This document shows positions 1 to 64,000 of a stretch of 64,000 nucleotides of DNA, one piece after another. Position numbers and translations under genes: made by a program. Every line of letters starts with the position of its first letter. Position 1 is the stretch's first letter. Below the pieces are notes generated by a model that did no database searches, was not told where the DNA came from, and saw nothing but the letters and a program-made list of their open reading frames with translations. The DNA comes from Ignavibacteria bacterium (GTDB lineage: Bacteria; Bacteroidota; Ignavibacteria; Ignavibacteriales; SURF-24), in assembly GCA_025612245.1 (NCBI GenBank), contig JAAXKQ010000023.1, positions 1-64,000 of the forward strand, read 5' to 3'.

Positions 1-59
1 GTGAATTTGGGAACCAATTTAAATTCAAACACTTTTATTGTCAAGCTAAATATTGACAA
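1..59 (-). CDS. possible 5' end of a gene cut by the left edge
   Basis: A reading frame on the minus strand begins with TTG at position 59 and stays open for 19 codons to the window edge. A strong purine-rich ribosome-binding site (AAGGAGGGAG) lies directly upstream. It follows the carboxyltransferase gene by about 50 bp on the same strand, where another carboxylase or decarboxylase subunit is often found. The visible residues (MSIFSLTIKVFEF...) are too few to assign a family. The start overlaps an inverted repeat, so the Shine-Dalgarno-like stretch could also be coincidental. Confidence 0.35.
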   Translation of the reverse strand, partial: MSIFSLTIKVFEFKLVPKF

Positions 60-60
60 T
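37..60. repeat. 8-bp inverted repeat after the carboxyltransferase gene
   Basis: The arms ATTGTCAA (37-44) and TTGACAAT (53-60) are perfect inverted copies separated by 8 bases. No long U-tract follows on the minus strand, so it is not a convincing intrinsic terminator. It coincides with the putative start of the next gene and could be a protein-binding site or a translation-controlling hairpin. Confidence 0.4.
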
Positions 61-109
61 CTCCCTCCTTTTAAGTTAAAAAAATTATTTTAAATTCAAA
101 TATTCTCTT

Positions 110-1654
110 TCACAGCGGAATATTCGAATGTTTCTTTCCGGGATTAGAATCCACTTTTGTCTTTAAAAGCTGAAACGCATTTATGAGTCTAATCTTTGTT
201 TCCGAAGGAATTATCACGTCATCGACGTATCCCCTTTCAGCCGCCACATAAGGGTTTGCAAACTTATCTATATATTCAGAAAGTTTCTGTGCCGCCTTTT
301 CGGCAGGGTTTTCCGATTCGGATATTTCTTTCTTAAAGATGATCTCGACAGCCCCTTTGGGCCCCATGACAGCAATTTCGGCAGAAGGCCATGCAAAATT
401 AAAGTCACCCCGAACGTGCTTTGAGTTCATTACGTCGTAGGCTCCGCCGTATGCTTTCCTGGTTATTACGGTAACCTTTGGAACGGTAGCCTCGCAGAAA
501 GCAAAAAGAAGTTTTGCGCCGTGCTTGATTATACCATTCCACTCCTGTTCTGTTCCCGGAAGAAAGCCCGGAACATCTTCCAAAACGAGCAAGGGAATAT
601 TGAACGCATCACAAAACCTCACGAACCTCGCACCTTTAACCGAAGCCGCAATATCGAGAACGCCCGCAAGAACCCTTGGCTGGTTGGCAACAATGCCCAT
701 TGACATCCCGCCGATCCTTCCGAAACCCACTATCAGGTTTTCAGCATAATTTTTATGAACCTCAAAAAAATCACCGTTATCCACCAGGAGATTTATTATC
801 TCCTTCATGTCGTAAGGCCTGTTCGGATTGTCTGGAACAATTTCATTCAGCTTTGGAACCGACAGATCCGCCTTAAAGTCGAACTCCATTTCCGGCGCGG
901 TGTCCCTGTAATTCAAAGGCAGAAAACTCATGAGTTTTCTAATGCCCTCAAAGATTTCCACCTCGTTTTCCATTGCAAAGTGGGCTACACCGCTCTTTGA
1001 AGCGTGTGTTTCCGCACCGCCAAGGTCCTCGAAACTAACCTCCTCATGAGTAACCGTCTTTACAACGCCGGGTCCTGTAAGGAACATATGGCTTGTATGT
1101 TTGACCATGAAGATAAAATCAGTAATTGCAGGAGAATAAACCGCGCCTCCTGCGCAGGGCCCCAGTATAGCCGAGATCTGTGGAATTACACCGGAGGAAA
1201 GGGTGTTCCTGAGAAATATTTCAGCATAGCCGCCAAGGCTTACCACCCCTTCCTGTATCCTGGCACCCCCGGAGTCGTTCAGGCCAATAACGGGAATTCC
1301 CACCTTGAGCGCCAGATCCATGATCTTACAGATCTTCTCAGCGTGTGCCTCGGAAAGAGAGCCCCCGAAGACCGTAAAATCCTGGCTGAAGAGTGCAACC
1401 GGGCGCCCTTCGATCTTTGCAAATCCCGTAACGACACCATCACCCGGGTACTGCTGCTTATCCAGGCCGAAGTCCTTCGAACGGTGTTTTACGAAGATGT
1501 CGACCTCCTCGAAGCTACCTTCATCCACAAGCAGCTCTATTCTCTCCCTTGCTGTCAGCTTGCCCTTGTCGTGCTGGTTTTGGATCTTCTCCGGGCCTCC
1601 CCCGAGAAGAGCGGCAGCTTTAAGTTCCTTTAGCTTTTCAATTTTACCGTCCAT
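110..1654 (-). CDS. acyl-CoA carboxylase carboxyltransferase (beta) subunit, MmdA/PccB family
   Basis: This 514-residue protein is full length for the carboxyltransferase subunit of propionyl-CoA carboxylase or sodium-pumping methylmalonyl-CoA decarboxylase. It moves a carboxyl group between biotin and an acyl-CoA. Two crotonase-fold halves are visible: the N-terminal half has the GGARIQEG and [12 protein letters not shown] acyl-CoA/oxyanion-hole motifs, and the C-terminal half has the biotin-side [10 protein letters not shown] and [16 protein letters not shown] motifs. The start is ATG at 1654 behind a weak AAAGAG. No biotin carboxylase or biotin-carrier gene is in the window, although a gene may begin just downstream at the left edge. 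Whether it carboxylates propionyl-CoA or decarboxylates methylmalonyl-CoA cannot be decided from this subunit alone. Confidence 0.93.
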
Positions 1655-1749
1655 TGCGCTCTTTCAGATTATCGTAAATTAAAATATTAATTTAATATAA
1701 TACCGTTTTTTTACCCCAAAGGCCAGATTCCCTGCTTTCGATGCAGTCG

Positions 1750-2493
1750 TTATGAATAAAAGAACAATTCTATTTCAGCCCTCATTCCAAAGAACTCATC
1801 ATCAACAGGAATGCCTGCAGTACTCCTTTTCGCGGGGTGGAATTCTCTTACAATTCTTCCCGACTTCTGCTCCTGCAGAAGTATCCTGTCGGAAATTAAC
1901 ATTGCCCCGGTTATGTCGGTAGTAGCCCAGAGGACGCCAAAATCCCCCTTGCTCATGATTTGCCTTATCAGCTTATAATAATCCATCTTTCTTTCCGGCA
2001 AAAGCTCCCTTAAGGGGTCATCCATTAAGATCAGCTTGGGCTCCATAGCCATTGCACGCGCGAGTGCTATCCTGAACCTGAAACCTGTACTTTTATTTGC
2101 CGGAATGTGCTTTTCATACCCATTAAGTCCTACTGCCTGCGTAAACTTCCTTACCGTCTCCGTGTCCTGCTCCTGCCCCGCTCTCATTCCGAGCCTAATA
2201 TTTTCCTCCACGCTAAGCCATGGCAAGGCCGAAGGCTCCGAAGGAATGAAAGCCGCATCGGTCTTTACTTCCTGAAACTGCCCGTATGTAACAGAACCCG
2301 AGTCAGGAGTTTCAATGCCTGCAAGGATCTTAAGCAGCGTGCTTTTTCCTGATGCCGGAGGCCCCAGTATGGTCAAAAGCTCCCCTTTGAGCACCTCAAA
2401 ACCGGTTTCACCGATTATGCTTAATGCGCCTGCCGGGCTAATATATCTTTTAGATATCTTCTCAGCCTTCAAGATGAAGTCATTCTCTGCCAA
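1750..2493 (-). CDS. ABC transporter ATP-binding protein with degenerate catalytic motifs
   Basis: The 247-residue protein has the layout of NitT/TauT-type ABC ATPases. The Walker A motif is intact (GPPASGKST, residues 44-52) and ALPWLSVEENIRLG resembles the post-Q-loop region of that family. Other catalytic positions are changed. The Q-loop Gln is Ser (FIPSEP, about residue 85). The signature LSGGQ reads KSTGF (134-138). The Walker B catalytic Glu is Asp (LMDDP, D159). The switch His is Thr (ATTDI, T192). It may bind ATP but hydrolyse it poorly, or act as a regulatory subunit. The start is TTG at 2493, immediately after the permease stop (TAATTG) and six bases behind GGGAG inside the permease gene, which suggests translational coupling. 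No substrate-binding protein is adjacent. Confidence 0.8.
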   Translation of the reverse strand: MAENDFILKAEKISKRYISPAGALSIIGETGFEVLKGELLTILGPPASGKSTLLKILAGIETPDSGSVTYGQFQEVKTDAAFIPSEPSALPWLSVEENIRLGMRAGQEQDTETVRKFTQAVGLNGYEKHIPANKSTGFRFRIALARAMAMEPKLILMDDPLRELLPERKMDYYKLIRQIMSKGDFGVLWATTDITGAMLISDRILLQEQKSGRIVREFHPAKRSTAGIPVDDEFFGMRAEIELFFYS

Positions 2494-3255
2494 TTAAATC
2501 TCCCACGTTATAACTTTCCTTTTTAAGAGCTTTAATACGTACTCTCCAAGAGCAATTATTAAGCCAGAGAGCACCGAAATGGCAACAAGCCCCGAAATAT
2601 CGTTAAATGAAAGGGCAAGCCTGTAAATGTTACCGATACCCATGTAAGCTTTTACATACTCAAAGAACAACACTATGCTCCAAAGGCGGATGTTCAGCCT
2701 CTGCAAAGAGCTGAATAAGGAGGGCTTAACGCTTTGCCAGTAAATATTCTTATAAAGGAAGGAATCCTCCTTTTTCAATGCGATAAAGGGCTCTATATAC
2801 GACCGTTTGACTTTGCCAAGATCCCGTGAGATTACGTTCAGAAGATAACCCAGAGCAAGCAAAAAGGTAAATAGTATCTCGGAGAGGTTTGAGACCGGAA
2901 ACCAATAAATATAGATAGTAATAAAAGAAATGGCGGTGAGATACCTGAAAAGCCTGATGGATTCGAGAAAATCCTTTGCCCTTAAAAGAAGTCCCGTTAC
3001 CCAAACCCTGAAAAGCCAGATAAGCCCGTAGGCCAGGACCATGGAAAGGTAAATTCCCGACGTGGTATAAAGCGCGTTTTTTAAGAATCCGTAGTGCATC
3101 TGCAGCGAGGGAAAGGATTCAAGGACAAGTGAGGGTCCGGGTAGAATTCTGCCGGGGGGAATTAAAAATTCAAAAATAAGGATATAGGCCAGTAAGTATG
3201 CCAGAAACCAGGCATACTTCCTCAGTTTTCTTTTTTCTGAAAAGTACTCACTCAT
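2494..3255 (-). CDS. ABC transporter permease, NitT/TauT-like
   Basis: This 253-residue integral membrane protein has about six hydrophobic segments, starting with one near residues 14-30 and another near 62-80. A polar stretch around residues 145-175 (RDLGKVKRSYIEPFIAL) occupies the place of the cytoplasmic coupling loop of binding-protein-dependent permeases, but the usual EAA...G sequence is weak. It is the first gene of a two-gene unit, and its stop abuts the ATPase start. The start is ATG at 3255 behind AAGGGAA. The substrate is unknown. Divergence from canonical permeases matches the degenerate partner ATPase, so the pair may be a non-classical or altered transporter. Confidence 0.7.
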   Translation of the reverse strand: MSEYFSEKRKLRKYAWFLAYLLAYILIFEFLIPPGRILPGPSLVLESFPSLQMHYGFLKNALYTTSGIYLSMVLAYGLIWLFRVWVTGLLLRAKDFLESIRLFRYLTAISFITIYIYWFPVSNLSEILFTFLLALGYLLNVISRDLGKVKRSYIEPFIALKKEDSFLYKNIYWQSVKPSLFSSLQRLNIRLWSIVLFFEYVKAYMGIGNIYRLALSFNDISGLVAISVLSGLIIALGEYVLKLLKRKVITWEI

Positions 3256-3336
3256 TTATTCCCTTCCGGCTTTGAAAATTTTATTGGTACTTTCCCGGAA
3301 TATATTGAAAGAAGAATTCTATGTCAAATGCAAACC

Positions 3337-3978
3337 TCAGGCTAAAAAGGGATTACTTGTCTTCTCATGGCCGATGGTGCTCTTCTCTCCGTGTCCGGGG
3401 TATATTACGACGTCATCCGGAAGGCTGAAAAGCCTGGTCTCAATTGAATTTATGATAGCTTCATAATCCCCTCCCCAGAGGTCTGTTCTTCCGATCCCTT
3501 CCCTGAAGAGCGTGTCTCCGGTAAAGCAGATTTTATCGTCCTTAAAATAAAGGCAGTATCCTCCCGGTGAGTGCCCGGGTGTAAAAAGGAACTTCACCTC
3601 CCTGCCTCCAAGCTCGAAATGGAGGTCTTCCTTAATCAGCCTGTCGGGTAAAGGCGAGGCGTCCATCTTAAGGCCGAAGTTTACAGCCTCTTTCACCATC
3701 AGATCCAGCAAGAAGACGTCCTCTTCCGGCGCCAGGAACTCCGCATTATAGGTTTCCTTTAAGAATCGGTTTCCAAGTATGTGGTCCACGTGGCAATGCG
3801 TATTGAAAAAAGCCTTAAGCCTGAGGCCATTTTTCATGATGAAGGCGCTCAGTTCGTTTTTCTCCGTGGCGTCGCTGCAGCCGGGGTCAATAATAATGCA
3901 CTCTTTTGAAGCCCCGTCGGCAACTATGTAAGTGTTCTCTGAAATCAGGTTAAAAATAAATCGGTCAATTTTCAGCAT
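3337..3978 (-). CDS. MBL-fold metallo-hydrolase, glyoxalase II-like
   Basis: This 213-residue protein belongs to the metallo-beta-lactamase fold, in the hydroxyacylglutathione hydrolase-like group. The zinc motif THCHVDH is at residues 60-66 (H61, H63, D65, H66). Further ligands are in TPGHSPGG and FTGDTLF, and the terminal His motif is YPGHGEKS. Its length is typical of the short single-domain versions in anaerobes, which act on thioesters or persulfides. The start is ATG at 3978. It lies just downstream of aroC on the same strand, with an 18-bp gap, and may be co-transcribed. The substrate cannot be read from the sequence. Confidence 0.88.
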   Translation of the reverse strand: MLKIDRFIFNLISENTYIVADGASKECIIIDPGCSDATEKNELSAFIMKNGLRLKAFFNTHCHVDHILGNRFLKETYNAEFLAPEEDVFLLDLMVKEAVNFGLKMDASPLPDRLIKEDLHFELGGREVKFLFTPGHSPGGYCLYFKDDKICFTGDTLFREGIGRTDLWGGDYEAIINSIETRLFSLPDDVVIYPGHGEKSTIGHEKTSNPFLA

Positions 3979-3996
3979 ATATATTCAATTTAAGTT

Positions 3997-5214
3997 TTAT
4001 CTGGAAAAGTTATCCGTTGTCCTCTTAAAGTCACGGTTTTTGAAGTTCATGAAATTTTCTTTTGTCTCCTGGATGGAATCGCCCCCGAACTTTTCCAGGA
4101 AGAACTTTGCAATTGACCAGGCCAGCATCGATTCTGCGATAACGGCGCAGGCTGGCACGGCCGTAAAGTCGCTCCTTTCGCGCCTTGCCTGGATTTCCCG
4201 CAACGTCGCGAGGTCCACGGTCCCGATCGGTGACATGAGTGTGGCAATAGGTTTCATTGCAGCCCTTACTATAATGGGGAGCCCTGTTGAGACACCGCCT
4301 TCTATACCCCCTGCCCTGTTGGTCTTTCTTGAAAAGCCGTTTTCCTGAAGAGTGATCTCGTCGTGGAACTCGGAGCCAAAGACTTCGGCGCTTCTAAAGC
4401 CATCGCCAATTTCCATGGCCTTAATGGCATTTATGGACATGATTGAGTGCGAGATTTCAGCACTGAGCTTCCTGTCGTAGTGCACAAAGCTTCCAAGTCC
4501 CTGCGGCACCCCCGTAGCAACGGCGTAGAAAGTGCCCCCAAGTGTGTCGCCGTTTTTCTTTACCGTTTGAATCTTGCTCTTAATTTTTTCTTCCTGCTCT
4601 TCTTCAAGCACCCTGACTTCGCTTTTATCGGACAGCGCAGAAAGTTTCCAGGCGTCAAAATCCTGAGGCAGGTCGTTCTCAAAGAGTTTACGGGAGAAGC
4701 TATCTACAGGATAAATACCGCCTATGCTTTCGACGAAGCTTCCGACCTTAATTCCAAACTCCTCAAGGAATTTTCTTGCAATGGAGCAGGCGGCAACGCG
4801 CGCGGCGGTTTCCCTGGCGCTGCTGCGTTCAATTGAATTCCTGATGTCGTCGAAAGCGTACTTCTGAGTTCCAACCAGGTCGGCGTGGCCGGGCCTGGGA
4901 ACGCTGATCTTTTCGACTTCCGTCTGATCTTCGGTTTTCCCGGACGCCATCTTACCGGTCCAGTTCTTCCAGTCCCTGTTTTCAATCATAATTGTAATTG
5001 GAGACCCGAGGGTTTTGCCGAACCTTACGCCCGAGAGGAATTCGGCCTCATCAGTTTCAATTTTCATTCTGCCGCCGCGGCCATAACCCATCATGCGTCT
5101 TTTCAGATGGGAATTTATGTAATCAATATCTAGTTCAAGGTTAGACGGGAAGCCATCAATAATTGCAGCAAGAGCTTTACCGTGCGATTCGCCCGAAGTC
5201 AAAAACCTGATCAT
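3997..5214 (-). CDS. aroC: chorismate synthase
   Basis: This 405-residue protein catalyses the last step of the shikimate pathway, 5-enolpyruvylshikimate-3-phosphate to chorismate, using reduced FMN. The N-terminal SGESHGKALAAIIDGFP motif, the basic RRMMGYGRGGRM segment and the SARETAARVA motif are family signatures. The C-terminal part carries the RAGGIEGGVSTG motif. The length fits the longer bacterial type. The start is ATG at 5214 behind AGGA. No other shikimate genes lie nearby. It begins a minus-strand run that continues into the MBL hydrolase. Confidence 0.97.
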   Translation of the reverse strand: MIRFLTSGESHGKALAAIIDGFPSNLELDIDYINSHLKRRMMGYGRGGRMKIETDEAEFLSGVRFGKTLGSPITIMIENRDWKNWTGKMASGKTEDQTEVEKISVPRPGHADLVGTQKYAFDDIRNSIERSSARETAARVAACSIARKFLEEFGIKVGSFVESIGGIYPVDSFSRKLFENDLPQDFDAWKLSALSDKSEVRVLEEEQEEKIKSKIQTVKKNGDTLGGTFYAVATGVPQGLGSFVHYDRKLSAEISHSIMSINAIKAMEIGDGFRSAEVFGSEFHDEITLQENGFSRKTNRAGGIEGGVSTGLPIIVRAAMKPIATLMSPIGTVDLATLREIQARRERSDFTAVPACAVIAESMLAWSIAKFFLEKFGGDSIQETKENFMNFKNRDFKRTTDNFSR

Positions 5215-5635
5215 GAAAATTCCTGTAATGAAATATTAAAAAACGGAAAAGATGCGGCAGTCTCATAAATATAAATTCATGAAATTAAATGCATGATCTG
5301 AATGTGACATAAATGCTCGTGGATTTGGATATAATACTCGTCAAATCTGATTTTATGAAACAGCCCGGTCTTTTCGCAATGCCGCAGGCATGTTTTACGT
5401 GCACGGCGGCTCTTAAATTTATTAAATCAAAGTTATTCCTGTTTTGCTAAAATGTCAAGCATTGATATAAATCCATGGTCATCAAACAAAGATTCCGGGA
5501 AAAAATAATCGCATGTAGCTGCGCTCAACTACACAATGCTCACCTTATTTTGCTTCATGAGGCATCGTTTATATCATTTTTCTAATCAATCCCTCTTCTT
5601 CCGCATGCTGGCAGGAGTATCTTTTTCAGTGTACA
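5215..5635. other. intergenic region upstream of aroC, no gene seen
   Basis: About 420 bases lie between aroC and the terminator of the next minus-strand gene. No ORF with a plausible start and ribosome-binding site was found on either strand. Two short hairpin-forming stretches are visible: ATGCC GCA GGCAT near 5380-5392, and TGTAG/CTACA arms near 5514-5533. Neither is followed by a T-run. The aroC promoter should lie at the left end, but I could not single out a convincing one. Confidence 0.5.
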
Positions 5636-5671
5636 TAAAAAAAAGGCAGAAGTCCCAATTAGGGGCCTCTG
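5636..5671 (-). terminator. intrinsic terminator of the first secreted paralogue
   Basis: On the minus strand a stem formed by GGCAGA and TCTGCC, extended by CCC/GGG pairs around the AATT centre, is followed by eight T residues. It lies 27 bases after the stop codon at 5698. The hairpin is part of the 67-bp segment repeated at 7882-7948. Confidence 0.85.
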
Positions 5672-5709
5672 CCATGATTGATCATTAAGACCACATTTTA
5701 CTTCATAAG
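5643..5709. repeat. 67-bp direct repeat, copy 1 (3' end of secreted gene plus hairpin)
   Basis: Positions 5643-5709 match 7882-7948 at 65 of 67 bases without gaps. The repeat covers the terminator hairpin, the spacer to the stop codon and the last four codons. The two genes differ far more in most of their coding sequence. This copy has the T-run needed for termination; the other does not. Confidence 0.9.
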
Positions 5710-7722
5710 TAACATTTTTTGTGAACTGACAAAATTGCCGGCTTCAATCCTGTAAATATAGCATCCGCTTGGAACTGACTCACCCAAGTCATTCTTTCCA
5801 TTCCAAATAATTGACTTATTGCCAGCTTCCTGAAAACCATTTACCAAGGTTTTTATCTCCTGTCCTAACATATTGTATACTTTCAGGATTACTTTTGAAT
5901 TTTCCTTAAGCGAATAAGTTATGTTTGTTGTTGGATTAAATGGATTTGGATAATTTTGGCCAAGTTTAAATTCCTTCGGATCTTCAGCTACTGTATTGTT
6001 ATTTCCTTTGAATATTACTGTGTTTGAACAGCTGTAAATTTCTAGTTCATTTACCATTAAATTCGAGGTTTTAGATTGTGGGACAATTACAATTCTTAAA
6101 AATTGTCCATCCGATGGGGTGTCCGCACTTACAAAATATGCTGCCAGATAGTAATAATATGGACTATTAGAATCGAATAAATCACTATATCCTTTAAATA
6201 GGGGATAATAATCTTTCATTTCTCCGAGTTTTTTCCAACTCCCATCAGAGCCGTCTTTTGAAATATATACTTTTAAATTTTCCGGATATAAAATATTATA
6301 GTCCCTATGTGCTGTGAAAATTGCGGAAACATCACTGACTGGTTTTACCGAACCAAGATCTACCTTAATTATAACTGAATCATTGTAGCTTGAGTTATAA
6401 TTAGGATTTATAATAAACCCAACCAATTTATCGTCATGCCATGAAATTCGACTTTGCTGTACAACATCTCCATCTTTAAGTTTAGTGCCATTATCTGGAT
6501 AAGATGGATTTGGGAGAATATTACCTTCATATGAATATGTAAAACTATCGTACCAATTTCCTATTCCTCTATACTTTGCATTGTAACCTCTTAATAAATG
6601 TACTTTCCCCTTATTCAATAAATTATTAGCGGTATCAAATGCTGGATATTCTGTCATAAATTCATTTTGCCAGGTTACCAGTGTAGCATTTTCAGCAAAA
6701 TTCTTCTCGATATTTAATTGTTGGCTTACCAATTTAATGAAAGACGGTGTATTATATGAAGTGGGTTTAATATTGGGATTTGACTCAGTAGGCCAGGCAT
6801 AACTACTATTAGGGCCGGGACCTGTTTGCCAAAGCTCAGGTTGAATCCAGAATGCAACATGTGGAGAGGAAGCAGCCAGCCCCGCTTTTATTGCTCCCAA
6901 ATAATCTGTAAGTGAATAGTACTGCGAATCTATTTTATTTACTGGCATTTCCCATCCACCAACACCGTCTTCAAACAAGAAATTGTCAATTCCTACTGAT
7001 GGAGTTCCGGTAAACATGTTTTGAATCCATTGGGTTACTTCTGATGGGGTCTTATATTCCTTCCAAGTATAAACATTTTTTAACTGATTCAAATACCCGC
7101 ACATAACGATTTTTTTATCAGGATCAGCTTCTTTAATTTTTGAAGTTACTTTGTGATAAAAATTTCTTAAATCTTGCTCAATTGGAAATGGCGGCATAAT
7201 TTCCATCTCTTGAAAAACATAGTATCCTGCAATTTTATTAATAACGCTAGTTGAATTACGCAGTTCCTCAATTAAGGAAGAATCGGCATGAGCGATTCCA
7301 CTATCCGGATTTGTGTGATTATATGGTTTTCGTAAATACCCATCAGGATCAGATAAGTCCACGGCACATAACCCCAAATATATTTCCATATTATGCGATT
7401 TAGCTATATCTACCATCCAGCTTAACTCACTATTCTGTACAGTCCTTGGGCAGTCTCCTATATGTGTCATCTTTTCAATAGCATTAATGATTATTATTTT
7501 GCAACCCATACGTTCTAATTCTGACATATAATCTGCAAATTTTGCTTTTGAGGTATATTGTAGTCCCCAATAACAATCAATCATTGTCCCGGTAATGGGT
7601 CCGGATGTCTGTGGGAAAGTTTGAGATGGAGCTATCATATTGAAAAGTAGCAATGCGTAAAAGAAAATAAATTTGATTTTTCGCTGGTATAACAACAGCC
7701 AAGAGAAATAATAACGTTTCAT
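5698..7722 (-). CDS. type IX secreted protein, DUF4434/glycosidase-like barrel plus sorting domain
   Basis: This 674-residue protein has an N-terminal hydrophobic export signal (to about residue 39). Next comes a barrel-like region (about 44-390) opening with DCYWGLQYTSKAKFADYM and IIIINAIEKM, which resembles the DUF4434 group of putative glycoside hydrolases. A region at about 430-580 looks like a discoidin-type carbohydrate-binding fold (ends VNELEIYSC). A C-terminal type IX sorting domain (about 593-674) carries NYPNPFNPTTNI and ends in KMLLMK. It is probably exported and surface-attached or released. The catalytic role is inference; no catalytic residues could be assigned. The start is ATG at 7722 behind GAGG. 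Codons are visibly richer in A/T than in neighbouring genes. A paralogue lies directly upstream. Confidence 0.82.
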   Translation of the reverse strand: MKRYYFSWLLLYQRKIKFIFFYALLLFNMIAPSQTFPQTSGPITGTMIDCYWGLQYTSKAKFADYMSELERMGCKIIIINAIEKMTHIGDCPRTVQNSELSWMVDIAKSHNMEIYLGLCAVDLSDPDGYLRKPYNHTNPDSGIAHADSSLIEELRNSTSVINKIAGYYVFQEMEIMPPFPIEQDLRNFYHKVTSKIKEADPDKKIVMCGYLNQLKNVYTWKEYKTPSEVTQWIQNMFTGTPSVGIDNFLFEDGVGGWEMPVNKIDSQYYSLTDYLGAIKAGLAASSPHVAFWIQPELWQTGPGPNSSYAWPTESNPNIKPTSYNTPSFIKLVSQQLNIEKNFAENATLVTWQNEFMTEYPAFDTANNLLNKGKVHLLRGYNAKYRGIGNWYDSFTYSYEGNILPNPSYPDNGTKLKDGDVVQQSRISWHDDKLVGFIINPNYNSSYNDSVIIKVDLGSVKPVSDVSAIFTAHRDYNILYPENLKVYISKDGSDGSWKKLGEMKDYYPLFKGYSDLFDSNSPYYYYLAAYFVSADTPSDGQFLRIVIVPQSKTSNLMVNELEIYSCSNTVIFKGNNNTVAEDPKEFKLGQNYPNPFNPTTNITYSLKENSKVILKVYNMLGQEIKTLVNGFQEAGNKSIIWNGKNDLGESVPSGCYIYRIEAGNFVSSQKMLLMK

Positions 7723-7756
7723 GTTACCTCTTATTTTTATTTATGTGACAGAAGAT

Positions 7757-7793
7757 TCTGTTGATGAGTATTTTGTTAATTATTATCAACAGA
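7757..7793. repeat. 9-bp inverted repeat in the leader of the secreted gene
   Basis: Perfect arms TCTGTTGAT (7757-7765) and ATCAACAGA (7785-7793) flank a 19-base A/T-rich loop. They lie 35-71 bases upstream of the ATG at 7722, in the 5' leader. No T-run follows. It could be an operator or a leader hairpin affecting translation. Confidence 0.45.
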
Positions 7794-7881
7794 GAAACTG
7801 TATATTGCAATGCGGCATTGAAATAAAATAATTTTTAACTGGAGTCTGAAGTATATTTTCAACTAGACGTGACTATTATCC

Positions 7882-7948
7882 AAGGCAGAAGTCCCAATTA
7901 GGGGCCTCTGCCATGATGGATCAGTAAGACCACATTTTACTTCATAAG
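7882..7948. repeat. 67-bp direct repeat, copy 2 (hairpin without T-run)
   Basis: This is the second copy of the segment at 5643-5709, with two mismatches. It contains the same GGCAGA...TCTGCC hairpin after the stop codon of the upstream paralogue. On the minus strand the stem is followed by TTGGATAATAG instead of a T-run. Termination is therefore likely weak, and transcription may continue into the downstream paralogue. Confidence 0.88.
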
Positions 7949-9976
7949 AAGCATTTTCTGGGCTTTTACAAAGTTTCCGGCTTTGATTTGATATATATAA
8001 ATACCAGTAGGTACTACCATTCCATCGTTATCGGTACCATTCCAGGTAACAATTTTGCTGCCTGCAGGTTGAACTTCATCCACAATAGTTTTTATCTCCT
8101 TACCCAGTACATTATATACCTTTAATATAACGTGAGAGTTTTCCTTGATAGAATACTGAATATTAGTCGTCGGATTAAATGGATTTGGATAATTTGGAAG
8201 CAAGCAATTCTCATGAGGAATTGCCTCACTAGTTCCGTTTTGAAGGTTCTTTTTATCCTTCAGCAAGGTTCCTCCTAATGAGCTCGAAAATACTTCAATT
8301 TCGCTCAACGTAAGCCAACTCCATTTTCTGGGATATATGCGAATGTCAACAAATTGACCTTTTTTGGGTTCATCTTTGTCTATAAAAAACATTGCACGAG
8401 AAGAATGCCCCAGATTGTTTGGGACTGATATTGAATCTGAATACTCCAATAATTTGTAATTAGAGAGCGAAGTATTATATCCCATTTGTGCTGAAGTCCC
8501 TAATAAATTTCGAGGTTCAGTTATAACGCTAATAGTATCTGAAACAAATACTTTAAAACTGTCAGGATAAACAAGCGGAGGATTTGAACAAGATAGGGCC
8601 ATAAAGGAAACATCGGTAACAGGTTGATTAGAATGTTTTAAATCAACAATAATGTCAATAGGAATAACTGTTGAATCTGGTGTTATAAATCCTACCCATT
8701 TAGTCATCCAATCACCATACCAGTCAGCAAATACCCGTTCCTGCCCAAAATTTCCATCTAATAGTTTTCTAGTATTCGGGTCAAGAAAGTCACCACTTGG
8801 TTTTACTGTTCCAAATGTGTAAGACATACTTAATGGGTCATTTGTACCGTCATAATATTTCCCCTTACCCTGATAAATAGCCCTGTAACCTTTGTATAAA
8901 AATACCGCGCCGAGTGAATCAAACCTTCTTGCGTTTGTACTCTCCCAAGTCCAGGGGATTCTATGCTTGGTCATATTACCCTGGTTTATCCAGCTGATGA
9001 TTCCTTCATTTGTAGCGTAACGGCTATCGTAGTATAATTGTTCATTCATCTGCCTTACCATCACCGGTCCCGTAAAGTTGGATTCCCATTTATCATGTTT
9101 AATTCCTGACCATTGGAATATTTCTGTATTTATCCAAAATTCTGTTGTCCTGAATGTTATGGGAGTATTTATATAAGCATTATTGAACGCTTCCTTGGCC
9201 TTTCTTAAATAATCATCAAGATAAAATCCATTCTCGTTAAGAATTGGAGTATCAAACGAACCCACTCCATCCTGCAATATAAAAATATCAGGATGGCATC
9301 CATTTAAGAAAGTTGCAACAGAATTACCTATTTCATCCGGGTTTCTGGGTGAAGTCCTATTTCCCTCTAAAGGATCAAAATAACCCGAAATAACAAATTT
9401 TTTATCAGTCCCATACGTAATTGTCGAATCGAATTGCCTGTATGTCGCTAAAATATCATTATAGTCAGCCAATGTATAATCGGCTCCTGGAGTCCCAACA
9501 TTCCCATCCCGTCCTATTTCTCCGGCAACACCAAATTCAAACGGGGCATAATAACCCTTTAAATGATTCCTTGTCTCAGGCGTCAATTTTTGTACATACT
9601 CTTTACCATATTGACAAAGGCTATTCCTGACGGGTTGTACCCAAAACTGCTGGTTATTAGTGTATAGTCCAAGGTAAATGTCCATTTTGGGATTTGCCAC
9701 CACTGCATCATTTATCATATTTTCAATCAGTGTTTGAGAAACGTCTTCTTTAGGCACTCCATTTGCATCAACACTACCTATGTTTTGTATAATAATCTTT
9801 GTAATACCAAGCGAGTCTAATTCCGTCAACAATTCCTTATATTCATTGTAATTAGATTCGTTGTACATTTGAGCCGATATATATGTCCCATTAATATAAT
9901 TAATCCTTATTTGAGCGTTTAATCCCATATTAAGAAAAAGTAAGGACAGGAGAACAATAGTAAGATTAGTTTTCAT
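7937..9976 (-). CDS. type IX secreted protein, paralogue of the adjacent DUF4434-like protein
   Basis: This 679-residue protein has the same architecture as its downstream neighbour: a signal peptide (about 1-22, ending LNAQ), a barrel-like region opening INYINGTYISAQMYNE with TKIIIQNIGSV, a discoidin-like region (ends LSEIEVFSS), and a C-terminal sorting domain with NYPNPFNPTTNI and KMLLMK at the end. I chose ATG at 9976 over TTG at 9982 because GAAGGA lies eight bases upstream of the ATG. The function is probably hydrolysis or binding of an extracellular polysaccharide, by analogy with DUF4434 proteins. The gene is A/T-rich like its partner. The pair probably arose by tandem duplication followed by divergence. 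Confidence 0.82.
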   Translation of the reverse strand: MKTNLTIVLLSLLFLNMGLNAQIRINYINGTYISAQMYNESNYNEYKELLTELDSLGITKIIIQNIGSVDANGVPKEDVSQTLIENMINDAVVANPKMDIYLGLYTNNQQFWVQPVRNSLCQYGKEYVQKLTPETRNHLKGYYAPFEFGVAGEIGRDGNVGTPGADYTLADYNDILATYRQFDSTITYGTDKKFVISGYFDPLEGNRTSPRNPDEIGNSVATFLNGCHPDIFILQDGVGSFDTPILNENGFYLDDYLRKAKEAFNNAYINTPITFRTTEFWINTEIFQWSGIKHDKWESNFTGPVMVRQMNEQLYYDSRYATNEGIISWINQGNMTKHRIPWTWESTNARRFDSLGAVFLYKGYRAIYQGKGKYYDGTNDPLSMSYTFGTVKPSGDFLDPNTRKLLDGNFGQERVFADWYGDWMTKWVGFITPDSTVIPIDIIVDLKHSNQPVTDVSFMALSCSNPPLVYPDSFKVFVSDTISVITEPRNLLGTSAQMGYNTSLSNYKLLEYSDSISVPNNLGHSSRAMFFIDKDEPKKGQFVDIRIYPRKWSWLTLSEIEVFSSSLGGTLLKDKKNLQNGTSEAIPHENCLLPNYPNPFNPTTNIQYSIKENSHVILKVYNVLGKEIKTIVDEVQPAGSKIVTWNGTDNDGMVVPTGIYIYQIKAGNFVKAQKMLLMK

Positions 9977-9982
9977 CAGCAA

Positions 9983-10385
9983 TTTCCTTCTATATTAATG
10001 ATTAGTAGTCTATGATTTTATTTAGCTCAATAATATGGAGATAAAATCCATATATTAAGTAAAGGTCAATTCAGTTATTAGCTGTATGAGGCCTGAAAAA
10101 CTACTATAGTCGATAGAGACATATAGTTATATTCACAAAGTGAGGGCTAAAAAGACTTTAATTTCATTTTAGCCTGCCAGTACTGATTTCAGAATATCTA
10201 CACTTAATAATACTTTGCTTCGTTCTTAACGAACGACGGAAAATCTCTGCATGCAATAAGTTTTTATTGTCGCGTGGCAAATGGGACTTGTATAACGTGC
10301 AGCTTATGATGAGTATAGGAAACTATTTGTAATGCCAGAAACTAGCAAAATCTTTTCGTTGTGTCAATAGGTGTACAATTTTTCA
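9983..10385. other. intergenic region upstream of the secreted pair, no gene seen
   Basis: About 400 A/T-rich bases separate the secreted pair from the protease terminator. No ORF is supportable. The left end holds a possible promoter and inverted repeat (listed separately). A short CGTTC/GAACG hairpin lies near 10220-10235. Nothing else is recognisable. Confidence 0.5.
10033..10069 (-). promoter_or_regulatory. possible promoter/operator for the secreted pair
   Basis: On the minus strand TTGACC (10069-10064) resembles a -35 box. It is followed by a perfect 7-bp inverted repeat, ATATGGA/TCCATAT (10033-10039 and 10047-10053), about where a -10 region and operator would sit. The -10 box is poor, so this is a weak call. 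Confidence 0.25.
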
Positions 10386-10420
10386 CAAAAAAAAAGCGCC
10401 CCAAACGTGGGACGCTTTTT
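10386..10420 (-). terminator. intrinsic terminator of the DegQ-like protease gene
   Basis: The stem GCGTCCCA/TGGGGCGC (one G-T mismatch) with a CGTT loop is followed by nine T residues on the minus strand, starting 21 bases after the protease stop. The flanking A and T tracts would also let it act weakly in the opposite direction. Confidence 0.88.
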
Positions 10421-10440
10421 GAGCCTGGTTTCAATTTATT

Positions 10441-11934
10441 TTAAGGGATCGAAAGCCCGACATAGCGTGAATTGCCCTGCCCGTCAATTACTTTCAGCAA
10501 AACCGCCTGCCCTTTCTTGCCTTCAATTGCCTTTTCAAAATCGCCGACAGAATTTATGTTTTTCTTACCTACCTGCGTTATAACCAGTCCTTTTCCAAGT
10601 CTCTGGTCGTAAGCACGGCTAAGTTCCTTTACGTCCTGTATCATTACGCCGTTACCCGTCTTGTATGCATCCTTTTCATCGCCAGTCATGTCTCTTACGG
10701 TAAGGCCAATGTTATCAAAGGTCATCGTGTTCGAGGGACCTTTCTTGGGCCTGTCCGGTGTGTTTTCCTCGGAAGCAGGTTCAACCTTGCTGTTCGTATC
10801 CCTGGTCTTTAATGTTACAGTGCGTTCAATCTGCTTGCCGTCGCGCCAGATAGTAAGCGTAACCTTGTCGCCTGCGCTCTTTGAAGCAACGTAGCTCTGG
10901 AGTTCACCGGCTTCATTTACCTCGCGCCCGTCGACCTTAAGTATTATATCCTGTTCCTTGATGTCCGCTTTTTCAGCAGCCCCGCCTTTTGTAAGAGCCT
11001 GAACCATAATGCCGCGCGCCTTATCGAGCCCTACAGCATTGGCCGTCGCGGGATCTACCGGCGTTATCTGGACTCCGATGTATCCGCGGTTGACCTTTCC
11101 GGTTGCAATGAGCTCCTTGGAAACGTTCTTAGCCAGGTTAATTGGAATTGCGAAGCCGTAGCCGATGTAGCTGTTGGACATGCCTGAGGTGGCAATGGCA
11201 GAGTTAATGCCTATAACCGCCCCCGAAAGGTCTACCAATGCGCCGCCGCTGTTACCAGGATTGATTACGGCGTCGGTCTGCAGAAAGTCCTCAATTTCGC
11301 CGCCCGAGTTGTCCTTTATGATTCCAATGTTTCTTCCCTTGGCGCTAATGATTCCGGCTGTTACCGTGGAGGCCAAAGACAACGGGTTTCCGATTGCCAT
11401 AACCCACTGCCCGACCTTTACGTTATCCGAATTGCCGAGGTATGCCACCGGAAGGCCCGAGGCATCTATTTTTATTACGGCAAGGTCTGTCTGGGGATCA
11501 GTCCCAACAACCTTTGCCTCAAAGGTCCGCCTGTCGAAAAGGCTTACTTCAACTTTTGTGGCGTTTTCAACCACGTGATTGTTTGTCAGTATATATCCGT
11601 CGTCGGAAATTATAACGCCGCTGCCGGAACCCATTTCTTTTCTTGGAGTATCATCTTTAAACGGAAAGAAAAACGGGAAGTCCTCGTGCGGATTACTTTT
11701 GCTTTCCGAGACTACGGCAATTTGAACAATTGTTGGAGTAACTTTTTCGGCTACTTCAATAAAGGCCTTGCTGAAAGCGTTGACGTCGATGTCGGTAATG
11801 GGTGGATTTTTTGCGCCAATTGTAATGTCTGCCAACCCCGGTCTAACCCAGCCAAAACCTGAAACCAGAACCGCCCCAAATATGACTCCTATAATAACTA
11901 AAGCAACTGTACCGAATAAGTTTCTGTTTTTCAT
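10441..11934 (-). CDS. Do/DegQ-family periplasmic serine endopeptidase (HtrA)
   Basis: This 497-residue HtrA-family protease degrades or refolds misfolded envelope proteins. An N-terminal hydrophobic segment (about 8-30) exports or anchors it. The trypsin-like domain has the triad H120 (TNNHVVEN), D150 (TDLAVIKI) and S229 (NPGNSGGA). Two PDZ domains follow, at roughly 280-370 and 405-495, the second after a proline- and charge-rich linker. The length matches DegP/DegQ. The start is ATG at 11934 behind a strong AGGAGG. It has its own terminator and stands as a single-gene unit, although recO lies 62 bp upstream on the same strand. Confidence 0.95.
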   Translation of the reverse strand: MKNRNLFGTVALVIIGVIFGAVLVSGFGWVRPGLADITIGAKNPPITDIDVNAFSKAFIEVAEKVTPTIVQIAVVSESKSNPHEDFPFFFPFKDDTPRKEMGSGSGVIISDDGYILTNNHVVENATKVEVSLFDRRTFEAKVVGTDPQTDLAVIKIDASGLPVAYLGNSDNVKVGQWVMAIGNPLSLASTVTAGIISAKGRNIGIIKDNSGGEIEDFLQTDAVINPGNSGGALVDLSGAVIGINSAIATSGMSNSYIGYGFAIPINLAKNVSKELIATGKVNRGYIGVQITPVDPATANAVGLDKARGIMVQALTKGGAAEKADIKEQDIILKVDGREVNEAGELQSYVASKSAGDKVTLTIWRDGKQIERTVTLKTRDTNSKVEPASEENTPDRPKKGPSNTMTFDNIGLTVRDMTGDEKDAYKTGNGVMIQDVKELSRAYDQRLGKGLVITQVGKKNINSVGDFEKAIEGKKGQAVLLKVIDGQGNSRYVGLSIP

Positions 11935-11996
11935 TCTAAAAAACCTCCTGGTTTTCCTGTTTCATCCTATATTTTCATGATCTAAAAATATTGTGT

Positions 11997-12737
11997 CTAA
12001 AACAAGTGAATAGATTTTATCCCCTTGAATTCAGGAACGTGGTATTTTAAGTATTTTTCCAGGAAATTCAGCGTATTATCTATTTCTCCGGAAGGAATTT
12101 TCTCCTCGCTCCTTATGTCACTTAGACCAGTAATAATTTGAAAAAGTTCCGGCGAAAGTAATATGGAACTGCTTACTTCATGCCTGCATGAAGGGCATAC
12201 AATCCCCCGTTCAAAATTAAAACTGTAGCCTGAAGCGCCCATCGTAATCGGATTGCCGCATATGCTGCACTGATCGAATTGGATCTCGAAGCCGCTTTCC
12301 TTCAGGAGAAAAACAATAAACTTTATGAGCAGTATGCCGGGCTTTCTTTCGGATGATTCAAAAAGGCTGAGCATTTTTACAAGACCTCGGAAAAGCTTTT
12401 GATTCGCCTCTTCTTCAACCGTAAGTGCAAGTGTAAGTTCAAGGACTGCCGAGGCGTACTTGAGTTTCTGGAGGTCTTCTTTGATCCTCGGGAAATAAGA
12501 GATGAGTTCAGCCTGACTTATAAGCTGCATATCGCGCCCGGTCTTTTTATACATTACGATCTGCAGGTGGTTAAATGAATCGATCTTATGGCCGACGGGC
12601 GACTTTGGTTGGCGTGCGCCTTTGATGATACCTGAAATCCTGCCCAGGTCTTTCGTGTAAAAAGTGGCAATTGTACTGCTTTCACGGTAGTTCATCTTGC
12701 TCAAGACTACCGCTTCAGTTTTGATTATTTCGGACAT
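11997..12737 (-). CDS. recO: DNA repair protein RecO
   Basis: This 246-residue RecO works with RecR (and RecF) to load RecA on gapped or SSB-coated DNA. The N-terminal OB fold starts IIKTEAVVLSKMNYRESS, a family hallmark. A helical domain follows with a four-Cys zinc site: C157, C160, C181 and C184 (CSIC and CPSC). The length is typical. The start ATG at 12737 overlaps the mtnA stop as TAATG, so it is probably translationally coupled in a pfkB-mtnA-recO operon. The functional link to those metabolic genes is not obvious. Confidence 0.93.
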   Translation of the reverse strand: MSEIIKTEAVVLSKMNYRESSTIATFYTKDLGRISGIIKGARQPKSPVGHKIDSFNHLQIVMYKKTGRDMQLISQAELISYFPRIKEDLQKLKYASAVLELTLALTVEEEANQKLFRGLVKMLSLFESSERKPGILLIKFIVFLLKESGFEIQFDQCSICGNPITMGASGYSFNFERGIVCPSCRHEVSSSILLSPELFQIITGLSDIRSEEKIPSGEIDNTLNFLEKYLKYHVPEFKGIKSIHLF

Positions 12738-13744
12738 TAAAAGTTATAAGGAGGTTTATAAAGTTTTTTATCTGTAATAATACCCGAAATCAGGCTCGAG
12801 GGAGTGACGTCAAATGCCGGGCAATAGGCCTCATATTCATCCGAGGTAATCCTGACATCCTTAAAGCAGGTCAGTTCATCCTTTCCCCTGAGTTCGATCT
12901 TTATGGCGCCGCCCTCCGGACAACTGCGGTCAACCGTGGTCTCAGGAGCAGCTATATAAAAAGGTATATTATGATATGCACAAAGAACAGCCAAATTATA
13001 AGTTCCTATCTTATTGGCCGTATCGCCGTTGAGTGCTATTCTGTCGGCGCCGGTAACTACAAGGTCAATTTTCTTCTGCTGCATGAGGAAAGCCGCCGTG
13101 GAGTCGGTATTCATGGCAAAAGGGACGTTGTATTTTTTTAGTTCGAAGGCTGTAAGCCTGGAGCCCTGGAAAAGGGGGCGGGTTTCATCGGAATAGACAA
13201 AGTCCACAAGGCCATGCTCAAATCCGGCTTTAATCACGTTAAGCGCCGTACCGCTGCCGCCTGTGGCAAGTGCACCGGCGTTGCAGTGCGTCAGAACGAC
13301 CGAGTGAGGCTTGAAAATCTCCAGTCCGTTGCGGGCAATGGCCTCGCATTTTTCAACGTCCTCCTGGTGGATTTCCCCGGCTTTATTAATAAGGCAGGTA
13401 TATAGGTCGCTCCTGCCAAAATTAAGCTCAAATGTTTCAGAAATTTCGTTTAGCGCCCAGAAGAGGTTTACTGCCGTAGGCCTGGTTGAGGCGAGCCTTT
13501 TTCTTGCGGCTTCAAAGGTTTCCCTCGGGTTTTGGGTCTTCCCTTTCAGGCTGAGCGCAAGTGCGTATGCTGCCGCCACACCAATAGCCGGAGCACCTCT
13601 GATTTCGAGTCTTTCAATTGCCCCGGCAATTACTTCATAACTGTCGGTCTTTACGTACTCTTCAATAAGAGGAAGCCTGGTCTGGTCGAGATAGACCAGG
13701 CTATCGCCAATAAACTCTACCGCCCGGATGCCGGTTTTTGCCAT
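12737..13744 (-). CDS. mtnA: S-methyl-5-thioribose-1-phosphate isomerase
   Basis: This protein of about 335 residues converts methylthioribose-1-phosphate to methylthioribulose-1-phosphate in methionine salvage. It has the eIF2B-like fold with signature motifs RGAPAIGVAAAYALAL, HCNAGALATGGSGTAL (active-site Cys) and VTGADRIALNGD (catalytic Asp). I chose ATG at 13744 because it follows the pfkB stop by a few bases with AAGAGAA upstream. A TTG at 13768 would add eight Thr/Lys-rich residues and a 17-bp overlap. No other salvage genes (mtnB, mtnD, mtnK) are nearby, but the adjacent PfkB kinase may belong to the same pathway. Confidence 0.94.
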   Translation of the reverse strand: MAKTGIRAVEFIGDSLVYLDQTRLPLIEEYVKTDSYEVIAGAIERLEIRGAPAIGVAAAYALALSLKGKTQNPRETFEAARKRLASTRPTAVNLFWALNEISETFELNFGRSDLYTCLINKAGEIHQEDVEKCEAIARNGLEIFKPHSVVLTHCNAGALATGGSGTALNVIKAGFEHGLVDFVYSDETRPLFQGSRLTAFELKKYNVPFAMNTDSTAAFLMQQKKIDLVVTGADRIALNGDTANKIGTYNLAVLCAYHNIPFYIAAPETTVDRSCPEGGAIKIELRGKDELTCFKDVRITSDEYEAYCPAFDVTPSSLISGIITDKKLYKPPYNF

Positions 13745-13751
13745 ATTTCTC

Positions 13752-14669
13752 TTAGTCGTCGTCGTCAACCCTGGATAACTTCAAAAATTCCCTAAACCTG
13801 TCGTGAACCTGCAGGTAGGTGAGGTTTTCAAGTCCCTTGGTACTGAAGCGCTCAACGCAGAAAGAGGCCATCGTGCTGCCGAAGACAACCGCACGCTTAA
13901 GGTTTTCTATGCCGATATCCTGTGTTTTGTGCAGGTAGCCTACAAAGCCTCCTGCAAATGAGTCGCCTGCTCCCGTGGGGTCATAAATATTCTCAAGAGG
14001 ATAAGCAGGTGCTGAGAATACGGTATTGTCGCAAAACAGGAGTGCTCCGTGTTCCCCTTTTTTAATTATGAGGTATTCCGGACCCATGGCCCTTATCAGA
14101 CGGGCTGCTTTAATCAGGTTTGGCTCCTGTGCAAGGAGGCGGGCTTCGGAATCATTTATAATGAGCACCTGAACTTTTTTCAGGACCTTAAGAAGTTCAG
14201 CCTTCTTTCCTTCTATCCAGAAATTCATCGTGTCGCAGATCACAAAGCTCGGGTTTTCCATCTGCTCCAGGACCTTGAGCTGTAAGGTCGGGTCAATGTT
14301 GCCAAGCAGTACAAACCTGGATTTTCTGTATTTTTCCGGGATTACCGGGTCAAAGGTTGCCAGTACGTTAAGTTCAGTTAAAAGAGTATCACGCACGTTC
14401 AGGTCATAATGATATTTACCCGACCAGCGGAAAGTCTTTGCACCGTCGACCATTTTAAGACCTTCCAGATCGATGTTATGGTCTTCAAGGAGCTTAATAT
14501 GCTCCCTGTCAAAATCTTCTCCTACCACTCCAACCATGTAGACAGGCCCGCTGAAGTAACTGGCGGCTAAGGATATGTAAACAGCTGATCCGCCCAAGGC
14601 ATTATCGATTCTGTCAAAAGGCGTTGCAACCGTATCAAGCGCAACAGATCCGACTATTAATAAACCCAC
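13752..14669 (-). CDS. PfkB-family sugar or nucleoside kinase
   Basis: This 305-residue kinase has the ribokinase fold. The N-terminal GSVALDTVATP and NALGGSAVYISLAA segments form the substrate side. The C-terminal DPTGAGDSFAGGF motif (residues 230-242, catalytic D236) forms the anion hole. The start is GTG at 14669 behind GGGAG. The C terminus is strongly acidic (RVDDDD). It is the first gene of a likely operon with mtnA and recO, which suggests a substrate linked to methylthioadenosine or nucleoside salvage. Canonical methylthioribose kinase (MtnK) is a different fold, so that role is only a hypothesis. Confidence 0.88.
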   Translation of the reverse strand: MGLLIVGSVALDTVATPFDRIDNALGGSAVYISLAASYFSGPVYMVGVVGEDFDREHIKLLEDHNIDLEGLKMVDGAKTFRWSGKYHYDLNVRDTLLTELNVLATFDPVIPEKYRKSRFVLLGNIDPTLQLKVLEQMENPSFVICDTMNFWIEGKKAELLKVLKKVQVLIINDSEARLLAQEPNLIKAARLIRAMGPEYLIIKKGEHGALLFCDNTVFSAPAYPLENIYDPTGAGDSFAGGFVGYLHKTQDIGIENLKRAVVFGSTMASFCVERFSTKGLENLTYLQVHDRFREFLKLSRVDDDD

Positions 14670-14830
14670 TTACTACTCCCTGATTTTTATTTAGATGTTC
14701 TGCAAAACTAAGCTATTATCCGATCAAAAGAAACAAAAAATGAATTCTCCGGGAAGTTCTTAGGCGGATTTTTTCATGCCCTTTCAGGACCTAAAACCAA
14801 GGAATCTGCATCTTAGGCTTCTTTGCAAAG

Positions 14831-15343
14831 TCAGACCGAGGAAGTCTTACCAAAGGCATGAAAGTTTCTGTCGCGGCACTTTTTAAGGCTGATTTCTTCA
14901 AAGTAAAGGAAGCTTTTCTCCTTTGTGAAATATTCGCAGATAATCTCTACGGATGTCTTCTGCCCCGGCCAGGCCAATAACTCCAGCGCTTTTTCCCGGC
15001 TTACCCACTGGTATTCAGAGTGCTCGTGGGATATCTTAACCTGTGTATCGCCGGGAACCATGGCAACAAAGACCGGCACCATGCAGATGTGGTTCCTCCT
15101 CCATGAATAAAAGGAATTAATGTATGGAACAAGCCAAAGCTTTTCCGGAACAATGCCGGTTTCTTCCCTAATTTCCCTGAACGCGGTTTCAAAAGCCCTT
15201 TCCCCCTGGTCAATTGAACCCGTTACCATCTGCCATAAGCCCGGAAATATCTCCATTTCAGAACGCTTCAGGAGCAGAAACTCCAGTTTTTTATTCACTT
15301 CCCTGAAAATGTGGGCTTCAACCATGTATGAGAGTACTTTCAC
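14831..15343 (-). CDS. Nudix hydrolase
   Basis: This protein of about 170 residues hydrolyses a nucleoside diphosphate linked to some other group. The Nudix box GSIDQGE...REIREETGI fits the G-x5-E-x7-REUxEExGU pattern exactly. I chose GTG at 15343 because GGAG lies seven bases upstream and the family N terminus (VKVLSYMVEAHIF) starts there. A longer frame reaching 15517 would add 58 basic, Cys-rich residues unlike the family. It resembles dihydroneopterin triphosphate or dATP pyrophosphatases, but the substrate is not determinable. It is transcribed divergently from the tRNA-Leu/tig unit. Confidence 0.88.
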   Translation of the reverse strand: MKVLSYMVEAHIFREVNKKLEFLLLKRSEMEIFPGLWQMVTGSIDQGERAFETAFREIREETGIVPEKLWLVPYINSFYSWRRNHICMVPVFVAMVPGDTQVKISHEHSEYQWVSREKALELLAWPGQKTSVEIICEYFTKEKSFLYFEEISLKKCRDRNFHAFGKTSSV

Positions 15344-15530
15344 CCCTTTACTCCGAAATTTTATTTTAATATATGCTAAAATTCTGCATTTGGCAAAACA
15401 AAGTGCAAAGAAAGACAATTTTTTTCGCGCCTGTAAACCGGAATAAAACATATTCGGCTCAAAGACACGTTTTTTGTGTTTTTTTCGGCAAATTCTTCGT
15501 ATATTTTGGTCTTTCATTTTTGGCTCTTAC

Positions 15531-15560
15531 TTGATATCTTAAAAAAATAAGCGCTAGAAA
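15531..15560 (+). promoter_or_regulatory. possible promoter for tRNA-Leu
   Basis: TTGATA (15531-15536) and TAGAAA (15555-15560) are spaced 18 bases apart and end 22 bases before the tRNA. They resemble sigma-70-type -35 and -10 boxes. Confidence 0.4.
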
Positions 15561-15582
15561 TAAAAAATAACGCTCTTTTTAT

Positions 15583-15666
15583 GCGAGAATGGCGGAATTT
15601 GGTAGACGCGCTAGACTTAGGATCTAGTACCTAACCGGTGTCGGGGTTCGAGTCCCCGTTCTCGCA
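15583..15666 (+). tRNA. tRNA-Leu (anticodon UAG)
   Basis: The acceptor stem GCGAGAA/TTCTCGC pairs perfectly. The anticodon stem CTAGA/TCTAG encloses the loop CTTAGGA, giving anticodon TAG (reads CUA and related Leu codons). A long variable arm typical of leucine tRNAs follows, then the T arm CGGGG-TTCGAGT-CCCCG. The discriminator base is A and no CCA is encoded, so the ends need the CCA-adding enzyme encoded at 41-42.6 kb. The trigger factor gene starts 40 bases downstream. Confidence 0.97.
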
Positions 15667-15705
15667 CTAATTATTTTACCTTAATTAAATAGCCAAGAGG
15701 ATAAA

Positions 15706-17031
15706 TTGGAAACCAAAATCAATGTTGTTTCAGAAAGCGAACATGAATTAGAAGTTGTGTTAAATTATGATGAAATTCAGCCTGAGATGGAAAAAGCTTA
15801 TCAGGAAGAAAGAAAGAAGATTGAACTGCCGGGATTCAGGAAAGGTAAAGCTCCCATGTCGTTACTCAAAAGAATGTACGGGGATGCAATTGAATACCAG
15901 GCCAGTGAAAAAATCGCTAATAAAGTGTTCTGGGACATCGTTGAAGATCAGAAGCTGAACCCTATCAGCGCACCTAAAATGGTTGACCTGAATTTTGAAA
16001 AAGACTCCAAGCTGGCCTTCAAGATCAGATACGAAGTAAAGCCTGAACTTGACGTAAAGAACTATACCGGACTTGAAGTAAGAAAGGTCACCTTCGACGT
16101 TGACGAGGAACAGGTCAACAGCGAAATTAGCTACCTCCAGAAGACAAACAGCACACTTGAGGATACTGACGTTGTAGCCGATAAGAACTCAATCATTACG
16201 GTTGACCTTCAGAAGCTGGATTCAGAGGGAAACGCAGCCGAAGGCATCAAAAGCAGCGGCATTAAAATTGACCTGACAGACGAAAGAGTCAATCCGCAGC
16301 TGGTTGAAAACGCAATAGGAAAAAAAGTTGGCGAAAGCTTCAGCTTCTCCTTCCAGGACAGCCATGAAGTTGAGGAAGAAGGCGTAAAGAAGATTGTTGA
16401 CGATACAATAAGCTATTCTGCCGAAATTAAATCGATACAGAAAGTCGTCCTTCCCGAATTAAACGAGGAATTCGTTAAGAAGATTACAAAAGACAAGTTT
16501 TCAACTCCAGATGAATGGAAGGAAAACATTAGAAAAGGACTCCAGGAATACTTCGACAGGCAGTCCGATGACATGCTGGTCAATACACTGTTAAATGACG
16601 TCGTGAAGAATAACGACTTTACCGCTCCTCACGGTTACGTGCATTCGGTTTTGGACAGGATGGTACAGATGGAACAGGAGAGGGCAAAACAGGAAGGCGT
16701 CAGGAAATTCGATGCCAACGAGGCTCATAACCGCCTGCATGAAAGAGCCGAATGGACGGCAAAATGGCAGATCATCATGGAGAACATCGCCAGAAAAGAA
16801 AATATTAAGGTTGAAGAATCTGAACTCAGGCAAATGGCTGAGAAAGATGCCGCCGAGACCGGCATTTCAGTGGACAAACTGCTTAAGTACTACACCGACT
16901 CCAACAGGGGTGAAATCCTCCTGGAAGACAAAGTTATTGATTTTCTGAAAAAGAATAACAATATTAAAGAAGTCGGAGCAAAGGACTTAAAAAATACCAC
17001 TGAAGAAAAAAATCAAAAAGAGGGAGAATGA
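15706..17031 (+). CDS. tig: trigger factor, ribosome-associated chaperone
   Basis: This 441-residue chaperone meets nascent chains at the ribosome exit tunnel. The N-terminal ribosome-binding domain carries the GFRKGKAP signature (about residues 43-50). A middle FKBP-type region and a long helical C-terminal chaperone arm follow. The middle domain is divergent, with no clear prolyl isomerase motif ([13 protein letters not shown] is the recognisable edge). The start is TTG at 15706, five bases after AAGAGG. The stop overlaps the clpP start as ATGA, so the two are coupled. Its length is typical. Confidence 0.95.
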
Positions 17032-17660
17032 AGACAGAAATTTTCAACCAGCTTGTCCCCTACGTCATAGAACAGACAGGACGCGGGGAACGCGGAATGG
17101 ACATTTTCTCTAGGCTCCTTAGAGAAAGAATTATTTTTATAGGAACACCTATAGACGATCACGTGGCAAGCCTTGTCGTTGCTCAGCTTCTGTTTCTTGA
17201 AGCCGAGGATCCGGATAAGGATGTCAACCTTTATATTAATTCTCCGGGCGGAAGCGTTTCTGCCGGCCTGGCAATTTATGATACCATGAAGTACATAAAA
17301 CCCGATATTGCAACCATATGCGTTGGAATGGCTGCAAGCATGGGAGCCGTATTACTTGCCGGCGGGGCTGCAGGAAAGCGTTCCTCTCTTCCCCATTCAA
17401 GAATTATGATCCATCAGCCCTGGGTTGGCGGACTGCAGGGGCAGACCGCAGACATAGAGATCCACGCCAGGGAAATGATCAAAACCAGGCAGCTGCTCTA
17501 TGAAATCCTTGCCGAACATACGGGAAAATCGCTGGAACAGATCACAAAGGACTGCGACAGAGACTACTACCTTTCTCCGGACGAGGCAAAGGAATATAAG
17601 CTGATAGATGCCGTTCTTGAAAGAAGGATACCCGTTAACGGGCAGGGAGAAAAAAAATAA
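17028..17660 (+). CDS. clpP: ATP-dependent Clp protease proteolytic subunit
   Basis: This 210-residue serine peptidase forms the tetradecameric core of ClpXP/ClpAP. The triad is S104 (GMAASMGA), H129 (IMIHQPW) and D179 (in [10 protein letters not shown], matched by spacing to E. coli D171). [17 protein letters not shown] is the oxyanion/handle region. The start ATG overlaps the tig stop by four bases. clpX is usually next in the order tig-clpP-clpX. Here a terminator follows instead, so the unfoldase must be encoded elsewhere. Confidence 0.97.
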
Positions 17661-17689
17661 TCACCTGATTATAGCTTTATTTTTTATGA

Positions 17690-17718
17690 GGGATTGCACA
17701 TTTGGCAATCCCTTTTTT
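17690..17718 (+). terminator. intrinsic terminator after clpP
   Basis: The stem GGGATTGC/GCAATCCC, with a 7-base loop, is followed by six T residues. It lies 30 bases after the clpP stop. Confidence 0.92.
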
Positions 17719-17826
17719 ATTTTGTACCCTTAAATACAAAAATATACCCCCCTTTTAGATTGTTTTAAGGCATCCCTGGCTTGAAACCATTTAATTCGGG
17801 TACAAAATAATTTCCGGAGACCTCTC

Positions 17827-20049
17827 ATGAGAAAATCTTTTAAGCAAGTTTTTGCGTTAATTCTTTTATCCTGCCTTATTACGTTAAGCCCTCTTAGCTT
17901 TGCACAGAATAAAATTCTAACCGTTGAAGATGCCGTTACACGGGGACACGGCAGACTTAGCCCCCAAAAGCTAAGCCAGCTTAACTGGATACCCGGAACG
18001 AATGTTTATTACTTTGTTTCGAGGAAAGACGAAAAAGAAATTCTTTTCCGGGAAGATGCCTTGAAGAAGACCAAGGCCGAAGCCGTAGTTTCCATCGAAG
18101 AGCTGAACCGGCAGTTAAATGCGCTAAAAAGCCCAAATGACAATATGCCAAGATTCCCCATAGTTGAATGGGAAAACGACCATTTTTTCCGATTCAGGAA
18201 TGGCGACTCGGTCTATAGCTTCAACACGGCGGAAAATAAGCTCGCTCTTAGAAACAGCCTTTCTTCGAAGAACCCGGAATTGGCCCAGAACGAGGAATTC
18301 AGCCCTGAAAAAGGCTACGCTGCCTTTACAAAAGATAATAATCTTTTTATTTCCATGGGATCCGTCAGCCCCATTCAGGTTACCTTTGACACTGACCCGG
18401 CAATCGTAAACGGACAGGCAGTCCATAGAAATGAATTCGGCATAACAAAGGGCATATTCTGGTCCCCTAAGGGCAGTTACGTTGCCTTCTACAGGATGGA
18501 TCAGACCATGGTAACCGACTACCCCCTGGTGGATATAAAAGAGCATCCGGCAAAACTTACCAATATCAAGTACCCCATGGCAGGCATGAAAAGCCACGAG
18601 GTTACAATCGGGATCTATAACATTGCCTCGGGAAAAACCATCTTTCTAGAGACAGGAGAGCCAAAAGACCAGTACCTGACTAACGTGACCTGGAGCCCTG
18701 ATGAAAAAAATATATATGTAGCCCACCTCAACCGGGATCAGAACTTTATGCAGATGGTAAAGTATGACGCCCTGACCGGCAAAAAGCTAAAGACACTCTT
18801 TGAGGAAAAGGACAGTAAGTACGTAGAACCCCTTAACGGACCCATATTCATAAAAAACAGCAACAGATTCCTCTGGCTTTCAAGAAGAGACGGCTGGAAT
18901 CACCTCTACCTCTATGACACTGAAGGAAGCCTGATAAAGCAGCTGACAAAGGGTGAATGGGAAATAACCGACTTTAACGGTTTTGACCTGGAAAATAAGA
19001 ATGCTCTTATTACCTCCACACAAGATGGCGTGCTCGAAAGGCACGTCTACAAAGTAAATCTTGAGACAGGAAAATCAAAAAAACTTACAGAAGCCCGGGG
19101 AACTCACGAGATTAGGCTCAACAGCTCAGGCCAATACATGCTCGACAACTTCTCGAGCACAAATACCCCTTCGGTTTTTGAGGTCCTTGACGCCGAAGGC
19201 AAGGCTGTAAAGGAAATCCTCAGGGCCCCCAACCCACTCAAAGACTATAAACTGGGAGAGATGAGGCTCTTTAGCATTAAGGCCGAGAGCGGAGAGGATC
19301 TTTATTGCAGGATGATACTTCCTGCAGATTTCGACTCCACTAAGAAGTACCCGGTTCTTGTTTATGTCTACGGGGGTCCGCACTCACAGCTCGTTACAGA
19401 CAGCTGGCTTGGAGGAGCAAACCTGTGGCTTAACTACATGGCCGAAAAAGGCTACATAGTATTTACGCTGGATAACCGGGGAACATCAAACCGGGGAATG
19501 AAGTTTGAACAGCAGACATTCCGACACCTGGGAACGGTGGAAATTGAGGATCAGTTGACCGGCATAAAATACCTGAAGTCTCTCCCCTACACCGACCAAA
19601 ACCGCATCGGTGTATTCGGCTGGAGCTTCGGAGGCTTCATGGCCACTTCACTTATGACCAGGGCCTCGGACGTCTTTAAGGTCGGAGTTGCCGGAGGTCC
19701 TGTAATCGACTGGAGCTATTATGAAATCATGTACGGGGAGCGCTACATGGATACACCTGAGTCAAACCCCGCGGGCTACAAGGAATCGAGCCTCCTTAAT
19801 TACGTCGGTAACTTAAAGGGAAAGCTCCTTCTCATTCACGGCACCGTGGACCCCACGGTGGTCTGCCAGAACTCACTTTTATTTGTACAGAAAGCCGTGA
19901 GCCTTGGGATTCCCCTGGATTATTTCCCCTACCCCGGACACGAACACGGCGTTGTGGGTAACGACTCAATTCATCTTTACGAAAAAATCAGCAGCTATTT
20001 TAATGATAACCTTAAAAACTGCAGTACCGAGATCTCAGCCATGAAATAA
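17827..20049 (+). CDS. S9 family peptidase, dipeptidyl peptidase IV type
   Basis: This 740-residue exported serine peptidase cleaves N-terminal dipeptides, usually after proline. A signal peptide (about residues 1-26, ending LSFAQ) is followed by an eight-bladed propeller region (about 60-480, DPPIV_N type) and an alpha/beta hydrolase domain. The triad by position is S600 (GWSFGGFM), D675 (HGTVDPTV) and H707 (HEHGV). The length and order match bacterial DPP IV. It is probably periplasmic and used for peptide nutrition. The start is ATG at 17827 behind GGAG. It stands alone between two terminators. Confidence 0.94.
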   Translation: MRKSFKQVFALILLSCLITLSPLSFAQNKILTVEDAVTRGHGRLSPQKLSQLNWIPGTNVYYFVSRKDEKEILFREDALKKTKAEAVVSIEELNRQLNALKSPNDNMPRFPIVEWENDHFFRFRNGDSVYSFNTAENKLALRNSLSSKNPELAQNEEFSPEKGYAAFTKDNNLFISMGSVSPIQVTFDTDPAIVNGQAVHRNEFGITKGIFWSPKGSYVAFYRMDQTMVTDYPLVDIKEHPAKLTNIKYPMAGMKSHEVTIGIYNIASGKTIFLETGEPKDQYLTNVTWSPDEKNIYVAHLNRDQNFMQMVKYDALTGKKLKTLFEEKDSKYVEPLNGPIFIKNSNRFLWLSRRDGWNHLYLYDTEGSLIKQLTKGEWEITDFNGFDLENKNALITSTQDGVLERHVYKVNLETGKSKKLTEARGTHEIRLNSSGQYMLDNFSSTNTPSVFEVLDAEGKAVKEILRAPNPLKDYKLGEMRLFSIKAESGEDLYCRMILPADFDSTKKYPVLVYVYGGPHSQLVTDSWLGGANLWLNYMAEKGYIVFTLDNRGTSNRGMKFEQQTFRHLGTVEIEDQLTGIKYLKSLPYTDQNRIGVFGWSFGGFMATSLMTRASDVFKVGVAGGPVIDWSYYEIMYGERYMDTPESNPAGYKESSLLNYVGNLKGKLLLIHGTVDPTVVCQNSLLFVQKAVSLGIPLDYFPYPGHEHGVVGNDSIHLYEKISSYFNDNLKNCSTEISAMK

Positions 20050-20083
20050 AGCGCCGAGACCATCATTCCCGTTATTGACCGGC

Positions 20084-20118
20084 AAAAACGGATTCCTTCT
20101 TCAGGAATCCGTTTTTTT
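20084..20118 (+). terminator. intrinsic terminator after the S9 peptidase gene
   Basis: The perfect stem ACGGATTCCT/AGGAATCCGT with a five-base loop is followed by seven T residues. Upstream A residues would also let it act on the minus strand. Confidence 0.93.
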
Positions 20119-20245
20119 TAGCCTAAAACAGCCGTAACCAGAAAAAAACAGTTGAATTTTCCTGATATTTTATTTAATGTATTGCAACTCTTAGTGTTCA
20201 CAGGGCACTTAAATATCTCATTCAAAAACAACACAGGATATTTTA

Positions 20246-21613
20246 ATGGACACAGCATTACTTGCAAGGCTGCAGTTCGCCTTCACGCTTGCATTTCATT
20301 ATATATTTCCTCCCATGAGCATCGGTCTGGCTTTAATACTGGTTATCATGGAAGCGACTTACCTTAAGACGAAAAACAGAATGTACGAGGAAGTAACCCA
20401 GTTCTGGGTCAAGATATTTTCTCTCACATTCGCCATGGGGGTAGCTACGGGAATTGTAATGGAATTTGAATTCGGTACAAACTGGGCTACATATTCGCGC
20501 TACGTGGGAGACGTATTCGGAAGCGCTCTGGCATCCGAGGGAATCTTTGCATTTTTCCTCGAATCCGGCTTTCTTGCAATACTGGTCTTCGGCTGGGACC
20601 GCGTCTCGCCAAAAGTGCATTTCTTCTCAACGCTCATGGTCTCACTTGGCTCCATGATGAGCGCCGTTTGGATAATTGTTGCAAACTCCTGGCAGCAGAC
20701 GCCGGCAGGATTCCACATCGTAGGCCACGGGCTCACGGCCCGGGCCGAGATTACGGACTTCTGGCAGATGGTCTTTAACCCGTCAACCCTTCAGAGGCTC
20801 TCGCACACGCTTTCAGGAGCCTGGCAGGCAGGAGCCTTCCTCGTCATAAGCGTAAGCGCGTATTATCTCCTCAAAAATAAATTTGTGGAATTCGCCAGGT
20901 TTTCACTCAAGGTGGGCCTAGGACTTGCCTTGTTTGCATCGCTATTCCAGCTTTTTACAGGCCACCAGAGCGCGGCCCAGGTAAGCTCAACTCAACCGGC
21001 AAAGCTCGCGGCATTTGAGGCCCACTTCGACTCTCTAGCACCGGCAAACATGCACCTTTTCGGCTGGGTAGATGAAAAGGACCAAAAGGTTAAATACGGA
21101 ATCCAGATCCCGGGACTCTTAAGCTACCTTGTGCACGGCGACGCCTCAAAGCCGGTTACAGGGCTTAAAGCCTTCAAGAAGGCGGACCTTCCGCCCGTAA
21201 ATTTTGTCTTTCAGACATATCACCTAATGGTTGCAATCGGAATGGCCCTCATATTTATCAGTTTATTCAGCGTGTATTTGTTCTGGAAAAAGAAACTTGA
21301 CGTTAAGAAGTGGTGGCTTAAAATTCTTGTAGCTTCTGTTCTCCTTCCTCACGCGGCCAACCAGCTCGGATGGTTCTCAGCCGAGGTCGGGCGCCAGCCT
21401 TGGGTGGTCTATGGCTTACTAAGAACCTCCGAAGGGCTCTCGAAGGCGGTTTCAGCGGGACAGATATTGTTTTCACTCATACTTTTTACATTTATATATG
21501 CCCTCCTGTTTATTCTCTTTATTTACCTGCTCGACCGCAAGATCAAGCACGGCCCCGAGCACCCGGGAGAAATGAAGTCGGAGTACGACAGGCAGCAGGA
21601 AATTTTCACATGA
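20246..21613 (+). CDS. cydA: cytochrome bd ubiquinol oxidase subunit I
   Basis: This 455-residue multi-pass subunit oxidises quinol and reduces oxygen at hemes b558, b595 and d, giving high-affinity, low-proton-yield respiration. The N-terminal heme-ligand region [17 protein letters not shown] and the [13 protein letters not shown] signature are both present. The region between them is the short Q-loop type rather than the extended E. coli type. The start is ATG at 20246 behind AGGA. cydB follows 40 bases downstream. The pair suits life in micro-oxic or fluctuating conditions, in line with the fermentative genes elsewhere in the window. Confidence 0.96.
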
Positions 21614-21653
21614 CAATTTTTTATGGAATAAATATTTGCTAAGGGAGTAATAA

Positions 21654-22670
21654 ATGGATCTTAATATAGTCTGGTTCCTTTTAATCGGTGCCCTCATTTC
21701 GGGATACGCCGTTCTGGACGGATTTGACCTTGGAATTGGAGCCCTGCACCTGTTTACAAAAACAGATGAAGAAAGAAGAGTAATGCTCAATTCCATCGGA
21801 CCCGTCTGGGACGGAAATGAAGTATGGCTCGTAACAAGCGGAGGAGCCCTGTTTGCAGCTTTCCCGGAAGCCTATGCAACCGTCTTCTCTGGCTTTTATA
21901 CGGCTTTCATGCTTCTGCTTTTTGCGCTCATATTCCGCGCGGTTGCAATTGAATTCAGAAGCAAGGAGCCCATGAAATGGTGGCGCCGGATGTGGGACGT
22001 GGCCTTCAGCGCTGCCAGCATCTTTATAGCCCTTCTCATGGGTGTGGCACTGGGAAATATTGCCTTCGGAATACCGCTTGCCCCCACGAAGGAATTTACG
22101 GGTAACTTCTTTACGCTCTTAAACCCTTTTTCAATTCTGGTCGGAATTACAACCGTTGCGCTTTTTATGATGCACGGGGCTATTTACGGCGTCATGAAAA
22201 CCGAAGGAGCAATGCACGAGAAGATCAGGGGCTGGGTAAATAACACTATCATTTTCTTTGTTGTTACATACGTTACAACCACCATGGCAACACTTATTTA
22301 TCTGCCGCACATGGCCGACCACTTTAAGGCAAACCCGTACCTGTTCATTGTGGCCATAATGAACATGCTGGCTATTGCAAACATACCAAGGGAAATATTC
22401 CACCGGAGGGACTTTAATGCCTTCCTTTCTTCTTCTGCAAGCATATTGCTTCTGCTGATATTATTTGCAATTGGAATTTTCCCCAATATGGTCATCTCAA
22501 ATCCCAATGCCGCAAACAGCCTTACAATCTATAATGCAGCCTCATCCCAGAAAACGCTCATGATTATGCTGATTGTTGCCATAATCGGCCTGCCTTTTGT
22601 AATGGGTTACACTGCAAGCATTCACTGGATATTCAGGGGAAAAGTAAAATTAAATAAGACAAGCTACTGA
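21654..22670 (+). CDS. cydB: cytochrome bd ubiquinol oxidase subunit II
   Basis: This 338-residue membrane subunit pairs with CydA and stabilises the heme cluster. The N-terminal YAVLDGFDLGIGALHLF motif and the DGNEVWLVTSGGALFAAFPEAYA segment are diagnostic. About eight to nine transmembrane helices are visible. The start is ATG at 21654 behind AAGGGAG. No small CydX-like ORF was found before the terminator at 22723, and no cydCD transporter is nearby. Confidence 0.96.
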   Translation: MDLNIVWFLLIGALISGYAVLDGFDLGIGALHLFTKTDEERRVMLNSIGPVWDGNEVWLVTSGGALFAAFPEAYATVFSGFYTAFMLLLFALIFRAVAIEFRSKEPMKWWRRMWDVAFSAASIFIALLMGVALGNIAFGIPLAPTKEFTGNFFTLLNPFSILVGITTVALFMMHGAIYGVMKTEGAMHEKIRGWVNNTIIFFVVTYVTTTMATLIYLPHMADHFKANPYLFIVAIMNMLAIANIPREIFHRRDFNAFLSSSASILLLLILFAIGIFPNMVISNPNAANSLTIYNAASSQKTLMIMLIVAIIGLPFVMGYTASIHWIFRGKVKLNKTSY

Positions 22671-22722
22671 GTTCTGTCCTGCCCAGGAACACAAGTCCTC
22701 CGCTTTTCCTAAAAAAATTGCT

Positions 22723-22763
22723 GCTCCTTAAGGCCATTTGTGACTTAAGGAGCCGTTTTTTTT
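22723..22763 (+). terminator. intrinsic terminator after cydAB
   Basis: The perfect 10-bp stem GCTCCTTAAG/CTTAAGGAGC with an 11-base loop is followed by CG and eight T residues. Confidence 0.93.
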
Positions 22764-22903
22764 GAGCAATTCCCGCGTAAAAAAAAGCCGCACAAAAGAT
22801 AAATCCAGCGTTAAAAAGATTATCTGTACAATTTAATTTTTTCTACTTATAATTGAGCCATGTTTTTACGTGTAAATTGTAAACTTGGGAAGGATGGTTT
22901 TAA

Positions 22904-23632
22904 TTGAAAGTGCTTATCGTAGATGATTCAGATATCATCAGAAAAGTAATGAAGACGTTTTTTGAGGACTTTGACATAGAGGTTTCGACCTGCGGAAACG
23001 GTCTTGCAGGAATAAAAAGTACACTTGAGGAAAAACCGGATTTTGTGTTTCTGGACCTTAATATGCCCACTATGAACGGCTTTGACGTGCTTAAGGTCAT
23101 AAAATCCATGGAACAGACGAGGAATATTCCGGTCGTTGTAATTACGTCACTTAATAATCAGAATGAAACCAGCGAACTGCTCAGCCTCGGTGCCTCAAAA
23201 GTTCTCTTTAAGCCGCTGAAGAAAAAAGAAATCGTTATGACTTTTGAGAATATACTGGGTGAAAGGGTTCTCTCGGAGATGAAGGTGAGGAAACTCTTCG
23301 GAAAGGATCAGGAAGATAACGATGATGATCTCTCCGAAAGGGCGCAGATTGAAATAAGGGTTGCGATGGTAAAACTTTTCCTTAAAACCGCGGACCTGAG
23401 GAAAAGGGACATAAGTAACTTCCTGGAAGTCAATAACTTTATGCAGCTAAAAAGCCAGATGCATGAACTGCGTGGCATTGGAAGCACTATCGGCTATCCG
23501 CGCCTGACGCTCTTAAGCGAACACGTTGAAAACCTGCTCTCAAGGGATGAAAAGCTGATCGATAAAGGTGAAGTCGGGGAATTTTGCGAAAAGGTCATTT
23601 CGCTCATCGAATTTATAAAAGAGGAAAACTAA
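22904..23632 (+). CDS. two-component receiver protein with C-terminal HPt-like domain
   Basis: This 242-residue protein begins with a CheY-like receiver (about 1-120): acidic pocket D7/D8, phospho-acceptor D51 (FVFLDLNMP), T81 and K103 (LFKPL). The C-terminal helical part (about 145-242) holds HELRG with H187, matching the HxLKG phosphotransfer motif of HPt domains. There is no DNA-binding or GGDEF domain, so it may relay phosphate rather than regulate transcription. The start is TTG at 22904 behind GGAAGGA; the nearby ATG at 22894 is out of frame. No histidine kinase is adjacent, so partners are unknown. Confidence 0.85.
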   Translation: MKVLIVDDSDIIRKVMKTFFEDFDIEVSTCGNGLAGIKSTLEEKPDFVFLDLNMPTMNGFDVLKVIKSMEQTRNIPVVVITSLNNQNETSELLSLGASKVLFKPLKKKEIVMTFENILGERVLSEMKVRKLFGKDQEDNDDDLSERAQIEIRVAMVKLFLKTADLRKRDISNFLEVNNFMQLKSQMHELRGIGSTIGYPRLTLLSEHVENLLSRDEKLIDKGEVGEFCEKVISLIEFIKEEN

Positions 23633-23662
23633 ATCCTTAAGCATTACTGATGCTTTTGTTTT

Positions 23663-23729
23663 GGGGAGAGTCCACCCCCTCAGAGAACCGGATGCCAGAC
23701 CGTTTTTGAGCGAACTCTCCCCTTTTTTT
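23663..23729 (+). terminator. intrinsic terminator with long loop after the REC-HPt gene
   Basis: The stem GGGGAGAGT/ACTCTCCCC (9 bp) encloses about 42 bases and is followed by seven T residues. The long loop is unusual for an intrinsic terminator. Confidence 0.75.
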
Positions 23730-23763
23730 AAAGTACCTTAATGATCATTTCTTTTACGGGCAC

Positions 23764-25383
23764 TTACTTAAGGAGGATCAGTTTTTTTACCGCCGTAAAT
23801 CCACCGGCTTCCAGCCTGTAGAAATAAATTCCGCTTGGTATGGCGCCTGCGTTAAACTGAACTTTGTAGCTTCCTGCCGTCTTGTTTGCATTTTCTAGTA
23901 CCATGACTTCACTTCCCAATAAGTCGTAAATTACGAGCTTTACGTTGCCATCTTTGGGAACCGAATAGCTGATCGTGGTAACCGGGTTGAAAGGATTAGG
24001 ATAATTCTGGCCCAGGCTGAATGACCCAACGGCCATCTTTTCTGCCATAAGGCCTGCAACCTGTGAGTGGTATTCGATATTTACAACCGATACATCCTGG
24101 AACGACATGTACTCATTTCCATTATTATAGTACATGACAATGTTGCCCTTTGAGGCCGCCCAGGCGCCATTTTGCCAGACCAGAAATTCACCATGCGTGG
24201 CGTTGCCATTGGCATCAAAGATATAATTAAATACGTTATATTTCACCCAAACTCCTTCGTTCATTGTCTCCCAGAGGCTGCTGAGCATATTCCCTGAAAT
24301 GTCATAAGTGCGCGTATTTTTGGCAAAAGACATCCAGGCAGTGTTGTTCCAGAGCTCCCATGTGTCGGTAAGCATATTGCCTTTAGCATCATAGGTAAAC
24401 TTATCCCTTGAATAATTCATCCAGGCTCCGTTCTGCCAATCCTCGGAAAGGTAAGTATCGAGGTTATTATTGACGTCGTATGTGTAGGTGTCTCTTGTCC
24501 GGTTCACCCAGCTGCCATTCTGCGACTCTTCCATTATGGAGGTGAGCATGTTATGATGATTATCGTAGGTCATTGTGTACCTGTACAGGTTCACCCATGT
24601 TCCATTCTGCCATTCTTCAGAAAGATATGTAAGCATATTTTTGTCGTTGTCGTAGGTCATTGTATATCTGTTTAAGTTTGACCATGCCCCGTTCATAAAT
24701 TCTTCGGAGAGGTAAGTAAGCATATTGTTATTATTGTCATAAGTCATTGTATATCTGTTCAGGTTCGTCCAGGTCCCGTTCTGAAATTCTTCGGAAAGAT
24801 ACGTAAGCTGATTTCCATTGGCGTCATATGTATTGGTAACTCTCCAGTAATTTACCCAGGTCTGGTTCATCCAGACATCAGCCAGTTGGGTAAGCATGTT
24901 GTTCTTGTTATCGTAGGTGTATGTAAATCTGGCAAAACTTTCCCAGACCCCGTTATTCCAAACTTCCCAAAGATCCGTAAGAAGGTTGCCATTCATGTCG
25001 TAAGTTTCCGTCTCCCTTTCGGAGTTTAGCCAGATTCCGTTCATCTTTATTTGTGAATTCAGCGTCAGTACGTTGCCGCTGTCATCGTAGGTATAGTTAT
25101 ATTTAATGGAGTCATCCACTGTAACCTGTTGCGGATGGTAGATAGTTGTATCCAGCTTATGGAATTTCATGTTTTTTCCCGGCAGCACTTGCCCAGGAGG
25201 GAGCTGTTCTTTGAAATTATTCAGCAGCACTCTTTGCTGCACCGTCCTTAAAGTCATTTTTTGCATGACCGGCTGCTGTGGCGGCCTGGCCATACGGCTG
25301 AGAGTTTTTTCTCCGGAATTCTGTGGAATAATCATTCCCGTCAAACAGAAAAAGATAGTCAGACACTGAAAAAGCTTTCTCAT
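23764..25383 (-). CDS. type IX secreted protein with eleven 29-residue repeats
   Basis: This 539-residue protein has a signal peptide (about 1-21, ending MIIPQN) and an N-terminal spacer to about residue 94. Residues 114-433 hold eleven tandem 29-residue repeats with the consensus NG-x-W-x(7)-T-x-TYD-x(2)-x-NMLT-x-LSEEW, preceded by a partial unit. A C-terminal sorting domain (about 455-539) carries NYPNPFNPVTTI. The TYDxxGNxLT core resembles YD/RHS repeats, but no RHS core or toxin domain follows. I chose ATG at 25383 because GGAGG lies six bases upstream; a longer frame reaching 25452 adds a non-signal leader. It is probably a surface or extracellular beta-rich protein. Its ligand or role is unknown. 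Confidence 0.85.
   Translation of the reverse strand: MRKLFQCLTIFFCLTGMIIPQNSGEKTLSRMARPPQQPVMQKMTLRTVQQRVLLNNFKEQLPPGQVLPGKNMKFHKLDTTIYHPQQVTVDDSIKYNYTYDDSGNVLTLNSQIKMNGIWLNSERETETYDMNGNLLTDLWEVWNNGVWESFARFTYTYDNKNNMLTQLADVWMNQTWVNYWRVTNTYDANGNQLTYLSEEFQNGTWTNLNRYTMTYDNNNNMLTYLSEEFMNGAWSNLNRYTMTYDNDKNMLTYLSEEWQNGTWVNLYRYTMTYDNHHNMLTSIMEESQNGSWVNRTRDTYTYDVNNNLDTYLSEDWQNGAWMNYSRDKFTYDAKGNMLTDTWELWNNTAWMSFAKNTRTYDISGNMLSSLWETMNEGVWVKYNVFNYIFDANGNATHGEFLVWQNGAWAASKGNIVMYYNNGNEYMSFQDVSVVNIEYHSQVAGLMAEKMAVGSFSLGQNYPNPFNPVTTISYSVPKDGNVKLVIYDLLGSEVMVLENANKTAGSYKVQFNAGAIPSGIYFYRLEAGGFTAVKKLILLK
24085..25044. repeat. 87-bp tandem repeats inside the secreted protein gene
   Basis: The coding sequence repeats with an 87-bp period about eleven times. 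The central units (about 24520-24840) are most alike at DNA level, suggesting recent expansion or homogenisation there. There are no unrelated spacers, so this is not a CRISPR array. Confidence 0.85.
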
Positions 25384-26155
25384 AATAAACCTCCATTTGT
25401 TTTTACTTTTGCTATATTGCATCCTACTGGTCAAAGTAATTTTTATATACACCGTTTACTTTTGCGGCAGAGAATTTTTCAGTATGAATTCAATAGAAAA
25501 ATATGTGCCGCTGGATATTCTTGGAACATAAGAGTCGGACCCTTAAGCTCCCGTACCTCCATGACCTCATTTAGTTGTGTGTATTTACCTCCTTTCCATT
25601 AACTTCATTTATTTTGTGTGACGAGTGCTCTTTCTCGGGCAGCCGGTATTTAAATGTTTCCCATGTTGCCGGCAATTAAACAACTTTTGGGATAATGGAT
25701 TTTTAAGGTGGATAGGAATAAAACGCGCGTGATTACCTGATTCTGCAGGACAGTATGAATGTAGACAGGCAAAAATAGCAGGTGTATTAGCATTGTAACT
25801 ATCACGAACTTATACAAAGCCTTCAGTTGAAGATCAGTCTGAGCTGCCTTTTTTTTACAGGGCCGGTTGCAAACCTTACCGCCGGACGCCCTGAGAAAAA
25901 AGCCCTTTGATATGGCTCCGCCTTCTCAGACTCACAGCCCCCCAGCCCGGGAAACCTTAGAAAAGAAAGCTTTGGGATTTTGAAAAGATATAAAATTTTT
26001 ATGCGGTGAATTCAAGAGAGAAACAAACAAGCGGATATTTAGTAAGATAAAAGGTTACTTTTGGCAGATAAGAGGTACCTCTTTTGGCTGCTGCATGGGG
26101 GCTTCCAGAGGCGGAATAATTTAATCAGCCCCTTGTTTTTCATAAAGATATTCTC
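25384..26155. other. 772-base intergenic region, structured but without a supportable gene
   Basis: No ORF with a credible start was found on either strand in this long gap. It includes the palindrome CTTCAGTTGAAG (25821-25832), the tandem hairpins at 25858-25929 (listed separately) and the palindrome AAGAGGTACCTCTT near 26076-26089. The promoter of the repeat protein should lie within the first 100 bases. The rest could be an RNA gene or decayed sequence. Confidence 0.5.
25858..25929. ncRNA. possible structured RNA element with overlapping hairpins
   Basis: Arms CAGGGC (25858-25863) and GCCCTG (25888-25893), with an inner CCGG pairing, form one stem. CTGAGAA (25891-25897) and TTCTCAG (25923-25929), with an inner AGCC/GGCT, form a second. 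The two share CTG at 25891-25893, so they compete. The strand is not known. No known riboswitch core was recognised. Confidence 0.25.
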
Positions 26156-29100
26156 CTAGAAGAATGCCCTCAGCTCTGCTCTTGCCGTATGCACTACTTT
26201 CCCTTTTCCCTGCTGCCTGCCTTCATAGCCGATTGTGGACTGCAGGTTACCCGTAAAGCGGTAATCGAAATTGTAGCGCCAGAAATAATTTTTCCCAATA
26301 AAATTCCCCTTGGTCATTTCAAAAGGAATATAGTTCAAGAGCGTATTCGGAAGCAGCTCATTTCTCTCAAATTCCAGGCGCATGCGGCCGGTCCCGGCAA
26401 AGGACAGTGTCAACCTTAAGACCTGCGCATTCTGGTCAATTACTGTTGGAGTACGGGGAAGATTGTCCTGAGTTCTGCCGAAGGTAAGCTTAAATCCGGC
26501 TTCAACGCTCTTAATTGGCCTATAGGAAAAATCCGTGGAAATACTGTTTGCCGACAGCATTCTGGACCTGTTAAAGCTCCCCATGGAAATCAAATTATCA
26601 GTTGAATTAATAACGTCTGTCTGGTTGCTGATCTCTTCAATTAGTTTCATCTGTATCCTTAGGCTTCTTTCCCTGTTATAGCCCCTTTCCAGTCCGCCGC
26701 TATACTGATACAGATTTTTCGTCTGCATGTACCTGAAGCGGAAGGACAGCTCGCTGCTGTTCTCAAAGAGGAAGAAATCCTGCTGAAAAAGATTACTGCC
26801 CCGTATTGTGGTAGAGTCGTTAAGAAAAGAAGATAGATGAAGGAGATATATCTTCTTAAAGTCTGTTTCCGTGCTGTTTTCCTCAATCCTCAAGAAAGTC
26901 TCACTTGAAACGGGAGAAAGGAAGAAGCCGGCAAGCGTATTTTTCTTAAAGAGCCTGCCTAAGTTAACTTTCCATCTTGAGTTTACCTTCAGGTCAACTA
27001 CGGGAAAAAGCTGGTCGGTTGGAAGAGTTGTTACGACATAGTCGCCGTCATACAGCGTAAGCTCAAATTCGTCCTCATCGGCTATACCGTTTTTATTCAG
27101 GTCGCCAAGATACTTATAGCTCCCGGTGCCCTGCGGGACCTTTAAGAACACCCTTTGCAGCCTTGAAGTCCTCTGTGTCGACCCCTCGTAGAACAGATCC
27201 CCTGTAACCGCCTGATTCCAAAGGCTAAGGCGCGACTGTGATCTTACAAGAATGGTCTGGTTATCCGAAAACCCTTTTGACTTAAAGATCGGCGTATACT
27301 TTTTATCTCTCAGGACAAAGCTCAGCGTGGAATTAAAGTCCTTTAAGCCCCTGTAGCTCAGGTTATATGACTGTGTAAAAGACTTTGCCTCACGCTCCAT
27401 TACCCCAAATAATGGGCTCCTGTCCACTCTGAATGAGTACTGCGTCTGGAAGTTAAAGCCTCCAATGTTCATAAATTCCAGTGAGGGAGTAACCTCGGAA
27501 TAGTTTGTGCTACCGAATAAGGCGGAATCCTGCAGGGCTGAATTGTCATTGTTTTTTTCCGAGACATAGTCGATTGCAGGCTTTACCTTGTTCCAGAGTA
27601 TGTAGTAAGACCTGGCGCTTTGCCTTAGCCAGCTGCTGTTTGAAAGAGGATTATTGGATTTGACGTAATCCAGGTGGTACTCTGCGTTGTAGCTTTCCTG
27701 ATCGCTGAAAGTAAGGTTACTTAGGTAGCGGTCGGAGCTCAGGACGCCCTCTCTTTTTAAGTGACCGTACATGAAGTCGGCCTTTAAGGTTTTACCAAGC
27801 TCGTAGTTCAAGCCCGCCTCCCTGAGCGTCTCGTCCCGGTTATTGGCAATTTCGGGGATGTTGTAATTGCGGTCAAATTCCACCGCATTTATGCGGTCCA
27901 GAGAGGTATACTCTTTCTGAATGTACCTGTCTTTATAGTTTAGCCCGAAGTTTCCAAGATTTTTCCCAAAGAGTTTAATTTCCCGTGGCTTTAGCTGAAA
28001 GAAGAGGTTTCTTGCAGTACCGAAGTTATCCGTATTGTCAAGGGTTGAAAACCGGTTTTGGTCGAGTATGCTTCCCGAGAGTTCAAGGCTCAGGCTGACG
28101 TCCTTATATGGCAGGTATTCAACTACCATATTACCCATCTGACGTAATTCCGGCATTGGTAGGAACACAATAGGCATATAACTCCCCTTTCCAATGCCCG
28201 CGAACCTGTACTTGCCGAGGCTCTCCTTTATATAGTCGCCACGGGAGGCGCCTGTGAAGCTGAAGGTCACGTTATAGAGCCCCTTTCCCGGGTCGTAAAC
28301 GTAATAAGTGTAGGGCTTTCCATTGACAAGTGTATCTACGCTTGAGTAAACGCCTCGAATATTTCCGGCTGAATCCGGTGCAGCCAGCTGAACACCGGAT
28401 TTGGAGGCCAGGTTGCGGTCGCTTCCGGCCAGTTCGAGAATTTTCCTGTCTGTCTCAGAGATTGAAACGTCAATCGGGGCATCCTGGTTATCCCCTTCCC
28501 TGAAGAAACCCAGGCTGACGTTCAGCTTTTTGTCCAGCTGGCTCGTCTGGAAGCTGCTGCCGAAGAAACTCCTGGCAAAGCGCCTGTCTGAATACTCAAA
28601 ATCAATTGTTATCCTGCTTTCTGAAGTAATGAGCCGTTTTGGCGTAAATGTCACCTGGGCGGTGGAATAGTCGATCGTATAGTCGTTATTCTCCCCTCTT
28701 TTCATCACCTCGCCGTCAACATAGACCCTCTCGCTTCCGGCAATGACAATAATTTCTTTTTCATTGTTTACACCGGAAAGCTGGTAAGGTCCCTGTACCC
28801 CCTCCCCCCCTATAAACTGGTTTGAATTAAACTTGCCTTTTGAGTTTGCAATGGCGATGCTGCCTTTATAATTCCCGAAATTAAGCTCCGACTTTAAGCC
28901 CTGTAGTTTTCTTTGTACCGTACCGAACTCCCCGATTTTTTCAGAGATTTCATAATCGCCAAAGGTTCCCGTGGCATTTGGATGCCTGAGTTCAATGAAG
29001 ACTTTATCCAGCTCATCGAGCCTTTCTGTATTTCCCTCGGGCTGAATCGGTATATTCTCATCCGACAGCGCGGCTACGATTTCAATGTTTTCCGAGAGCT

Positions 29101-29626
29101 TACCCGAAAGCTGAAGCCTGAGGCCGCTGTTGAGTGTAAGATCCCTCGTTGTTCCTACGGTAAAGCCCCTGACCAAAGTTCCGCTTTTCTGCAGGTCCCT
29201 GCCGAAGATGGATTCAGGGCTGAAAATGGCATTTTCAGTCTTCAGCACCCGTAGCGTATCCTTGGAGTCCTTTTCAATCCTTGTTTCCAGCGTCCTTCTT
29301 TTGTACTCTTTCTTAAGAGTCGTCCTGTAGCTCCTGTAAGTAATAATAATAGTATCCAGAAGCGAGGCGTGAAGCGAGTCGGACAGGGTAAAATAAGCCT
29401 TAGGATAAGAGACCCTGTATTCGCCAGATTTTAATATATTTCCCCGGAACTTAATAATCTCGCTGAAAGGGACAATGCTTAGCGACGAAAGAGGATAGAT
29501 ATTTCTCAAATTAACCTGAATTGTGTCGGTCACAACATAGGTAGAATAGTTTTCCTGGGCGAAAAGCTTATTGCCGGCACAGAATATTATAATTAGGAAA
29601 TAAAGATATTTAACGATAAGCTTCAA
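26156..29626 (-). CDS. large outer-membrane beta-barrel protein, distantly SprA-like
   Basis: This 1156-residue protein has a signal peptide (about 1-23, ending NKLFAQ). Its rest is beta-rich with alternating aromatic strands and ends in Phe, as outer-membrane barrel proteins do. A segment around residues 150-215 (RGFTVGTTRDLTLNSG, LSGKLSENIEIVAAL, IPIQPEGNT) recalls sequences in SprA, the type IX secretion translocon. The protein is about half the length of SprA, and the resemblance is from memory. A calcium-loop-like stretch, DLNKNGIADEDEFE, lies in the C-terminal half. The start is TTG at 29626 without an obvious ribosome-binding site. It lies 177 bases downstream of a TonB receptor on the same strand. 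The role is unassigned; an export or assembly function is possible. Confidence 0.7.
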   Translation of the reverse strand: MKLIVKYLYFLIIIFCAGNKLFAQENYSTYVVTDTIQVNLRNIYPLSSLSIVPFSEIIKFRGNILKSGEYRVSYPKAYFTLSDSLHASLLDTIIITYRSYRTTLKKEYKRRTLETRIEKDSKDTLRVLKTENAIFSPESIFGRDLQKSGTLVRGFTVGTTRDLTLNSGLRLQLSGKLSENIEIVAALSDENIPIQPEGNTERLDELDKVFIELRHPNATGTFGDYEISEKIGEFGTVQRKLQGLKSELNFGNYKGSIAIANSKGKFNSNQFIGGEGVQGPYQLSGVNNEKEIIVIAGSERVYVDGEVMKRGENNDYTIDYSTAQVTFTPKRLITSESRITIDFEYSDRRFARSFFGSSFQTSQLDKKLNVSLGFFREGDNQDAPIDVSISETDRKILELAGSDRNLASKSGVQLAAPDSAGNIRGVYSSVDTLVNGKPYTYYVYDPGKGLYNVTFSFTGASRGDYIKESLGKYRFAGIGKGSYMPIVFLPMPELRQMGNMVVEYLPYKDVSLSLELSGSILDQNRFSTLDNTDNFGTARNLFFQLKPREIKLFGKNLGNFGLNYKDRYIQKEYTSLDRINAVEFDRNYNIPEIANNRDETLREAGLNYELGKTLKADFMYGHLKREGVLSSDRYLSNLTFSDQESYNAEYHLDYVKSNNPLSNSSWLRQSARSYYILWNKVKPAIDYVSEKNNDNSALQDSALFGSTNYSEVTPSLEFMNIGGFNFQTQYSFRVDRSPLFGVMEREAKSFTQSYNLSYRGLKDFNSTLSFVLRDKKYTPIFKSKGFSDNQTILVRSQSRLSLWNQAVTGDLFYEGSTQRTSRLQRVFLKVPQGTGSYKYLGDLNKNGIADEDEFELTLYDGDYVVTTLPTDQLFPVVDLKVNSRWKVNLGRLFKKNTLAGFFLSPVSSETFLRIEENSTETDFKKIYLLHLSSFLNDSTTIRGSNLFQQDFFLFENSSELSFRFRYMQTKNLYQYSGGLERGYNRERSLRIQMKLIEEISNQTDVINSTDNLISMGSFNRSRMLSANSISTDFSYRPIKSVEAGFKLTFGRTQDNLPRTPTVIDQNAQVLRLTLSFAGTGRMRLEFERNELLPNTLLNYIPFEMTKGNFIGKNYFWRYNFDYRFTGNLQSTIGYEGRQQGKGKVVHTARAELRAFF

Positions 29627-29659
29627 TAGTAAACTTGATTTTTTGATGCTGAAATCTAA

Positions 29660-29765
29660 GGAGCCCTAACCGAAAAGTCAAAAGTGAAAGATTTGCACTA
29701 CCCAAGTCTACTTACTCTCAATTGAACATCTCTTTTTATGCCTTAACTTTTCATTGAAGGGCTCC
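29660..29765. repeat. inverted repeat between the outer-membrane genes
   Basis: GGAGCCCT (29660-29667) and AGGGCTCC (29758-29765) are perfect inverted copies with a 90-base spacer. There is no terminator T-run. The spacing is long for a hairpin; it may be a chance match or a degraded small element. Confidence 0.3.
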
Positions 29766-29803
29766 CTTCTTCTCAAAGGGGGTATGTGTGATTTTCTTTA
29801 GAC

Positions 29804-32092
29804 TCAGATCTCAAGGCAGATACCAATTGAAGGCACTATGCCAAGTATCGGGTCGTCAGCTATCCTGTTGCGGCTTTTCTCCCAGCGGATCATCGTCCTG
29901 GTCCTATGATTGTACAAATTCTGAATGTCAAGGTAAGTCCTTAGACTCCCGAGTCCCAGGTTCCATTTTCTGTCAATTCTGACGTCAAGGCTGTGCTGGT
30001 CATCCAGGCGGGCGGAATTATATAATGAGGGGTCCTGTCTCCCTTTTTCGTCAAAGGGAGTATAAGGAATGCCGGTTGCATAGTGGAACTTGAGGTCAAC
30101 CTCCCAGAGCTCGTCAATTACATATCCCATAGCCAGGTGAATAATCCACCTCTGGTCGTAACTTCCCAAGCGTTCTATGTTATCCAGGGCCAGAAAGCTC
30201 GCGTGGCTGTACGTAACGTTAAAGGCGCCCCAGAGCGGACTGCCGGAGAATCTTTTCTGTATTGAAAACTCAACCCCCTTTACCCATCCTTTTCCCATAT
30301 TTACAAGCGAATCCATTCCGAAGGCTGAGAAATTGTCGTCCACACCGGCAAAACCCGCGCCTGTGTTTGACATAATGAGGTAAGGCCTCTGAGTGCTTAC
30401 GGGGTAGGAGTGATAGGTTTTATAAAAACCTTCAAGACTTATCCTCATGTCCTCACCCTGGTTATGCTCCAGGCCTGCAACAAGCTGGTTGCTCCTGGTG
30501 CTCTTTAAGTTCTCATTTGCCGGGTTCAGTGAGCTCCAGATCTCGCTTGGAGCCTGCCTGAAGACTCCAAGGCTGAAGTTCAGGTTTGTAGATGCAGATA
30601 AGTATATCTGCCCGAATAGCCTGGGCGAAATGCTGTTGTCGTTAATGCCGGAGTCGAAAAAGTCGGCTCTTAAGCCCGCTCCAAGCTTTAACTTATGCCA
30701 GAACCGGTGACTATACTGTGCGTATGCCCCACCCTTAAAGTACTCCTTGTTTATTTGCTGAACCCCGGTAACCAGCTCGTCGTTAAAAGGGGTGGAATAA
30801 TTGTTCATTTTTACGTCTGACTTGTAGCTGATCAGTCGGGCAAGCGTGCCAATGTCCAGCTCGTCTTCAGGAGAAAAGTTCAGCACGAAATCACCCTTAA
30901 ACGAATTCTCCTTATCAACGGACCTATATTCAAAAATCCAGTTCGGGACCGTTTCATATCCGAAATTGCTGCTTGCAAAGCTAAGGTTAAAGTAACCATT
31001 TTTGAAGATATTCTTGAATGTTATGGCCCCGATGTAGTTATCCTGTTTACTTCCCATGGCACGCGGATTTTCATCTCTCAGGTCGTAGGTCACATTAAAG
31101 AACTTAATGCGGTCCCGTACGCCGAAAAAAAGAAGCGATAGCTGGCTGGAGCTGCTGATTTTTGTATTTGTCTTGGCAAAAATGTCGTAGTATTCCGGCG
31201 CAAAAGAAAAGCCCGAAGCCTTAAAGATCAGATCCAGGTAACTTCTCCTTGCAGAAAGTATGAACGTCGAATTGCCGGTTATGGGACCCTCCAGGCTGAG
31301 GGCGAACTGTGTTGCCGAAAGGACTGCCATTGCCCCAAGCTTCTCGCTTTTACCCTCTCGCAGGTTAATCTGTGTCACAGAGGAAATTTTATCTCCGAAT
31401 GAGACCGGGAAGCCGCCCGATGAAAACGAGGTCGAGCTAACGTAGTCCATGTTGACAAAGCTCATTACCCCGCCCGAGAAGCCCTGGTTTCCAAAGTGAT
31501 TAATGTTCGGGAAAATAATGCCGTCAACCGTGTAAAGGTTTTCTGCCGGGCTGCCGCCCCTTACGATAATATCATTCCTGGAGTTATCAATTTGTGCCAC
31601 GCCGGGAAAAATGGCCAGGCTTCTAATTATGTCGTCCAGGTTCCCCGAGATCCTTTTTACTTCCTCATTATTAAACCTGACCGAACCTATAAACTCATTC
31701 ATGTCTTTTTGAAATGGCCCGGGTCTGACTGTGACCCCCGGAATTTCACCTACCCTCTCGGATAAGAAGAAGTTATGTACCTGTGCGCTTCTTGATATCT
31801 TAAAATTCTCTTCCCGGTGTGTCCTGTACCCGGTTGCAGTTATAATGAGCCGGTATTTTCCCTTTGAAAGGTTCATTATTGCATATTCGCCGCGCTCATT
31901 GCTATCATCCTGGTACGACCTGCTGAGGTAAACCCTGGCGCCGCTTATTGGCTTTAGTGTAAGTGAATCCAGTATGAGTCCGGAAAGATCCGCACCCGCC
32001 TCCTGGGCAAATGATAAGCTGCCTGCAAGGGAAAATAAAAGTGATAATAAAAAAGGAAAGCAATTCTGGACGCAGTATCTGCTTGTCTTCAC
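29804..32092 (-). CDS. TonB-dependent receptor with CarboxypepD-reg-like N terminus
   Basis: This 762-residue outer-membrane receptor drives TonB-powered uptake of a large or scarce ligand. A signal peptide (about 1-29, ending LSFAQ) is followed by a carboxypeptidase-regulatory-like beta-sandwich (about 33-110: SGLILDSLTLKPISGARVYL, GYRTHREE). The plug domain (about 125-235) has IVRGGSPAENLYTVDGI. The rest is a beta-barrel ending in LEI. The start is GTG at 32092 behind GAGGGG. There is no SusD partner, so it is unlike a classic polysaccharide-utilisation pair. It is followed by the large barrel protein, perhaps in one unit. The substrate is unknown. Confidence 0.93.
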   Translation of the reverse strand: MKTSRYCVQNCFPFLLSLLFSLAGSLSFAQEAGADLSGLILDSLTLKPISGARVYLSRSYQDDSNERGEYAIMNLSKGKYRLIITATGYRTHREENFKISRSAQVHNFFLSERVGEIPGVTVRPGPFQKDMNEFIGSVRFNNEEVKRISGNLDDIIRSLAIFPGVAQIDNSRNDIIVRGGSPAENLYTVDGIIFPNINHFGNQGFSGGVMSFVNMDYVSSTSFSSGGFPVSFGDKISSVTQINLREGKSEKLGAMAVLSATQFALSLEGPITGNSTFILSARRSYLDLIFKASGFSFAPEYYDIFAKTNTKISSSSQLSLLFFGVRDRIKFFNVTYDLRDENPRAMGSKQDNYIGAITFKNIFKNGYFNLSFASSNFGYETVPNWIFEYRSVDKENSFKGDFVLNFSPEDELDIGTLARLISYKSDVKMNNYSTPFNDELVTGVQQINKEYFKGGAYAQYSHRFWHKLKLGAGLRADFFDSGINDNSISPRLFGQIYLSASTNLNFSLGVFRQAPSEIWSSLNPANENLKSTRSNQLVAGLEHNQGEDMRISLEGFYKTYHSYPVSTQRPYLIMSNTGAGFAGVDDNFSAFGMDSLVNMGKGWVKGVEFSIQKRFSGSPLWGAFNVTYSHASFLALDNIERLGSYDQRWIIHLAMGYVIDELWEVDLKFHYATGIPYTPFDEKGRQDPSLYNSARLDDQHSLDVRIDRKWNLGLGSLRTYLDIQNLYNHRTRTMIRWEKSRNRIADDPILGIVPSIGICLEI

Positions 32093-32212
32093 ATTAACCC
32101 CTCTTTCTCATTGGTATCTTTACATCTTTATCAGCACCGCACAACCTGTAAGAGCATTAGTCTCGTCCGTCCATATAGTATTTATATAAAGAGTAGAAAA
32201 ATAAAGGTAGGC

Positions 32213-32255
32213 ATAAAAAAATGCCCAATCCGGGGTTTCCCGCCGGATCAGGCAT
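32213..32255 (-). terminator. intrinsic terminator of the efflux operon
   Basis: On the minus strand the stem TGCC-ATCCGG/CCGGAT-GGCA (with single bulges) is followed by seven T residues. It lies about 120 bases after the last permease stop and just upstream of the TonB receptor gene. Confidence 0.85.
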
Positions 32256-32373
32256 TATTTAACACTAAATGTCTGAAAGTGGAAGTTTCTATGAGGTAAG
32301 AAACTGGGCTACATTTTGCTGAATGTCATTTCCCTTATATCTCAGATCCCTTAGCTGTTCTTAGCTGAGACAG

Positions 32374-33603
32374 CTATTCGTACCTGAGCGCTTCAATGGG
32401 ATCAAGGTTTGAAGCCTTGACTGCAGGATAGACCCCGAAGACCAGGCCAACTGCCGAGGTGACGATTAGTCCAACAACAATCCAGAACACAGGAACAACA
32501 ACTGAAGCCTTCAAAAGCACTGCAATAATGTTGCCTCCAATGAGGCCCAGTATTATTCCGGAAATTCCGCCTAAAAGGCTTAAGACCGTAGCCTCGGCCA
32601 GGAACTGGAAGCGGATTGTATTTTTCTGCGCCCCGATTGCCTTGCGTATTCCTATCTCCCGGGTCCTTTCCGTCACGCTTACGAGCATGATGTTCATGAT
32701 GCCTATTCCCGCGGCAACAAGGGCAATAAAGGCTACTACGCCTGCGCCGACCCTGAAGTACTTTGTTATGTCGTTAAACTGTGAAATAAGCTGGCTGTTG
32801 GTGACAATTTCAAAATCGTTTTCGGCTCCCGGTGCAACTTTACGGATCGTCCTTAAGGCCCCGATCACCTGGTCCATGGTCGCCTGGTAGCGCTTGTTGT
32901 CTGGTGCCTGTATGCTGTACTCCGCCGAGGAATTATCGCCGTAATACTTTGTAAAAACCGTAATAGGAACAATTATAAAGTTATCCTGGCTTTGCCCGAG
33001 CACGCTTCCTTTTTCCTTAAAGCGGCCAATTACCTCGAGCCTCATGTTGTCAACCGTGACCTTTTGCCCGATGGGGTCTATAGCCTTGAAGAGTTTTTTT
33101 ACGATGTCGTTTCCAACCACGCAGACATTCCTGCTATAGCTCATATCCTGCCTTGAAAAGCCCCTTCCGTCTTCAATAATGTAGCTCGAAGTGACAAATT
33201 CGTCGTTATTTACCCCTACGAGGTAGACGTTCGGGTTTGTGGCCTCTTTGTTATATTTTACCGTACGGCTCCCCTTGCCAAGAGAAATTCCTACCGCAGA
33301 AGGAAGAGTGGTCATTTCCCTCAGCTTCTCACCCTGAGCCACACTGAGGTCCTTCCTGTTCCTGTATTTCATCCTGTCGCCGTGCCCGGTCTGGATTGCC
33401 GGGTACTTCTGTATAATGATATTATTAGTTCCTATCTCGTTAAAGGCCTCCTCAAAGCTACCCTGTATGGCTGAGATTGCCGTCATTACAATAATAATTG
33501 AAAAAAGGCCGATTGCAATTCCAAGCAGCGTAAGAGCCGAGCGGGTCTTATTGCTCCTAAGTGAGTTCAGTGCCATTATTATGCTTTCATAGAGCTGTAC
33601 CAA
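32374..33603 (-). CDS. MacB-type ABC permease, pair B second subunit
   Basis: This 409-residue protein is an FtsX/MacB-family permease: one N-terminal helix (about 20-45), a large periplasmic domain, then three C-terminal helices. The cytoplasmic motif TERTREIGIRKAIGAQ is in the C-terminal part, and the end is the common DPIEALRYE. It closely resembles the 410-residue permease at 35064-36296. The start is TTG at 33603, four bases after GGGGG. An internal ATG at codon 10 is an alternative but would remove a conserved segment. It is the last gene of the operon. It lacks its own ATPase domain, unlike E. coli MacB. Confidence 0.9.
   Translation of the reverse strand: MVQLYESIIMALNSLRSNKTRSALTLLGIAIGLFSIIIVMTAISAIQGSFEEAFNEIGTNNIIIQKYPAIQTGHGDRMKYRNRKDLSVAQGEKLREMTTLPSAVGISLGKGSRTVKYNKEATNPNVYLVGVNNDEFVTSSYIIEDGRGFSRQDMSYSRNVCVVGNDIVKKLFKAIDPIGQKVTVDNMRLEVIGRFKEKGSVLGQSQDNFIIVPITVFTKYYGDNSSAEYSIQAPDNKRYQATMDQVIGALRTIRKVAPGAENDFEIVTNSQLISQFNDITKYFRVGAGVVAFIALVAAGIGIMNIMLVSVTERTREIGIRKAIGAQKNTIRFQFLAEATVLSLLGGISGIILGLIGGNIIAVLLKASVVVPVFWIVVGLIVTSAVGLVFGVYPAVKASNLDPIEALRYE
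32624..32726. repeat. near-identical patch shared with 35314-35416
   Basis: 103 bp inside the permease gene match 35314-35416 with five mismatches by eye. It covers the TERTREIGIRKAIGAQ motif. Confidence 0.8.
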
Positions 33604-33615
33604 CTTTCCCCCTCA

Positions 33616-34863
33616 TTATTCATATCTTAAAGCTTCAACCGGATTCATTTTTGAGGCCTTGTAGGCAGGAAGAAATCCGGATACCACACCTACCAGTGCC
33701 GCAATTAAAAAGGAAATGAGCACTATCTCAAAAGGCATGGAAGTAGGTATAAACTGGTTAATTATTAGGCTGACCGGGAATGCCAGAACTACCCCGATAG
33801 CCCCTCCCATCATACAAATAATTGCAGCCTCGGAAAGAAACTGCAGCATTATGGACCACGTCTTGGCCCCGATGGCCTTGCGTATGCCGATCTCCTTGGT
33901 CCTTTCCTTTACAGAGACAAACATGATGTTCATGATCCCTATCGCCCCTACAAAAAGCGAAAGAGCCGTAATTACAAGACCCGCAATGGCAACGGTGCCA
34001 ATAATCCTGTCGTACATCTGCGTAAATGCTTCCTGCTGGTTAATTGCAAAGTCGTCGGGTTTATTTGAAGGGACCTTTCTGATCGCCCTCATTATATCCC
34101 TTATTTCCTCCTTAACCTCGGGCATTTTATTTATATCCTTTACCTTAACGTTGATCCTGAAGGAATCTCTCCTTGGGCCGAAAGCTTTCTTAAAGACCCC
34201 AATTGGCATTATCACCTGTCCGTCCATGCTGAATGACCCGAGAAAACCGCTTCCCTGCTTTTCCAGAACGCCAATTACCTTCAGCGGAATTCCGTTTAAT
34301 TTTATCATTTTATTTATCGGGTCCTCATTCGGGAAAAGGTTATCCACAATATCCTGTCCGATTACGCATACCTCATGGTTTGCCTTTTCCTCAAAATCGG
34401 TCATAAACCTCCCGGAGGAAGGAAACGTGCCGGTCGTCTTTATATAATCCGCCGTAGTGCCCCAGATGATGGTTGTTGTGGCGCTTTTCTCCTTGTACTT
34501 GGCTATTGCCCCGAAGCTCCTCAAATTTGGCACAACGGCCTCCGTGGAGGTAACAGATGCAAGCTGGGCCTTTAGTTTTTCAAACTGGTCCATCGTAATG
34601 TCCCTGCGGTTTTTTTGAGTATGCCAGTCCTCACCGCTGAACCACTCGAACTTTTCCACAAAAAGCACGTCGGAGCCTATTGAGGCAATCGACTTTATGA
34701 ATGAATTCTTTAAGCCTGTAATTGCTGTGGACATGACTGTCACGGCAAAAATGCCTATTACAATTCCCAGGGTTGTAAGAATTGAGCGCATTTTGTTTGC
34801 TTTAATGGCTCTTAAGGAAATTATTACCCCTTCTTTTACGTCCACCAGAAAGTGCTTAAACAT
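33616..34863 (-). CDS. MacB-type ABC permease, pair B first subunit
   Basis: This 415-residue MacB/FtsX-type permease has an N-terminal helix (about 20-45), a periplasmic MacB_PCD-like domain and three C-terminal helices. It carries the variant motif KERTKEIGIRKAIGAK and ends NPVEALRYE. It is a paralogue of the 411-residue permease at 36296-37531, not of its immediate neighbour, which has the TERTREIG variant. The start is ATG at 34863. It sits 12 bases before the partner gene. A 200-base gap with a perfect hairpin separates this pair from the upstream pair. Confidence 0.9.
   Translation of the reverse strand: MFKHFLVDVKEGVIISLRAIKANKMRSILTTLGIVIGIFAVTVMSTAITGLKNSFIKSIASIGSDVLFVEKFEWFSGEDWHTQKNRRDITMDQFEKLKAQLASVTSTEAVVPNLRSFGAIAKYKEKSATTTIIWGTTADYIKTTGTFPSSGRFMTDFEEKANHEVCVIGQDIVDNLFPNEDPINKMIKLNGIPLKVIGVLEKQGSGFLGSFSMDGQVIMPIGVFKKAFGPRRDSFRINVKVKDINKMPEVKEEIRDIMRAIRKVPSNKPDDFAINQQEAFTQMYDRIIGTVAIAGLVITALSLFVGAIGIMNIMFVSVKERTKEIGIRKAIGAKTWSIMLQFLSEAAIICMMGGAIGVVLAFPVSLIINQFIPTSMPFEIVLISFLIAALVGVVSGFLPAYKASKMNPVEALRYE
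33861..33963. repeat. near-identical patch shared with 36541-36643
   Basis: 103 bp match 36541-36643 with only two mismatches, although the two permease genes are much more diverged elsewhere. The patch encodes the KERTKEIGIRKAIGAK region. Confidence 0.85.
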
Positions 34864-34981
34864 ATATTAATCTGCCTGGTTATTTGTTCGTGTAAATAGT
34901 TGGTCTAAAATATAGTTTTTGACAAAAAAAACAAAGACTTTCTCTTAATGGCCCTCCCGCACAGAGATATACATACACATA

Positions 34982-35013
34982 CTCTTTCTTTCTCTCCTTA
35001 GAGAAAGAAAGAG
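34982..35013. repeat. perfect 14-bp hairpin between the two permease pairs
   Basis: CTCTTTCTTTCTCT (34982-34995) and AGAGAAAGAAAGAG (35000-35013) are perfect inverted copies with a CCTT loop. One arm is all pyrimidine and the other all purine. There is no T-run after it, so it is unlikely to be a strong terminator. It may be an RNA processing or stabilising hairpin that sets different levels for the two pairs. Confidence 0.75.
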
Positions 35014-35063
35014 ATGTCTGAAGCTCTAATTTTTTCCAGGATCAAAAGGCTTCCGGGCAGGCA

Positions 35064-36296
35064 TCATTCGTATCTTAGCGCTTCAATCGGATCCAGGTTA
35101 GCGGCTTTATAGGCTGGATAAGTCCCAAAGGTAATACCTATGCCAAGGCATACAACTACCCCTGTCAAGACCGACATAAACGGGAACGTAGGCGTTGCCT
35201 TTAAGAGCAGTCCGGCAAGGTTGCCAATGCCGATTCCAAATATGATACCGATTATTCCGCCGGAAATTGAAAGCACGACGGCTTCAATCAGGAACTGGAA
35301 CAGTATGTTTTTCTTCTGCGCCCCGATTGCCTTTCGTATTCCTATCTCCCGCGTCCTTTCCGTCACGCTTACCAGCATGATGTTCATGATGCCTATTCCT
35401 GCGGCAAGAAGGGCAATTGCGGCAATTACGAGCGCCCCGATTTCTGCTCCCTGCTTGATCCCGTTTATGGTCTGCATTACGGATTCGTTGGAAAATATTT
35501 CAAAGTCGTTGTCCGCTCCTGCAGGCACTTTCCTGATGGTGCGCATATAGCCGATTGCACTTTCTATAGTCTGGTCGTAAGTGTCTTTCCCGCGCGACAT
35601 GACTGTAATGTTGATGCTGTTGTTTACCTTGCCGTAGAAAGTCTGATAAGAAGTAATCGGCATTACGGCGAAATTATCGCGGCTCTGTCCGAACATTTCA
35701 CCCTGCGACTCATAGACGCCTATTACCTGAAGCCTCTTGCCGTCGACCCTGATAAACTGCCCAACAGGATCAATAGAAACAAATAACTTTTTTGCAACAT
35801 CCTTACCCAGCACGCAGACCCTGCTATAGTGCTCTACGTCCGAATTGTTTATTGCCCTTCCATCCTCAATAACCCATTTATTGTTCGGCTGCGCCTCGGG
35901 CGTGATTCCGGTCAATTGGACGTTGGGATTCGTTTCAATGTTTCCGAATTTGACGGTTTTTCCGAAGTTCCACTGCTCTGCACCTACGTACTCAGCCGTA
36001 GTAAGCAGATCCTTCAGCCTGTAATACTCCTCAAGGGTAAGATCTTTCCTGTTTCTGTATTTATCGCGCGAGCCCGGGCCGCCTTCCTGCATGGCAGGGA
36101 ATTTCTGTATCTGAAAGGTATTCTGCCCCAGCATTGAGGTCCCTTCTTCTATACTCTTCTGCAGCATGGCAATTACCGTACTGATGGAAATTATGGAGAA
36201 TATCCCTACAACAATGCCAAGTATAGTAAGAAATGACCTTAACTTGTTTACCCTCAAGGCATTAAAGGCGACATGAAATACTTCAAATATTCTCAT
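35064..36296 (-). CDS. MacB-type ABC permease, pair A second subunit
   Basis: This 410-residue permease has the MacB topology (one plus three helices around a periplasmic domain). The motif TERTREIGIRKAIGAQ is present and it ends DPIEALRYE. Its start ATG overlaps the stop of the upstream permease by one base (TAATG), so the pair is coupled. It is a paralogue of the 409-residue permease at 32374-33603. It presumably forms a heterodimer with its coupled partner and is energised by the ATPase at 37552-38277. Confidence 0.9.
   Translation of the reverse strand: MRIFEVFHVAFNALRVNKLRSFLTILGIVVGIFSIISISTVIAMLQKSIEEGTSMLGQNTFQIQKFPAMQEGGPGSRDKYRNRKDLTLEEYYRLKDLLTTAEYVGAEQWNFGKTVKFGNIETNPNVQLTGITPEAQPNNKWVIEDGRAINNSDVEHYSRVCVLGKDVAKKLFVSIDPVGQFIRVDGKRLQVIGVYESQGEMFGQSRDNFAVMPITSYQTFYGKVNNSINITVMSRGKDTYDQTIESAIGYMRTIRKVPAGADNDFEIFSNESVMQTINGIKQGAEIGALVIAAIALLAAGIGIMNIMLVSVTERTREIGIRKAIGAQKKNILFQFLIEAVVLSISGGIIGIIFGIGIGNLAGLLLKATPTFPFMSVLTGVVVCLGIGITFGTYPAYKAANLDPIEALRYE
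35314..35416. repeat. near-identical patch shared with 32624-32726
   Basis: Counterpart of the patch at 32624-32726: 98 of 103 bases are identical by eye. Confidence 0.8.
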
Positions 36297-37531
36297 TATT
36301 CATACCTCAATGCTTCCACAGGATCCATCTTTGCAGCAGAATAAGCCGGGGCAAATCCTGATATCACTCCTGTAATTAATGAAATCCCTATTGCCAGAAT
36401 TACTGCCTCAGCCTGAAACGAGGTGGGCAAAAACTGGTTTACAATTTTACTTAAAATTACGGCTCCAATCAGACCCATCAGGCCTCCAATAAGGCAAAGG
36501 ACTATGGCTTCGGTTATGAACTGCCCCAGTATTGTCCTTTTCTTGGCCCCGATGGCCTTGCGTATACCGATCTCCTTGGTCCTTTCCTTTACAGAGACAA
36601 ACATGATGTTCATGATCCCTATTGCCCCTACAAAAAGCGAAAGTCCTGTAACAATGAGGCCTACGATCTGAATTATGCCCACCGTGCTGTCATAGATCTT
36701 TGTTAAGCCCTGCTGCTGATTGATTGAAAAGTCGTCTTCCTGGTTGTAGCTAAGGCCCCTGATCCTTCTCATAATACTTTCTGCTTCCTCGACCGTTTTT
36801 TCTATCATTGCCGTATTTGCAACGCGGGCAATTATAGTCACACTTCTGAAATGCTCGCTCTGGAAGTACTTGAAAACATTTCCAATCGGAAGGTATACCT
36901 GTTTATCGGGATTCATGCTGCCGAGCATAAAGCTTCCCTGTTCAGCAAGCACACCAACAACCCTGAAATTCTGACCTTTCATCTTTATGCTCTGATCTAT
37001 GGCATCACCCTTCGGGAAAAGGATTTTTGCCACGTCACTGCCCAGAACCACAACGTTCCGGGCCCCGCGGCTTTCAATTTCATTAAAGAACCTGCCCGAG
37101 CTGAAAGTAAAATTCGTGGTTCCCAGGTATTCATTTGTCGTTCCGGTCAGAATGGTGGATTCAGTGGTAATGCCGCCGTTTTTCAGCGTCTGAACGGTCC
37201 AGACCTGAGGAGCAACAGCAATTGGCAGCTTTGCGCTTTCCTTGTACTTCTCATAGTCTTCCATCGTAAGATTCTTCCTGTTCCTGGTCTTCCACCATTC
37301 CTCATCCTGGAACCATTTCCATTTATCGATATAAAGATTATCAGAACCCAGAGCGCTGATGCCATTCTGGAAAGAATTATCTATTCCCTTAATGGCCGTT
37401 GACATCAGGACAACCGATGTTACGCCGATAAAAATGCCTATTGCCGTAAGGGCAGAGCGGATTTTATTGGCTTTGATTGCCATGTATGAAATTGAAAGCC
37501 CCTCTTTAAGCTCGAACAAAAAATTCTTCAT
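36296..37531 (-). CDS. MacB-type ABC permease, pair A first subunit
   Basis: This 411-residue MacB/FtsX-type permease has an N-terminal helix near 20-45, a periplasmic domain and three C-terminal helices. It carries KERTKEIGIRKAIGAK and ends DPVEALRYE. It is a paralogue of the 415-residue protein at 33616-34863. The start is ATG at 37531, 20 bases after the ATPase stop. With its coupled partner it probably makes the inner-membrane part of a tripartite pump that works from the periplasm by mechanotransmission, as known for MacB. Confidence 0.9.
   Translation of the reverse strand: MKNFLFELKEGLSISYMAIKANKIRSALTAIGIFIGVTSVVLMSTAIKGIDNSFQNGISALGSDNLYIDKWKWFQDEEWWKTRNRKNLTMEDYEKYKESAKLPIAVAPQVWTVQTLKNGGITTESTILTGTTNEYLGTTNFTFSSGRFFNEIESRGARNVVVLGSDVAKILFPKGDAIDQSIKMKGQNFRVVGVLAEQGSFMLGSMNPDKQVYLPIGNVFKYFQSEHFRSVTIIARVANTAMIEKTVEEAESIMRRIRGLSYNQEDDFSINQQQGLTKIYDSTVGIIQIVGLIVTGLSLFVGAIGIMNIMFVSVKERTKEIGIRKAIGAKKRTILGQFITEAIVLCLIGGLMGLIGAVILSKIVNQFLPTSFQAEAVILAIGISLITGVISGFAPAYSAAKMDPVEALRYE
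36541..36643. repeat. near-identical patch shared with 33861-33963
   Basis: Counterpart of the patch at 33861-33963: 101 of 103 bases are identical. Confidence 0.85.
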
Positions 37532-37551
37532 ATCGCCAGCTGCTTTCTTTT

Positions 37552-38277
37552 TTATTGGTTAACAGTAAATTTACGCCCGTTGGGAATGAACCTGTTCTTT
37601 ACGGGCTCATCCCTTTCAATAAGGCCGTCCTTAATCCTGATAATTCTTGCCGCATGCTCTGCAATATATTCCTCATGCGTAACTAGAATTATCGTGTTAC
37701 CCTGAAGATAAATTTCATTGAACAAGGTCATTATATCCTCGCCGGTCTTGGAGTCCAGGTTACCCGTCGGTTCATCGGCAAGTATAATTGCGGGTCTTGT
37801 CACCAGTGCTCGTGCAACTGCAACCCTTTGCCTCTGTCCGCCGGAGAGTTCATTCGGCTTGTGGTGCATTCTGGATTCCAGGCCTACGTTCACCAGGGCC
37901 TCCCTGGCTCTTTCCTTCCTTTCCTGTGAAGGAACGCCTGCATAGATGAGCGGAAGCTCCACGTTATGAAGCGCATCGGACCTCGGCAGAAGGTTGAAGG
38001 TCTGGAAGACAAAACCGATTTCCTTGTTCCTTACCTTTGCCAGGTCATTGTCGCTCATCTGGCTGACATTGACCCCCTTGAAGTCATATATACCGCTCGT
38101 CGGAGTATCCAGGCATCCCAGCATATTCATCAAAGTAGATTTGCCGGAACCCGACGGGCCCATAATGGCTACATATTCATTCTTGTCTATCCTTAAAGAT
38201 ATGTCCATGATTGCATGCACTTCTTCAGATCCGACCTGATATACTTTGCTGATATGTTCAATGTTTATTATGTTCAT
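37552..38277 (-). CDS. MacB/LolD-type ABC transporter ATP-binding protein
   Basis: This 241-residue ATPase has all canonical motifs: Walker [10 protein letters not shown] (residues 40-48), Q-loop [11 protein letters not shown], signature [15 protein letters not shown], Walker [13 protein letters not shown] and the switch His in VTHEEY. It is the only ATPase in this operon and would have to serve both permease pairs, unless other ATPases in the genome join. The start is ATG at 38277. The C-terminal tail ([14 protein letters not shown]) extends a little past the usual end. Confidence 0.95.
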
Positions 38278-38306
38278 TTTATACCCAAATTTCTTTGTTT
38301 ACTTGT

Positions 38307-39587
38307 TTATTTTGAACCCTTGCGCTCACCGCCTTCAAGCCTGACGTTTGAATTCTCAGCAAGCTCTCTTGAAATGGCCCTGTACGATCCGCTCACGACT
38401 TTTTCCTTGCCGTCCAAGCCGCTGATGATTTCTATATAGTTATCGTCACTTATGCCGGTCTTTACTTCTTTCATTTTAGCCTTGTTGTTCTCAACGACAA
38501 AAACGACTTCCTTAGGCTTCTTGTCTTTTACCTTTTCATTCTTGACCTGCACAACTCCCTCCTCACCGTCTTTCTTTTCTTCAGGCGGTTTTACACCTCT
38601 TGCTGTAACGCTCTGAATGGGCACAGAGAGCACGTTGTTCTTTGTTTCGGTTTCAATGTCCGCATTGCAGGACATGCCGGGCCTGATGCTGTTATCTTTA
38701 TCAACGAGCCTGATCTTAATTTCAAAGTTCACCACTTCCTGCTGTGTGCCTTCAGCCGTTGTCTTTGCGCTGTTGCCTATCTGTGAAACAACTCCCTTGA
38801 ATTCTTTGTTTCCAAAGGCATCAATCTGAATTCTTGCAGTATCTCCAAGTGAAAGCAGTACAACGTCGTTCTCATCCACTTCTACGGTAGCTTCCATCTG
38901 CGAAAGGTCAGCAACGGTCATAATGTTTGTACCCTGGCTGAATCCGCTTCCAAGGACCCTTTCGCCCAGTTCCACGTTCAGCTGGCTGATCGTTCCGTTC
39001 ATCGGCGAATATATTGTAGTCTTATAAAGGCTTTCCTGTGCCTCCTTGAGCCCTGCCTGGAACTGTGCAACGGAAGACTTCTGTGAATCGTAATCGCTCT
39101 TTGCACTCAGGTAATTCGACTTTGCCTGTTCAAGTTCGGCATCGCTGGAAAGCTTTTTCTTGTAGAGTTCCTGGATTCTGTTGTAATCCGACTTTACCTT
39201 GTCCAGTACGGCAAGGCTCCTCTGCAGGCCTGCTTTTGCCGATTCCAGCGTCGCTGCGGCCCTGTCGCGGGCGGCAATATAGCTGTCGGGCTTAATTTTA
39301 ATTAAAAGCTGTCCTTTCCTTACCACGTCCCCCTCTTTTACAGGAAGCTCAACAATTTCTCCGGTTACTTCGGGAGTTATTACCACCTGGTATTCAGGAT
39401 TAATTTTTCCGGTAGCAGACACCTTCTGTGTAATATTCCTTTTCTGAACAGCTTCAACCGTAACAGGAATAATCTGCTCCTTATTACCGCTGAAGACAAG
39501 CAGTAAAACCAGGACGAGCACCATCAATCCTATTCCGCTGAAAATATAGATTTTCTTCTTGGATCTCTTTTTGTTTCCGTTTGCCAT
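38307..39587 (-). CDS. periplasmic adaptor (membrane fusion) protein, MacA/HlyD type
   Basis: This 426-residue adaptor bridges the MacB-type permease and the TolC-like channel. An N-terminal membrane helix (about 11-31) is followed by a lipoyl half (GEIVELPVKEGDVVRKGQLL), a long coiled-coil hairpin (about 85-165), the second lipoyl half (IYSPMNGTISQLNVELGERV), and beta-barrel and membrane-proximal domains. A Lys/Glu-rich insertion (PEEKKDGEEGVVQVKNEK) near residues 330-350 is unusual. The start is ATG at 39587 behind GGGAGA. It lies between tolC and the ATPase gene. Confidence 0.94.
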   Translation of the reverse strand: MANGNKKRSKKKIYIFSGIGLMVLVLVLLLVFSGNKEQIIPVTVEAVQKRNITQKVSATGKINPEYQVVITPEVTGEIVELPVKEGDVVRKGQLLIKIKPDSYIAARDRAAATLESAKAGLQRSLAVLDKVKSDYNRIQELYKKKLSSDAELEQAKSNYLSAKSDYDSQKSSVAQFQAGLKEAQESLYKTTIYSPMNGTISQLNVELGERVLGSGFSQGTNIMTVADLSQMEATVEVDENDVVLLSLGDTARIQIDAFGNKEFKGVVSQIGNSAKTTAEGTQQEVVNFEIKIRLVDKDNSIRPGMSCNADIETETKNNVLSVPIQSVTARGVKPPEEKKDGEEGVVQVKNEKVKDKKPKEVVFVVENNKAKMKEVKTGISDDNYIEIISGLDGKEKVVSGSYRAISRELAENSNVRLEGGERKGSK

Positions 39588-39610
39588 TGAATTATCTCCC
39601 TTGCAATAAA

Positions 39611-40960
39611 TTATTCAAATTTTGTAAAGTCTATTATTCCCAAATAATACTCAAGCTGCGATTTCAGCCTGTAGAAATCAAACCTGTTATTTATGTTCGT
39701 CTGTAAAGCAAGCGTATAATTTGAACTTGCCAGTAAAAGGTTGACAAATGTTCCCGAGCCGATATTATATTTTTCCTGTTCGATCTCGCGATTCTGGAGG
39801 GCTGAAAGCACGTTCTTTGCGCTCACGTCCAGCCTTTTTTGCGCGGCCTGAAAGTCAAGGTATGTTTTCTTCAGGTCAATTTTTATCTGGCGTTCCAGCT
39901 CTGTCAGCTCAATTTCCCTGGTCTTTGCCGTAACAACGGAGTACTCCACGTTGTTTTCCGTGGACCATCCGGAAAAGATCGGTATGTTCAAGGATAAGCC
40001 GACCGAGTACCCCTTGCTATTAAAAAGTTCACTAATAGAACCCGCAGTCGAGCCAAAAGAATTGCTGTTAGTAAGTACCGGGTAGTAGCCTCCCTTTGCC
40101 ACGGTAATGCCATTATACGCACTTTCTAATCTATACTGTGCGCTCTTATAATCCAGCCTATTATTAAGTGCCTCATCAACCGCTGCCCTGAGGTTATCGA
40201 ACTGTTTTAAGAACTGTTCGCCTTCAAAAACTTTAGTTGTGTCGGTTTCAATCGGGTCAGAAATATTCATCTCGGACATTACGTCCAGCCCCAGATAAGT
40301 TATAAGCTGGCTCTGGTATGTATCGGCGTCATTCTTTGCCTGGATCAGTGCAAGTTCGGAATTTCCGACGTTCACCTGTTGCGCATAAACGTCTGCCAGC
40401 GTAACGGCTCCGAGTTTGTTCCTTTCGGTAATGATCTCAAGATTTTTTCTGTTATATGCCAGGTCATCCTCCCTTACCTTCAGTACCTGCTTTGCATTCA
40501 AGACCTGGTAGTAGTAAGAGATCGTGTTAAAAACAATGTCCTGCTTTACCCTTTCGAGAGCAAGGCGTGCCGACTCGAGGTCGTTCTTGCCTCTGGAGAT
40601 TGCGGCAAAGTTAGCCAGTCCGTTAAAAAGTGTCCACTGCGTAGAAGCCCCTGCCTGATAGGTGCGGCTTTCCTGGTTCCCGGACCTGAACAAGAGAGTT
40701 CCCCCCTGTACAAATGTTCCACTCGGTCCTTCTGAACGGTCCCACCTCCAGTTTCCCTCTGCTCCCAGGCTCGGCAGTAGCTGTCCGTAGGCAGCCTTGA
40801 GGTTCGACTGAGTTGCACTTAAGTTGGCAACGTTTTTTGCCAGTGTAGTATTCTTCTGCAGCGCTATTTTTATGGCATCATTTAAAGAAAGACTTTTTTG
40901 TGCCCTTGCATTAATTGAAAGAAGAAATATCATCAACAATGAGATATAAAAGCGCATCAT
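39611..40960 (-). CDS. TolC-family outer-membrane efflux channel
   Basis: This 449-residue protein forms the trimeric outer-membrane duct of the pump. A signal peptide (about 1-20, ending INARAQ) is followed by two internally similar halves of long helices (LALERVKQDIVFNTISYYY and related) and short barrel strands. The start is ATG at 40960, followed at once by a second ATG at 40957. GGAG sits six bases before the second, so either may be used. It is the first gene of the operon tolC-macA-like-ATPase-four permeases, which ends at the terminator near 32.2 kb. Confidence 0.94.
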   Translation of the reverse strand: MMRFYISLLMIFLLSINARAQKSLSLNDAIKIALQKNTTLAKNVANLSATQSNLKAAYGQLLPSLGAEGNWRWDRSEGPSGTFVQGGTLLFRSGNQESRTYQAGASTQWTLFNGLANFAAISRGKNDLESARLALERVKQDIVFNTISYYYQVLNAKQVLKVREDDLAYNRKNLEIITERNKLGAVTLADVYAQQVNVGNSELALIQAKNDADTYQSQLITYLGLDVMSEMNISDPIETDTTKVFEGEQFLKQFDNLRAAVDEALNNRLDYKSAQYRLESAYNGITVAKGGYYPVLTNSNSFGSTAGSISELFNSKGYSVGLSLNIPIFSGWSTENNVEYSVVTAKTREIELTELERQIKIDLKKTYLDFQAAQKRLDVSAKNVLSALQNREIEQEKYNIGSGTFVNLLLASSNYTLALQTNINNRFDFYRLKSQLEYYLGIIDFTKFE

Positions 40961-41147
40961 TTACTCCTCTTTGTATATCGGCGTGAAAAAAAATAATAAT
41001 CCTGAAAAATAATGAATCCCTGATGGAAAAGATAAACTTATTTTTGTTAATCTCGTATATTTTGACGCACTGAAGAGACGAAAAGTTACACACATTTATA
41101 AAAATGAATCTAAAAAAAGTTTCTTCAGGAGTGGGGCATTTGGCTAT

Positions 41148-41182
41148 AAAAACCCCTTCCCCATAAACGAGGAAGGGAAAAA
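41148..41182 (-). terminator. intrinsic terminator after the CCA-adding enzyme gene
   Basis: On the minus strand the stem CCCTTCC/GGAAGGG is followed by GTTTTT. It lies nine or more bases after the stop at 41191. Confidence 0.8.
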
Positions 41183-41190
41183 CTCATGAT

Positions 41191-42588
41191 TTAAAGGAAG
41201 TCTTCCTTTATTTTCATCAAATAATCGTAAGCTTCCTGGTAGGAATTCCCGATTTTGCCGTCAAGTATGGCATCTTCAATGGCCTTTTTTATCTCGCCCA
41301 CCTTCTTAGATGGCTTAAGGTTGCAAATCTGCATGATCTCTTCCCCTCTTACGGGCGACTGGAAGGCTCTTAACCTGTCTTTTTCCTTTACGTCGCGTAC
41401 CTTATTCATTACTTTTTCATAATTGGCAAGGTACCTGGAGACTTTTTTGATGTTTTTGCTTGTTATGTCGGCCCTGCAGAGCGTAATGAGGTCTTCAAGG
41501 TCCTCCCCTGCAGCAACAATGAGCCTTCTTATGGCGGAATCCGTTACTTCCTCGTCCACAAGAGCAATCGGTCTTAAGTGAAGCCTTATGAGCTTGGTCA
41601 CATATTCAAGCTTTGTCAAAGGCAGCCTCAGCCTGTGGAAGATTTCCTCCATCATTCTGGCTCCGGCCTCCTCGTGCCCGTGGAAAGTCCAGCCGATGCC
41701 TTCAACGAACTTCTTTGTCTGCGGTTTTGCGACGTCATGCATTAAGGCGGCGAACCTGAGCCAGGGGTTGTCTGTCATCTCAGAGATGTTATCCACTACG
41801 GTACAGGTGTGCAGAAAAACGTCCTTGTGATGGTAATCCTTCCTCTGCTCAATTCCCGCAAGGTTTGCTATTTCGGGGATAATTATGCGCATTATACCCG
41901 TTTCAAAGAGTATCTTCAAGCCGACCGACGGCTTTTGAGACATCAGTATCTTCAGGAATTCATCGGTTATCCTTTCCTGCGAAATTATCTGCAGCCTGCC
42001 GGCCATTTCACCTGCGGCTTTCCTGACCGTTTCATCAAGCTCGAAGTTCAGCTGTGAGGCAAATCTGACTGCCCGCATTATCCTCAACGGGTCGTCGCTG
42101 AAGGTTATAAAGGGGTCCAAGGGAGTCCTTATTATCCTTCGTTCAATGTCCTTAAGGCCTTCGAAGCTATCCAGAACCTCTCCGAAATTCTCCCTGTTAA
42201 GTGAAATGACGAGTGTATTTATGGTAAAATCCCTGCGTTTAATGTCGTCTTCAAAGCTCCCCTCTTCAACAACCGGCTTTCTGCTCATCCTGTTATAGGA
42301 TTCCCTCCGGGCGCCTACGAACTCAAGATCCAGGTCGCCGTACCTGAAGTGAGCGGTTCCAAAATTCTTATAAACAGCGATCTTGTTTACTTTCAGCTCT
42401 TTAGCCAGTGCCGAGGCATACTCGGTACCGCTTCCAATGACGAGAAAATCAATTTCATCCCGCTTTCTTTGAAGTATAAGGTCGCGTACATAGCCGCCAA
42501 CAACATAGAGCTTTACGCCTGAGGCCTCGGCTACTTTTGCAGCTACACTAAATAAAGGGTTTTCTAACAAATGGGACTTAAATTCCAT
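41191..42588 (-). CDS. CCA tRNA nucleotidyltransferase with HD domain
   Basis: This 465-residue enzyme adds or repairs the 3' CCA end of tRNAs. The nucleotidyltransferase head has VVGGYVRDLIL and then DEIDFLVIG, where the metal pair reads E45-x-D47 instead of the usual DxD. RRDFTINTLVISL and the DPLRIMRAVRFASQLNF motif follow. An HD phosphohydrolase domain lies in the second half (YHHKDVFLHT...LMHDVAKP). The tRNA-Leu in this window lacks an encoded CCA, so the activity is needed. Poly(A) polymerase is the main alternative for this family. The start is ATG at 42588. Confidence 0.9.
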   Translation of the reverse strand: MEFKSHLLENPLFSVAAKVAEASGVKLYVVGGYVRDLILQRKRDEIDFLVIGSGTEYASALAKELKVNKIAVYKNFGTAHFRYGDLDLEFVGARRESYNRMSRKPVVEEGSFEDDIKRRDFTINTLVISLNRENFGEVLDSFEGLKDIERRIIRTPLDPFITFSDDPLRIMRAVRFASQLNFELDETVRKAAGEMAGRLQIISQERITDEFLKILMSQKPSVGLKILFETGIMRIIIPEIANLAGIEQRKDYHHKDVFLHTCTVVDNISEMTDNPWLRFAALMHDVAKPQTKKFVEGIGWTFHGHEEAGARMMEEIFHRLRLPLTKLEYVTKLIRLHLRPIALVDEEVTDSAIRRLIVAAGEDLEDLITLCRADITSKNIKKVSRYLANYEKVMNKVRDVKEKDRLRAFQSPVRGEEIMQICNLKPSKKVGEIKKAIEDAILDGKIGNSYQEAYDYLMKIKEDFL

Positions 42589-42658
42589 AATAAAGGATCA
42601 TTCTTAAAAATATAAAGTTAACGAAAAAAAGCTTCCATTCACAGAAGGAATTGAAAAA

Positions 42659-44878
42659 TTACTGCCATTTTGCACCTGAAAGTACGTTTTCGCCAAAGTT
42701 AATAAACCAGTTTACTTTCCTGAGCTGAAGCCTCAGTACCTCGGAGTAATCGCTGTCCCCTTTATAGCTCAAAGCCAGAACGGTAAGGTTACGTGCCTCC
42801 TGGAGCTCCATGTTTCTTAAGGCATAATCGGAAAGCCTGAAGTCTGCATAGCTTTGGTTAAACTCACTGCCTTTAAGCCTGCCTGTCCACTGCTTCAAGA
42901 ACTCATTGTAGTTCTCCTGAAGCCTTTCCGACAAGCCGATAAGAACCGGAAGAGATGAATAATTTACAGAATCCTTATTCATTTGTCTTAAGATGCTGTA
43001 CTTGTCGAAGTCACTTCCTTTCAGGTACCTGTCTGCCCGGGCAGTATCCTTAAGCAATTCTTTTCTCAGCGCCGCAAGATAGCCGTACTCGCGTGAAGCC
43101 TTCCGGGAGGCCAGGTTCTCGTACAGTAAAGCGCTTCCCGAAAAGTCCTTATTTTCAGCCGCTAAATCCCCCGCCAGGAGTTCAAGGCCGTAAAAGTAAG
43201 AGGTTTCATCGTATTTATTCAGGTACCTTTTTAAGACCTGAAGTGCAACGCCCGGCTTATCAGTCTTCCTGAGGCTGTTTACGTAGCCCAGAAGTGACTG
43301 ATAAGATTCCGAATATTCCAGGAGCTTCTTAAACAGTGCCTCGGCCTTGTAGTACTGCCCCGAGTTATAAAGCTCAAAGCCCTGTTCGACCTTTTCTGCC
43401 AAGAAGCGCGCGCAAACTTTCTTAAAGATCGGTTTTCGTCCAAAGTAATAGAAAGCCTCATCCTTGCTTCCAACGGGCTTAAATGAAGAAATAAATGCGT
43501 AATATTCGCTTATCAGGCGCTCCGGTGGTTTACCATAGGCCTGTTGCCAGTCACCCCCCTGGTAGATTTCCTTAAAGCCTTCGGCACCATACTTATCGAT
43601 CAGGAACTTAATAAAAGATCCTGAATAAATGTATGAAAGCGATGAGAGTTCTCCAAAGAAATTAAACCCCGTAAGAAGCCTTTCAATGGGAAACCTGAAA
43701 TTATTGTTATATGCAAGGGCAGCCATATAGTGTATCGTATGCTCATCGTAATTATCCTCAAGTGCAACCGCAAGCCCTTCGAGCAAGGCAGGGTTAAAGC
43801 CGTAAGAGATCTTAAAAGGCGTGGCTCCAAATTCCGATGAGACGCAGTGGACTATTTCATGCTGCAGCGTTTCTTCGAAGTTGCTGAAATTTATATATAT
43901 CTGGTAAAGCCATGGCTTTGCCACGTCTGCATTGGCCGAGCCCATGAGTCCTTTTTTTTCTTTGGAATCGTAGAAGAGGAAAACCGTAACCTTTTTTGAA
44001 GGCTTGACCTTGAGGCTTCCTGCAACCTGTTCAAGATAGTATTCATCGTGAAGAAGGATGTTTTTAACCGTCCTGGGATTTATTTTTGCGTCATAATAAA
44101 CCTCAAAGTGCTGGGAGCTGACATGCCCCCCAAGTTCACTTATAAGCCTCGACCTGGAGGTTAAAAATCCCAGTGTATCGCCGGAAAGTATGAATATTGC
44201 GGCAACGCTTAGCAAAGAGGCAAAATATACCGCCTTAAAGGTTTTACTCCTGTCCTTGCGAACCAAGACATAGAAGGCAAAATACGCGGCAGCAGCAAAG
44301 TAAACAAGGTTCAGGAGCCTGTAGGAGACCAGCTTAAAATCAATCTTAAGCGCCTCGTCATAAATTGTGCCGGGGAAATAGCCAATAACAGGGTTATAAA
44401 AATAGATCTGCGGATTAAAGTATATATTTAAGACCGGAAAGAAAAGAATTGCCAGATAAAGAGCCGTAAGGATTAGATAGACATACTTCCGGCTTATCAG
44501 AAAGCTAATTAAGCCAAGAGCGCTGCCGACAACAAAAGAAGGCACCGTAAGCACCAGGTAGTAAGCTACACCCTGAAGAAGTGAGCAGTTCCTGACAAAG
44601 AAAGCTGCCAGGAGTCCCATTACAAAAGGAAGGATTACTAAAGGAAGAAGGCCATGGATCAATTCCCTGAAAAACAAAGGCAGGCTTTTCTCCGTACCGG
44701 AATTTTTAAGTAATGAGGCCGTAAAGATTGCGCTTAAAAAAGTGATGAGTATTCCGTTTATGACGGAATACTCATAGCCCAAAATATTTGTCAGCGGCAG
44801 ATTAAGAAATACTACGTTAAGCAGTAAGAGCAGTAAAAGCTCAAAAGTCAGTATTTTTTTGTTGAATATGGCTTTCAT
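42659..44878 (-). CDS. membrane-anchored gluzincin-type metallopeptidase (MA-like) with helical-repeat tail
   Basis: This protein of about 739 residues begins with six to seven hydrophobic segments (about 13-235). A peptidase domain follows with HEIVH at about 340-344, and LLEGLAVALEDN about 25 residues later supplies a probable Glu zinc ligand, the gluzincin pattern. The C-terminal 270 residues are helical and resemble TPR repeats (FELYNSGQYYKAEALFKKLLEY). I chose ATG at 44878 over TTG at 44881. It starts nine bases after the murA stop and is likely co-transcribed. Substrate and role are unknown; cell-envelope proteolysis is inferred from context. Confidence 0.75.
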   Translation of the reverse strand: MKAIFNKKILTFELLLLLLLNVVFLNLPLTNILGYEYSVINGILITFLSAIFTASLLKNSGTEKSLPLFFRELIHGLLPLVILPFVMGLLAAFFVRNCSLLQGVAYYLVLTVPSFVVGSALGLISFLISRKYVYLILTALYLAILFFPVLNIYFNPQIYFYNPVIGYFPGTIYDEALKIDFKLVSYRLLNLVYFAAAAYFAFYVLVRKDRSKTFKAVYFASLLSVAAIFILSGDTLGFLTSRSRLISELGGHVSSQHFEVYYDAKINPRTVKNILLHDEYYLEQVAGSLKVKPSKKVTVFLFYDSKEKKGLMGSANADVAKPWLYQIYINFSNFEETLQHEIVHCVSSEFGATPFKISYGFNPALLEGLAVALEDNYDEHTIHYMAALAYNNNFRFPIERLLTGFNFFGELSSLSYIYSGSFIKFLIDKYGAEGFKEIYQGGDWQQAYGKPPERLISEYYAFISSFKPVGSKDEAFYYFGRKPIFKKVCARFLAEKVEQGFELYNSGQYYKAEALFKKLLEYSESYQSLLGYVNSLRKTDKPGVALQVLKRYLNKYDETSYFYGLELLAGDLAAENKDFSGSALLYENLASRKASREYGYLAALRKELLKDTARADRYLKGSDFDKYSILRQMNKDSVNYSSLPVLIGLSERLQENYNEFLKQWTGRLKGSEFNQSYADFRLSDYALRNMELQEARNLTVLALSYKGDSDYSEVLRLQLRKVNWFINFGENVLSGAKWQ

Positions 44879-44886
44879 CAATAAAA

Positions 44887-46155
44887 TTAGTATTCAGCCC
44901 CGGCAACCCTTTCTATCTGTGCGCCAATGCTGATTAGTTTTTCTTCAATCCTCTGGTATCCCCTGTCCAGGTGATATATCCTGAGCACTTCGGTTTCGCC
45001 CTCTGCAGCCAGGCCTGCAAGTACCAGTGAAGCGCTTGCCCTGAGGTCGGTTGACATTACCTTGGCACCTTTAAGCCTGGGTACTCCATGAATTACGACG
45101 CTGTTTTCCCTGATCTCAATGTCTGCACCGAGGCGGTTTAATTCCGGCACGTGCTTGAACCTGTCGAGGTAAATGGAATCTGTTACGGTTGAAACGCCGC
45201 TGGCAATTGACATAAAAGCCGTCCACTGTGCCTGCATGTCTGTCGGGAAACCGGGATAAATGGAAGTAGAAACGTCAACGGGCCTGATATTATCCAGGTT
45301 TGAAGCATCGAGCTTTATGCAGTTTTTATCTACAGACATCTTCACTCCGGAGTCTTCCAGCTTAACGAGAACCGAGTTCAGGTGCCCCGGGCTGACATTC
45401 ATGAGCTCCACGTTTCCGCGCGTCAGTGCGCCGGCAATCAGAAGAGTTCCGGCTTCAATTCTGTCGGGTATATTTGTAGTTTCAGCGGCCTTAAGCTCAT
45501 CAACACCCTGAATTTCAAGTACAGAAGTATTGATGCCGTTTATTTTAGCCCCCATCTTCACCAGATATTCGGCCAGGGCCGTAATCTCTGGCTCAATTGC
45601 GGCGTTTGTAATCAGTGTAGTTCCCTTGGCAAGGGTTGCTGCCATCATCAGATTACCGGTAGCTCCAACCGAAGAAACGTCAAAAGAGATCCTCGCTCCC
45701 TGAAGCTTACTAGCCTTTGCAATTATGTATCCGCCGTCAAGCTCAATATCGGCGCCCATTTTCTTCAAGCCTTCCAGGTGCAGGTTAATTGGCCTCGGGC
45801 CCCAGGCACATCCGCCTGGAAGTGAGACCTTTGCATAACCGAAGCGGGATAAGAGGGGACCCAGGACATAAACCGAAGCCCTCATTTTCTTTACGTGCTC
45901 ATAAGGAGCTACCTGGCTGGTGATGTTTGAGGTATCAAATTTCAGCGTAAAATCCTTAAAGTCCGTCTTTACTCCAAGGTTATCCAGAAGCTTAATCATC
46001 GTATAGACGTCATTTACTTCGGGAGTGTTATGCAAGACATTTTCACCGGAGTTTAACAAAGCAGCGGGCATAATGGCCAGTGCCGCATTCTTCGCTCCGC
46101 TTACGGTAACTTTTCCCTTCAGGGCTTTTCCGCCCGTAATTACAAATTTATCCAA
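44887..46155 (-). CDS. murA: UDP-N-acetylglucosamine 1-carboxyvinyltransferase
   Basis: This 422-residue enzyme catalyses the first committed step of peptidoglycan synthesis, transferring enolpyruvate from PEP to UDP-GlcNAc. GAKNAALAIMPA opens the N-terminal half. The catalytic C116 is in LPGGCAWGPRPI, so it should be fosfomycin-sensitive by family knowledge. IYPGFPTDMQAQ and the C-terminal GYQRIEEKL are also typical. The start is TTG at 46155 behind AAGGA. It lies directly after a membrane Ser/Thr kinase gene, a context that invites a regulatory link. Confidence 0.97.
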   Translation of the reverse strand: MDKFVITGGKALKGKVTVSGAKNAALAIMPAALLNSGENVLHNTPEVNDVYTMIKLLDNLGVKTDFKDFTLKFDTSNITSQVAPYEHVKKMRASVYVLGPLLSRFGYAKVSLPGGCAWGPRPINLHLEGLKKMGADIELDGGYIIAKASKLQGARISFDVSSVGATGNLMMAATLAKGTTLITNAAIEPEITALAEYLVKMGAKINGINTSVLEIQGVDELKAAETTNIPDRIEAGTLLIAGALTRGNVELMNVSPGHLNSVLVKLEDSGVKMSVDKNCIKLDASNLDNIRPVDVSTSIYPGFPTDMQAQWTAFMSIASGVSTVTDSIYLDRFKHVPELNRLGADIEIRENSVVIHGVPRLKGAKVMSTDLRASASLVLAGLAAEGETEVLRIYHLDRGYQRIEEKLISIGAQIERVAGAEY

Positions 46156-46187
46156 TTTTCATCCTTTTTCTAAAAGTATCAAAAAAA

Positions 46188-48095
46188 TTAAAATTTAACG
46201 ATGGTTCCATTTACTCCTACAGCATATACCTTTTTGCCGGAAGTAAGCTCTATCCTGTTAAGCGCAGTAAAAACGTTCGTTTTGGCTTCCTTCCAGCTGT
46301 TGCCCGAGTCACTTGTAAGAAGTATCTTCCCCTGGCGTCCTACAATAACGCCAATCCTGTCGTCAATAAATTCTATGTCTGAAAACCCTGAATTCAGGCT
46401 GGCCGTAACTTTTCTCCAGTCCATTCCGGCATTATCCGTCTTAAAAACTTCCCCGTTTCCCCCGGCAGAAAACCCGGTTTTGCCGTTAATAAACTTCACT
46501 GCCCTTAAATAGTTGGAGGTAAATTGTGGCCTTTTCTCCCAGCTTGCCCCTTTGTCCAGGGTCCTGAAACACTCCCCGTTCCAGCCTACAATTATGCCTG
46601 TCTTCTCGTCCGGGAAGTCCAAATCAAATAACGTATTTGAAGAAGCAATGTCAACTCTTGACCAGTTCTCCCCCTGGTCCAGCGTTCTGAAGACGGTTCC
46701 CCTGCTTCCGAGAATAAATCCCGTAGAACTGCTGATAAATTTAATCCTTAATAGTACGTCCTGAGACTTAAGGTCAACATTAAGCCAGCTTACGCCGTAA
46801 TCAGTCGTCTTTAGAAGGCAGCCATTTTCCCCTACGGCAAAGCCCGTCCCAGTTTGCGTAAAAGCTATATCAAAGAGATTTTTATCCGCCGGTACTCTCA
46901 GTTTAACCCATTTTACGCCGGAGTCGACCGTCTTAAGCACAGTCCCCTCATTTCCGCAGCAGAACCCCATAGAGTCATTGACGAAGAAAATCGAATTCAG
47001 GTCATTTTTAAGGCTGCTGTTTAAGACGCTCCAGGTGAAATTTTCAAATTTGCCCTGTGTAAAGCCTGGAATGAGCATCTGTTCCTTTTTGCCTCCAGAA
47101 AGAGCCGGGGCAAGAGGGTTCTGGCCGCTTTTCCAGAGCTCAAGGACCTGCGTAAAAGAAAAATAAATTATGCCTAAGAGCGAAACTACGATTAAAAATG
47201 AATAAAAAATAGCTTTAAACTTATACCCTTTTGTATTTCTGATCTTTGAGTCCGGGGGGCCGAAATTCCTGTAGTCCGAAGATTCGGCTTCAAGAGCTTC
47301 CAGTTCAGAGATAAACTCATCGCAGGAAGAAAACCTGCCCGCAGGCTTCTTGCTTAAGGCCTTTTTAATGATACCAGCGGCTTTTACCGGTAATTCAGGC
47401 CTTAAGGAAAGTAAATCCGGCGGATCCTTCTTAAGGTGCCCTTCAGTTATTTCCTGCTCCGTTTCAAAATTAAATGGCGGCAGTCCGGTGAGCATTTCAA
47501 AGAAAGTCACACCAATCGAATAAATATCGCTTTCAAGCACGGATTCTTCACCCGTAATCTGTTCGGGGCTCATGTAAAGCAGCGTTCCGACGTTACGGCC
47601 CGGGCTTGTCATATTCCTGTCTAAAATGGATTTCGATATTCCGAAATCCATGAGTTTTGAGACCCCATCCTGGTTAATAATAATATTGGAAGGTTTAATA
47701 TCTCTGTGGACAAATTTCTTGGAATGTGCGTAAGCTGCAGCCTTAAGGACCTGCTTGATAATTGGAATGGCTTCATCAAGCTCCAGCCTGCCCCTGCTTT
47801 CAATGAGACTTTCAAGCGTCTGCCCTTCTACGTACTCCATTATGATGCCGAGGAGTCCGTCTTCCTCAAGAAAGCCATAAACCGTCACAATGTTCTGGTG
47901 CGAAAGCTTAGCCTGATTCTTGGCCTCCTTTTCAAACCTTTCCTTAAAGCGGGAATTCTTTACGACCTGCGATTTCAGGATCTTGATGGCAACATACCGG
48001 TCCAGTTTGCTGTCATAGGCCTTATATACAATGCCCATGCCGCCCTGGCCAAGTTCCGAGATGATTTTATAGTTATTTATTACCCTGCCGATCAT
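46188..48095 (-). CDS. transmembrane Ser/Thr protein kinase with YCF48-like propeller domain
   Basis: This 635-residue Hanks-type kinase has a glycine loop GQGGMGIVYKA (16-26), K38 (VAIKIL), the catalytic loop HRDIKPSNI with D132, and DFGIS with D150. The kinase domain ends near 270. One membrane helix (about 294-315) leads to an extracytoplasmic region (about 345-635) of repeated Trp-containing blades (TVDSGVKW, TTDYGVSW, TLDQGENW, TLDKGASWE, TDNAGMDW, TSDSGNSW). These match the YCF48/BNR-like propeller pattern. PASTA domains, common in such kinases, are absent. The start is ATG at 48095. murA lies 32 bases downstream. Sensing by the propeller is inference. Confidence 0.9.
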   Translation of the reverse strand: MIGRVINNYKIISELGQGGMGIVYKAYDSKLDRYVAIKILKSQVVKNSRFKERFEKEAKNQAKLSHQNIVTVYGFLEEDGLLGIIMEYVEGQTLESLIESRGRLELDEAIPIIKQVLKAAAYAHSKKFVHRDIKPSNIIINQDGVSKLMDFGISKSILDRNMTSPGRNVGTLLYMSPEQITGEESVLESDIYSIGVTFFEMLTGLPPFNFETEQEITEGHLKKDPPDLLSLRPELPVKAAGIIKKALSKKPAGRFSSCDEFISELEALEAESSDYRNFGPPDSKIRNTKGYKFKAIFYSFLIVVSLLGIIYFSFTQVLELWKSGQNPLAPALSGGKKEQMLIPGFTQGKFENFTWSVLNSSLKNDLNSIFFVNDSMGFCCGNEGTVLKTVDSGVKWVKLRVPADKNLFDIAFTQTGTGFAVGENGCLLKTTDYGVSWLNVDLKSQDVLLRIKFISSSTGFILGSRGTVFRTLDQGENWSRVDIASSNTLFDLDFPDEKTGIIVGWNGECFRTLDKGASWEKRPQFTSNYLRAVKFINGKTGFSAGGNGEVFKTDNAGMDWRKVTASLNSGFSDIEFIDDRIGVIVGRQGKILLTSDSGNSWKEAKTNVFTALNRIELTSGKKVYAVGVNGTIVKF

Positions 48096-48237
48096 TTTTA
48101 TGAATTTAAATAAATGGAAATATCACAGGAAGTGTTCTTAAAGCCGTTTTTTTTCAGCTAAAGGTAAAAATATAATTATGCAAATACAAATGCTTAAACT
48201 GAATAAAGGCTTAAAATTATTCAACCCTGAGCGTGCG

Positions 48238-48624
48238 CTATTTATCCTTTTTCCCCTTGACTGCCGCCCCCCGTTCAGGCTCCCTGTCGAGCTCCAGGTG
48301 AAACCTGTGAAGGAACCTGTGGAAAACAGGGGCAAAAAGGACGCCTACAATTACAAGGAAAACAATTCCCGAGAAAAGAGCGTATGCCGAAGCAAATATT
48401 TTCCCTGCCGTTGTATTAACCGGGTTTACCGGACCCATACCGCCTAAGATCATTGAAGAATTCAGAATTGCATCAATCCAGCCCAGGCCTTCAAAGTAAT
48501 GGTATCCCGCAATTCCAAGGAAAAGTGCAACGGCTACAAGGCCAAAAGCTGCACAGAAGTGTTTCAGCAGCCTTAAGATGAACTTTGCCCTTGGAAGAAG
48601 AGGCTGATGGCGCTTCTCATACAT
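48238..48624 (-). CDS. small two-helix membrane protein, potassium-channel-pore-like with altered filter
   Basis: This 128-residue protein has two clear hydrophobic helices (about 25-42 and 77-99). Between them lies a re-entrant-like segment GWIDAILNSSMIL-GGMG-PVNPVNTTAGKIFASAY. Its layout matches the pore helix, filter and second helix of two-TM potassium channels, including the TTxGKIF stretch. The filter TVGYG is replaced by LGGMG, so potassium selectivity is not expected. The C terminus is basic. The start is ATG at 48624 behind GGGGAG. It follows doxX on the same strand. Homology to channels is inferred by eye. Confidence 0.75.
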   Translation of the reverse strand: MYEKRHQPLLPRAKFILRLLKHFCAAFGLVAVALFLGIAGYHYFEGLGWIDAILNSSMILGGMGPVNPVNTTAGKIFASAYALFSGIVFLVIVGVLFAPVFHRFLHRFHLELDREPERGAAVKGKKDK

Positions 48625-48723
48625 ATCGCTTCTCCCCTTATTTCTCGTAATAAAGCGCGGGAGAACGTCTTACAGAATTTTCCTCCCCCCACGCCCTTCA
48701 GAGCCTCAAAAAGAAGACTCCTT

Positions 48724-49173
48724 TTAGTACGTAATTCCGCTCTGCCTGGTTCTGCTTTCCCAGAAGTAATCAATTCCATACCTTCCGCTTCCATAAAGGA
48801 AAAGCACTACTGCAATTACAAGGAGCGTCAGGGGAAACTCATAACCCGCGGGATTAAAAAATCCGTTTGGGGCGTGAACCCTGGCAATTGCAACAATCAT
48901 GACTACTGCAATTCCAGCCGAAGAGATCCTTGTCAGCAGGCCGATAAGTACCAGTATGCCGCCGAGAAATTCCGTAAAGGCGTCCATATAAGCCAGAACT
49001 GCGGGAATATGCATGTTGTTTACGAACATGTCCACCGTAGCCGCAAGTCCCCTTCCGCCAAACCAGCCCAGGACTTTCTGCCCGCCGTGGGCAATGAAGA
49101 CAATTCCCAGTATAATTCTGAGCAAAAGGATTACAATTGAAGTGTTTACCCATGGTCTGAATAAGAGTTTCAT
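48724..49173 (-). CDS. DoxX family membrane protein
   Basis: This 149-residue protein has four transmembrane helices and the DoxX pattern: LLLRIILGIVFIAHGGQKVLGWFGG near the start, then AFTEFLGGILVLIGLLTRISS. DoxX proteins are small quinone- or redox-linked membrane proteins of uncertain function. The start is ATG at 49173, eight bases behind GGAG. It is divergent from etfB. The channel-like gene lies 99 bases downstream, probably in the same unit. Confidence 0.9.
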   Translation of the reverse strand: MKLLFRPWVNTSIVILLLRIILGIVFIAHGGQKVLGWFGGRGLAATVDMFVNNMHIPAVLAYMDAFTEFLGGILVLIGLLTRISSAGIAVVMIVAIARVHAPNGFFNPAGYEFPLTLLVIAVVLFLYGSGRYGIDYFWESRTRQSGITY

Positions 49174-49353
49174 CTTAAGAGCTCCTAATGTTGGTCAATG
49201 AATATAATATAGTAAAAATGACATATCTCTTACCAAGAAATTCCGCACGAAATGTGGAAATAGACTTCGAAAAGGTATATTTTACGTGTAATTGATTTTA
49301 TATCTGTGTATTTTTATATTTTTGATGAATCTTTCGAAATAATTGGAGGTAAA

Positions 49354-50100
49354 ATGAAAATAGCAGTCTGTGTAAGTCACGTCCCGGACACTGCTACACG
49401 AATTGTTATCGGTTCTGACGGAAAGACCATTGACCCGAACGGGGTTACCTATATAATTAATCCCTACGACGAATTTGCCGTTGAAGAGGCATTAAAGACA
49501 AAGGAAAAGCTGGGCGGCGAGGTTGTCGTCATCAGTCTTGGAAAGGATGCAAACAAAGAGACCATAAGAAAAGCTCTTGCCATGGGTGCCGATTCAGGTA
49601 TACTGCTCAAGGATGATGCACAAAGAGATCCTCTTGGCGTTGCAAAGGCTCTCTCCGAGGAAATTAAGGCCCAGGGAGCCGAGCTCGTATTTTTCGGCAA
49701 ACAATCGGTTGATTATGACAACTCCATTACAGGACAGCTTACGGCTGAAATGCTGGGATACAACTGCGTTTCCGTTGTAGTTGACCTGAAGCTTGAAGGC
49801 AATAAAATAGTTGCAGAAAGAGAAATTGAAGGCGGTCGCGAGGTAGTTGAAACCAGCCTTCCTGCTGTAATTACAGCTCAGAAGGGCTTAAATGAACCAA
49901 GGTATGCTTCACTTAAAGGAATAATGGCGGCCAAGAAAAAACAGATCGAAGAAAAACCGGCTGCCGGTAGTGAAAAAACTGTTGAAATCTTGAAAATGAA
50001 AAAGCCGGCATTAAAGCAGCCGGGCAGAATTATTGGCACCGATAAATCTGCTGTTCCGGAATTAGTCCGTTTACTTAAAGAAGAAGCTAAAGTCATTTAA
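49354..50100 (+). CDS. etfB: electron transfer flavoprotein, beta subunit
   Basis: This 248-residue subunit binds AMP or FAD and forms the ETF heterodimer with EtfA, accepting electrons from acyl-CoA dehydrogenases. It starts MKIAVCVSHVPDTATR, and AMGADSGILL with FFGKQSVDYDNSITGQ are family motifs. I chose ATG at 49354 because GGAGG lies five bases upstream; a frame reaching back to 49306 adds 16 residues outside the family. The C-terminal arm (residues 190-248) is Lys-rich. It is followed by etfA after 14 bases. With hbd nearby this suggests fatty-acid or butyrate-type acyl-CoA metabolism. Confidence 0.95.
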   Translation: MKIAVCVSHVPDTATRIVIGSDGKTIDPNGVTYIINPYDEFAVEEALKTKEKLGGEVVVISLGKDANKETIRKALAMGADSGILLKDDAQRDPLGVAKALSEEIKAQGAELVFFGKQSVDYDNSITGQLTAEMLGYNCVSVVVDLKLEGNKIVAEREIEGGREVVETSLPAVITAQKGLNEPRYASLKGIMAAKKKQIEEKPAAGSEKTVEILKMKKPALKQPGRIIGTDKSAVPELVRLLKEEAKVI

Positions 50101-50114
50101 AAGGGAATTGAATT

Positions 50115-51083
50115 ATGGCAAATAAAATCCTTACATTTTTAGAACAAAGGAATGGTATCCTTAAAAAGTCTTCTCTGGAGACTGCAAAAGAAGCTGCCAG
50201 GTTAGCTGGAGAGCTTAGCTATGAAGTAGAAGCCGTTGCAATTGGAAGCAATATTGAAGACCTTGAAAGCCTTGGCAAATACGGCATTGGGAAGGTAACT
50301 TTCTTCAAAGGTGAAAACCTCGCGAATTATTCTTCATCTGCATACGCAGGGATAGTTTCGAACTATGCACAAAAAGCAGATGCAGACATATTGCTCTTCT
50401 CGAACTCTGCAATGGGTAAAGATCTTGCCCCACTTGTTTGTGTAAAGCTGAATGCGGGAATTCTGATGGATTGCATCAGCCTGGAAGTATCCAGCGGAGA
50501 TATTGTTGCCACGCGCCCCGTCTTTGCGGGAAAGGCTCTCGTTGAGGCCAGGATAAACTCACAAAAGAAGATCTTTACGCTTCGCCCCAACGTATTCAAC
50601 ATCGGAAGCCTCGGGGATAACAAGGCCGCAGTTACGGTAGAAAATGTTGAAAACCCGGATCTCAGGACAAAAGTTGTGGAAGTCAAGAAATCTGAAGGAA
50701 AGATGGACGTTGCCGAGGCAGAGATCATCGTTTCAGGCGGAAGAGGCTTGAAGGCGCCTGAGAATTTCCGCATGGTTGAAGAATTGGCCGACACGCTGGG
50801 TGCTGCCGTTGGAGCCTCACGTGCTGTAGTTGATGCCGGCTGGAGGCCTCATAGTGAGCAGGTTGGACAGACAGGCAAAACCGTTTCGCCTAACCTTTAC
50901 ATTGCCATTGGTATCTCCGGTGCAATTCAGCACCTGGCCGGAATGTCCTCATCCAAGTATATAGTTGCTATAAATAAAGATAAGGATGCTCCGATTTTTG
51001 GCGTAGCCGACTACGGTATTGCGGGAGACATATTTGAAGTTCTGCCTGCATTGACCGAAGAGATTAAAAAAATTAAAGGTTAG
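50115..51083 (+). CDS. etfA: electron transfer flavoprotein, alpha subunit
   Basis: This 322-residue subunit holds FAD in its C-terminal domain, with GASRAVVDAGW, EQVGQTGKTVSPNLYIA and GISGAIQHLAGM (about 230-290). The N-terminal domain is divergent, as usual. The start is ATG at 50115 behind AAGGGAA. There is no ferredoxin domain and no acyl-CoA dehydrogenase next door, so neither bifurcation nor a specific partner can be assigned. Confidence 0.96.
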   Translation: MANKILTFLEQRNGILKKSSLETAKEAARLAGELSYEVEAVAIGSNIEDLESLGKYGIGKVTFFKGENLANYSSSAYAGIVSNYAQKADADILLFSNSAMGKDLAPLVCVKLNAGILMDCISLEVSSGDIVATRPVFAGKALVEARINSQKKIFTLRPNVFNIGSLGDNKAAVTVENVENPDLRTKVVEVKKSEGKMDVAEAEIIVSGGRGLKAPENFRMVEELADTLGAAVGASRAVVDAGWRPHSEQVGQTGKTVSPNLYIAIGISGAIQHLAGMSSSKYIVAINKDKDAPIFGVADYGIAGDIFEVLPALTEEIKKIKG

Positions 51084-51197
51084 TTGTCTTTTTCCTCTGA
51101 GCCGTTTTTTTTTCTGGTAATCCCTTTTTACGGATTTGTGGAATTGAAAAAAAAACATATTTTATAGTAAGGCTCATTAACCTAAAAGAGGTAATAA

Positions 51198-51803
51198 TTG
51201 AATAAAGTTCAGGTGGAAATACTTGGTTTATCCTCCACTCCTTCAGCGGGTGGTGCATATGCAATTCTCTTAAAGGAAGTGTATGGCGTAAGAAGGCTGC
51301 CGATAATAATCGGCGCCTTCGAGGCACAGGCAATTGCACTTGAGATTGAGGGCATCAAACCCCCTCGTCCGCTTACGCATGACCTGCTTAAGAATATTAT
51401 AGACAACCTTGGGGCGGCGGTCCAGGAAATCCTAATTGATGAACTGAGGGATAATACCTTCTTCGCTAAGATTGTACTTGAGGTTTCCTCGCTTACAAAT
51501 GACGTGGATTCCAGACCAAGTGACGCAATTGCGCTCGCCGTAAGGACGCAGTCACCTATTTTTGTTAATGAGGAAGTCATGAAAGCAGCAGCCTTTATCC
51601 CTTCGGGAGAAGAGGAAGCCTCGGAGAACCTGGAAGAGAATCTGCCCGATGAAGAGCCAACCGAAAGACAGGCTCCTTCTGGATCCAAAGAATCCAAACT
51701 GGCCTCACTTCAAAACCAGCTCAGGGAAGCCCTGGAAAAGGAAGACTACGAAAGGGCGGCCCGGATACGGGATGAAATTAAAAAGATGACAGATCAGAAT
51801 TAA
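51198..51803 (+). CDS. bifunctional nuclease family (DUF151) protein with C-terminal UVR motif
   Basis: This 201-residue protein starts with a DUF151 (BFN) domain (about 1-135), including LPIIIGAFEAQAIALEIEG, RPLTHDLL and SRPSDAIALAVRT. After an acidic linker, a UvrB/UvrC-type motif (about 165-198: LQNQLREALEKEDYERAARI) closes the protein. Plant relatives are reported nucleases; bacterial roles are poorly defined. The start is TTG at 51198 behind AAGAGG. It lies about 110 bases after etfA and ends in its own terminator. Confidence 0.93.
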   Translation: MNKVQVEILGLSSTPSAGGAYAILLKEVYGVRRLPIIIGAFEAQAIALEIEGIKPPRPLTHDLLKNIIDNLGAAVQEILIDELRDNTFFAKIVLEVSSLTNDVDSRPSDAIALAVRTQSPIFVNEEVMKAAAFIPSGEEEASENLEENLPDEEPTERQAPSGSKESKLASLQNQLREALEKEDYERAARIRDEIKKMTDQN

Positions 51804-51806
51804 AAG

Positions 51807-51843
51807 AAAAGCCGGTCAGAGAGAAATGCTGACCGGCTTTTTT
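51807..51843 (+). terminator. intrinsic terminator after the DUF151 gene
   Basis: The perfect stem AAGCCGGTCAG/CTGACCGGCTT with a 9-base loop is followed by five or six T residues. Flanking A residues make it potentially bidirectional with the convergent ackA gene. Confidence 0.93.
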
Positions 51844-51890
51844 ATTATTATCTGCGGTTTTTAGAACCACCGCCTTTTTCAAGGACGAAT

Positions 51891-53111
51891 TTATTTTACC
51901 GACTGAAGCACCTGCTCTGAGACTATCTTCTCGGTATCAAGCGCTATTACAAGTTCCTCATTTGTCGGGATCTTGTAAATCTTAACATTGCTGTTCCCTT
52001 CAGAAATCAGCACCTCTCCATCAGGCCTGCTCTTGTTTACGTTCTCGTCCAGCTTCAGTCCGAGGTATTCCATATTTTCGCAAACGGCAGCACGCACCAC
52101 CTCAGAATTCTCTCCGATTCCGCCCGTAAAGACGAGTGCGTCGACGCCGCCCATGGCTGCTATATAGGAACCTATATACTTCTTGATGCGGTAGGTAAAT
52201 ACATCAAAGGCATATTTTGCTTTTTTATTGCCTTCGTTTACCGCTGCTTCAATTTCCCTCATGTCGCTGCTTTCGCCGCTGATGCCTAAGAGGCCGCTGT
52301 GCTTGTTTAAGAGCGTGTTGGCCTCAGAAAGCGAGAGACCTTCTTTGCCCATTACGTACAGTATGAGCGAGGGGTCCATGTCGCCTCCCCTGGTACCCAT
52401 CAGGAGTCCTTCCAGAGGGGTAAAGCCCATTGAAGTATCAATTGAGTGCCCGCCTTTTACGGCAGCAATGCTGCAGCCGTTGCCAAGGTGAGCCGTAACG
52501 ATCTTAAGCTCCTCAAGAGGTTTTCCCATCAGCTTGGCAGCCCTGTTTGAGACAAAAAGGTGTGAAGTACCGTGGAATCCGTAACGCCTGATCTTGTACT
52601 TCTTATAGAGCTCAAAAGGAATTCCGTACAGGTAAGCCTCCGGAGGCATCTGGCTGTGGAAAGCCGTGTCAAAGACGCCAACCTGCGGAGTACCCGGAAG
52701 ATGCCTTGTAACAGCTTCAATGCCTTTGATGTTAGGCGGATTATGAAGCGGAGCCAGCTCTATGTTGTCTTTAAGTGCCTGCATCACCTCAGAGGTAATA
52801 AGGACCGAACCCGAGAAGGTTTCGCCGCCGTGAACGACCCTGTGGCCCACGGCATCAATTTCACTTTTTTCTTTAATAACCCCGTGGTTCTTGCTCAAAA
52901 GAACTGCAATTACGTATTCAATTGCGATTGAGTGATCGAGGATTTCGCCTACGATTTTGATTTTTTCTTTTCCAATAGGTGCATGCGTAAGAATTGCGCT
53001 GCTCATACCGATTCTTTCAACAAGTCCTTTTGCCAGGACCAGATTTTTTTCAGTATCAAAGAACTGGTATTTAATTGAGGAGCTGCCGCTGTTTAGAACT
53101 AATACTTTCAT
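51891..53111 (-). CDS. ackA: acetate kinase
   Basis: This 406-residue enzyme interconverts acetyl phosphate plus ADP with acetate plus ATP. The N-terminal VLNSGSSSIKYQFF, the HRVVHGGE motif, YGFHGTSH, AHLGNGCS and FTGGIGENS are all classic acetokinase motifs. The length is typical. The start is ATG at 53111. pta is not in the window. It follows hbd after 19 bases, so the two are probably co-transcribed, linking acyl-CoA fermentation to acetate and ATP formation. Confidence 0.97.
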   Translation of the reverse strand: MKVLVLNSGSSSIKYQFFDTEKNLVLAKGLVERIGMSSAILTHAPIGKEKIKIVGEILDHSIAIEYVIAVLLSKNHGVIKEKSEIDAVGHRVVHGGETFSGSVLITSEVMQALKDNIELAPLHNPPNIKGIEAVTRHLPGTPQVGVFDTAFHSQMPPEAYLYGIPFELYKKYKIRRYGFHGTSHLFVSNRAAKLMGKPLEELKIVTAHLGNGCSIAAVKGGHSIDTSMGFTPLEGLLMGTRGGDMDPSLILYVMGKEGLSLSEANTLLNKHSGLLGISGESSDMREIEAAVNEGNKKAKYAFDVFTYRIKKYIGSYIAAMGGVDALVFTGGIGENSEVVRAAVCENMEYLGLKLDENVNKSRPDGEVLISEGNSNVKIYKIPTNEELVIALDTEKIVSEQVLQSVK

Positions 53112-53130
53112 CTATCTGTTTAATCTCCTA

Positions 53131-54057
53131 TTATTTGCCGTCAGTGTTGTATTTATAAAAACCTTCTCCCGTCTTACGGCCAAGCTTCTTCTCGCGAACC
53201 AGCTTGCGAAGTATCGGGCAGGCTCTGTAGCGGGGCTCACCCAGCGTCTTCCATAATGTTTCCATCCAGGCCAAAACCTCATCGAGGCCCATGGCATCTG
53301 CCATTTCAAGCGGACCCATCGGGAAATTATATCCAAGTTTCATCGCAGTATCGATGCCTTCTGCCGTGGCAACTCCTTCCATGAGTATGTACATGGCCTC
53401 GTTGAGAAGCGGTACAATGGCTCTCGTGGTCACAAAGCCGGGGTATTCATATACTTCAACTGCAGTCTTGCCTATTCTCTTGGCAAATTCCTTTACCCTT
53501 GCGAGCGTTTCTTCTGAGGTTTCAATTGCTTTAATCAGCTCGACCATTGGAACCTTTGGAACAGGATTAAGGAAGTGCATTCCTACAATTTTTTCTTTCC
53601 TTTTGGTCACTTCGGCAATTTGTGTAAGGCTGAGTGTTGAGGTGTTTGAGACCAGGATTGTATCGGGACGGGCAATTTCATCGATCTGCTTAAATATGGT
53701 TTTCTTCAGCTCCAGGTTCTCATCCACGGCTTCAATAACCAGATCGCATTCTTCGATATCTTTTATATCGGTTGACCATTTGATGCGGCTTAGGATCGAC
53801 TTCATCTCGCTTTTTGTCATAGCCCAGCGCCCGATTTCCCTTTCCATTGCCTCTGATAGATTCTGTTTTGCGCAGTTAAGATGTTCATCATCTTTTTCAA
53901 TAATCAGAACATCCACCCCGGAACCTGAAACAGTCTGGGCAATTCCCTGCCCCATTACGCCTGCTCCAATGATAGCTACGTATTCAATTCTTTCTTTTTC
54001 TTCCTTCTGCGGAGCTACACCGAGGAGATCTTCTAATTTTAATTTTCCTTCGTCCAT
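53131..54057 (-). CDS. 3-hydroxyacyl-CoA (3-hydroxybutyryl-CoA) dehydrogenase
   Basis: This 308-residue enzyme reduces or oxidises 3-hydroxyacyl-CoA with NAD. A Rossmann fold starts after an unusual 25-residue charged leader (MDEGKLKLEDLLG...), with GAGVMGQGIAQ followed by the acidic NAD-binding end IIEKD. SNTSTLSLTQIA, VGMHFLNPVPKVPMVE and the C-terminal YNFPMGPLEMADAMG fit the short Hbd type. The start ATG at 54057 includes the leader; no internal start fits better. It stands upstream of ackA in the same direction. Confidence 0.94.
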   Translation of the reverse strand: MDEGKLKLEDLLGVAPQKEEKERIEYVAIIGAGVMGQGIAQTVSGSGVDVLIIEKDDEHLNCAKQNLSEAMEREIGRWAMTKSEMKSILSRIKWSTDIKDIEECDLVIEAVDENLELKKTIFKQIDEIARPDTILVSNTSTLSLTQIAEVTKRKEKIVGMHFLNPVPKVPMVELIKAIETSEETLARVKEFAKRIGKTAVEVYEYPGFVTTRAIVPLLNEAMYILMEGVATAEGIDTAMKLGYNFPMGPLEMADAMGLDEVLAWMETLWKTLGEPRYRACPILRKLVREKKLGRKTGEGFYKYNTDGK

Positions 54058-54470
54058 ATTTGGTTCTTACCTATTTATTTTTTAAACTTATGCCAGCATA
54101 CGTGTTTGAATTGAAATTTCTGTTCATCCGGCAGATCCTTAAAAAAGAGCAAATTCTGTTCCATAAAATATGCCCTAAATAAGCTCAAATTCAATATATT
54201 TATTTATCCTTTACTATAAATAATAATACCAGGGCCTCAAAGTGAGAACCATGCCGCACACATGCAGCCCCGGTAAAAAATACAAACGCCACCGGATACC
54301 TAAGGAATTCAAAAAAAAAAGGAGGAATTTTATTTTATTCAAATGATTAATTTTCTTATATATAGAACGCAATTTGAAAGCTTCTTACTTTCGGCGCACA
54401 TATTATCTTTCTTTTTTCGGCATGCAAGGCATGCTTTTAATGAACCATTTAGCCCTTAATATTCAATAAA
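54058..54470. other. divergent intergenic region between hbd and recQ, no gene seen
   Basis: This 413-base A/T-rich gap separates divergent genes and must hold both promoters. No ORF with a supporting ribosome-binding site is visible. GCATGCAAGGCATGC (54420-54434) is a double palindrome about 37 bases before the recQ start and might be a regulator site. I could not assign promoter boxes with confidence. Confidence 0.5.
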
Positions 54471-57107
54471 ATGACCCCTGAAGAAATTCTTCTTAAATAC
54501 TTTGGACACAACAGTTTCCGTCCCGGACAGCGGGAGATAGTTACTTCCATAATTGAAGGGAAAAACGTACTTGCAATACTTCCAACCGGAGGCGGGAAGT
54601 CGCTCTGCTTTCAGGTGCCTGCGCTCTTAAGCAGCCGCCTCTCAGTTGTAATATCCCCTCTTATTGCTCTTATGAAGGACCAGGTGGACTCCTTAAACAG
54701 CACAGAACCTGTAGCCGCTTTTATAAACAGCACGGTCGGGTTCATTGAAACAGAAGAAATATTCCGTGAGATCACAAGCGGAAAAGTAAAGCTGCTTTAC
54801 CTTGCGCCTGAAAAGCTGGAGAACAGTCAGTTTGCCGACAGGATTAAAGAGCTCGAGCCGGAATACCTTTTTGTCGATGAGGCGCACTGCATAAGCGAGT
54901 GGGGGCATAATTTCCGCCCGAGCTTCAGGAGGATAAAAAGTTTTGCCGAATATACCGGTATAAAGAAAATCTCCGCCTTTACGGCAACTGCAACTCCGGA
55001 AGTCGTAGACGACATTATTCTGCAGCTGGGAATGCAAGAGCCCGAAGTCTTCATAAAGGGATTCGAAAGAGAAAACCTCTCGGTAAATGTAATCAAAACG
55101 ACAAAAAAGAAAACCGAGTGCTTTAACCTCATAAACAGCTACGGAACACCGGCCATTGTTTATGCCTCTTCAAGGAAAAAGTGCGAAGAGGTTTCGGACT
55201 TTCTGAACCTGTACAACTTCAATGCTGCGTGCTATCACGCAGGACTTGCTGCAGAAAGAAGAAAGCACATTCAGGAGGAGTTCCTCTCCGGAAGAGTTGA
55301 CATTATTGTTGCCACGAATGCCTTCGGAATGGGTATCGATAAAAAAGATATCCGGCTTGTAATTCACTACAACATGCCGGGCACAATTGAAAACTATTAC
55401 CAGGAGATCGGGCGCGCCGGAAGAGACGGCAAGGAATCGAACGCATTCATGCTCTTTGATGAAAACGACAGGCGCATTCATGAATATTTCATCAAAAACT
55501 CTTATCCCGCTAAAGAGCTGGTTACAGGCGTTTATAACGCCTTATGCGATTATGGGAAGATTGCCCTCGGGGGAAAGTCGGATAAACCCGTTGCAGTAAA
55601 TGAAGAATACATTGCGAAGTATATTAAGAAGGACATTTCCAAGGCACTCCTCAGCTCAGCACTTAGCTGTCTTGAGGAAGCGGGCTACATAAAGCCCGTG
55701 TCCGCTTTGGAAAGAAAGTACCTGGTGCAGTTTAACCTGGACGTTAATACACTAAAGGAATATACAAAGTCGGTCTCCAACAACACCTTGCGCGACATCA
55801 TAGTCATCTTGCTGAAAAAGTACGGCACAGGCATAATTAACAGCATGACGCCAATTTCACCGGAAGAGCTGGCTGCAAATTACGGCATTTCACCTGAATA
55901 CGTTTTTCAGACGCTTGAACTCCTGAACAGCCTTGGCATACTGGACCTCGTAAGACCCTCGGCAGAAAACAAGGTCACTTTTCCTAAGTCAAGGGTCAGG
56001 AATGAATACCTTTTCCTTGACTATGAGAGAATTACCCGCAATTGCAGCAATGCTACGGCAAAGCTTGAAGAAATTGTACGCTATGCTTATGCGACCGAAT
56101 GCCGGATGAAGTTTATAATGAACTATTTCGGGCAGAAAGATGATAACTACAAATGCTGTAAATGCGATAACTGCACCGGCGGGGGCGCAGAGAGATATGA
56201 GCTTACATCCAATGTTTCGGAATACCTTTCTGAACTGATACTTCGCGCTGCACTGGAAGCTTCCGAAGGCATGACGGAAACGAGGCTCATTTCCATTCTT
56301 CAGGGCAAGCCTTCAAAAGACCTACTGGACTCCTCCCCTGTTTTCGGCTGCTGCTCCAGCTACTCGCTCCAGGAGCTTAAAAGCGTAATAGAGAGCCTAT
56401 GTGCACAGGAAATGCTTGAAAAAGAAGGCTCATACAGAAAGAAGCTCAAGGTATCACGCAAAGGGCGGGAATTTTTGGATGAAAGGGACCTTGCCCCAAT
56501 TCTTGGGAAAGAGGCTCCTCTTATGGACACAAAAGAGGCCGAAGAGAACCTGGAGCTTTTTAACAAGCTGCGCGAAGTAAGGAGCCAGGCCTCGCGGAAG
56601 TTCCAGCAGGCAGAGGAGCTGATTTGTCCGGATGCGGTCCTAAGACAGCTTTCCAGAACACGCCCTTCCACTTTTAGCGCAATTCTTGGGGTAAAAGGCT
56701 TTAACCAGAGAATGTTCAACAAAGTTGGAGAGGATTTTCTTGGAATCATCAGGGATTACATCACTCATTCCGATAATTCAGGAGCAAGTACACCTGGCAC
56801 TTCAAGAGAGGTGCCGAAGGTATTAAGCGAAACCTACAAACTCCTTAAGGAGCGCTATCCACTTTCGGACATAGCTTCCTTAAGAAAGCTGAATGAAACG
56901 GTTATATCGATGCAGGTTGAAACAATTCTTGAGATGTTTCCTGAAACTGATGTGTCGTACCTCTTTACAAAAGAGGATTACAGCAGGATAGAGGAAGAGA
57001 TTGGCAAGGGGTTCAACGACCTGAAAGAGCTTAAAAGCAGGCTCCCGGAAAATATAGGATTCCCACTCTTAAGGATTGCAGCAGCAAAGCTAAAGAAGAA
57101 ATCTTAA
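54471..57107 (+). CDS. recQ: ATP-dependent DNA helicase RecQ
   Basis: This 878-residue 3'-5' helicase acts in recombination and fork repair. The SF2 motifs are clear: Walker A LPTGGGKS (38-45), DEAHCISEWGHNFRP from D136, SAFTATAT, and motif VI QEIGRAGRDG. The RQC zinc site reads ECRMKFIMNYFG...CCKCDNC. An HRDC domain (about 720-765) and a C-terminal helix-turn-helix-like segment (KLLKERYPLSDIASLRKL) follow. It is longer than E. coli RecQ (about 610) and matches the extended forms in this phylum. Its stop overlaps the convergent lipoprotein gene by four bases. Confidence 0.96.
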   Translation: MTPEEILLKYFGHNSFRPGQREIVTSIIEGKNVLAILPTGGGKSLCFQVPALLSSRLSVVISPLIALMKDQVDSLNSTEPVAAFINSTVGFIETEEIFREITSGKVKLLYLAPEKLENSQFADRIKELEPEYLFVDEAHCISEWGHNFRPSFRRIKSFAEYTGIKKISAFTATATPEVVDDIILQLGMQEPEVFIKGFERENLSVNVIKTTKKKTECFNLINSYGTPAIVYASSRKKCEEVSDFLNLYNFNAACYHAGLAAERRKHIQEEFLSGRVDIIVATNAFGMGIDKKDIRLVIHYNMPGTIENYYQEIGRAGRDGKESNAFMLFDENDRRIHEYFIKNSYPAKELVTGVYNALCDYGKIALGGKSDKPVAVNEEYIAKYIKKDISKALLSSALSCLEEAGYIKPVSALERKYLVQFNLDVNTLKEYTKSVSNNTLRDIIVILLKKYGTGIINSMTPISPEELAANYGISPEYVFQTLELLNSLGILDLVRPSAENKVTFPKSRVRNEYLFLDYERITRNCSNATAKLEEIVRYAYATECRMKFIMNYFGQKDDNYKCCKCDNCTGGGAERYELTSNVSEYLSELILRAALEASEGMTETRLISILQGKPSKDLLDSSPVFGCCSSYSLQELKSVIESLCAQEMLEKEGSYRKKLKVSRKGREFLDERDLAPILGKEAPLMDTKEAEENLELFNKLREVRSQASRKFQQAEELICPDAVLRQLSRTRPSTFSAILGVKGFNQRMFNKVGEDFLGIIRDYITHSDNSGASTPGTSREVPKVLSETYKLLKERYPLSDIASLRKLNETVISMQVETILEMFPETDVSYLFTKEDYSRIEEEIGKGFNDLKELKSRLPENIGFPLLRIAAAKLKKKS

Positions 57108-57418
57108 ACCTTGTTATTTTTCCTGAGTGCTACTATTCGGGCATTTACCCTGTCGAAGAATTCCTTCCACCTATCGGGCTTTTCCGAGTAATAGTTGAGT
57201 GTAGCCTTATACTCTTCCGGAGTGACTTCATATTTGGAAAATATTTTCTGTCTTTCCGACTTAACACGGTTAATGTCGCCGCTGTTTTTCTCGGATGAAA
57301 TGAGCAGGTCCACGTACAATGCGGCAAACTTTTCCTCGTCGTTAATTACTTTCCCATTTGAGCAGGAACTTAGTGTGATGGCAAATAGAATGATGCCAAG
57401 ATATTTCAATAGTTTCAC
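57104..57418 (-). CDS. small DUF4296-like lipoprotein
   Basis: This protein of about 104 residues opens with a lipoprotein signal (MKLLKYLGIILFAITLSSCS), where Cys is the likely lipidated residue. The rest (EEKFAALYVDLLIS, YEVTPEEYKATLNYY) fits the DUF4296 pattern seen in Bacteroidota. I chose GTG at 57418, just after the rhomboid stop, because it gives a normal signal peptide; TTG at 57442 has no ribosome-binding site. The 3' end overlaps recQ by four bases tail-to-tail at TTAA. It is co-directional with the rhomboid gene. The function is unknown. Confidence 0.75.
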   Translation of the reverse strand: MKLLKYLGIILFAITLSSCSNGKVINDEEKFAALYVDLLISSEKNSGDINRVKSERQKIFSKYEVTPEEYKATLNYYSEKPDRWKEFFDRVNARIVALRKNNKV

Positions 57419-57419
57419 T

Positions 57420-58316
57420 TTAGCTTCTCTTGCTGGCTTCAAATAAGATTTTTTTCTCGCGTTCTGTAAGGTTCTGATACCCGCTCTGGCTTATTTTATC
57501 GAGTATCCGGTCAATCTCTTCCTGTGTAATGGGAGTTTCTTCTTTTTTGTTTATTTCATAGTAATTTGCATCAACAATCTTCTCCTCGTCTGAAAATGTC
57601 CTTCTCCTGAACTGCCTTGGAGCGGAAGAGTATGGTTTCTTAAAGGAAGAGAAAATGCTATTCATGCTAAAGCCGCTCCTGGAATCCAGGAGTATGAACA
57701 AGAATCCGACAACAGCCCCGCCTATATGAGCCAAGTGTGCCACGAGCGACATATCGCCGGCCGAAAGGAACTCAAGAACTACAAGGAATGCTATCAGGTA
57801 TTTAGCCTTTACGGGAATAAGGAAGTAAATAAAGATGTACCTGTCGGGAAACATCATCGCGAAGGCAATCATGACGCCATAAATTGCACCCGATGCGCCG
57901 ATGGTGGGAGCCATCATGTCGGCAATGACCGGAGAAAGCAGTAGATGCGCCAGGCCGCCGCCAATTCCGCAGGCAAGATAAAACAAAAGGAATTTTTTGG
58001 AGCCCCATAGGTTTTCAATTTCCATTCCGAACATCCACAGGGCAAACATGTTAAAGAAGATATGCGAAAAGCTTCCGTGCAGGAACTGATAGGAAACCAG
58101 CTGCCAGATATAAAAGCCGTGCCCAAGAGGCATTAACGCAAAGTACTGGTTGATCTTATCGCTCGCAATCACGCCGTCGACAACAACGCTCGAGAGTATC
58201 AGGTTTGTAACCAGAAACACCACTACATTTATGATCAAAAGGTTCTTGATCACCGGTGGGAAAAAGCTGAAACCGCCAAAACCGGTCGGTCTGTAATAAT
58301 CACGCTCGGAGTACAT
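57420..58316 (-). CDS. rhomboid-family intramembrane serine protease
   Basis: This 298-residue membrane protease cuts transmembrane substrates. About six helices span residues 25-212. The catalytic Ser is S142 (GASGAIYG) and the His is H197 (HLAHIGG). HGSFSHIFFNMFALWMFG is the conserved loop and helix 2 region. A cytoplasmic tail of about 85 residues follows, ending in QEEIDRILDKISQSGYQNL, common in this phylum. The start is ATG at 58316 behind AAGGAAG. The lipoprotein gene follows at once. Confidence 0.95.
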   Translation of the reverse strand: MYSERDYYRPTGFGGFSFFPPVIKNLLIINVVVFLVTNLILSSVVVDGVIASDKINQYFALMPLGHGFYIWQLVSYQFLHGSFSHIFFNMFALWMFGMEIENLWGSKKFLLFYLACGIGGGLAHLLLSPVIADMMAPTIGASGAIYGVMIAFAMMFPDRYIFIYFLIPVKAKYLIAFLVVLEFLSAGDMSLVAHLAHIGGAVVGFLFILLDSRSGFSMNSIFSSFKKPYSSAPRQFRRRTFSDEEKIVDANYYEINKKEETPITQEEIDRILDKISQSGYQNLTEREKKILFEASKRS

Positions 58317-58440
58317 TAAACTTCCTTTTCGTTTATCTTCCTTAAATTAAAACATACTAAAAAATGAAATAATTCATTTTTCATTTTCTGATACACTGTC
58401 AGGCGTAAAACAGTTTCCAGAAAAGCCAATAAAAAGACAT

Positions 58441-58470
58441 ACAGGGGCATCAAATTTTTTGAACCCCTGT
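58441..58470 (-). terminator. probable terminator after pgk
   Basis: ACAGGGG/CCCCTGT arms pair perfectly around a 16-base A/T-rich loop, 25 bases after the pgk stop on the minus strand. The following T content is weak (ATGTCTTTTT), so termination may be partial. Confidence 0.6.
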
Positions 58471-58494
58471 ATTTATAAGATACAGAACTCTCAG

Positions 58495-59694
58495 CTATTT
58501 TGCATCGTTTAATGCTGCAACTCCGGGAAGAGTTTTTCCTTCCAGGAATTCCAGTGAAGCGCCGCCGCCGGTAGAAACGTGCGAAACTTTATCCTCCAGG
58601 CCTGCTTTTTTAATTGCAGCAGCCGAATCGCCGCCACCGATAATGGTCGTTGCGCCTTTTTCCGTAGCCTCAACAAGAGCCTGTGCAACGGCATTTGTGC
58701 CCTTAGCAAAGTTATCGAACTCAAAGACACCCATAGGGCCGTTCCATATAACCGTCCTGCTCTTTAAGATCTCGGATTTGAAGAGCTCAACTGTCTTAGG
58801 ACCAATATCCATTCCCATCTTCTCGGAAGGAATACTCTTAATATCAACGACCTGTGAAGGAGAATCGTTTGCGAACTCAGGAGCCACAACGACGTCTACA
58901 GGGAGCAGGAAGTTGACTTTTGAGTTCTTGGCTTTCTCCAGTATTTCCCCGGCAAGTTCAATTTTTTCTTCTTCAAGGAGAGACTTTCCGATTTCATAGC
59001 CCATAGCCTTATAGAAAGTATAAGCCATGCCGCCGCCTATGATAAGAGTGTCAACCTTCGGGAACAGGTTCTGAATGACGTCGATTTTACCCGAGATCTT
59101 GGCGCCGCCTAAAATAGCGCAGTATGGTCTCTCCGGCTCTGAGATTGCCTTTCCCAGATAGTCGAGTTCTTTTTGCATCAGGTATCCTGCAGCGTTAATT
59201 GATATATACTTTGTAACGCCTTCAGTTGAGGCATGAGCGCGGTGAGCACTTCCAAAGGCATCATTAATATAAACTTCGCCAAGTTCAGCAAGCTGCTTTG
59301 CAAATTCAGGGTTATTTTTCTCCTCTTCAGCGTGGAATCTTAAATTCTCAAGCAAAAGGACGTCCCCATTCTTCATTGAATTGACCAGGTCCTTCACCTC
59401 CTGCCCGACGCACTCAGGAGCCATTATGACCTGCTTACCGAGTAACTCGGAAAGTCTTTTTGCAGCAGGTTTAAGGCTGTATTTTGGGTTCGGCTGCCCT
59501 TTGGGCCTTCCGAGGTGACTCATAAGGATTGCCTTACCGCCTTCGTTGATAATTTTCTTGATTGTAGGCAAAGATGACGTAATTCTTATATCATCCGTTA
59601 TATTCAGATTTTCATCCAAAGGCACGTTGAAGTCCACTCTTACCAGGACTTTTTTGCCTTTAAGATCCACCTGGTCAATTGACAGTTTATTCAT
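58495..59694 (-). CDS. pgk: phosphoglycerate kinase
   Basis: This 399-residue glycolytic enzyme transfers phosphate from 1,3-bisphosphoglycerate to [39 protein letters not shown] and the C-terminal [11 protein letters not shown] and [15 protein letters not shown] motifs are all present. The length is typical. The start is ATG at 59694 behind GGAGG. gap lies about 200 bases upstream on the same strand, separated by a terminator, so pgk probably has its own promoter or is expressed by read-through. Confidence 0.98.
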
Positions 59695-59831
59695 TTTTCC
59701 TCCGCATAGAAATAATTTATGAAAAATATTGTAAAAGAGCTACAATTTCCGGTTTCCCCGATTTTTGTAGCCGAATAATCCTTCTTCCCAGGCCAAATGC
59801 CTCAAAAAGCAAAGAAGGCAATCAGTATAAA

Positions 59832-59875
59832 TATAAAAAAAGACGCAGCCTATAATAATAGGGAAACTGCGTCTC
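59832..59875 (-). terminator. intrinsic terminator after gap
   Basis: AGACGCAG/CTGCGTCT arms pair perfectly and are followed by seven T residues on the minus strand, 27 bases after the gap stop. Confidence 0.92.
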
Positions 59876-59901
59876 TTAAAACGGTAGTATCTTGATTCAG
59901 A

Positions 59902-60912
<1,011 letters not shown>

Positions 60913-61014
60913 TCAGTTTTTTTAATTGTGGTAATAATATACCTATTTATACCCTTATTTTCAATTTTATATTGTGATTTTTTATCGAGTTATTGTTCCA
61001 CCATTGATTCTAAC

Positions 61015-61044
61015 CAGGCATTCTGTCACAAGTGACCGTGCCTG
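61015..61044. promoter_or_regulatory. interrupted 30-bp palindrome, candidate operator
   Basis: The outer arms CAGGCA (61015-61020) and TGCCTG (61039-61044) enclose the inner arms GTCAC (61025-61029) and GTGAC (61032-61036) with a two-base centre. The inner core recalls half-sites of Crp-family regulators, whose gene lies about 190 bases to the right. The centre is too tight for an RNA hairpin loop, so a DNA site is more likely. It lies about 120-150 bases upstream of the gap start. Confidence 0.5.
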
Positions 61045-61134
61045 AAAGGAGGCATTTTTGTATCCTCTTTAAAATCAATTAGGATAATATAAGTAATAAG
61101 TATTTAAAAATAATAACAAAAAAATAGAAATTTA

Positions 61135-61162
61135 TTGAAAAAGTGTTATATTAGCATAAAAT
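61135..61162 (+). promoter_or_regulatory. probable promoter of the Crp/Fnr gene
   Basis: TTGAAA (61135-61140) and TAAAAT (61157-61162) are separated by 16 bases, close to sigma-70 consensus. They would give a leader of about 65 bases. Confidence 0.45.
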
Positions 61163-61235
61163 GAGTTCCAAAATATTACTGGCTTTCCGTCAGAGAATAG
61201 GAAAGAATAAACATAATTTAAAATGAGGGGTAATT

Positions 61236-61919
61236 ATGTCTTCTTTATCGGAATTTCTGTTAAATGTTCCTATCTTTACTGACCTGGAGCACGAAGCTCT
61301 GGAGATGATTGCAAACGTTGGCAAGCGAAAGTTTTACGAAAAGGAAAGTATAATTTTGATGGAAGAAGATGCAGGCAGTGCACTCTTTGTGATTATAAGC
61401 GGAAAGGTAAAAGTATCGAGAACCAGTAACGACGGCCGTGAGGTCATTCTCACAATACTCAGCGAAAGCGACTTTTTTGGGGAAATGGCAATTCTTGACG
61501 GCCTGAAACGTTCGGCAACGGTCATTGCAATCGAGGACTCGGAGCTCTTCATAGTACAGAGGAACGATTTCCTCAATCTTCTGAGGATTCATCCGGAAGT
61601 CTCAATCTCACTTTTGCAGGAACTGACCAGCAGGCTAAGAAGCGCCGACATGAAAATCAAATCCCTCTCATTAAAAGACGCCGAAGGCAAGGTGGCCTCG
61701 GTCATTCTTCAGATTGCAGACGAGATCGGAAAGATACGCCAGGGCATCGTGGAAATCGAACGACTCCCCTTGCAGCAGGATCTTGCAAATATGGCTGGAA
61801 CTTCAAGAGAAACCATTTCAAGGACCATACATTCTTTCGCAAAAAAAGGAATGGTGGAACTGGATGGAGCCAGACTTAGAATATTAAATTACGAGAAGTT
61901 TAAAGAGAATTTCGGCTGA
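61236..61919 (+). CDS. Crp/Fnr family transcriptional regulator
   Basis: This 227-residue regulator has an N-terminal cyclic-nucleotide-binding fold (about 10-125: ILMEEDAGSALFVIISGKVKV, FFGEMAILDG) and a C-terminal winged helix with LANMAGTSRETISRTIHSF as the recognition region. No Fnr-type cysteine cluster is seen, so it is more like a Crp-type or orphan sensor. The start is ATG at 61236 behind GAGGGG. It is divergent from gap and upstream of a PHP-domain gene 31 bases away. It might control itself or gap through the palindrome between them. Confidence 0.93.
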   Translation: MSSLSEFLLNVPIFTDLEHEALEMIANVGKRKFYEKESIILMEEDAGSALFVIISGKVKVSRTSNDGREVILTILSESDFFGEMAILDGLKRSATVIAIEDSELFIVQRNDFLNLLRIHPEVSISLLQELTSRLRSADMKIKSLSLKDAEGKVASVILQIADEIGKIRQGIVEIERLPLQQDLANMAGTSRETISRTIHSFAKKGMVELDGARLRILNYEKFKENFG

Positions 61920-61953
61920 GAAAAGAGCATTCAGCCAGAAACCGATAAAATTG

Positions 61954-62784
61954 ATGAGCGCTAAAATAGATTTACACTTACACACTACCTGTTCGGATGG
62001 AGTCTGTTCCCCACTGGAAATAGTAACGAAGGCAAAAAAAGCAGGGCTTGATGTAATCAGCATAACGGACCACGACAACCTGGCCGGAATAGAAGCCGCC
62101 ACTGAATTCGGCAAACAGATGGATGTTGAGGTCATCTCCGGGGTTGAAATCAGCACAGATATAGAAGACAAGGAAGTTCACCTTTTGGGCTACTTTATTG
62201 ATATTTACCACGATGAGTTCCAAAAGTACCTTAGCTTCTTCCGCCAGGAAAGGTATAACCGCGCTCTAAGAATCATAAAGAAACTGAATAACCTGGGCGT
62301 ATATATATCAATAGAAAGCGTTCTTAAGAAGGCGAAAAGCGGAGCCGTTGGAAGGCCGCACATTGCGCAGGCTTTAATTGAAGCGGGCTACGTAAATAAT
62401 TTTTATGAGGCTTTCGACAAATACCTGGGAAACAGCAGCCCCGCATACGAAAGGAAAATCCACCTTTCGCCCCAGAGCGCGCTAAAGCTGATAGCAGATG
62501 CCGGAGGGCTTTCATTTATTGCGCACCCGGGCTACATCAGCGAAAAGATTCTCTTAAGCCTGATTGACGCAGGAATTGACGGCATAGAGGTCATTCACCC
62601 CTCGCACAACATGAACCAGGTAAAGTACTACAGGGGCATCGTCAACGAATACTGCCTCCTGTCCTCAGGAGGCTCCGACTACCACGGCGGCAAAAGAGAG
62701 GATGAGCAGAACCTGGGCAAGTTCTACATCACGAGGAACAATCTTGAGGCCATGCGCAAGATGCTCGTTAAAAACAGCGCATGA
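61954..62784 (+). CDS. PHP-domain phosphoesterase, RNase AM/TrpH-like
   Basis: This protein of about 276 residues belongs to the PHP family that hydrolyses phosphoesters, such as 3',5'-nucleoside bisphosphates or RNA 5' ends. DLHLHTTCSDG, ITDHDNLAG, ISGVEIST and FIAHPGY supply metal-binding His and Asp residues. SSGGSDYHGGKR near the end is also typical. ATG at 61954 was chosen over an adjacent TTG at 61951; neither has a strong ribosome-binding site. It is probably co-transcribed with the regulator upstream. Confidence 0.92.
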   Translation: MSAKIDLHLHTTCSDGVCSPLEIVTKAKKAGLDVISITDHDNLAGIEAATEFGKQMDVEVISGVEISTDIEDKEVHLLGYFIDIYHDEFQKYLSFFRQERYNRALRIIKKLNNLGVYISIESVLKKAKSGAVGRPHIAQALIEAGYVNNFYEAFDKYLGNSSPAYERKIHLSPQSALKLIADAGGLSFIAHPGYISEKILLSLIDAGIDGIEVIHPSHNMNQVKYYRGIVNEYCLLSSGGSDYHGGKREDEQNLGKFYITRNNLEAMRKMLVKNSA

Positions 62785-62883
62785 GCTTCTAATTAGGCCC
62801 TAGGAAAAAAAATGAGTCCACGCGCCATAATTAAACAAGTTTACACTTTAACCATTTATTGAATAATTCAGGAATATCCAAAA

Positions 62884-63360
62884 ATGTCCAGAGTAATCGA
62901 AGGAAAACTTTCAGCAAAGGATTATAAGTTTGCACTAGTAGTCAGCAGGTTCAACGAATTTATCAGCCAGAAACTTCTTGAAGGCGCCCTGGATTGTCTT
63001 CAAAGGCATCATGCTGAGGATAATAATATAGATATAATAAAAGTGCCGGGGGCCTTTGAAATACCTCTTGCAGCCTCAAAGCTGGCCGATTCGGCAAAAT
63101 ATAACGCGGTTATCTGCCTTGGTGCAGTAATAAGAGGTGCAACGCCGCATTTTGATTACGTTGCCGCCGAGGTATCGAAGGGTATAGCTCAGACCTCCTT
63201 AAGGTCGGGCGTACCGGTTGCTTTCGGCGTTTTGACGACAGATAACATTGAGCAGGCAATTGAACGCGCCGGCACAAAGTCGGGCAACAAAGGCTGGGAT
63301 GCCGCTCTTACGGCCATAGAAATGGCAGACCTGTTTTCGAACCTTGAAGCCGAAAAATAA
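62884..63360 (+). CDS. ribH: 6,7-dimethyl-8-ribityllumazine synthase
   Basis: This 158-residue enzyme makes the riboflavin precursor lumazine and forms icosahedral or pentameric assemblies. [43 protein letters not shown] and [12 protein letters not shown] are family signatures. The length is typical. The start is ATG at 62884. No other rib genes are adjacent. Flavin supply fits the flavoproteins in the window (ETF, chorismate synthase). Confidence 0.97.
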
Positions 63361-63368
63361 ATTCTTAT

Positions 63369-63404
63369 GGGATATGCCCGTAACTAAAAAGGTATATCCC
63401 TTTT
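63369..63404 (+). terminator. intrinsic terminator after ribH
   Basis: GGGATATGCC (63369-63378) pairs with GGTATATCCC (63391-63400) with one mismatch and is followed by TTTT. It overlaps the last codons of the convergent gene, whose stop lies in the loop. Confidence 0.78.
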
Positions 63405-64000
63405 CTCTTCCCTATCGATTCTTAGGAACTGCCTGCCGTCAAAATACAGCTGCGGCTTTCTTAATGTTTTTTGGAAATAAAGTCCTGCAACCGACTGAGG
63501 AATATTTCTAGCGTCAAGAAAAGTCTTTATCTTTATTCTTACACCCTCAGAAAACGCCTCAAAAGATTCGTTTTTGATTACTGCCCTAGAAGTTCCGCCG
63601 TATGGAAGAAAGCGGCCGTTATTGATGTGAAAGATGAGAGAGGTATCGGTCTTTTCAACAAGACGGATGCTGCTTTGAAAACTGCTCATTTCACTTCTAA
63701 GCGGCGTACTTACCGTTATGGTCTTATTCTTAAGTCCCCACTGAATCGATTCCTGGGTTCCGAGCTTCATCATGGGAATTCTGTCCAGTTTGTCCGGTGT
63801 AGCCCATACGTACAATGTATCTGTTTTTATTCCGCTTGCAGCCTCACTTAGCCCCGAGAGTGCCTCATTCATTCTTCTTCCCACACCGCCCCACCGAAGC
63901 ATCAGGCTAAAGTCGTAGACCGAAGAATAGAGGACTAAAAGAAGAATTATTATAAAAGACAACCTCTTTGCCGGAGAGCCTTTTTTAATGCATTCACTTA
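63384..64000 (-). CDS. C-terminal part of a membrane protein cut by the right edge
   Basis: The frame is open to the window edge. The residues before the first TTG (SECIKKGSPAKR) continue into a hydrophobic helix (FIIILLLVLYSSVY), so the true start is outside. Only about 205 residues are visible: one helix and then a soluble beta-rich region of about 170 residues (DTLYVWATPDKLDRIPMMKLG, SLIFHINNGRFLPYGG). The layout fits the last helix and periplasmic tail of a multi-pass protein such as a GT39-like glycosyltransferase, but I recognise no family. Its 3' end lies inside the ribH terminator. Confidence 0.6.
   Translation of the reverse strand, partial: SECIKKGSPAKRLSFIIILLLVLYSSVYDFSLMLRWGGVGRRMNEALSGLSEAASGIKTDTLYVWATPDKLDRIPMMKLGTQESIQWGLKNKTITVSTPLRSEMSSFQSSIRLVEKTDTSLIFHINNGRFLPYGGTSRAVIKNESFEAFSEGVRIKIKTFLDARNIPQSVAGLYFQKTLRKPQLYFDGRQFLRIDREEKRDIPF

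What the first reader, a model, noticed from the sequence alone, without database searches (positions are those of the whole stretch)
1750..3255. ABC module whose ATPase has lost the Q-loop Gln, catalytic Glu, signature and switch His
Walker A is intact, but the Q-loop reads FIPSEP, the signature KSTGF, Walker B ends in D159 and the switch His is T192. The frame is undamaged, coupling to a full-length permease is kept, and the permease coupling motif is also atypical. That points to a maintained but non-classical role (ATP-bound scaffold, regulatory channel, or a pair needing a second ATPase) rather than decay.
Basis: partly seen in the sequence, partly recalled or inferred. Interest (0 to 1): 0.55.

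Follow-up and report, generated by a model that had tools for sequence, protein, structure and literature searches.

The report
ABC pair with non-catalytic ATPase motifs
This is a bacterial membrane protein and its partner ATPase, inherited together by most examined members of one bacterial order, in which the ATPase has lost key parts of its engine while other parts, probably those that hold the membrane protein, are strictly kept, so it may work as a support or switch rather than as a pump.

Summary
In detail: ATPase (2493-1750, minus strand) and permease (3255-2494) are intact, adjacent genes with the motifs described. They are not a local oddity. The permease has matches in 99 of 146 genomes of one order (probably Ignavibacteriales); 97 of 99 fetched loci have an ATPase homologue beside it, and the other two end at a contig edge. 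Across 97 ATPases the switch His (0 of 96 with a letter) and first signature Gly (0 of 97) are absent, and the Q-loop Gln is present in 2. The catalytic Glu is kept in 54, so its loss here is lineage-specific. Walker A Lys is lost in 13 (at least 7 changes on a tree), while P84, W92, G125-Y126 and the GFRFRI helix stay. ATPase dN/dS is 0.07-0.24 in 18 close pairs: purifying selection, but weaker than on the carboxyltransferase next door. In nine genomes both genes are missing together from an otherwise intact gene string. Both subunits are nearest NrtBCD/CmpBCD-type anion importers; no binding protein is among the conserved neighbours. Best reading: a pseudo-ATPase that scaffolds or gates its permease. 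New variant of a known kind; function unproven.

The parts
1750..2493 (-). Degenerate ABC ATPase (pseudo-NBD), 247 aa, TTG start
   Evidence: Open frame; Pfam ABC_tran 6.5e-22; AlphaFold model mean pLDDT 93.4, nearest solved chain CmpC 9ua0_C Z 29.0, 242 residues at 2.4 A, tied with NrtC/NrtD chains; homologue beside the permease in 97 of 99 fetched relative loci
2494..3255 (-). Partner permease, 253 aa, NrtB/SsuC-like transmembrane subunit
   Evidence: Open frame; no Pfam hit; family profile hits NrtB 8w9m 2e-11 and CmpB 9u9z 6.3e-9; AlphaFold model mean pLDDT 92.7, nearest solved chain NrtB 8wm8_B Z 17.9, 249 residues at 4.3 A
2338..2364 (-). Walker A GPPASGKST (residues 44-52), intact here; Lys lost in 13 of 97 members
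   Evidence: coordinates computed from residue numbers
2215..2250 (-). Q-loop region FIPSEPSALPWL (residues 82-93), Ser at the Gln position; common family form [YF]IPxxPSSFPW
   Evidence: coordinates computed from residue numbers
2053..2130 (-). Block GLNGYEKHIPANKSTGFRFRIALARA (residues 122-147), among the most conserved parts of the family; contains the altered signature KSTGF
   Evidence: coordinates computed from residue numbers
2014..2034 (-). Walker B LILMDDP (residues 154-160) with Asp in place of the catalytic Glu
   Evidence: coordinates computed from residue numbers
1918..1920 (-). T192 at the switch-His position
   Evidence: coordinates computed from residue number
110..1654 (-). 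Carboxyltransferase, conserved downstream neighbour (context, not part of the pair)
   Evidence: Pfam Carboxyl_trans on a relative's copy
3337..3978 (-). Metallo-beta-lactamase-fold hydrolase, conserved upstream neighbour (context)
   Evidence: Pfam Lactamase_B on a relative's copy
3997..5214 (-). aroC (chorismate synthase; name recalled from sequence), conserved upstream neighbour (context)

Best explanation
A vertically inherited two-gene ABC module whose ATPase has become a pseudo-ATPase. The permease (NrtB/SsuC type) probably forms a homodimer held from the cytoplasm by two copies of the degenerate domain. The domain no longer drives an ordinary hydrolysis cycle; it is kept because its Q-loop and helical-subdomain region holds the permease's coupling helices and sets or senses the permease's state, so it acts as a scaffold or gate. 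In most members ATP may still bind and act as a switch; in lineages that lost Walker A it probably cannot. Shown here: the family-wide motif losses, the repeated loss of the ATP-binding Lys, the retained central block, purifying selection, and joint presence or absence of the pair. Inferred: homodimer, contact with the coupling helix, no productive hydrolysis. Unknown: what passes through or is signalled.
For: Of 97 members (window plus 96 loci): switch His 0 of 96 with a letter, first signature Gly 0, Gln 2, catalytic Glu 54, Walker A Lys 83. Ten comparison ATPases (nine of the own genome plus L146): Gln 9, first Gly 9, Glu 10, His 9 (choice explained in Tried and rejected). Walker A Lys needs at least 7 changes on a tree of 92 members, Glu 16. 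In the 13 members without Lys: Y126 13, S135 13, W92 12, F138 12, R141 12, Asp158 10, but Glu only 3, against Glu in 50 of the 83 that keep Lys. Among 47 members W92, G125, Y126 and F138 are invariant, and 13 of the 20 columns at 90% or more lie between residues 84 and 146. Conservation against 38 ordinary ATPases: residues 122-131 3.27 against 1.26 bits, 138-147 3.61 against 2.65; Glu159 2.88 against 4.32, Gln column 1.79 against 4.32, His column 2.37 against 4.15, D-loop 1.68 against 2.72. ATPase dN/dS 0.066-0.24 in 18 of 19 pairs, the other identical. ATPase homologue beside the permease in 97 of 99 loci. In 9 of 20 matchless genomes looked at (of 47) both genes are absent from an intact hydrolase-carboxyltransferase junction.
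Against: 50 of 97 members keep Walker A Lys and Ser/Thr and Walker B Asp and Glu, so slow hydrolysis is not excluded there. Signature Ser (90) and second Gly (92) are kept. Gln is present in 2 of 97, and by eye in 2 of 3 divergent copies outside that set (L252, L253). The contact with the coupling helix is inferred; no complex was modelled. The controls come from many phyla and ABC types and were picked by a pattern that demands Walker A and a signature, so they exaggerate the contrast; the averages over the Q-loop (80-86) and switch region (188-193) are no lower in the family (2.43 against 2.24, 2.84 against 2.68). P91-W92 is shared with NrtC and CmpD, so it is not special to the family. Between window and congener the ATPase is 54% identical and the carboxyltransferase 94%. 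One copy is split (L097), one permease has a stop (G090), and some genomes lack the module.
Confidence: 0.55

Rival explanations
1. It is still an ATP-driven importer with a re-wired, slower active site: the Ser and second Gly of the signature, Walker A and, in many members, the catalytic Glu suffice, and losses at Gln and His are tolerated.
For: 50 of 97 members keep Lys, Ser/Thr, Asp and Glu; S135 90 and G137 92 of 97. Both subunits fold like NrtBCD/CmpBCD.
Against: Window and its congener have lost Glu as well; 13 of 97 have no Walker A Lys, yet keep the central block, S135 included, so its conservation does not prove ATP contact. No binding protein among the conserved neighbours.
Confidence: 0.2
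2. The degenerate ATPase is one half of a heterodimeric ATPase; a canonical ATPase encoded elsewhere supplies the working site, as in transporters with one degenerate site.
For: NrtBCD and CmpBCD, the nearest solved complexes, use two ATPases (PMC13249358 passages). The own genome has 30 other ABC ATPase matches at E up to 0.001.
Against: No second ATPase homologue within 400 bases of the permease in 97 loci, apart from the two pieces of one gene in L097. Of the 30 others, 6 were scanned; their best models are MlaF, 2-aminoethylphosphonate (twice), LptB, heme and LolD types, and only the LptB one is over a curated cut-off. Whether any of them is an orphan was not checked. A site is built from Walker A/B, Q-loop and switch of one subunit and the signature of the other (PMC12038006 passages), so a mixed pair would still have one damaged half in each site.
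Confidence: 0.12
3. Slow decay: a transporter that lost its function in an ancestor within the order and is eroding, with whole-module deletion as the end point.
For: Repeated motif loss, whole-module absence in at least 9 genomes, split or stop-bearing copies (L097, G090), fast divergence in this genus, dN/dS above that of the carboxyltransferase in the pairs where both were measured.
Against: Open frames in all three related families; ATPase dN/dS 0.066-0.24, 0.14-0.24 in three pairs without the Lys; invariant W92, G125, Y126 and F138 among 47; Y126 and S135 kept in 13 of 13 Lys-less members.
Confidence: 0.1
4. A non-transporting regulator of the envelope in the manner of FtsEX (recalled), linked to the LysM/SLT lytic transglycosylase encoded downstream.
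For: That gene's cluster is found in 74 of 99 loci, in 62 of them three genes after the permease.
Against: The carboxyltransferase lies between them and other neighbours are unrelated housekeeping genes; the permease model is helices with short loops.
Confidence: 0.03

Closest known systems
NrtBCD nitrate/nitrite and CmpBCD bicarbonate importers (NitT/TauT type; SsuBC, TauBC)
   Same: Fold and sequence of both subunits: permease Z 17.9 to NrtB over 249 residues (4.3 A), ATPase Z 29.0 to CmpC over 242 (2.4 A); family profiles 2e-11 (permease to NrtB) and 4e-43 (ATPase to NrtC); the LPW-type segment after the Q-loop.
   Different: No binding protein among the conserved neighbours and no second ATPase beside the pair; Gln, first signature Gly and switch His lost almost throughout; Walker A Lys lost in 13 of 97; no Pfam permease hit.
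ABC transporters with one degenerate site (e.g. MsRv1273c/72c, PMC12038006; TM287/288 and TAP recalled)
   Same: Non-catalytic residues kept in an ABC ATPase.
   Different: Those keep one full site made with a canonical partner; here a single ATPase gene carries damage in both halves of the site.
CFTR and SUR1 (recalled): ABC proteins turned channel or regulator
   Same: ABC architecture used for gating rather than pumping, as proposed here.
   Different: Different transmembrane type, eukaryotic, ATP binding retained; no gating shown here.

Membership tests
NitT/TauT-type ABC importer (NrtBCD/CmpBCD/SsuBC) | Permease subunit homologous to NrtB/SsuC | tested here: met
   Profile A2 to NrtB 8w9m 2e-11; model Z 17.9; the single sequence reaches only 1.9e-4 to SsuC
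NitT/TauT-type ABC importer (NrtBCD/CmpBCD/SsuBC) | ATPase subunit homologous to NrtC/D, SsuB | tested here: met
   Profile A1 to NrtC 4e-43; model Z 29.0 to CmpC
NitT/TauT-type ABC importer (NrtBCD/CmpBCD/SsuBC) | Intact catalytic motifs (Gln, LSGGQ, Glu, switch His) | tested here: not met
NitT/TauT-type ABC importer (NrtBCD/CmpBCD/SsuBC) | Cognate periplasmic binding protein | tested here: inconclusive
   None among the conserved neighbours. In 59 genomes, 46 module-bearing: a strong match (PF13379 over cut-off, or PF09084 at about 69 bits or more, a line drawn after seeing the list) in 11 of 46; by the curated cut-offs alone 15 of 46 have neither family (the 15 counted by hand). The own genome has one PF09084 match, 39 bits, over the cut-off, beside another ATPase and permease. 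Other binding-protein families not searched
NCBIfam equivalogs SaoA, SsuB, TauB | Score over the curated cut-off | tested here: not met
   112.9 against 360, 112.6 against 395, 99.9 against 357 bits
Pfam BPD_transp_1 permease | Score over gathering cut-off | tested here: not met
   No Pfam match at E up to 1; window permease absent from the own-genome PF00528 list of 11
ABC transporter with one degenerate and one consensus site | A second, canonical ATPase subunit encoded with it | tested here: not met
   No second ATPase homologue within 400 bases of the permease, apart from the split gene of L097; partners encoded elsewhere not excluded
FtsEX-like murein regulator | Transmembrane subunit with a large periplasmic domain (recalled) | tested here: not met
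   Predicted model is helices with short loops
Pseudo-ATPase (loss of hydrolysis) | No ATP hydrolysis | not testable with these tools
   Sequence only

The most novel reading that the evidence does not exclude
An order-wide bacterial ABC module that has given up ATP hydrolysis, and in several lineages apparently ATP binding, while keeping the permease-holding surface: an ABC permease working without its engine, for example as a gated passive route for a small anion (its nearest relatives carry nitrate or bicarbonate, and it sits beside a carboxyltransferase gene) or as a membrane-bound sensor.
Probability: 0.4. Interest if true: 0.72.

Novelty: new variant of a known kind. Interest (0 to 1): 0.52.

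Why it matters
Degenerate ABC sites are usually discussed as one of a pair. A family with damage to both halves of the site in one gene, natural replicates that lost Walker A, and clean whole-module losses would let one ask directly what an ABC ATPase domain contributes besides hydrolysis. It also warns against naming such genes nitrate or sulfonate import ATPases.

Tried and rejected
A wide search for family members in named genomes used two patterns, one of which was the common Walker A helix, and brought 80 loci. L171 is the G085 contig (14,670 31-mers shared with L149). L198 (Ignavibacteriae IGN16) was read and is an ordinary ATPase. Of the other 78, 38 fitted a pattern for an ordinary ATPase; the rest were not examined. 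Class and phylum searches (samples of 294 and 395 genomes) gave permease matches below 1e-25 only inside the order; the weaker ones outside it were not examined.

Rows dropped. Comparison ATPases: nine own-genome proteins that translated well, plus L146. Left out were L015 (itself atypical, FMFPSF and LNRGE), L019 (a fragment) and the eight loci on the other strand (L002, L003, L004, L006, L008, L010, L011, L013), which that script did not read properly. L014 lacked Walker A in its piece and reads Glu and His at the Gln and first-Gly columns; L017 reads Gln at the His column: so single departures also occur in the controls. L146 was dropped from the family counts as an ordinary ATPase. Not in the tree: L145, L148, L126, L097, L078. 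A1 and A2 hold every second of 91 complete loci plus the window (A2 without L134). G124's second partial permease match was not fetched. The divergent copies L251-L253 are not in the 97.

The family tree with 12 ordinary ATPases did not show the family as one side of a branch (2 changes; long branches present), and the one-clade test did not finish and was not repeated. Common descent rests on gene order and shared motifs, not on that tree. Neighbour genes in the dN/dS table were picked by length. Only 20 of the 47 genomes without a match were looked at, the 20 that one search listed; for several of them the carboxyltransferase used as an anchor may be a paralogue. Bicarbonate and FtsEX-like roles were considered from the neighbours and kept only as speculation. 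Fold lists show nearest folds only.

Literature: listings with the starts of abstracts; passages of PMC12038006 and PMC13249358. Searches returned no paper, so the NrtBCD structure paper was not seen. No paper on this family turned up, which does not show that none exists.

Full report
What is there. Two intact genes lie head to tail on the minus strand: a permease of 253 aa (3255-2494) and an ABC ATPase of 247 aa (2493-1750) that starts directly after the permease's stop. Aligned with ordinary ATPases, the missing Gln is at residue 85 (Ser), the first signature Gly at 136 (Thr), the catalytic Glu at 159 (Asp) and the switch His at 192 (Thr). The signature Ser (135) and second Gly (137) are kept.

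It is a family. The permease finds matches in 99 of 146 genomes, the window's own included. I fetched 99 loci from the other 98. In 97 of them an ATPase homologue lies within 400 bases on the same strand; in the other two (L102, L110) the permease runs into a contig end. In a separate check of 17 genomes the best ATPase match lay beside the permease in all 17. One locus (L146) is an ordinary pair in a genome that also has the family copy. In samples of 294 genomes of the class and 395 of the phylum, matches below 1e-25 were seen only in this order.

Which losses are old. Over 97 members (window plus 96 loci, L146 dropped): switch His 0 (one gap); first signature Gly 0; Gln 2 (one gap); signature Ser 90; second Gly 92; Walker A Lys 83 (13 other letters, one gap); Walker B Asp 93; Glu 54; D-loop Asp 47. 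So loss of first Gly and His, and nearly always Gln, marks the family, while loss of Glu came in some lineages only, this genus among them: the members of the same family outside the genus (L052-L054) still read DEP. Three more divergent copies lie outside this count; two of them have a Gln by eye (L252, L253). On a tree built without the motif columns, Lys needs at least 7 changes and Glu 16 among 92 members.

What is conserved instead. In 47 members the invariant residues are W92, G125, Y126 and F138, and 13 of the 20 columns at 90% or more lie between 84 and 146. In the 13 members without Walker A Lys, Y126 and S135 are kept in 13, P84, W92, G137, F138 and R141 in 12, G125 and R139 in 11, but Glu in only 3, against 50 of 83. 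The ATP site erodes while this block is held; since S135 stays where Walker A has gone, its conservation need not mean ATP contact. A comparison with 38 ordinary ATPases points the same way for residues 87-98, 122-131 and 138-147 and for the single Gln, Glu and His columns and the D-loop, but not for the averages over the Q-loop and switch regions. Those controls are broad in phylum and type and were chosen by a pattern with Walker A and signature, so I weigh the within-family result more. P91-W92 is shared with NrtC and CmpD; G125-Y126 is not seen in those two. In ABC importers this part of the ATPase carries the groove that takes the permease's coupling helix (general knowledge, not tested here).

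Selection and inheritance. In 19 close pairs ATPase dN/dS is 0.066 to 0.24 in 18 (one pair identical) and permease dN/dS 0.027 to 0.285 where dS is finite. The 514-aa carboxyltransferase gives 0.024 to 0.077 in the 7 pairs where it varies and dS is finite; the other neighbours lie mostly in between. Three pairs without Walker A Lys give 0.14 to 0.24. Between window and congener dS is near saturation (2.2-2.4); dN is 0.37 for the ATPase, 0.23 for the permease, 0.16 for the hydrolase, 0.14 for aroC and 0.04 for the carboxyltransferase. Constraint is real but weaker than on the neighbours measured there. Gene order is conserved on one strand: NUDIX, PfkB, mtnA, RecO, HtrA, aroC, hydrolase, permease, ATPase, carboxyltransferase, LysM/SLT transglycosylase, TonB-plug protein; of 99 loci, many cut by contig ends, the carboxyltransferase cluster is in 85, the transglycosylase in 74, the hydrolase in 73 and aroC in 68 (Pfam on six of these proteins, other names recalled from sequence). 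Of 47 genomes without a match I looked at 20: 3 carry a more divergent module at the same place, 9 have the hydrolase followed directly by the carboxyltransferase, 1 has an unrelated DUF6588 gene there, 7 do not show the junction. None of the 20 stretches showed one gene of the pair alone among frames of 70 aa or more.

What it resembles. The permease model (mean pLDDT 92.7) is nearest NrtB and CmpB (Z 17.9 and 17.2, tied) and the ATPase model (93.4) nearest CmpC, NrtD and NrtC (Z 29.0 to 28.1, tied). Profiles agree. Those importers use a binding protein and two ATPases (PMC13249358, passages). Here no binding protein is among the conserved neighbours and no second ATPase lies beside the pair. 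In 59 genomes, 11 of 46 with the module and 8 of 13 without it have a strong NMT1-type match (PF13379 over cut-off or PF09084 at about 69 bits or more, a line drawn after seeing the list). By the curated cut-offs, 40 of 59 have some PF09084 match, the own genome included at 39 bits, and 15 of the 46 have neither family (counted). So a binding protein shared from elsewhere is not excluded in many of them.

How it most likely works. A site for ATP is made of Walker A, Walker B, Q-loop and switch of one subunit and the signature of the other (PMC12038006, passages). With one ATPase gene, both sites carry the same damage, and with a canonical partner each site would still hold one damaged half. 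I therefore think the domain no longer powers transport and serves as the cytoplasmic holder or gate of a permease dimer; in members with Walker A, ATP may bind as a switch. This is inference. Slow hydrolysis in the 50 members with Lys, Ser/Thr, Asp and Glu is the main rival. What passes through, or what is sensed, is unknown; bicarbonate is only a guess from the relatives and the carboxyltransferase next door.

Verdict. It is a new variant of the NitT/TauT ABC architecture, found in these samples in one order only.

Noticed in passing
window 5698-7722 and 7937-9982, minus strand: Two large proteins of similar layout (674 and 681 aa), probably secreted and ending in what looks like a type IX secretion sorting tail (recalled motif), sit in a low-GC stretch (34-37%) between aroC and HtrA, which are neighbours in most relative loci. 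Looks like an insertion into a conserved gene string.
   Followed up: partly
window 10441-15517, minus strand: HtrA, RecO, mtnA, PfkB and NUDIX genes (names from the relatives' clusters or recalled) follow in the same order as in relatives, so the window keeps the conserved gene string around the module.
   Followed up: yes
L252:448-1850 and L253:4575-5983: Divergent copies of the module: the permease lacks the N-terminal stretch and the ATPase reads NCQKAFPGLS at the Q-loop, so a Gln is present, with no switch His by eye.
   Followed up: partly
L015 (own genome G000:C35, 98709-99269): Another ABC ATPase of the same genome reads FMFPSF at the Q-loop and LNRGE at the signature, a second possibly degenerate ATPase.
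   Followed up: no
L248:2604-3680 and L253:3295-4443: A DUF6588 protein lies between the hydrolase and the carboxyltransferase or the module in two genomes.
   Followed up: no
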